25,265 nucleotides of DNA from Gemmatimonadota bacterium. GTDB lineage: Bacteria > GCA-2686955. Location: the NCBI GenBank assembly GCA_002686955.1, contig NYZA01000111.1, positions 1 through 25,265 of the forward strand, read 5' to 3'. The translations under genes were made by a program, and so were the position numbers. Under the pieces are notes generated by a model, which saw only the letters and a list, made by a program, of their open reading frames with translations, had not been told where the DNA came from and did no database searches. This document shows positions 1-25,265 of the stretch, in pieces (within the stretch, counting starts at the first letter, position 1; each line of letters begins with the position of its first letter).

Positions 1-85
1 CCCTGCTCCGCGTCGGCCTCGCGAATCCGCCCCGCCGCTCCCAGCCGCCGTGTTCCCCCCCCCGGCAACCGGATGGAGCATCACC

Positions 86-709
86 ATGATCCTCTTGCGC
101 ATATCGCTGCTCGTGTCCCTGGCTGTCGGCTCCGCCATCGCCGACACTCCACGCGCCCCGCTCCTCCGGCCGCGCTACGACGCGGCTGCCGCCGAGGTCT
201 TCCGTCCTCGAGGGGACGAGTACGAAACGCAGCACATCATCTCCGCGGAACCCAAGAACCTTGTCGGGGACACGAAGGTCTTCTGGTCGTTCGACCTCTC
301 GGTCATGCCTCCTCTCTGGATTCAAGTCCCGGCGACGTGCAGGGCCGTCGGGCAGCACTGCTACGTCTTCGTGGCGGACGACCATTGGAACGTCAACATG
401 GATGCCGACGACGTGCAAGAAGTGTTGTACCGTTTCGAAACCAGCACGCTCGGCTCCCCGGAGGAAGGGATACTCGACATAGACACCGGTGTGTTCGGCC
501 GGCCACCGAACGAGCTCGACGAGGATCCACGTATCTACATCTTCTACTCCGCCCTGGGAAGCTACGGAACCTCGGTGTTCGATGAGGAATTGTCACCGGG
601 CAGCTACACGGTCAACTGGAATGCGGCCGATCTAGCGAGCTGTGTGTATGTGGCGACTCTCGACGCGAGCAACACAACGGCAACGAACCGACTGCTCCTG
701 CTCAAGTAG
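86..709 (+). CDS. Secreted protein resembling the N-terminal part of MXAN_6640-like putative metallopeptidases
   Basis: The product is 207 aa. I chose the ATG at 86 because GGAG at 75-78 sits at good spacing and the protein then opens with a clear signal peptide (residues 1-19, cleavage after AIA); an in-frame ATG at 50 would put 12 unlikely residues in front of it. Residues 93-165 contain a segment (YVFVADDHWNVN, then DIDTGVFGRPP and DEDPRIYIFY) that resembles, from memory, the region preceding the HExxH zinc site in large secreted putative metallopeptidases of the MXAN_6640 type. No HExxH is present, and the protein stops about where that domain should begin, so no peptidase activity is expected. 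The next gene starts 15 bp downstream, which suggests one transcript with the polysaccharide-export gene. The family assignment is tentative; the reading frame and secretion are much firmer. Confidence 0.6.
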   Translation: MILLRISLLVSLAVGSAIADTPRAPLLRPRYDAAAAEVFRPRGDEYETQHIISAEPKNLVGDTKVFWSFDLSVMPPLWIQVPATCRAVGQHCYVFVADDHWNVNMDADDVQEVLYRFETSTLGSPEEGILDIDTGVFGRPPNELDEDPRIYIFYSALGSYGTSVFDEELSPGSYTVNWNAADLASCVYVATLDASNTTATNRLLLLK

Positions 710-724
710 CGGTCCGAACGAATC

Positions 725-2335
725 ATGACCTCTTTTCTTCTCCGCGCCGCAATCGTCATCATCTCAACGGGACTTCTTGCGGCCGAGGCTGCCCCTCAAG
801 CCTTCGATCGCGCCCAACTGTCCCAGCTCGGCGCCATGGATCAGCTGCCATCGGCAAATCGAGCCCCCCATCCGACGAGAGCTCTCGAAGGTGTGGTCGA
901 GGGCGAAAACTATGCACTCGGGCCGGGAGACGAGCTCGAGATCATCGTTCATGGGAGAGTGCAGCTACGGCAGAGCGAGTGGGTGGGCTCACAAGGAGAT
1001 ATCGCCGTTTTGCCCGCTGGCGTAGTCCATGCCGCGGGCAGGACTCTGACGAATGTCGCGGCGGAAATCCGCGCGTTGCTCTCACCCCTCTATCCAGGCA
1101 GCGAGGTGCATGTCCAGCTCCGCAACGTGCGCTCGTTTCAAGTGCGTGTCCTTGGTGAAGTCGAGCATCCCGGTGTGTACCTGGCAACACCGATGACTAG
1201 GGTGTCCGATATCGTACAGGTGGCTGCGGCTGGAGCACGCTTTCCGGTCGAGCAGGCGCCGGAAGAAGTGCCCTCCGTTGGGTCCGGGCGACGAAGCGGC
1301 GCGCTTCGAAGCGTACGACTGATTCGGGCGGGAGAAGAAACACGCACGCTCGACGTACTCGGCGCGATCCGAGGATGGCCTACCACGATCGATCCCTTTC
1401 TCTTCGACGGCGACCGGATCATCGTGCCGCCTCTCGCTTCGCGGGTCATCGTCGCCGGAGAGGTGCACGTTCCGGGCGAGCATGAAGTGCTGCCGGGAGA
1501 GCACCTGGACGACCTGCTCAGGCTTGCGGGAGGAATCAAACCCGACGCCGCGAACCAGGTGCTCTTGAGACGGAGTAGCGGCGGGGGCATCCGTTTGATC
1601 GTCTCGCTTGCCTCCGCGGCGGAGGCCGAGATCCTGGCGGGTGATCGAGTCTACGTCCCCACCAATCGCGAGCTGACCCATCCTCCTCAAGTGCGAATCC
1701 AGGGAGCGGTGCGACGGCCCGGGCCTTACCCGCTCGTGGCCGGAGACACAGTCTTCAACGTATTGGAGCTCGCGGGAGGCTGGTTGGACGAAGCCCTGCC
1801 CACTCGCGCTTATCTGGTGCGAGGGGGCCAGAAGTTCCATCGAGATGCACAGCAGCAAAGGGTGCTGAGCATCCCCGATAGCCTCCGCACGCACGATGAG
1901 TGGGAGTATCTCATTCAAGCGAGCTCTCGCGCCGATGGAACAGCCTACCTCGACCTTACGGACCTGGAGGGTCCATCCAATAATCCCGTGCTGTCGGCGG
2001 ACGACGTGATCGTCGTCCCCAGCCGTGACGATCTTGTCTATGTATCGGGTGCTGTCATGCGGCCGGGCGGTCTTGTGTGGCGGGAAGGAGGCGACCTCGA
2101 CTACTATCTCGGGCGCGCCGGGGGGCCAACCGAACGGGCCGATCTCCGCCACAGCCGGCTGGTGCTGGGTTCCAGCGGGGGGTGGATCGAGCTCGAAAGC
2201 GGTACGACGATCGGTCCCGGCGACACAGTGTGGATCCCCGGCAAGAGGCGCCGCGACTATTGGGCACTGCTACAAGAATCGCTCAGCTTCGTGGGCCAGC
2301 TCGCGACAGTTTATCTAGTGGTAACGAATATCTAG
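725..2335 (+). CDS. Polysaccharide export protein with PES and multiple SLBB domains (Wza-like)
   Basis: A 536-aa protein of the outer-membrane polysaccharide export (OPX) superfamily, which forms the outer-membrane or periplasmic part of capsule and exopolysaccharide secretion machines. Residues 1-23 look like a signal peptide. A poly-export (PES) domain starts near residue 63 (YALGPGDELEI). SLBB-type repeats follow, beginning near 138 (VRVLGEVEHPGVY), 240 (VIVAGEVHVPGEH), 332 (VRIQGAVRRPGPY) and 438 (VYVSGAVMRPGG). The C-terminus has a basic RRRDYW followed by a hydrophobic stretch. Unlike Wza there is no lipobox cysteine in the leader, so lipid anchoring is not expected. No Wzc-type kinase or glycosyltransferase lies nearby, so the exported polymer is unknown. 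It sits 15 bp after the upstream gene and 13 bp before the KAS III gene. Confidence 0.85.
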   Translation: MTSFLLRAAIVIISTGLLAAEAAPQAFDRAQLSQLGAMDQLPSANRAPHPTRALEGVVEGENYALGPGDELEIIVHGRVQLRQSEWVGSQGDIAVLPAGVVHAAGRTLTNVAAEIRALLSPLYPGSEVHVQLRNVRSFQVRVLGEVEHPGVYLATPMTRVSDIVQVAAAGARFPVEQAPEEVPSVGSGRRSGALRSVRLIRAGEETRTLDVLGAIRGWPTTIDPFLFDGDRIIVPPLASRVIVAGEVHVPGEHEVLPGEHLDDLLRLAGGIKPDAANQVLLRRSSGGGIRLIVSLASAAEAEILAGDRVYVPTNRELTHPPQVRIQGAVRRPGPYPLVAGDTVFNVLELAGGWLDEALPTRAYLVRGGQKFHRDAQQQRVLSIPDSLRTHDEWEYLIQASSRADGTAYLDLTDLEGPSNNPVLSADDVIVVPSRDDLVYVSGAVMRPGGLVWREGGDLDYYLGRAGGPTERADLRHSRLVLGSSGGWIELESGTTIGPGDTVWIPGKRRRDYWALLQESLSFVGQLATVYLVVTNI

Positions 2336-2348
2336 GAATCTATCGCCG

Positions 2349-3473
2349 ATGAGAACCACCGCGATCAGCGGAACCGGGCTGTACACACCGCCCCAGACCA
2401 TAACGAACGATGAGCTCGTAGAGTCGTTCAATGCTTACGTGCAGGCATTCAATCAGGAGCACGTGGAAGCGATCGGGGAGGGCACCGTAGAGCCTTTGCA
2501 GCCGTCGAGCTCGTCGTTTGTCGAAAAGGCGAGCGGAATCAAGTCTCGGCACGTGGTCGAGAAGTCGGGGATCCTCGATATCGAGCGCATGGTGCCGAAC
2601 ATCCCGGAGCGTCCAAACGAGGAACCTTCGATCCTGTGCGAGATGGCGGTGGCCTCAGCCCGAGACGCCATGCGGGCGGCAAACAAGACGCCGGATCAGA
2701 TCGATGCCGTCATCGTCGGCTGCTCCAACCTGCAGCGCCCGTACCCCGCGATCGCCATCGAGGTACAGCGGGAGCTCGGAATCGATGGATTCGGTTTCGA
2801 TATGAACGTGGCGTGCTCTTCCGCCACCTTCGCGATCCAGGTTGCTGCCGATATGGTTGCTTGCTCCCATGCTCGCGCGATTCTTGCAGTCAATCCTGAA
2901 ATCTGCACCGCGCACCTCAATTTTCGTGATCGCGACAGTCATTTCATCTTCGGCGATGTCAGCACGGCAGCCGTAGTCGAGTCAAAAGAGAGCTGTGCGG
3001 CGATGCACGGTTTCGAGATCGTAGGAACAAAACTGTCGACACGGTTTTCCAGCAATGTCAGGAACAACTTCGGGTTCTTGAACCGTGCCGCGCCCGAGGG
3101 GATCGACAATCCGGATAAGCTCTTCGTGCAGCAGGGACGGAAAGTGTTCAAGGAGGTCGTACCGCTCGTATCCGACTTGATCACTACGCACTTGGCGGAG
3201 CTCGGATATCGGGTCGCGGACATGAAGAGAATGTGGCTTCACCAGGCGAACCGGAACATGATCGACCTGATCGGGCGCCGCGTATGGGGACGAGAGCCCA
3301 GCATCGAGGAATCGCCGGTGATTCTCGACGAATACGCCAACACAAGCTCAGCCGGGTCGATCATCGCCTTTCATAGGTTCAAGTCGGATCTCGAGGTGGA
3401 TGATCTCGGCCTGATCTGCTCATTCGGAGCCGGCTACTCCGTTGGGAGCGTAGTTCTGCGAAAGATCAGCTAG
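2349..3473 (+). CDS. Beta-ketoacyl-ACP synthase III, long PA3286-type
   Basis: A 374-aa thiolase-fold enzyme of the KAS III (FabH) superfamily. The catalytic triad is intact: Cys156 (NVACSSATF), His298 (WLHQANRN) and Asn331 (YANTSSAG). Features such as IEKASGIKSR-like, DEPSILCEMA-like and HLNFRDRDSHFIFGD segments match, from memory, the ~373-aa subgroup that includes Pseudomonas aeruginosa PA3286, a beta-ketodecanoyl-ACP synthase that condenses medium-chain acyl-CoA (octanoyl-CoA) with malonyl-ACP and so feeds beta-oxidation intermediates into fatty acid synthesis. Canonical FabH is shorter (about 317-330 aa). Substrate length here is inferred from family only. No fab genes are adjacent; the neighbour is a polysaccharide exporter 13 bp upstream. 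The 3' end overlaps the convergent thioredoxin-TPR gene by 8 bp. Confidence 0.9.
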   Translation: MRTTAISGTGLYTPPQTITNDELVESFNAYVQAFNQEHVEAIGEGTVEPLQPSSSSFVEKASGIKSRHVVEKSGILDIERMVPNIPERPNEEPSILCEMAVASARDAMRAANKTPDQIDAVIVGCSNLQRPYPAIAIEVQRELGIDGFGFDMNVACSSATFAIQVAADMVACSHARAILAVNPEICTAHLNFRDRDSHFIFGDVSTAAVVESKESCAAMHGFEIVGTKLSTRFSSNVRNNFGFLNRAAPEGIDNPDKLFVQQGRKVFKEVVPLVSDLITTHLAELGYRVADMKRMWLHQANRNMIDLIGRRVWGREPSIEESPVILDEYANTSSAGSIIAFHRFKSDLEVDDLGLICSFGAGYSVGSVVLRKIS

Positions 3474-4512
3474 GGTTTGCGGCGCTCTTGAATCGAGTGA
3501 GCTGCTTCTGGAGGTAGTCCGACTGAGGATCGATGCGAACCGCTCGTTCGATGGTCGCGATCGCACTCTCGTGCTCCCCGCGGCGATGATGCACCTCGGC
3601 CAGAGTGTCCAGAATCGATCCGTCCCCCGGCGCGAGCTCCACTCCCCTGCGAGCCCAGGCCAGCGCTTGATCCAATCGCTCCGAGCGAGAGGCGTAGTAC
3701 CATGCGATATCGTTCAGGACTTGAGGATTGTCGGGCAGACTCGCCACGACTCTGTCATGCAGCCGGTCCACATCCGCGGGCCTCTCATCCATCAGATAGA
3801 TTCGTCGGAGAACCGGATAGGCATCTCGCAGAGCGTCTCGATCATCGAGCTCGGTGACTTTCTCCAGGCTGCCACGGGCTGCGGCGCGATCCCCGCTGGA
3901 AAGAAGACCTCTCGCGCGCACCAGGTGGATCGACGCGGCGAATCCGAGCCGGTCTTCGGGATCCCCGGCGAGGATCTCGTCGTAGCGCTTCATCGCTTCC
4001 GCGCTGTTTCCCCTCTCCATGTACTTGTCCGCCAAGAGCTTGGAGATGCCTAGATCGGCGGGTTCCGTCTTCGAACGTGAGAGAAGATCGCCAAAGGTGT
4101 TTTCTCCGCGCCGGATCTCCGTCAAGCGGATCAAAAAGGGCTCCGGCTTGATGAAGCCTGAGATTCGGTCGATCTCGCCCCCACCGCTGTCGAGAAAGAG
4201 AAGCGTCGGAAACCCACTGACCGAGAACTGCTTGCGGAGTTCCACTCCTTCGCCTTTCTCCGCGTTCACCTTCACGATGGCCATCTCGGCAAGGGACTTC
4301 TTCACTCTGCCGTCACCGAAGGTCTCACGGTCGAGCACCTTGCACCACTTGCACCAATCGGTGTAGACCTCGGCCATGACGATGGTCTCTCGAGACTTCG
4401 CGTTCTCGAGGGCTGCGTTCCAGCTAGGGTGCCAGGCTGGTGGGTCGGCGGGGGTGCCGAGAGCCGTGGCCACGGCAATCGACAGCGCCGGCAAGGAAAT
4501 CACTAGAGGCAT
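3466..4512 (-). CDS. Secreted thioredoxin-fold protein with C-terminal TPR repeats
   Basis: The product is 348 aa from the ATG at 4512, chosen because it gives a signal-peptide-like N-terminus (MPLVISLPALSIAVATALG) and has GGAG just upstream. The open frame continues to 4638, but that stretch runs into a repeat element and is unlikely to be translated. Residues 25-135 form a thioredoxin-like domain of the Thioredoxin_7/DUF255 sort, with the redox motif Cys54-Lys-Trp-Cys57 (DWCKWCK) and the cis-proline at 102 (GFPTLLFL). From about residue 155 to 340 there are TPR helices (DKYMERGNSAEAMKRYDEIL; LDTLAEVHHRRGEHESAI). A role in periplasmic disulfide chemistry or protein assembly is a reasonable inference; the partner is unknown. 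It converges on the KAS III gene with an 8-bp overlap. Confidence 0.85.
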   Translation of the reverse strand: MPLVISLPALSIAVATALGTPADPPAWHPSWNAALENAKSRETIVMAEVYTDWCKWCKVLDRETFGDGRVKKSLAEMAIVKVNAEKGEGVELRKQFSVSGFPTLLFLDSGGGEIDRISGFIKPEPFLIRLTEIRRGENTFGDLLSRSKTEPADLGISKLLADKYMERGNSAEAMKRYDEILAGDPEDRLGFAASIHLVRARGLLSSGDRAAARGSLEKVTELDDRDALRDAYPVLRRIYLMDERPADVDRLHDRVVASLPDNPQVLNDIAWYYASRSERLDQALAWARRGVELAPGDGSILDTLAEVHHRRGEHESAIATIERAVRIDPQSDYLQKQLTRFKSAANPS

Positions 4513-4565
4513 CTTCGTCTCCGAGTTCGTGGGGCCACTCGTCGCGCTGTGTCGGTCGTCATGGC

Positions 4566-4584
4566 GGGCCGGGAAAGCCGGCCC
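4566..4584. other. Perfect 7-bp hairpin in the leader of the thioredoxin-TPR gene
   Basis: GGGCCGG (4566-4572) and CCGGCCC (4578-4584) pair around a 5-nt loop. The hairpin lies 54 bp upstream of the start codon at 4512 on the minus strand, between the gene and the palindromic repeat. There is no T-run, so it is not a standard terminator. Any function is unknown. Confidence 0.35.
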
Positions 4585-4591
4585 CGAGTAA

Positions 4592-4770
4592 GGGTCCGCG
4601 CAAGAGTACCTTGTCATGTGGCATCCCATCTGCACCACATCTCCGGCCGATCGGCAAGCCCCGAAATCCTCAGAATGGCCCGACTATCCCTCCGGTTTCG
4701 GAGCTTGCCGATCGACCAGATCTGCGGCACATCTGGGCGCCAAGATGACAAGTTATTCTTGCGCTGACCC
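4592..4770. repeat. Palindromic repeat element, copy 1 (long form, 179 bp) with 26-bp terminal inverted repeats
   Basis: The left arm 4592-4617 and the reverse complement of the right arm 4745-4770 match at 23 of 26 positions; both begin GGGTC.GCGCAAGA and end TTGTCAT. There is no room for a protein, so this looks like a MITE- or REP-type non-autonomous element. Inside is a second, nested palindrome (4648-4714), and 7-bp direct repeats CACATCT lie at 4636-4642 and 4728-4734, 92 bp apart. A shorter copy is at 16190-16275 and a partial one at 18794-18842. Both full copies are preceded by GTAA. It sits between the thioredoxin-TPR gene and mqnE, in the gap between divergent genes. No mobilising transposase is visible in the window. 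Confidence 0.85.
4648..4714. repeat. Inner palindrome nested in repeat copy 1
   Basis: The left arm 4648-4669 (CGATCGGCAAGC then CCGAAATCC) is inverted at 4694-4714 (GGTTTCGG then GCTTGCCGATCG), with only two or three mismatches, around a 24-bp loop. The left arm also occurs, inverted, at 18794-18842. The short copy at 16190-16275 lacks this block completely. Confidence 0.75.
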
Positions 4771-4944
4771 CACGGGCACCCATTCTAGTCCCCAGTAACC
4801 GTGATTCCTTGCGCAATTCGCCGATTCTCGTCGTTGCGCCTTGCGGACATAGTGAAGACTATGCGCAACAGGCGCCTGGCTCGGCAGGTCTCGGACAGGA
4901 TCTCCGGTCATCCTCCCCCCCGGTGCGCTAGTGTCCTCTGGACG

Positions 4945-6126
4945 ATGGACACATTGCTCCGACACTCCGAACTCGCTCCAATCGCGGCAAAGCTGGATGC
5001 GCAAGAACGCCTCTCCGCCGAAGACGGGCGGCTGCTCTTCAGCAACCCCAATCTCGCTCTCGTAGGGCGCCTCGCCGATCGTGCGCGGCGACGCCTGCAC
5101 GGCAGGATCGCCTGGTTCGTCCGGAATCGGCACATCAACTACACGAATTACTGCGACAAGACCTGCCTCTTCTGCGCGTTTCAACGAACACTCGATTCCG
5201 GTCCCGAGTATGGCGGTTATGTGCTCTCGATGGACCAGGTCCGGAAGCGGCTGGCCGAGCCGGGGGGCGAACACCTGCGCGAGGTGCACGTCGTGGGCGG
5301 CGTCAATCCCGATCTACCCTACGACTACTATCTTGACCTGATGCACACGATCCGCGAGGCCCGGCCCGGCATCCATATCAAGGCCTTCACCATGGTCGAG
5401 ATCGACGAGATGGCCCGCGTATCCGGACGAAGCCATCGACAGGTTCTCGGCGATCTGCAGGCCGCCGGTCTCAACACCATGCCGGGAGGGGGGGCCGAGA
5501 TCTTCTCCTCACGATTGCACAGGAAGCTCTTCCACGACAAGATCGGGGCAAACGCCTGGCTCTCGATCGCTCGATGCGCGCACGAGCTCGGCATCAAGAC
5601 CAACGCAACGATGCTCTACGGACATGTCGAAACCGTGGAAGAACGGGTGGAGCACCTGATCGCCCTTCGCGAGCTTCAGGATCGAACCGAAGGATTCCAG
5701 GCCTTCGTCCCGCTGAGCTTCCACCCCGACAACACGCCTATGCGCAAGCTGCCCAAACCCACGGCGGCCGATGATCTGCGCGTCATCGCGGTGAGCCGAC
5801 TGCTGCTCGACAACATCCCCCACATCAAGGCGTACTGGATCATGATTTCGCGGGCCGTGGCTCAGATCGCGCTCTCCTTCGGCGCCGATGATGTCGACGG
5901 CACCGTGGTCGAGGAGCAGATTTATCACGATGCCGGCGCCGATACTCCCGAGGGGATGACGGTGCGCGAGCTGGTTCGACTGATTCACGACGCGGGCTGT
6001 GAGCCAGTGGAGCGGGATGCGCTCTATCAAGAGTTGAAGTCCGACTTCCACGATCTGATCGAATTCAGACCCGCCAAGACCCGGCGCGCGATCTGGTCCG
6101 ATGCCATGAACGGTAGTACGTCATGA
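4945..6126 (+). CDS. mqnE: Aminofutalosine synthase (radical SAM, menaquinone biosynthesis)
   Basis: MqnE joins 3-[(1-carboxyvinyl)oxy]benzoate to SAM-derived adenosine to make aminofutalosine, the first radical-SAM step of the futalosine route to menaquinone. From the ATG at 4945 the product is 393 aa, the usual family size; the frame stays open to 4801, but those extra 48 residues are Arg-rich and look non-coding. The start is not decided by a good Shine-Dalgarno. The 4Fe-4S motif CxxxCxxC is Cys70, Cys74 and Cys77 (NYTNYCDKTCLFCAF), preceded by the family-typical RNRHINYTN. MPGGGAEIF and the HPDNTPMRKLPKPTAADDL segment are further hallmarks. The gene overlaps mqnC by ATGA. mqnA, mqnB and mqnD are not in this window. 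Confidence 0.93.
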   Translation: MDTLLRHSELAPIAAKLDAQERLSAEDGRLLFSNPNLALVGRLADRARRRLHGRIAWFVRNRHINYTNYCDKTCLFCAFQRTLDSGPEYGGYVLSMDQVRKRLAEPGGEHLREVHVVGGVNPDLPYDYYLDLMHTIREARPGIHIKAFTMVEIDEMARVSGRSHRQVLGDLQAAGLNTMPGGGAEIFSSRLHRKLFHDKIGANAWLSIARCAHELGIKTNATMLYGHVETVEERVEHLIALRELQDRTEGFQAFVPLSFHPDNTPMRKLPKPTAADDLRVIAVSRLLLDNIPHIKAYWIMISRAVAQIALSFGADDVDGTVVEEQIYHDAGADTPEGMTVRELVRLIHDAGCEPVERDALYQELKSDFHDLIEFRPAKTRRAIWSDAMNGSTS

Positions 6127-7241
6127 GCGCATCATCGGCCCCCTCACTTCTTGATCGTGTTCACGACAAGATCGTGGAGGGGGAACGCCTCAACCGAGAC
6201 GAAGCGGTTTCCCTGTTCCAGCTCGACGATCTCACGGCCATCGGTGCCTTGGCCGACATGGTGCGCCGGCGGCTCCACCCTGAGCCGATCGTTACCTACA
6301 TCGTCGATCGCAACATCAATTACACGAACGTCTGCGACATCTACTGCAAGTTCTGCGCATTCTTCCGCCCACCCGATCACAATGAATCGTACCTGCTCCC
6401 GCACGAGCGGGTTTTCGAGAAGATCGAACGAACCCTGGAACAGGGCGGTGTGCAGATCCTCCTCCAGGGTGGCGTTCACCCAGAGCTCGGAGTCGAGTAT
6501 TTCGAGGAGCTCTTCGAGGCCATCAAGGCCCGATACCCGATTCACATCCACGGTCTCTCCCCGGTCGAGATAATCGGCGCGGCCGAAGTTTCAGAAGTGT
6601 CAGTCTCCGAGGCCCTGCGTCGCCTCGCCATCGCCGGTCTGGACTCGATCCCCGGGGGAGGTGCGGAGATCCTCGCCGAGCGGGTTCGGCGGAAATACGG
6701 GCGCCGGAAGGGCGGACCGGATAAGTGGCTCGATGTCATGGAAGAGGCTCATCATGCGGGACTGCGCACGACAGCGACCATGATGTTTGGGGGACTCGAG
6801 ACATTGGAGGAACGGATCGAGCACCTGGAGCGGGTCCGCAACCTGCAGGACCTCACGGGCGGTTTCACGGCCTTCATATCCTGGACACTGCAGCCCGACA
6901 ACACCCTTCTCGAGGGTAAAGTGCGCAAGGCCTCGGCCCACGAGTATTTGAAGATGCTGGCGCTTTCGAGGCTCTTCATCGACAACATCCGGAATTTCCA
7001 GGTGTCGTTCGTGACAATGGGCGCCAAGATCGGACAGACGGCGCTCAGCTTCGGGGGCAACGATTTCGGCTCGCTGATGCTCGAAGAAAACGTCGTGGCA
7101 GCCGCTGGCACGGAATGCCTGGTCACACAGGACGAGATCGAACACTTGATCAAGGCCACCGGACGCTTCCCTCGCCGGCGGAACATGTTTTACGAAATCA
7201 TCGACGGTCGGGGAGCGGTGATGGAAGGAGAGTCCCGGTGA
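6123..7241 (+). CDS. mqnC: Cyclic dehypoxanthine futalosine synthase (radical SAM)
   Basis: MqnC cyclises dehypoxanthine futalosine to form the naphthoquinone precursor, a later radical-SAM step of the same futalosine pathway as the preceding gene. The product is 372 aa. The cluster-binding motif is Cys71, Cys75 and Cys78 (NYTNVCDIYCKFCAF), directly after VDRNI. LLQGGVHPELG, SIPGGGAEILAERVR and the QPDNT segment match the MqnC group and separate it from MqnE. The ATG at 6123 overlaps the mqnE stop (ATGA), and the mqnC stop itself overlaps the GTG of the next gene, so translation of the three genes is probably coupled. Confidence 0.93.
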   Translation: MSASSAPSLLDRVHDKIVEGERLNRDEAVSLFQLDDLTAIGALADMVRRRLHPEPIVTYIVDRNINYTNVCDIYCKFCAFFRPPDHNESYLLPHERVFEKIERTLEQGGVQILLQGGVHPELGVEYFEELFEAIKARYPIHIHGLSPVEIIGAAEVSEVSVSEALRRLAIAGLDSIPGGGAEILAERVRRKYGRRKGGPDKWLDVMEEAHHAGLRTTATMMFGGLETLEERIEHLERVRNLQDLTGGFTAFISWTLQPDNTLLEGKVRKASAHEYLKMLALSRLFIDNIRNFQVSFVTMGAKIGQTALSFGGNDFGSLMLEENVVAAAGTECLVTQDEIEHLIKATGRFPRRRNMFYEIIDGRGAVMEGESR

Positions 7242-8926
7242 CGGATCCGAAAGACCCTCTCGAGCGCGTCTCGGGAATCCTCGAGGAGCTCGCGGCGAAC
7301 GCCGGCGGCGAGATCGAGCACGATGGTGCCGAGGCGCTCGCCTCGAGCCATCGATTTCGCCTGCCCACCGATGCCACCAGATTCGAAACGCTTTACCAGG
7401 TGACGCAAGCCGTCACCTCGATCCTCGACCCGGTCGAACTCCGTGAACGAACCCTCGACCTTCTGCTCGATGCGATCGAGGCGGACCGGGGAACGATCTT
7501 TGTCGTCGATCCCGACACCGGTCGCCTGGAACCGGCCGCCACACGGAACATCGACAACGAAACCCTGGAAGACGCAACCTGCTACAGCAATAATATCCTT
7601 CAGAAAGCGGGGGGGGAGCTCCCGGTTATCCTCTCCTACGACACGAGAGGCGACACGCGATTCAACCGATTTCAATCGGTAGCGACACTTGAAATCCACA
7701 GCTTCATGTGCGTGCCGATCCGGCATGACGACGATCTGATCGGCACGGTCTATGTCGATTGTCGTTCCGGCCGAAAGCGCTTCACGGAGGACGATCTGAA
7801 TTTCCTCGTCGCCTTCACCAACATTGCCGGAGCAGCACTCCGCAATGCAGCGTCCCACCAGGATGTGCTTCAGGAGAATCGCACGCTCAAAAAGGAGATG
7901 TCGGAGCGTTTCGTCTTCGAGAATCTGATCGCATCTAGCGCGGCGATGCAGCCGGTGGTCGACCTCGTCCGCCGCGTCATGGAGTCATCCGTCACGGTGC
8001 AGATCGCCGGCGAAACCGGAACGGGCAAGGAGGTCATCGCCCGGGCGATTCACCACAATGGAGTGCGCGCATCGCAGCCCTTCGTCGCCATCAACTGCGC
8101 GGCCATGCCGGAAACGCTGGTGGAATCCGAGCTCTTCGGTCACCGCCGGGGAGCGTTCACCGACGCAAAAGAGAACAAGAAGGGACTCTTCGAGGCCGCC
8201 GACCAAGGAACGATATTTCTCGACGAGGTGGGCGAACTCTCACCCGCGGTTCAAGCGAAGCTGCTGCGGGTGCTGCAGGAAGGCGAGGTCACCCGGATCG
8301 GTGAGAGTGATCCGCGTCATGTAGACGTCCGGGTGATCAGCGCGACCAACCGTGACCTCGAGAACGAAGTCGCCGCGGGGAGCTTTCGAGAAGATCTCTT
8401 CTACCGCCTAAATGTGGTTGTTGTGAAGCTCCCGCCACTTCGAGAGCGTAGAGAAGATATCCCGCTTTTGATGACTCACTTCGTCGAGAAGTACTCGCAA
8501 CGGCACAACAAGAAGCCGGCGGGAATCGACCCCTCGATCGTGACCTCTCTGACCGCTTTCGACTGGCCTGGAAATGTGCGCGAGTTGGAGAACGAAGTCG
8601 AACGCATGGTGGCCCTCTCGCGAGATCGCGAGCTGATCACTCCGGCACTGCTCTCCGCCAAGCTGAACGGCCCGAGCGAGCCGACCGAGGAGCGCGGGCA
8701 ATGCGGCACCCTTCTTCTCCCGGGCGACCCACGCCCACTCAAACTCGAGGGGATGGAGGGGGAGAGGGAGCTCAAGCCTCGTGTCGATCTTTTCGAAAAG
8801 GCATTGCTCCTGAGAGAGCTCGAACTACACAAGGGGAACAAGACGAGCACAGCGAAAACACTCGGACTCTCGAGAGCCGGCCTGAACAAGAAACTGGTCA
8901 AGCTCGGCGTCCTGGGCAATGGATAG
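7238..8926 (+). CDS. Sigma-54-dependent transcriptional activator with N-terminal GAF domain
   Basis: The product is 562 aa from GTG at 7238, chosen because AAGGAG lies about 7 nt upstream and the codon overlaps the mqnC stop (GTGA). A GAF sensory domain spans about residues 45-205 (TLYQVTQAVTSILDP to TNIAGAALRNA), followed by a linker helix. The AAA+ sigma-54 interaction domain spans about 227-470, with Walker A GETGTGKE (258-265), Walker B FLDE (327-330) and arginine-finger region RLNVV/LRERREDI. The C-terminal Fis-type HTH spans about 535-556 (TAKTLGLSRAGLNKKL). The sigma-54-contact loop reads GAFTDA (305-310) rather than GAFTGA. There is no receiver domain, so a ligand or protein signal through GAF is likely. 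Its position after mqnC invites a redox or quinone-related signal, but nothing in the sequence proves that. Confidence 0.9.
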   Translation: MTDPKDPLERVSGILEELAANAGGEIEHDGAEALASSHRFRLPTDATRFETLYQVTQAVTSILDPVELRERTLDLLLDAIEADRGTIFVVDPDTGRLEPAATRNIDNETLEDATCYSNNILQKAGGELPVILSYDTRGDTRFNRFQSVATLEIHSFMCVPIRHDDDLIGTVYVDCRSGRKRFTEDDLNFLVAFTNIAGAALRNAASHQDVLQENRTLKKEMSERFVFENLIASSAAMQPVVDLVRRVMESSVTVQIAGETGTGKEVIARAIHHNGVRASQPFVAINCAAMPETLVESELFGHRRGAFTDAKENKKGLFEAADQGTIFLDEVGELSPAVQAKLLRVLQEGEVTRIGESDPRHVDVRVISATNRDLENEVAAGSFREDLFYRLNVVVVKLPPLRERREDIPLLMTHFVEKYSQRHNKKPAGIDPSIVTSLTAFDWPGNVRELENEVERMVALSRDRELITPALLSAKLNGPSEPTEERGQCGTLLLPGDPRPLKLEGMEGERELKPRVDLFEKALLLRELELHKGNKTSTAKTLGLSRAGLNKKLVKLGVLGNG

Positions 8927-8949
8927 AAAACTCCGAACATAGCGTCGCC

Positions 8950-9585
8950 ATGAGATCGATTCGCAAACGACTTCAGACGAACATTCGAAATCGACTGGTG
9001 GGTGGGACCCTCGTGGTCGTTCCACTGGTGGCCACCATCCTCCTCCTCAAATTCGTTTTCGTCACTCTCGACGGCTTTCTCGGCCCGATCCTCGCTCGCG
9101 CCATCGGGTTCCGAATCCCCGGCATGGGCCTAGTGGTCATGTTCGTCGCCCTCTACCTTCTGGGCACGTTCACCGCCAACGTTCTCGGAAAACGGATCTT
9201 CGCCTTTGGCGAGCGAATCCTCACGGCGGTTCCACTGGTTCGCGGCATCTACAGCTCCTCGAAACTCCTGATGGAGTCGATGACATCGAACCGCACGAGC
9301 CAGTTCAGCCGGGTCGTGATCCTGGAGTACCCTCGTCGCGGCTTGTACACATTGGCCTTCGTGACGAACGAAGAAGTGCGACGCCTGGAAGACGGGGACC
9401 GACTGACTGCAGTTTTCCTGCCAACCACTCCGAACCCCACATCAGGCTTCATGCTCCTGGTACCGGAATCGGACTTGACCGCCACCCCCTTTACCGTAGA
9501 AGAGGGCGTAAAACTGGTCGTGTCGGGCGGGCTGATCGCTCCGCCCGAGAACCGAATCCCTGCTCCTCGAACCAGCAGTGGGTGA
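8950..9585 (+). CDS. DUF502 family inner-membrane protein
   Basis: The product is 211 aa from the ATG at 8950. The frame is open further upstream, but that part overlaps the activator gene. Two membrane segments are clear: about residues 18-40 (GTLVVVPLVATILLLKFVF) and 58-80 (MGLVVMFVALYLLGTF). AVPLVRGIYSSSKLLMESM and the later VFLPTTPNPTSGFMLLVPESD are the conserved hallmarks of DUF502, whose biochemical function is not established. It begins 23 bp after the sigma-54 activator stop and is probably the last gene of the mqnE-mqnC-activator transcript. Its stop codon directly abuts the stop codon of the opposing small gene. Confidence 0.85.
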   Translation: MRSIRKRLQTNIRNRLVGGTLVVVPLVATILLLKFVFVTLDGFLGPILARAIGFRIPGMGLVVMFVALYLLGTFTANVLGKRIFAFGERILTAVPLVRGIYSSSKLLMESMTSNRTSQFSRVVILEYPRRGLYTLAFVTNEEVRRLEDGDRLTAVFLPTTPNPTSGFMLLVPESDLTATPFTVEEGVKLVVSGGLIAPPENRIPAPRTSSG

Positions 9586-9813
9586 TCAGCTCTTGGCGAA
9601 GCGCGCGAAGAAATCCCGCTCGTTTTTGTCGATGCCGTAGACGTCTTTCAGCGCCAGGTGGAAATCGAGCACGTCATCGGCCGAGATCGGTGTGCTGTTC
9701 CTGCGAGCCGCGTCGAGGGACCGGCGGCGAAGTGTTCGCCTCTGGAGCGGGAATCTGGAGTGGAGTGAGTTGAAGTTGCGAAGCTCGTTCCAGCGATCCT
9801 TGCTCTCGTCCAT
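9586..9813 (-). CDS. Small protein of unknown function (75 aa)
   Basis: I do not recognise this protein. It is included because the ATG at 9813 is preceded by a good Shine-Dalgarno (GAGGTGAG about 7 nt upstream) and the frame ends exactly against the DUF502 stop codon. It is basic and Arg-rich in the first half (QRRTLRRRSLDAARR) and turns into a mixed, folded-looking C-terminus (SADDVLDFHLALKDVYGIDKNERDFFARF). No signal peptide, membrane segment or cysteine is seen. It could also be the surviving part of a longer decayed gene, since frame fragments of the same orientation lie just upstream. Confidence 0.55.
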   Translation of the reverse strand: MDESKDRWNELRNFNSLHSRFPLQRRTLRRRSLDAARRNSTPISADDVLDFHLALKDVYGIDKNERDFFARFAKS

Positions 9814-10523
9814 GGTCTCTCACCTCGGCGCTCGATCGAAGCGCGGGTCTGGCGATGGGAATTCGGGTCGGGGAGGTCGCGAACCGCAAGGCGCGTACCA
9901 GAAGTCCCGCCACTCGTGCATCTCAGTCGGGCGCCATCGGTGGGCCCTTTTTGCCCTTCCGCTTAGGCGGATACTGACACTCTCGACGGAAGCGGTCCCG
10001 AAGACAAGCCGGGACATCGAGAAGTCTGGGGCCTGGGATTTACCCCACCGAGATGGGCGATTTCTCGCAATCCAGCAAGGATGCGGCAAGATCCGCCGCC
10101 TTCTCCGCAGTTGACTTCCTCGGGAACGAGATAGCGTATTTCAAGTAGAGGTCCTCTCCGGCACTGGCCCAGGACCGCAACCGCAGCGGGACCGGGGGCG
10201 GATGCCCCGCCGGCGCCGACGCGTGGAGAGCCCGCGACGAATGCGGAATATCTGCCCAACGAAGAACGCCCAACGGAGATTCGAATGGGGACCCCACGGC
10301 GCATGGCGAAGCGCGTATTGGGTGGCGGATTCTGGGAGTCTGCTATGCTTGCGTTCGGCTCACGCCGTCCCGCGTGGAACGCGATCGATCGATTGCTTTC
10401 GTGGCACCGGTGATGGCCCATGAGACATGGGGGCGCGACATGCGGGGCGTGAATGGCTGTTCGGGATCGACGCACGAGGGTGCAAGCGATTCGGGGGCTG
10501 CGGTCGGAGGGAGGCATCACCAA
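9814..10523. other. About 700 bp without a convincing gene; possible promoter for the kinase operon near its end
   Basis: No intact gene is supported. On the minus strand two out-of-frame fragments (about 10190-10043, then 10089-9820) have somewhat protein-like composition and may be remains of a coding region, but I cannot assign a family. Near the right end, TGCTATGCT at 10341-10349 could be an extended -10 box for the downstream kinase-regulator operon; no good -35 lies at 17 bp. A small CCGC/GCGG hairpin is at 9958-9969. Confidence 0.4.
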
Positions 10524-12092
10524 GTGAACAGCCATCCGATCCTGGTTGTCGACGACGAGCCATGTATCCGAGGGTTGCTCGAGGACACTCTGAGCGAGGC
10601 CGGATACGAGGTGGACTCCGCCCAAAGCGGCGAAGTGGCGCTCGAACGATTCCAAGAAACCCGCTATCACGTCGTTCTCCTGGATCTGACGATGCCGGGG
10701 ATGGGTGGAATCGAGGTGCTGGAACGGATCCGAGAGATCGACGACTCGGTCCTGTTCATCGTCGTGACGGCGGACTGCGATACCGACGCTCTGCTCGAAT
10801 CGATGCGAAAACGTGTGGTCGACTACCTGACCAAGCCTTTCTTGATATCCACGCTGCTCGACTCGGTGAGCAGTGCCTGCCAGGCCTACGACAAGGCCCG
10901 GCGGAACCGGGAGCGCGTCGAGGAGGTCGAGGAGGAGAACCGTTGCCTCCTTAGAGAGGGAACCGAGCTTCGGGAGCGTGTGAGCGAAGTGGAAAGCCAG
11001 AACGACGCGATCCTGAGGCACATGAACTCGGGACTGGTTTTTCTCGACACCCAGGGAACGATCCGATACGCGAATCCACTGGCTGCCTCGATCCTCGAAA
11101 CCGAAACAGCCAAGCTGCTCGGGCGGGCGTATGCGGAGGTGTTCGCCCTGAACGCCAAAGATCGCGAAGCCGTAAGAGCGGCATTGAGCTGCGGCACGGC
11201 CCAACGCAACGTGGAGGTCACGCTCCGGCTCAGCGGGGAGGGCTCGAAGCCGATCTCGATCAACGCGGCCCGAGTGCCGGGACCTGAGGACTCCACCCGC
11301 GGTGTCGTACTCGTTTTCGTAGATCTGACGCACCGGAAAGAGGTCGAAGCGCGCGTGCGACGGCTCGATCGCCTCGCCGCGATGGGAGAGCTGGCGGCGG
11401 GAATCGTCCATGAAGTCCGAAACCCTCTGGCGGGGATCCAGACAGCGGCGGAGCTGCTCGATCGCCGACTGGAAGCGGGCGACCACAACCACCGCTACAC
11501 CACCGTGGTCATGGAAGAAGTGGGGCGCCTCGATCGGCTATTGAACGATCTGTTGGAGTACGCGCGCCCCGGAGCCCGGGCCATCCGAGAGGCCAAGCTC
11601 GGACCGGTCGTCCGGCGCGCGGTGCAGATGGTGGAAGGAGCCGCCAAGGAGAAGGGCGCCCGCCTGAGCGTCGAGCTGCCGGCGCACCTTCCCCCCTTGC
11701 CGATCGATCAAGACAAGATCGAATGCGTCCTGATCAACGTCATTCGGAATGCGATCGACTCGGTGAGAAACGAAGAGGGATTCGTGGAGGTATCGGTGAG
11801 GCTCACGAGCGATCAAAGCTCCGTCAGAATCGAAGTCGTAGACAACGGAGGCGGCATCGATCCTCGCGATCTCGAGCGCCTGCTGCGCCCTTTCGAGACC
11901 ACCAAGGCGCACGGCACCGGTCTGGGACTCCCGATCTCCGCCAGAATCGTGGAAGCTCACTCCGGCCGATTCGACCTGCACGGCAGGCCCGGTCTCGGCT
12001 CCGTCGCCACGATCGAACTGCCGATGCACGCACCCGGCGGCGAATCGGGCAGTCAAGAACTCACAGCTTCGGCGTCAGGGGAGGACCGATGA
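10524..12092 (+). CDS. Sensor histidine kinase with N-terminal receiver and PAS domains (NtrB/AtoS-like output)
   Basis: The product is 522 aa from GTG at 10524, chosen because GGAGGGAGG lies just upstream and the receiver domain starts five residues in; the frame is open to 10374 but those residues look untranslated. Receiver domain 5-118: acidic pair Asp10/Asp11, phospho-acceptor Asp54, Thr82 and Lys104 are all present. A charged coiled-coil linker covers about 125-162. PAS domain about 163-272. HisKA carries the phospho-histidine His296 (GIVHEVRNPLAG). The HATPase has the N-box (INVIRNAIDS, Asn409), DNGGGI (440-445) and GTGLGL (464-469). No transmembrane segment is seen, so the kinase is cytoplasmic and is itself an addressable target of another kinase. 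It overlaps the regulator gene by ATGA, marking the two as a cognate pair. Confidence 0.9.
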   Translation: MNSHPILVVDDEPCIRGLLEDTLSEAGYEVDSAQSGEVALERFQETRYHVVLLDLTMPGMGGIEVLERIREIDDSVLFIVVTADCDTDALLESMRKRVVDYLTKPFLISTLLDSVSSACQAYDKARRNRERVEEVEEENRCLLREGTELRERVSEVESQNDAILRHMNSGLVFLDTQGTIRYANPLAASILETETAKLLGRAYAEVFALNAKDREAVRAALSCGTAQRNVEVTLRLSGEGSKPISINAARVPGPEDSTRGVVLVFVDLTHRKEVEARVRRLDRLAAMGELAAGIVHEVRNPLAGIQTAAELLDRRLEAGDHNHRYTTVVMEEVGRLDRLLNDLLEYARPGARAIREAKLGPVVRRAVQMVEGAAKEKGARLSVELPAHLPPLPIDQDKIECVLINVIRNAIDSVRNEEGFVEVSVRLTSDQSSVRIEVVDNGGGIDPRDLERLLRPFETTKAHGTGLGLPISARIVEAHSGRFDLHGRPGLGSVATIELPMHAPGGESGSQELTASASGEDR

Positions 12093-13498
12093 GTTCGTCC
12101 GTTCTGGTCATCGAGGACGATCTTCCCCTGCTAGAAGTCATTGAGAGCGTGTTGCGGGACGACGGCTACGCGGTCACCACCGCGTCAACCGGTCGTGAAG
12201 CAGGTGCGCAATTCAGCCGCGAAGTGTTCGAGCTGGTTCTTCTCGATGTGGGGCTTCCCGACGCCGATGGCGTGGAACTTCTCAATCGCTTCAAGGCGGA
12301 ACGCCCGCAGAGCGTGATCGTGATGATGACCGCGAACGCCGAGGTCAAGGTCGCCGTGGAGTCGATGCGGAATGGGGCCTACGACTTCATCGAGAAGCCG
12401 TTTCGCCTCGATCGCTTCCGCACGAGCGTGCGGCGAGCGACCGATCACGCATCGGGGCAAGAGACGGTTCGCCGAATGGTGCAGCAAGCCGTGGCGAGCG
12501 AGCCCTTCATCAGCAAGAGCCACGGCATCCAGGAGCTGCTGCGCCAGGTCGACCAGGTCGCCAGGGTTGGAGGTGCAACCACGGTATTGATTCAAGGAGA
12601 AACCGGCACCGGAAAAGAACTGATCGCCAAACGCCTGCACGCACTGAGTCCACGCGCCGGAAGCCCATTCTTCGCCCAGAGCTGCGCGAACTTCACCTCG
12701 ACGCTACTCGAAGATCAGCTCTTCGGTCACAGCAAGGGTGCATTCACGGAAGCCCATACCGAACAGCGAGGCCTACTGGCGCTGGCGAAAGACGGGACAC
12801 TATTCCTCGATGAGATCGGAGAGATGCCCCTCGCTCTGCAAGCCAAGATCTTGCGGGTGCTCGAGGAGCGGAAATTCACGCGACTCGGCGACCACCAGGA
12901 GGGGCGCGTCGAGGCCCAGATCATCTCGGCCACCAACCGAGACCTCAAGAAGATGGTCTCCTCGGGAGGATTCCGAAAAGACCTGTACTACCGCCTCGGA
13001 ATCGTTCTGCTCTCGATTCCGCCCCTTCGAGAACGCCGTCAAGACATCCTGCCCCTTCTGGATTACTACCGAAAGCTGTATCGCGCTCAGTTCGGGGTCG
13101 AAATCGACGGGTTTACCGATGCGGCCGCGGAGCTGCTCGAGCAGTACGACTGGCCCGGCAACGTCAGAGAGCTCCGCAACCTCATCGAGAGGCTGGCCAT
13201 CATCTGGAGCGGAGGCCCTCTCATCGATTTCACGCACGTTCGTCCCTATCTCGATTCCGACCAGATCGCCCGCATCGATCTTCCTCCGCTGTTGGTCGGC
13301 GAGAACGGCCACATGGCCGAATCGAATCCGAGGCTCGTGCCGCTTCGCACCGTGCAGGATGAGCACATCGTTTCGATCTACCGCTATGCACAGGGCAACA
13401 AGGCCGAAACCGCACGTATTTTGGGGATCACGCGGCAGACCGTGCAGAAGCGTCTGGCCCAGCTAGACCGCGAAGGGCGGCTTCCGGCGCTGGTTTGA
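12089..13498 (+). CDS. NtrC-family sigma-54-dependent response regulator
   Basis: The product is 469 aa from the ATG at 12089, which overlaps the kinase stop (ATGA) and has GGGGAGG upstream. Receiver domain 4-118: Asp10/Asp11, phospho-acceptor Asp53 (LLDVGLPD), Thr81 and Lys103 (EKPF). The AAA+ domain spans about 140-375, with Walker A GETGTGKE (170-177), Walker B LFLDE (238-242) and DWPGNVRELRNLIERL. The sigma-54 contact loop reads GAFTEA (217-222). A Fis-type HTH ends the protein (about 437-458, KAETARILGITRQTVQKRL). The expected action is phosphorylation by the preceding kinase, oligomerisation and ATP-driven opening of sigma-54 promoter complexes. A strong sigma-54 promoter lies 155 bp after its stop codon, making that promoter the prime candidate target. 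Confidence 0.92.
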   Translation: MSSSVLVIEDDLPLLEVIESVLRDDGYAVTTASTGREAGAQFSREVFELVLLDVGLPDADGVELLNRFKAERPQSVIVMMTANAEVKVAVESMRNGAYDFIEKPFRLDRFRTSVRRATDHASGQETVRRMVQQAVASEPFISKSHGIQELLRQVDQVARVGGATTVLIQGETGTGKELIAKRLHALSPRAGSPFFAQSCANFTSTLLEDQLFGHSKGAFTEAHTEQRGLLALAKDGTLFLDEIGEMPLALQAKILRVLEERKFTRLGDHQEGRVEAQIISATNRDLKKMVSSGGFRKDLYYRLGIVLLSIPPLRERRQDILPLLDYYRKLYRAQFGVEIDGFTDAAAELLEQYDWPGNVRELRNLIERLAIIWSGGPLIDFTHVRPYLDSDQIARIDLPPLLVGENGHMAESNPRLVPLRTVQDEHIVSIYRYAQGNKAETARILGITRQTVQKRLAQLDREGRLPALV

Positions 13499-13540
13499 GC
13501 GCCGCGCACACGCGCCAAATAAAGTGACGGTGGTAGAAGA

Positions 13541-13558
13541 CCGCTCACGCCGGAGCGG
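13541..13558 (+). terminator. Possible hairpin after the kinase-regulator operon
   Basis: CCGCTC (13541-13546) pairs with GAGCGG (13553-13558) around a 6-nt loop, 42 bp after the regulator stop. No T-run follows, so this would have to be a weak or Rho-assisted terminator. Position is the main support. Confidence 0.25.
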
Positions 13559-13653
13559 ATGAGAACTGATCGGCGGGGCTGAGAGCGGGCGTCAAGTTTC
13601 TTGCAATCCGCTATGCACCAATGCGTTACGAGGTCACCCCAGTGAATGGAGGG

Positions 13654-13670
13654 CTGGCACGCGCGTTGCT
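13654..13670 (+). promoter_or_regulatory. Sigma-54 (RpoN) promoter upstream of the FliA/WhiG-type sigma factor
   Basis: CTGGCACGCGCGTTGCT matches the consensus YTGGCACGrNNNTTGCW at every fixed position except the weakly conserved r. The invariant GG (13656-13657) and GC (13668-13669) are exactly 10 nt apart, as required for the -24/-12 spacing. Transcription should start near 13680, leaving a leader of about 110 nt before the GTG at 13793. The upstream 150 bp back to the NtrC-type regulator gene is available for activator binding. Confidence 0.8.
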
Positions 13671-13792
13671 CAAGGGAAGGCGACGCGAAAACCGCTCACG
13701 TCCCCACCAGTTCTGATCGTCCATCCGCCCGGGACTTGCACCGACAAAAGGGCGATCGACATGGTCGGACCCACCAAGGATGAGAGGCCCTC

Positions 13793-14623
13793 GTGACCGC
13801 AAAGACCACGCAACCCAATACACCCGACGAAACCTGGATGCGCTTCTTCGCCGAACGGCGCTCCCAAGACCGCGACACGCTCGTGCTTCGCTACATTGGC
13901 CTCGTGCGCTACATCGTCAATCGGACGGCGGCCTCGCTTCCGCCATCGGTTTCGCGGGAAGATCTCATGAGCGTCGGCACATTGGGCCTGATCGCGGCGG
14001 TGGACCGCTTCGACGGGAGCCGAGGTGTCGCTTTCGAGACCTTCGCACGCCCGAGAATCTACGGCGCGCTCTTGGACGAGCTCCGCAGCCAAGACTGGCT
14101 TCCTCGCTCGCTTCGGCAGAAGGCCAAGAAAGTCGACGCCACATACCAGCGCCTGCAGGTGCGCAGAGGGATCGGAGTCACGGAGCACGATGTCGCTCAG
14201 GAGCTCGAAATCTCCGTGAAAGAGGTGCGTCTTCTTGTTTCGCAGGTGCTCGGCATGAGCTTCCAATCGCTTGACTCGGCGGTCTCGGAGGGGAATGACA
14301 ACAAGGAGATCCGCCTGATCGACACGATCGAGGACCGGCGGGCGCGAACTCCGATGAGTGAGCTCGCCACCAGGCAGCTCTCGGAGCTGTTGATCCAAAC
14401 CGTGAAAACCCTGCCGAGGCAGGAACGCCTCGTGATCATCCTCTACTACTACGAGCGACTGACCCTCAAGGAGATCGGCTCGATACTGCATCTCTCCGAA
14501 TCTCGCATATCGCAGATCCACTCCAAGGCGGTCCTCAAGCTACGCGGACGGATGCGCTCCGCCCGGGAAGACCATCGGATCCTCGCGCAGGAGCGAGTGC
14601 GAGAAAAAATGCGAGTTCACTGA
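13793..14623 (+). CDS. FliA/WhiG-type (sigma-28 group) RNA polymerase sigma factor
   Basis: The product is 276 aa, starting at GTG 13793 with a purine-rich GGATGAGAGG stretch upstream. Region 2 is about 30-100 (DLMSVGTLGLIAAVDRFD; FETFARPRIYGALLDELR), with the group-typical RSQDWLPRSLR following at 98-108. Region 3 is about 105-185 and region 4 about 200-255 (LTLKEIGSILHLSESRISQIHSKA). Region 1 is absent, as expected for group 3 sigma factors. These proteins direct polymerase to flagellar, motility or developmental promoters and are often held by an FlgM-type anti-sigma factor. No flagellar gene or FlgM-like ORF is seen here, so the regulon is open. A sigma-54 promoter precedes it, and htrA follows after 78 bp. 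Confidence 0.9.
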   Translation: MTAKTTQPNTPDETWMRFFAERRSQDRDTLVLRYIGLVRYIVNRTAASLPPSVSREDLMSVGTLGLIAAVDRFDGSRGVAFETFARPRIYGALLDELRSQDWLPRSLRQKAKKVDATYQRLQVRRGIGVTEHDVAQELEISVKEVRLLVSQVLGMSFQSLDSAVSEGNDNKEIRLIDTIEDRRARTPMSELATRQLSELLIQTVKTLPRQERLVIILYYYERLTLKEIGSILHLSESRISQIHSKAVLKLRGRMRSAREDHRILAQERVREKMRVH

Positions 14624-14654
14624 ATTCGGAACTGAAGGGACGGTACGTCGTAAA

Positions 14655-14677
14655 GTGGGGCAGTCTCGAAACCCCAC
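14655..14677. other. Hairpin between the sigma factor gene and htrA
   Basis: GTGGGG (14655-14660) pairs with CCCCAC (14672-14677) around an 11-nt loop, in the 78-bp gap. No T-run follows. It could attenuate readthrough or be incidental. Confidence 0.25.
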
Positions 14678-14701
14678 CCAACGACCGATGGAGTCCCAAG
14701 A

Positions 14702-16189
14702 ATGAGTCTGGAACGTGGCAGGCGACGCTCACCGATGGTGGCCGCCCTCCTGATCAGCGGCGGCGGGTTCGGCGGCGGGGCGAGCCCGCTACTTTCAGCC
14801 GCCTCGGCGGCAACGACGACCGGCGACCGACACGCGGCCGAGGTCTTGAGCGACGCGGTGGCCTCCGCCGCCGAGACCATCCTGCCGTCGGTCGTGAACA
14901 TCAGCGCAACCCACATGGAGAAGGTCGACAAGCGCTTTCAGCACCCCTTCTTCATTCCCGGCATGGAAGATATGTTCCGCAGGCGCCTCGACGAGCTCCC
15001 CGACGAGCGCGAGGCGCGCTCGCTGGGCTCCGGTTTCTTCATCAGTGACGACGGATACATCCTCACTAACAACCATGTCGTGGAGGACGCCGACAACATC
15101 CTCGTGACGACCCATGACGAAAGGGAATTCGCGGCCGAAATCGTCGGAACCGACCCGAGCACTGACGTGGCCCTGCTGAAGGTTGAGCCGGAGGGTAAGA
15201 TCGTCCCAGCGAATCTGGGCGATTCCTCCTCGCTGCGGATCGGAGAGCTCGCGATTGCCGTCGGCAATCCCTTCTCCAGCTTCGCCGGAACGGTCACTCT
15301 GGGGATCATCAGCGCGAATGGACGTTCCTCCTTGCGCTTCGGCAGCACCTCCCCGTCGATCCAGGACTACATACAGACCGATGCATCGATAAACCCCGGT
15401 AATTCTGGGGGACCGCTCGCCAACATCCGGGGTGAAGTCATAGGAATCAACTCCGCCATCAGCTCCCCTTCCGGCGTCAACGTCGGAATCGGATTCGCCA
15501 TCCCGATCGGGCTCGCGAGGGAGATTCTCGACGACCTGAAGGAACACGGAGAGGTTCGGCGCGCCTTTCTCGGTGTGCACATCCAAGAGGTCGACGCGAA
15601 TCTCGCCGAGGCGTTGGGGCTCGATGGACCCCAGGGCGTGCTCGTCAGCGGCCTTCTCAATGACGGCCCCGCGGCCGAGGCGGGCATACTCGACGGCGAC
15701 GTCATCATCGAATTCAACGGGAGGCCAGTAGAATCGATCCCGAAGCTCCAACGAATGGTCGGGAGCTCGGAAGTCGGAACCAACGCCAAGGTCGTGGTGA
15801 TTCGGGACGGAGAACGGAAGCGTTTCAAAGTCGAGCTGGCGCTGATGAACAATGTTGTGGAGACCGAGTCGGAGAGCGCCGGATCGGACGGCGATCCGTG
15901 GATGGGCCTAGAGATCGTCTCTCTCGACTCCCCCGAGGCCAAGACGGCGAACATCGATGCGACCCGCGGCGTCATGATCGTCAGCGTGGAACCCGGATCT
16001 CCCGCCGCAAGGGCCGAACTGAGACCCGGATACGTCATCCAAAAACTCGGAGTGTTCGAGATTTCGGGACCGCGCGATTTCCGTGAAGCCCGAGGGGAAC
16101 TCGCGAAGGATGCGGGTGACCGCGCCATCGCGGTCTATGTGCGGTTGCCGGGCGGAGGCCAGCGGTATTTCGCGCTCGCGCCCCGGTAA
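14702..16189 (+). CDS. htrA: Periplasmic HtrA/DegP-family serine protease with two PDZ domains
   Basis: A 495-aa S1C protease that degrades or refolds damaged envelope proteins. The ATG at 14702 has GGAG at 14690-14693. An Arg-rich, then hydrophobic leader (about residues 1-37) suggests export. The catalytic triad is His125 (LTNNHVV), Asp155 (STDVALLKV) and Ser235 (NPGNSGGPL). PDZ1 starts near residue 285 (FLGVHIQEVD) and PDZ2 near 400 (WMGLEIVSLDS), ending with the protein. An acidic segment (ETESESAGSDGD) separates the PDZ domains. The TAA stop codon directly abuts repeat copy 2. Being placed between two sigma factor genes fits envelope-stress control, but no promoter in the 78-bp upstream gap stands out. 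Confidence 0.93.
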   Translation: MSLERGRRRSPMVAALLISGGGFGGGASPLLSAASAATTTGDRHAAEVLSDAVASAAETILPSVVNISATHMEKVDKRFQHPFFIPGMEDMFRRRLDELPDEREARSLGSGFFISDDGYILTNNHVVEDADNILVTTHDEREFAAEIVGTDPSTDVALLKVEPEGKIVPANLGDSSSLRIGELAIAVGNPFSSFAGTVTLGIISANGRSSLRFGSTSPSIQDYIQTDASINPGNSGGPLANIRGEVIGINSAISSPSGVNVGIGFAIPIGLAREILDDLKEHGEVRRAFLGVHIQEVDANLAEALGLDGPQGVLVSGLLNDGPAAEAGILDGDVIIEFNGRPVESIPKLQRMVGSSEVGTNAKVVVIRDGERKRFKVELALMNNVVETESESAGSDGDPWMGLEIVSLDSPEAKTANIDATRGVMIVSVEPGSPAARAELRPGYVIQKLGVFEISGPRDFREARGELAKDAGDRAIAVYVRLPGGGQRYFALAPR

Positions 16190-16275
16190 GGGTCCGCGCA
16201 AGATTAATTGTCATTTGGCATCCCATCTGCACCACATCTGGGCGCCACGTTGACAAGTTGTTCTTGCGCGGACCC
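16190..16275. repeat. Palindromic repeat element, copy 2 (short form, 86 bp)
   Basis: Both ends carry the same 14 bp inverted, GGGTCCGCGCAAGA, extended by near-matches to TTGTCA. The copy aligns to 4592-4770 over its whole length, except that the 92 bp between the CACATCT direct repeats of copy 1 is missing and one base is deleted in the left arm. It begins at the base after the htrA stop codon. Its right arm holds a perfect TTGACA (16250-16255) facing the downstream sigma factor gene. Confidence 0.85.
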
Positions 16276-16341
16276 TATGAGCTGCGCATGGCCAAACCAC
16301 CGCGCAAGTGATCCACAACTTGGGCCGATCAAACGGATGTG

Positions 16342-16360
16342 GGCCGGTGATGCGCCGGCC
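16342..16360. other. GC-rich hairpin in the leader of the RpoD-like sigma gene
   Basis: GGCCGG (16342-16347) pairs with CCGGCC (16355-16360) around a 7-nt loop, about 80 bp before the chosen start codon. It could shape the leader RNA; no T-run follows and no known riboswitch is recognised. Confidence 0.25.
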
Positions 16361-16439
16361 GACGTGAACCCCGCGCCATCGATTCGCCTCGGGCGTGCTC
16401 CGTGGCGCGGATCGCCCACATCTGTTGGGGTGGTGCAGC

Positions 16440-17297
16440 TTGGCCCTAAAAGACGGGACCGAAACCCGCGACGATTCCGCGCTCGACGCCTACCTACGCA
16501 CGATCTCCAGATTCCCCCTCTTGACGCGGGAGGACGAGATCGAGCTGGCCGAGCGGATACGTGAAGGGGATGAGGAGGCACTCGAGCGATTGGTTTTGGG
16601 AAACCTGCGTTTCGTGGTGAGTCAGGCGAAGATCTACTCCAAACAGGGGGTGCCGCTGGCCGACCTCATCAACGAAGGGAACGCCGGCCTGATCAAGGCG
16701 GCGAAGCGATTCGACGAGAAGCGGGGCTTCAAGTTCATCTCGTACGCGGTCTGGTGGATTCGACAGGCAATCCTGCAGGCTCTCGCCGAGCAATCGAGGA
16801 TTGTCAGAGTCCCGCTGAATCGCGTCTCGGTGCTCTATCGGCTCGGGCGGGCGTCTCAGAAGCTCGAGCAAGAGCTGCGTCGAGAGCCGACGGCGGAGGA
16901 GCTGGCCGCGCACCTCGGGTTGAGGGAGTCGGAGGTCTCCTCCACGCTGGTAGTCGCCAAGAGCCATGTGAGCCTTGATTCTCCTGGCACTGGGAACGAC
17001 GACGGTGGGCTCCTCGACGCGCTGGTCGACGATGATCAATGCGAAGCGGACGAAGATCTGATCGAGGCCGCGATGGCGCGCGAGATCGATGCGGCTCTCG
17101 GTGCACTCACAGAGCGCGAAGCCCGCGTCATTCGCCTCTATTTCGGCATCGGAGAATCGGACACCCAGACGCTCGAATCGATCGGTCGGGAGTTCGGTCT
17201 GACGCGGGAGCGGATCCGTCAGATCAAGCAGAAAGCGCTCGAGAAGCTTCGGGTGGTGGCGGGCGATCGGGAGCTCCAGCTCTTCCTGCAGCATTGA
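16440..17297 (+). CDS. Sigma-70 family RNA polymerase sigma factor (RpoD/RpoS-like)
   Basis: The product is 285 aa from TTG 16440, preferred because GGGGTGG lies 6 nt upstream; GTG at 16395 is in frame and would add 15 residues but has no Shine-Dalgarno. Region 1.2 is about residues 13-47 (LDAYLRTISRFPLLTREDEI). Regions 2.1-2.4 are about 48-125, with the near-invariant LRFVVSQAKIY, ADLINEGNAGLIKAAKRFD and FISYAVWWIRQAI. Region 3 is about 128-205, and region 4 about 215-275 (SIGREFGLTRERIRQIKQKALEKLR). There is no region 1.1 and no large non-conserved insert, so it is a group 2-like alternative factor rather than the housekeeping RpoD. It follows htrA and repeat copy 2 and precedes a LytM peptidase by about 60 bp. 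Confidence 0.88.
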   Translation: MALKDGTETRDDSALDAYLRTISRFPLLTREDEIELAERIREGDEEALERLVLGNLRFVVSQAKIYSKQGVPLADLINEGNAGLIKAAKRFDEKRGFKFISYAVWWIRQAILQALAEQSRIVRVPLNRVSVLYRLGRASQKLEQELRREPTAEELAAHLGLRESEVSSTLVVAKSHVSLDSPGTGNDDGGLLDALVDDDQCEADEDLIEAAMAREIDAALGALTEREARVIRLYFGIGESDTQTLESIGREFGLTRERIRQIKQKALEKLRVVAGDRELQLFLQH

Positions 17298-17356
17298 TCC
17301 GGTGCGGCCACTGTGGTAAACAGAGGGATTCGTGACCAGTTGGAGTTCGATCGATC

Positions 17357-18214
17357 ATGTGGCCGCATCATCTTCTTCGCGCAGCATTGAAACGCCTACT
17401 GCGGCGGGCCGTACCCGCTCTCGCTACGGCCCTGGCGCTGGGCTGTGTACTCTTGGGCGGCCTGCGTTTCGTGGTCTATTTCGCTGAGTTGCACGCCGAA
17501 CGAGCCGAGAATGACGCCCTGCACAACGCGCTCGACCAGGTCTGCGCGCAGGTGGCCGGGCTCGAGGCCGACTTGGGCGAAATGCGAGAAACGGAGCGCC
17601 GCATGCGGGTGCTCGCGGGTATCGAAGGGATCGACGGGGATATCCCTACGCCCGACGAAGATCCGGTTCCCAGTGCTCAGGGGGAGGACGAACGGGTCAG
17701 GATTCTGCGAACGAGCCTGGAGCGCACACGGCACAGCTCGAAGAAGCTCTCGACAGACATCGAGCAGGTCCACGAGAAACTCGAGCGCAACCACGAGAAT
17801 CTCGATCACGTGCCCTCGATCCTCCCCACTGACGGGTGGCTCTCCGCGGCCTACGGACGTCGCCGGGATCCCTTCACTTCCCGCGCCAGCTTTCATTGGG
17901 GAGTCGATATCGCCGCTTGGCCCGGCACCGAGGTCGTCGCCACTGCCGACGGCAAGGTCGTCTTCTCCGGACGGAACGGCGGCTACGGGAACCAGGTGAA
18001 GATCGATCACGGCAACGGATACGTGACCACCTACGCCCACAACAAGAAGAACCTCGTCAAGCGTGGCGCGCAGGTCAACCGAGGAGAGCCGATCGCTCTG
18101 CTGGGCTCCACCGGGCGTTCGACAAGCTCCCACGTTCACTACGAAGTCCATCTCGACGGCAAGAAGGTCAATCCGTGGCGCTATCTTCTGCCCGAAGACG
18201 CGGTCGTAGACTGA
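17357..18214 (+). CDS. Membrane-anchored M23 (LytM) peptidase
   Basis: A 285-aa cell-wall endopeptidase or regulator. A single membrane segment near residues 19-42 follows a basic N-terminus, anchoring it in the inner membrane with the rest in the periplasm. Residues 45-85 and 108-150 are charged and heptad-like, consistent with coiled coil. The LytM domain is about 165-275, and all zinc/catalytic positions are present: His180 and Asp184 (HWGVD), His228 (TTYAH) and His261 (SSHVHYEV). It therefore probably cleaves peptidoglycan cross-links, unlike degenerate activators such as EnvC or NlpD. GGAG lies at 17342-17345. The short gap after the sigma factor gene suggests co-transcription. Confidence 0.9.
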   Translation: MWPHHLLRAALKRLLRRAVPALATALALGCVLLGGLRFVVYFAELHAERAENDALHNALDQVCAQVAGLEADLGEMRETERRMRVLAGIEGIDGDIPTPDEDPVPSAQGEDERVRILRTSLERTRHSSKKLSTDIEQVHEKLERNHENLDHVPSILPTDGWLSAAYGRRRDPFTSRASFHWGVDIAAWPGTEVVATADGKVVFSGRNGGYGNQVKIDHGNGYVTTYAHNKKNLVKRGAQVNRGEPIALLGSTGRSTSSHVHYEVHLDGKKVNPWRYLLPEDAVVD

Positions 18215-18236
18215 CCCGGCGGATGGCCGACGGACG

Positions 18237-18793
18237 TTGAGGAGAGCCCGCCTCCGAATCGCGATCGGCCCCGCGGCAGCCCTCGCTGTCTACTTGCTCG
18301 CGACTTGAGCCGACATGCCGGTCTCCGCGGCGAGAACCGGGGCAGTAGCGGCCTGGATGGCGCTTTGGTGGGTCACCGAACGCTGCCAATTCCCGCCTCC
18401 GCGCTCTTGCCGATCGTGCTCTTCCCAGCGCTCGGGATTCTGTCCGTCAAGACGGTCTCCGCGCAATACGGGCACCACTTCGTTTTCCTGCCTCTTCGGA
18501 TGATTCCTGATCGCGATCGCAATCCAGGGGGCTGGACTCCACAAGCGGATCGCCCTGCGGACTCTCCTCACGGTCGGCACGGGGCGCCCGGGGCTGCTCC
18601 TGGGTCTCATGCTCGCCGCCGCATCGCTTTCGATGTGGATCAGCAACACCCGAGAGCGGCGCGCCGCGGCGATCTTCGCAGGAACCGCGTTGCTGTGGAT
18701 CACCCGTAGGCCTCCGGCCCTTGGCGAGCTCGTGCTTCCGGGCTGGTCTCAGCTCTTTCCGAATCCGGCGATGATCACCGATTCGGTCGTCGC
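18237..18793 (+). pseudogene. Decayed DASS/SLC13-family anion:sodium symporter
   Basis: Three frame segments together read like the start of a divalent-anion:Na+ symporter. The first begins at a possible TTG 18237 and has an in-frame TGA at 18306; it continues as AAWMALWWVTE to 18380. A missing base then shifts to LPIPASALLPIVLFPALGIL and YGHHFVFL (18383-18490). Another shift near 18491-18503 leads to FLIAIAIQ, GLHKRIALRTLLTVGT and LSMWISNT (to 18650). From 18651 the text (FAGTALLWITR, PGWSQLFPNPA) resembles a region normally about 150 residues further on, so an internal segment is lost. Homology ends at 18793, where repeat copy 3 starts. The family assignment is from memory of conserved DASS sequence; the broken state is visible directly. 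Confidence 0.75.
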
Positions 18794-18842
18794 GGATTTC
18801 GGGGCTTGCCGATCGGCCGGAGATGGGGTGCGGATGGGATGC
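18794..18842 (-). repeat. Partial repeat element, copy 3 (49 bp, inverted)
   Basis: The reverse complement matches 4621-4669 of copy 1 at 47 of 49 positions. It spans the junction between the outer element (GCATCCCATC) and the inner palindrome (CCGGCCGATCGGC). Terminal inverted repeats are missing. It ends the transporter pseudogene on its right side. Confidence 0.8.
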
Positions 18843-19076
18843 GAGACTCGCTAGTCAGCTACCACCCGCAGAGCGGGCGGGCCTCGAGTTGAGGAGAGGC
18901 TGTTCGTCGAATTATGCCCATATTTCGACGATACGCACCGATTCCAGGCCCCTGCCTCCGATATTCTGGGGAGCGGTTGCGATGAACGCTGTCCGGCGCA
19001 TCAAAAACGAGCTAACCTAGTTCAAGAGGCGCCAAGCCAATACGAGCCCCCCAGGGGAATCAGCAGGAGCAGAACC

Positions 19077-19610
19077 GTGAGTGCACTCACCCGGCCGATC
19101 TCGCTAGAGCCGAACAGCCTCTACGACCCCGCGTGGGCGTTCGAGCCGAAGACCCGAAACAAGAGTTCCCGCAATGAAGCGGACGCATCTCCCTCGCAGC
19201 GAAGCGCTCTCCGCAAGAGCGCCGACAAGGCACCGCGCGGTCGCGTATTGGTCGTCGACGACGAAGCTCCCGTTCGCCTCATCCTGCGAAAACAGCTCGA
19301 GCGAGCCGGCCACCGCGTGCACGAGGCCGAAAACGGCGATGTCGCCCTGGGGCTCCTGAGCACCGAATCGGTCGATCTGGTGATCACCGACATCCTGATG
19401 CCGGAGAAAGACGGCCTCGAAACGATCATGGCTCTTCGCACACAACATCCGAAGATCAAGATCATCGCCATCAGCGCGCCGACCAATCAGCTCTACCTTC
19501 AAACAGCGATCAGCCTGGGAGCCCATGCTGCGTTCCCGAAGCCCTTCGGCCTCGCCGAGATCGAGCGCACCGTGGAACAGCTACTGGAGTCCGGAGGAGA
19601 GTCCAAGTAG
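19077..19610 (+). CDS. Single-domain response regulator (CheY-like) with N-terminal extension
   Basis: The product is 177 aa from GTG 19077, supported by AGGAG about 7 nt upstream. Residues 1-54 are a low-complexity, charged and probably disordered extension. The receiver domain is about 56-172: acidic pair Asp61/Asp62 (VVDDE), phospho-acceptor Asp105 (VITDILMPEKDG), Ser133 in place of Thr, and Lys155 (PKPF). There is no output domain, so it should act by binding a partner or relaying phosphate. The receiver-containing kinase encoded at 10524 is one conceivable relay component, though nothing links them directly. It lies alone, after the decayed transporter and converging on aspS. Confidence 0.88.
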   Translation: MSALTRPISLEPNSLYDPAWAFEPKTRNKSSRNEADASPSQRSALRKSADKAPRGRVLVVDDEAPVRLILRKQLERAGHRVHEAENGDVALGLLSTESVDLVITDILMPEKDGLETIMALRTQHPKIKIIAISAPTNQLYLQTAISLGAHAAFPKPFGLAEIERTVEQLLESGGESK

Positions 19611-19710
19611 GGCGGCGTTGATGGCCGAATCTCCGCCCCGATGTTCGGAGCGGGAATCGGGTCGACAGGACGGTTTCCTCGAGAGGCTGAAGATCTCGCG
19701 AAGATCTACC

Positions 19711-21504
19711 TCAATCCTCCGCGTCGTTTTCTTCCACCAGCTCGAGACCGAGCTCCTCGAGTTGCTCGGGGTCGACGGCGGAGGGGGCGGCGTCCATGAG
19801 GGAGACACCGGAGAGGGTTTTCGGGAAGGCGATCACGTCGCGCATCGAGCATTCGTTGGCGGCGAGGAGGGTGACGAGGCGGTCGATGCCGAGTGCGACA
19901 CCTCCGTGGGGTGGGGCGCCAAAGTCGAGCGCGCGCAAGAGGAAACCGAAGCGGCGCTCGGCCTCGTCTTCGGACATGCCCACGACGCCCATGATGCGGC
20001 GCTGAATGTCGGCACGGTGGCAACGGATCGAGCCTGATCCCAGCTCCCAACCGTTCAGAACCAAGTCGTATTGGTGAGAGAGGACCGATCCGGGGTCGCT
20101 CTCGAGGCGGTCGAGATCTTCGCCGGCGGGCAGTGTGAACATATGGTGAGAGGGCTGCCAGCGTCCGTTCGCGTCGTCCCGTTCAAAAAGGGGGAAATCG
20201 GTGATCCAGAGGAAGCGCAGGTCGGAGCGGTCGACCAGGTTCAGCTCCTGGGCCAGATGGTTGCGCAGGCTGGCCAGGGCTGCGCAGACGACCGATTCTC
20301 GGTCGGCGACGAAGACCACCGCATCCCCCTCGCCTGCTCCACTCCGCTTTCGGATCTCCGCCACCTCGCCTTCCGACAGGAATCTGGAGATCCCTCCACT
20401 TGCCAAGCCTTCGCTGAGCTTGAACCAGGCGAGACCCTTCGCACCGTAGGTCTTGGCGATCTTCTCGAGCGATTCGATTTCACGCCGCGACCACGCCGCC
20501 CCCCCGGGAACCGCGATGCAGCGCACCGTTCCGCCCCCGTCGACAGCATTCTTGAAAACACCGAACCCGGATGATGTCGCCAGATCGTCGATATGCGCGA
20601 GCTCGAGCCCGAATCGTACATCCGGCTTGTCGGTTCCGTAGCGACGCATCGCCTCGGCGTAGGTCATCCGATCGAAAGGTAGATGCGCTTTTTCGCCGCG
20701 CGCCGCCTCCACGACTTGGGCCATACACGATTCGGTGACGCGGAATACATCGTCGCGCCCGATGAAGCTCATTTCGAGATCAAGCTGGGTGAACTCCGGC
20801 TGGCGATCGGCACGAGAGTCTTCGTCGCGGAAGCATTTCGCCAGCTGATAATAACGCTCCATTCCCGCGATCATCAGAATTTGCTTGTAGAGCTGGGGGG
20901 ACTGTGGCAACGCGTAGAATCTGCCACGGCTGATGCGGGCTGGAACAAGAAAATCTCTCGCGCCCTCAGGCGTGCTCTTCATGAGAACAGGTGTCTCGAT
21001 CTCATAGAAGGACTGAGCGTTCAGGTTCTCACGGATTGCACGCAACACTTCATGTCTCAAGACAATCAGCTCGCGCATTTCGGGTCGCCTCAGATCGAGA
21101 TAGCGGTACTTGAGACGCTGCTCCTCTCCGGGAGCGGAAGCGCCTTCCGTGTCGACCTGGAAGGGCAGAGGGGTACACGAGCTCAGCAGCTCCAGCGTTT
21201 CGGCGAGCACCTCGATGCCACCTGTGGGCATATTCGGATTCCGCGCGTCCACCGGTCGCTCCCTCACCAAGCCCTCGACGCGAACGACGTACTCCGAGCG
21301 CAACGCGGCCGCCGTCTCGTGAACCGCCTCGTCGGAAGAAGGATCGCAGACGATCTGGACCAAGCCGTCGCCATCGCGAAGATCGAAGAAGACCAGGCCG
21401 CCATGGTCTCTTCGTCGATGCACCCAACCGGAAAGCGTGATCTGCTCTCCCGCGTTCTTGCGTCCGAGCTGACCCGTGGTGTGTGTACGGTATGCGTTGG
21501 TCAT
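19711..21504 (-). CDS. aspS: Aspartyl-tRNA synthetase
   Basis: A 597-aa class II synthetase of the bacterial type, charging tRNA-Asp. The N-terminal OB-fold anticodon-binding domain is about 1-110. The catalytic domain contains RLKYRYLDLRRPEM, the motif 2 region (QLAKCFRDEDSRADRQPEF) and motif 3 (ALGIDRLVTLL). The GAD insertion lies between, about 290-420. His34 in RRRDHGG matches the position (His31 in Pseudomonas aeruginosa) associated with relaxed, non-discriminating enzymes that also charge tRNA-Asn; E. coli has Leu there. The ATG overlaps the vanZ-like stop (ATGA), so it is translated as the last gene of the lspA-epimerase-VanZ-aspS run. Confidence 0.96.
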   Translation of the reverse strand: MTNAYRTHTTGQLGRKNAGEQITLSGWVHRRRDHGGLVFFDLRDGDGLVQIVCDPSSDEAVHETAAALRSEYVVRVEGLVRERPVDARNPNMPTGGIEVLAETLELLSSCTPLPFQVDTEGASAPGEEQRLKYRYLDLRRPEMRELIVLRHEVLRAIRENLNAQSFYEIETPVLMKSTPEGARDFLVPARISRGRFYALPQSPQLYKQILMIAGMERYYQLAKCFRDEDSRADRQPEFTQLDLEMSFIGRDDVFRVTESCMAQVVEAARGEKAHLPFDRMTYAEAMRRYGTDKPDVRFGLELAHIDDLATSSGFGVFKNAVDGGGTVRCIAVPGGAAWSRREIESLEKIAKTYGAKGLAWFKLSEGLASGGISRFLSEGEVAEIRKRSGAGEGDAVVFVADRESVVCAALASLRNHLAQELNLVDRSDLRFLWITDFPLFERDDANGRWQPSHHMFTLPAGEDLDRLESDPGSVLSHQYDLVLNGWELGSGSIRCHRADIQRRIMGVVGMSEDEAERRFGFLLRALDFGAPPHGGVALGIDRLVTLLAANECSMRDVIAFPKTLSGVSLMDAAPSAVDPEQLEELGLELVEENDAED

Positions 21505-21887
21505 GGAAGGTCCGTTTCAGGCTCCCGTCGGCGACGGGTCAGTCGAAGAATCAGCGCGCCGGCGCTGGCACCCACTGCATCGGCCAGCACGTCGGCGAGC
21601 TCGGCATAGCGGGTGGGAAGATAGGCCTGATGGACCTCGTCGGCCACACCGTAAGCAACGCCGAGTGCAATCGCCCACGCGAGCGGGTGCTTCCACGCCG
21701 AGCCCCGCGCTGCTCGGAAGAGAAGCGCACCGAGTCCGCAATACTCCATGAAGTGGACGATCTTGTCGACCGGAACCACTGTGGGCGGAGCGGAGGGAGG
21801 GTTGGGGATCGAGTTCAGTACGAGAATCGCCGCCGCCCATGCGGCCACGGGAACCCAGAGCGTCAAGTTGAGTCGTGAAAGAGACAT
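21501..21887 (-). CDS. VanZ-like family membrane protein
   Basis: The product is 128 aa. Predicted membrane segments are about 8-25 (LWVPVAAWAAAILVLNSI), 45-60, 68-85 and 100-118. DKIVHFMEYCGLGALLFRA and the later GVADEVHQAYLPTRYAELADVLADAVGA are the recurring VanZ-family motifs, with acidic and histidine residues at membrane edges. The general role of the family is not settled; VanZ itself gives teicoplanin resistance, which should not be assumed here. It begins 41 bp after the epimerase stop and overlaps aspS. Confidence 0.85.
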   Translation of the reverse strand: MSLSRLNLTLWVPVAAWAAAILVLNSIPNPPSAPPTVVPVDKIVHFMEYCGLGALLFRAARGSAWKHPLAWAIALGVAYGVADEVHQAYLPTRYAELADVLADAVGASAGALILRLTRRRREPETDLP

Positions 21888-21928
21888 CGATGTTTCGTGG
21901 GCTCTGGCGAAGGCCCGTGAGCTGCTGT

Positions 21929-23038
21929 CTAGGTACTACTCCGCGCCGATTTCGCCGACCGGGGGTGGACGATGCGCAGAATCCTGTCCTCCTCCGCGCG
22001 CTCTCGATCGCGATGGTACTCCCGCAGGGCGTCTGAGAGCGGAGCTCGCGAGGGTGGTCTTTCTGTTCCTTCGATGCTTTGGATCCGCTGCGCGGAAATC
22101 TCACGGCCGAGTGCCTCTTCCGACGTGAATCGGGGGACCACGCCGAGCTCCTTCTTCAGGCGCTGGTTCGATGCCAGGCAGGAAAAGCGGTACTGGTTCA
22201 GAGATCCTGATGGCGAGTGCGCCAGCTTCAGATACCAGAGCAGATCGTTCACCGGCCGCGCGACGGGCGTCGGAACTGGGAGGGGGATCCCCCCGGAGAG
22301 CTTTACGACGTTTCTGAGCGGAATGGCGCCGTCGCCGACAACGTTGTACATTCCGGTGGCGTCGCGCCGTTCGAGGGCGGCGATCGTGGCATCGATCACG
22401 TCTTCGACATAGACGAACTGGAAAAGCGGATCGTATCCCACGATCACTGGAACGACGGGATTGGACAGATAGTCGGAAAGGTAGTTCTGAACCCGGGATC
22501 CGGTGACCGAGCACGGGCGCAGAATCACAATTCGACATGCCGGGTTCTTTCGGGCGTAGTGCAGCAAGAGAGTCTCGACCTCCACCTTGTCGATGGCGTA
22601 CTGCATCTCCCTATTTGGCCGTGTCCGATGCTTCTCGTCCATGTAGAAGGGGTTGTCGCCGTGGAATCCGTAGACCGTCGTGCTCGAGAGCAAAATGATC
22701 CGCCGGACCTTCGCCATGCGCGCGGCCCTGAGCAGATTGAGTGCGCCGACCAGATTGATCTCGTGCATTTGACGGCGATCGTGGATCGGCTTCACGCTGA
22801 AGGCCAGGTGGATGATCGTGTCGACGCCGAGAGAGGAGAGGAGTTGCGGCAGGAGGGAATTGCGGATGTCGAGTCGAAAGTGGGTGACCTTGTCGTGTGG
22901 GTCCGGGTGGGGGTCGCGCACATCGACGCCGATCAAGCGCTCCACGCTGGTGTGATCGTGCAGGCGTCGGATCAGCCTCTCGCCGAAGTAGCCGGCGCTA
23001 CCGGTAATCGCCACAGTAGACATCGATGCCTCCGTCAT
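21929..23038 (-). CDS. NAD-dependent epimerase/dehydratase (extended SDR)
   Basis: The product is 369 aa from the ATG at 23038, chosen because it overlaps the lspA stop as ATGA; a second ATG at 23023 would remove five residues. The Rossmann motif is GSAGYFG (13-19) and the catalytic pair is Tyr147 and Lys151 (YAIDK), with the serine in LLSSTTVYG (117-124). The later part (DPLFQFVYVEDVIDATIAAL, MYNVVGDGAIPLRNVV) is typical of nucleotide-sugar or related epimerases. The last 70 or so residues are rich in Arg and Glu and not clearly part of the fold. The substrate cannot be read from sequence. Confidence 0.88.
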   Translation of the reverse strand: MTEASMSTVAITGSAGYFGERLIRRLHDHTSVERLIGVDVRDPHPDPHDKVTHFRLDIRNSLLPQLLSSLGVDTIIHLAFSVKPIHDRRQMHEINLVGALNLLRAARMAKVRRIILLSSTTVYGFHGDNPFYMDEKHRTRPNREMQYAIDKVEVETLLLHYARKNPACRIVILRPCSVTGSRVQNYLSDYLSNPVVPVIVGYDPLFQFVYVEDVIDATIAALERRDATGMYNVVGDGAIPLRNVVKLSGGIPLPVPTPVARPVNDLLWYLKLAHSPSGSLNQYRFSCLASNQRLKKELGVVPRFTSEEALGREISAQRIQSIEGTERPPSRAPLSDALREYHRDRERAEEDRILRIVHPRSAKSARSST

Positions 23039-23541
23039 GGGTGCTCGGCCCCGGAATCCACCCGAGGATGTCGGTCTTCGCGCCAGAGCGCCAGGGTCAG
23101 CGCGATCGCTCCGCAGGTGATCCAAATGTCCGCGACGTTGAAGATCGGCCAATCCATGAATCCCAAATCATAGGGACCAAGGAAGTCGACGACGCCGCGA
23201 TCCCAACGCACTCGATCGACCAAGTTCCCGGCTGCACCCGCCACAATGAAGGGAAGAGCGACCCCACGGACGCGGGCATCGCGCGGGGTCTGGTGGTGAT
23301 AGACCAGCAGCCAAATGCACGCCGCGATCGAAAGAAGAATGAAAATGACGCGGGAGTGGTCGCCTGCCCCGAGGCTGAACGCGGCCCCCCGATTGAAGCT
23401 CAGGGTGAGGGGCAAGATCGCACCGAGGGGCTCGATCGTCCGCCCCGGCTCCAGGCGCCCGAGGGCCCACTGTTTCGTCAGCAGATCCGCCGCGAGCGCA
23501 GCCAGAAAGACCGATCCGAATCGGAGCCATTTTCTCATCAT
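23035..23541 (-). CDS. lspA: Lipoprotein signal peptidase (signal peptidase II)
   Basis: A 168-aa inner-membrane aspartyl protease that removes signal peptides from prolipoproteins. The start is ATG 23541 (or the adjacent ATG 23538); the open frame extends far upstream but that stretch has no family similarity. Four hydrophobic segments are visible. The catalytic aspartates are Asp109 (AGNLVDR) and Asp138 (FNVADIW); DLLTKQWA, FNRGAAFSLG and VVDFL are further conserved blocks. The usual partner ileS is absent upstream; 459 bp of non-coding DNA precedes the gene, so it heads its own operon with the epimerase. Confidence 0.94.
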   Translation of the reverse strand: MMRKWLRFGSVFLAALAADLLTKQWALGRLEPGRTIEPLGAILPLTLSFNRGAAFSLGAGDHSRVIFILLSIAACIWLLVYHHQTPRDARVRGVALPFIVAGAAGNLVDRVRWDRGVVDFLGPYDLGFMDWPIFNVADIWITCGAIALTLALWREDRHPRVDSGAEHP

Positions 23542-24000
23542 GTCGTCGTTTCGGACCGCGCGCGAATAGAGGTGAGAGCCTGTGGGCGACGTGCACGAGC
23601 ATACACTGGGGGAGATCGGCCTCCTCGAATGAGGTTGCGTCTCGGGCATTGTGACCCCCCGGGGGGACCGCGCACTGTCGAGCGGGCGGCCGTTGTACCC
23701 GGCCAGGCATGCCCAGTGGCTCCGCTCCACTCGAAGCTGCCGGTCCGTGTGCCCGCGAATCGAGCGAAGTGGGGCGTGCCGCGCCGCGAACAGCGCTCCA
23801 CGGGTAAGAAGTACGTCGGGCGAGGCCCCGATCGAAACTCTGCCCCTCGAATACAGTGACTGAAGTGGCCGGCAGATGTATCGTGCGGGCCAGGTGGTCA
23901 CTTGATAACTTGCATTGGCGCGCCATGGTCGGCGGCCGCAAGGTGCTCCTCGGGGGAGGACCCGTTGCCCTTTGGGCATCTATGACTGGAGACCCGGGAT
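23542..24000. other. Divergent intergenic region between lspA and the porin gene
   Basis: No gene is supported in these 459 bp. It must hold promoters for both directions, but no convincing -10/-35 pair or sigma-54 site is seen. Just before the porin there is a small TGCCC/GGGCA hairpin with a TTT loop (near 23967-23979) and an imperfect CTCCTC/GAGGA hairpin (near 23946-23960). Confidence 0.4.
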
Positions 24001-25209
24001 ATGTCCTTTGCTAACAATCTCTTCCTCCGCGGCGTCTTGCCGGCGGCATCTCTCGCCCTGGTCGCGCCTACCGCGTTGGCGGCAGCGGACGATGACGGGA
24101 AAGTCACCTTCAAGGTCACCTATCGATACGAGTACGTCGATCACGAGGGCGACGAGGTTGCGAACGCCTCGAACGCCGATCTCCTGGTCGGCTACAAGAC
24201 CCCCTCCCACGAAGGCGTCTTCGGCTATTTCGAGACCGAAACGGTCGCGCCGATCGGGGACGAGAAGTTCAACTCGACGGTCAACGGCCTAGCGAAGTAC
24301 CCGGTCGTGCTCGATCCGGAGGGCTCCGAAATCAACCAGATGTACATCGGCTATTCGGGCGACGCGCTGCCGAAGACGAGCATCAAGGTCGGGCGCCAGC
24401 GGATCATCCTCGACAATGCCAGGCACATCGGCAACGTCGGCTGGCGTTTGAACGAGATGACCTACGACGCGGCGACGGTCGTCAACTCATCGGTCGAGAA
24501 TCTGACCCTGATCGGTTCGTATGTCTGGAACGCGAACACCATCAGCGGCGCCAACCTGATCGTCGACATGGGTGCCGTGGTCAACGCCGGATACAGCATC
24601 GCCGATATCGGCAAGCTGTCCGGCTACGCCTATCTGTTCGATTACTCCGATGCGTCGGGTCTCCGCGATCAGGCAACATACGGTGCCCGGCTAGCGGGAT
24701 CGCGCAAGCTGAACGACAATCTGAAAGCGATCTACGAAGCGGAGTTCGCGACCCAATCCGCGTACGCCGACACGGACGAGTTGGGCGTCAGCTACTTCCA
24801 CATCGTCGCCGGGGCGGGCTTCAGCGATTACTGGCTGAAGGGTGGCTACGAGAGCCAGGGCTCCGAGGCCGGCACCGCGTCGTTCAGGACCTTCACTGGC
24901 ACCAACCACGCATTCAACGGCTGGGCCGATCGTTTTCTCGCCACGCCGGTTAGCGGGCTCAGCGACCTCTATGTTGGTGCCGGCGGCAAGGTTGCGGCAG
25001 TGAACGGACTGGCCTTCGCGGCCTTCTTCCACGACTTCGCGGCGGTGGAAGGAGATGCCCACTACGGCACCGAGATCGACGGTGTGGTCAAGTACAAGCA
25101 CGATGCTCACCACTCCTTCGGCGCGAAGTGCGCCTCGTTCAGCGCCGACGAATACGCCCCCGACAACAACACCACCAAGTTCTGGGCCTGGGTAACTCAC
25201 ACCTTCTAG
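24001..25209 (+). CDS. Outer-membrane beta-barrel porin
   Basis: The product is 402 aa with a typical signal peptide (about residues 1-27, cleavage near ALA-AA). The mature protein alternates short hydrophobic strands with polar turns and ends in phenylalanine (WVTHTF), the usual signal for barrel assembly by BAM. LKVGRQR-like and NVGWRLNEMTYDAATVVN segments resemble porins of the alginate-export/OprD-like sort, where substrate is not predictable from sequence. It has a GGAG Shine-Dalgarno upstream of the ATG. It faces away from lspA. The window ends 56 bp later; an imperfect palindrome at 25232-25265 might be part of its terminator. Confidence 0.85.
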   Translation: MSFANNLFLRGVLPAASLALVAPTALAAADDDGKVTFKVTYRYEYVDHEGDEVANASNADLLVGYKTPSHEGVFGYFETETVAPIGDEKFNSTVNGLAKYPVVLDPEGSEINQMYIGYSGDALPKTSIKVGRQRIILDNARHIGNVGWRLNEMTYDAATVVNSSVENLTLIGSYVWNANTISGANLIVDMGAVVNAGYSIADIGKLSGYAYLFDYSDASGLRDQATYGARLAGSRKLNDNLKAIYEAEFATQSAYADTDELGVSYFHIVAGAGFSDYWLKGGYESQGSEAGTASFRTFTGTNHAFNGWADRFLATPVSGLSDLYVGAGGKVAAVNGLAFAAFFHDFAAVEGDAHYGTEIDGVVKYKHDAHHSFGAKCASFSADEYAPDNNTTKFWAWVTHTF

Positions 25210-25265
25210 CCCGCATATCTCACCAACTTTCTGCTGTGGCGGCGCATCTCCGCACCCTGGCAGCA

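Follow-up and report, generated by a model that had tools for sequence, protein, structure and literature searches.

What controls a FliA/WhiG-type sigma factor gene, and what does its product control, when the gene lies behind a sigma-54 promoter next to genes for a sensor kinase and an NtrC-type activator? The stretch of DNA that raises this question (the window, 25,265 nucleotides) is contig C111 of a draft genome of 270 contigs and 4.28 Mb that is 84.5% complete. It was compared with G001, one other genome of the same phylum (both genomes are about 84% complete), and homologues were searched for in 386 genomes. We predict, with a probability of roughly 60%, that a dedicated two-component system activates a second FliA/WhiG sigma factor by way of sigma-54 and that the targets of this factor most likely overlap the FliA class.

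The promoter element, CTGGCACGCGCGTTGCT, is at positions 13654-13670 of the forward strand, between the stop of the regulator gene (13498) and the GTG start of the sigma gene (13793), exactly where the first-pass annotation had placed it. Its GG (13656-57) and GC (13668-69) have the exact GG-N10-GC spacing, and 13 of the 13 defined positions of the sigma-54 consensus YTGGCACG-N4-TTGCW, as quoted in PMC2725144, are matched; the earlier description of the element as near-perfect and almost fully consensus was, if anything, too modest. The exact motif TGGCACG-N4-TTGC occurs once on the two strands of the 25-kb window, namely at this site, and when the 294 bases between the regulator and sigma genes were scanned with weights, none of 5000 Markov shuffles of this gap reached the score of the element. 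An rpoN gene is present above the model cut-off in both genomes (TIGR02395; 435 bits in the genome of the window versus a cut-off of 277). By sequence, spacing, conservation and the presence of rpoN, the element is confirmed as a genuine match to a sigma-54 promoter, and transcription of the sigma gene would be expected to start near 13681.

The conservation is seen in G001, which has an orthologue of the sigma gene that is 80-81% identical and the same gene order of regulator, sigma factor, HtrA, RpoS-like sigma factor and M23 peptidase, with AspS farther along. The two regulator-sigma gaps are 50% identical, and the promoter is their best-conserved 15-mer (12/15). In G001 the site reads TGGCATGCCAGTTGC (L039:1906-1920, one mismatch) and is 121 bases from the GTG start, versus 123 in the window. 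Thus, the -24/-12 bases, whose conservation upstream of orthologues had been proposed as a check, are indeed kept.

Could CTGGCACGCGCGTTGCT still be a chance sequence with no promoter function? The motif class TGGCAYR-N4-TTGC occurs 21 times in the genome of the window and 15 times in G001, compared to six and three times in a reversed control; because the genome-wide counts exceed the control (3.5- to 5-fold), the class is real in these bacteria. These exact-class sites are often found before flagellar and heat-shock genes, i.e., before flgB-flgC, flgF/flgG, groESL, dnaK and hsp20, as well as before an activator/prkA pair. What speaks for chance is that matches with one mismatch are as frequent as in the control (88 versus 92); the excess is gone at that level, and therefore only exact-class sites are to be trusted. 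With the site of the window being exact and its counterpart in G001 lying at the same distance from the gene, we consider a chance match very improbable.

The gene behind the promoter (13793..14623, forward strand, GTG start) encodes a 276 aa RNA polymerase sigma factor of the FliA/WhiG group with Sigma70_r2 and r4 domains. It scores 248 bits with the FliA_WhiG model TIGR02479 (cut-off 189.6); the WhiG equivalog NF004935 is its best match, yet at 260.6 bits it is under the cut-off of 343. The residues of regions 2.4 and 4.2 that are typical of the group are present in an alignment with E. coli FliA (6pmi), the closest structures (6pfv/6pfj) and the FliA of the same genome. Pfam matched no flagellar family in the 20 open reading frames scanned in the window, in agreement with the earlier remark that flagellar genes are absent from it. 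The genome itself is flagellated: it has flhA, flagellin genes and a canonical fliA in an flhA-flhF-flhG operon on contig C89. This position in the flagellar cluster is occupied by the C89 copy and not by the window gene, which is therefore a second copy.

The two sigma factors are 46% identical overall, and they are almost the same where the -10 and -35 elements of the promoter are read: regions 2.4 and 4.2 are DELRSQDWLPRS and SESRISQIHSKAVLKLR in the window factor versus DELRSLDWIPRS and SESRISQIHTKTILKLR in flagellar FliA. With DNA-reading regions so nearly equal, the window factor probably reads the same class of promoters, for which fliC provides the example in both genomes (TAAAG-N15-CCCGATGG upstream of the gene). 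The first-pass annotation had suggested that the cascade may govern something other than flagella; an extra FliA-type factor in a flagellated genome that has its own fliA would fit a separate program, but with nearly identical promoter-reading residues, an overlap with the FliA promoter class is at least as likely. A separate, nonflagellar program, be it a developmental switch or a response to envelope stress, in which the factor prefers promoters of its own and has targets distinct from those of FliA, is possible though doubtful. It would fit with the position of the gene outside the flagellar cluster and with the long branch of the factor in the sigma tree (0.94 changes per column), given that a flagellar FliA is already present, and there is a precedent in the sigma-28 of Chlamydia, which binds hctB and tsp alone (PMC12282069). 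The tree does not settle where the second copy came from; the window factor, the FliA of the same genome and the other sigma factors linked to NtrC-type regulators stand in an open fork.

The neighboring genes are a further point in favor of a separate program: HtrA, the RpoS-like sigma factor and the M23 peptidase, in a row at 14702-18214 of the window, are kept beside the sigma gene in both genomes. Four other genomes likewise have the HtrA and RpoS-like genes side by side, two of them (G135 and G338) together with M23, and no FliA gene was seen among the neighbors of the pair in other families. A neighborhood that occurs elsewhere in this way is not specific and says little about function; the three genes form a conserved group that does not depend on the FliA gene, and we rejected them as evidence on the cascade. 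Neither a FliA-type nor a conserved promoter was found upstream of the HtrA and RpoS-like genes; a FliA-type promoter was likewise not recognized upstream of the other neighbors of the sigma gene, and a scan of the whole window gave no conserved element. A scan for FliA-type promoters had been proposed as a way to define the regulon, and genome-wide it gave no enrichment: TAAA-N14-16-CCGATA had three and one matches in the two genomes versus nine and two in the control, and only fliC was convincing among the six matches to TAAA-N16-18-CCGATGG. The sigma gene itself is preceded by a TAAAG at position 13520, which was considered as part of a FliA-type promoter and rejected, as its -10 partner (CCGCTC) is weak.

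Upstream of the promoter are the genes for the putative two-component system. The first (10374..12092, forward strand) encodes an AtoS-like sensor histidine kinase with the architecture REC-PAS-HisKA-HATPase (Pfam Response_reg, PAS_4, HisKA and HATPase_c); AtoS is its best NCBIfam model, with a score under the cut-off, and the true start of the protein may be downstream of the first GTG. The second (12089..13498, forward strand) encodes an NtrC-type response regulator with REC, AAA+ and Fis HTH domains (Pfam Response_reg, Sigma54_activat at 2e-61 and HTH_8). Its alignment has all of the catalytic motifs, including Walker A (GETGTGKE) and Walker B (FLDEIGEM). Pfam and NCBIfam thus confirm what the kinase, the sigma-54 activator and the FliA/WhiG sigma factor had been called from the sequence. 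The two genes overlap by ATGA, and the kinase is likely the partner of the regulator, which is 60% identical to its orthologue in G001.

In the cascade that we favor, the kinase would phosphorylate the NtrC-type regulator, and the regulator would bind upstream of the sigma gene and remodel the RNA polymerase that waits, with sigma-54, on the -24/-12 site. The sigma factor so produced would direct polymerase to FliA-type promoters, and the FliA promoter class, or a subset of it, would gain a second signal-controlled input. The candidate enhancer is an inverted repeat, CCGCTC-N6-GAGCGG, at 13541..13558 of the forward strand. It is about 105 bases upstream of the -24 box, and there is an extra GAGCGG half-site at 13583. 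By a rough hand estimate, about one repeat with 6-bp arms is expected by chance per such gap, and so it is the conservation that adds weight: the stretch of G001 aligned to it is a palindrome of equal length with paired letter changes (ACACC-N8-GGTGT). None of the other -24/-12 sites that were examined has an intact CCGCTC palindrome upstream.

Another enhancer-binding protein might act at the promoter, for example a flagellar master activator or the second sigma-54 activator of the window (7115-8926), with the adjacent kinase and regulator having other targets. This second activator is a NifA-like protein with a GAF sensor domain, and its gene is right after the menaquinone genes mqnE/mqnC. 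The genome has several sigma-54 activators and neighbors need not be partners; in addition, the sigma-54 loop of the window regulator is unusual, GAFTEA compared to GAFTGA in the G001 orthologue and GAFTDA in several relatives. Nevertheless, the regulator gene is directly upstream of the sigma gene in both genomes, as are NtrC-type regulator genes in three other genomes. Furthermore, the sigma promoter has at the usual distance neither the palindrome of the flagellar -24/-12 sites (CGGCA-N5-TGCCG) nor that of the heat-shock sites (TGCCA-N3-TGGCA), which suggests that it has an activator of its own, for which the adjacent regulator is the simplest candidate. The sequence therefore suits the adjacent regulator as the activator of the sigma promoter, and we consider another activator unlikely.

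The best homologues of the window sigma factor outside the phylum are 40-47% identical and limited to few families among the 386 genomes. In three of the genomes, which represent two other families, an NtrC-type regulator gene, a -24/-12 site and a FliA-type sigma gene occur in the same order; the sites are TGGCATATTCGTTGC in G238 (p 0.004), TGGCACCACGGTTGC in G366 (p 0.0002) and GGGCACAAGGGTTGC in G135 (p 0.006). The compact two-step sigma cascade of the first-pass annotation is supported both by this recurrence and by the kept position and sequence of the promoter in G001. Each of the three genomes has another FliA-group gene adjoining flhA or flhF. In G366, a fliW gene near the sigma gene suggests that the factor of that genome might have a flagellar role. 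A fourth genome, G067, has an NtrC-type regulator gene upstream of the sigma gene with no convincing -24/-12 site (best score p 0.13), and the tree does not settle whether the window copy and the sigma factors of G135, G238 and G366 share an origin. As a tentative generalization, there may be a recurring cassette, in at least three families, in which an NtrC-type regulator and sigma-54 activate a gene for an additional FliA/WhiG sigma factor apart from the flagellar FliA, either as a second signal-controlled input to the FliA class or for a separate regulon.

Sigma-54 promoters before fliA are classic and well known already (PMC2725144, PMC11242183). For example, the top-scoring RpoN promoter of G. 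sulfurreducens heads an operon containing fliA (PMC2725144), and in Vibrio, fliA belongs to the class II genes, being dependent on sigma-54 (PMC11242183). The present locus is like these in that a sigma-54 promoter and an NtrC-family activator are predicted to control a FliA-group sigma gene; the difference is that their fliA is among flagellar genes and encodes the flagellar factor, whereas the window copy is apart and has its own promoter and kinase/regulator pair. A second copy with such equipment, away from flagellar genes, is less usual. We take COG1191 to be the FliA group. In alpha- and gamma-Proteobacteria, the sigma genes for which control by sigma-54 is enriched include COG1191 (PMC12316311). 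The fliAL gene of the lateral flagella of Vibrio, Aeromonas and Plesiomonas also is a second FliA-type gene in its genome and is downstream of LafK or FlaK, which are sigma-54 activators (PMC11242183); however, it is part of a complete second flagellar cluster, and none was seen in the window.

The Rrp2-RpoN-RpoS cascade of Borrelia burgdorferi is similar in that a further sigma factor is driven by sigma-54 together with a response regulator of the NtrC type, but that factor is RpoS and not a FliA/WhiG member, and activation there is reported not to need a histidine kinase (PMC2940757). FliA/WhiG-group factors acting outside flagella include Streptomyces WhiG and Chlamydia sigma-28, and as noted above, the WhiG model is the best NCBIfam match, under its cut-off, to the window factor. 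Streptomyces WhiG is an example of a nonflagellar developmental switch. The Chlamydia sigma-28 gene is transcribed by sigma-66 rather than sigma-54 (PMC12282069), whereas the window sigma gene has a sigma-54 promoter and is in a flagellated bacterium. The comparison of two genomes thus presents a conserved sigma-54-to-FliA-group cascade in a little-known phylum, with the flagellar FliA set apart from a separately controlled copy. Should this copy read FliA promoters, the locus would be a clean example of two sigma inputs to a single promoter class; if it does not, the locus would be a nonflagellar use of the FliA group in a flagellated bacterium.

The other exact-class -24/-12 sites display some patterns of their own. 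Those of the flgB-flgC and flgF/flgG operons (L131:3923-3937, L122:1767-1781 and L183:1748-1762) have the CGGCA-N5-TGCCG palindrome upstream, to which a flagellar master activator probably binds. The heat-shock sites are before groESL and dnaK in both genomes and before hsp20 in the genome of the window (L133:3590-3604, L175:3925-3939, L139:3216-3230, L172:3480-3494 and L164:2846-2860). These share the TGCCA-N3-TGGCA palindrome 56-150 bases upstream, with one mismatch at groESL of the window genome; exact copies number five and four in the two genomes, and two per genome are at heat-shock genes. Control of heat-shock genes by sigma-54 is reported for Planctomycetota and Bacteroidota (PMC12316311), and no report for the present phylum was found in the literature looked at. 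A further site, L130:3388-3402, is followed by an NtrC-family activator gene and then by a prkA-type serine kinase gene. Finally, a -24/-12-like site, TGGCATGGAGATTGC (L169:1999-2013), precedes, by about 170 bases, the gene for another sigma factor, of the RpoD type, on contig C129 of the window genome (G000).
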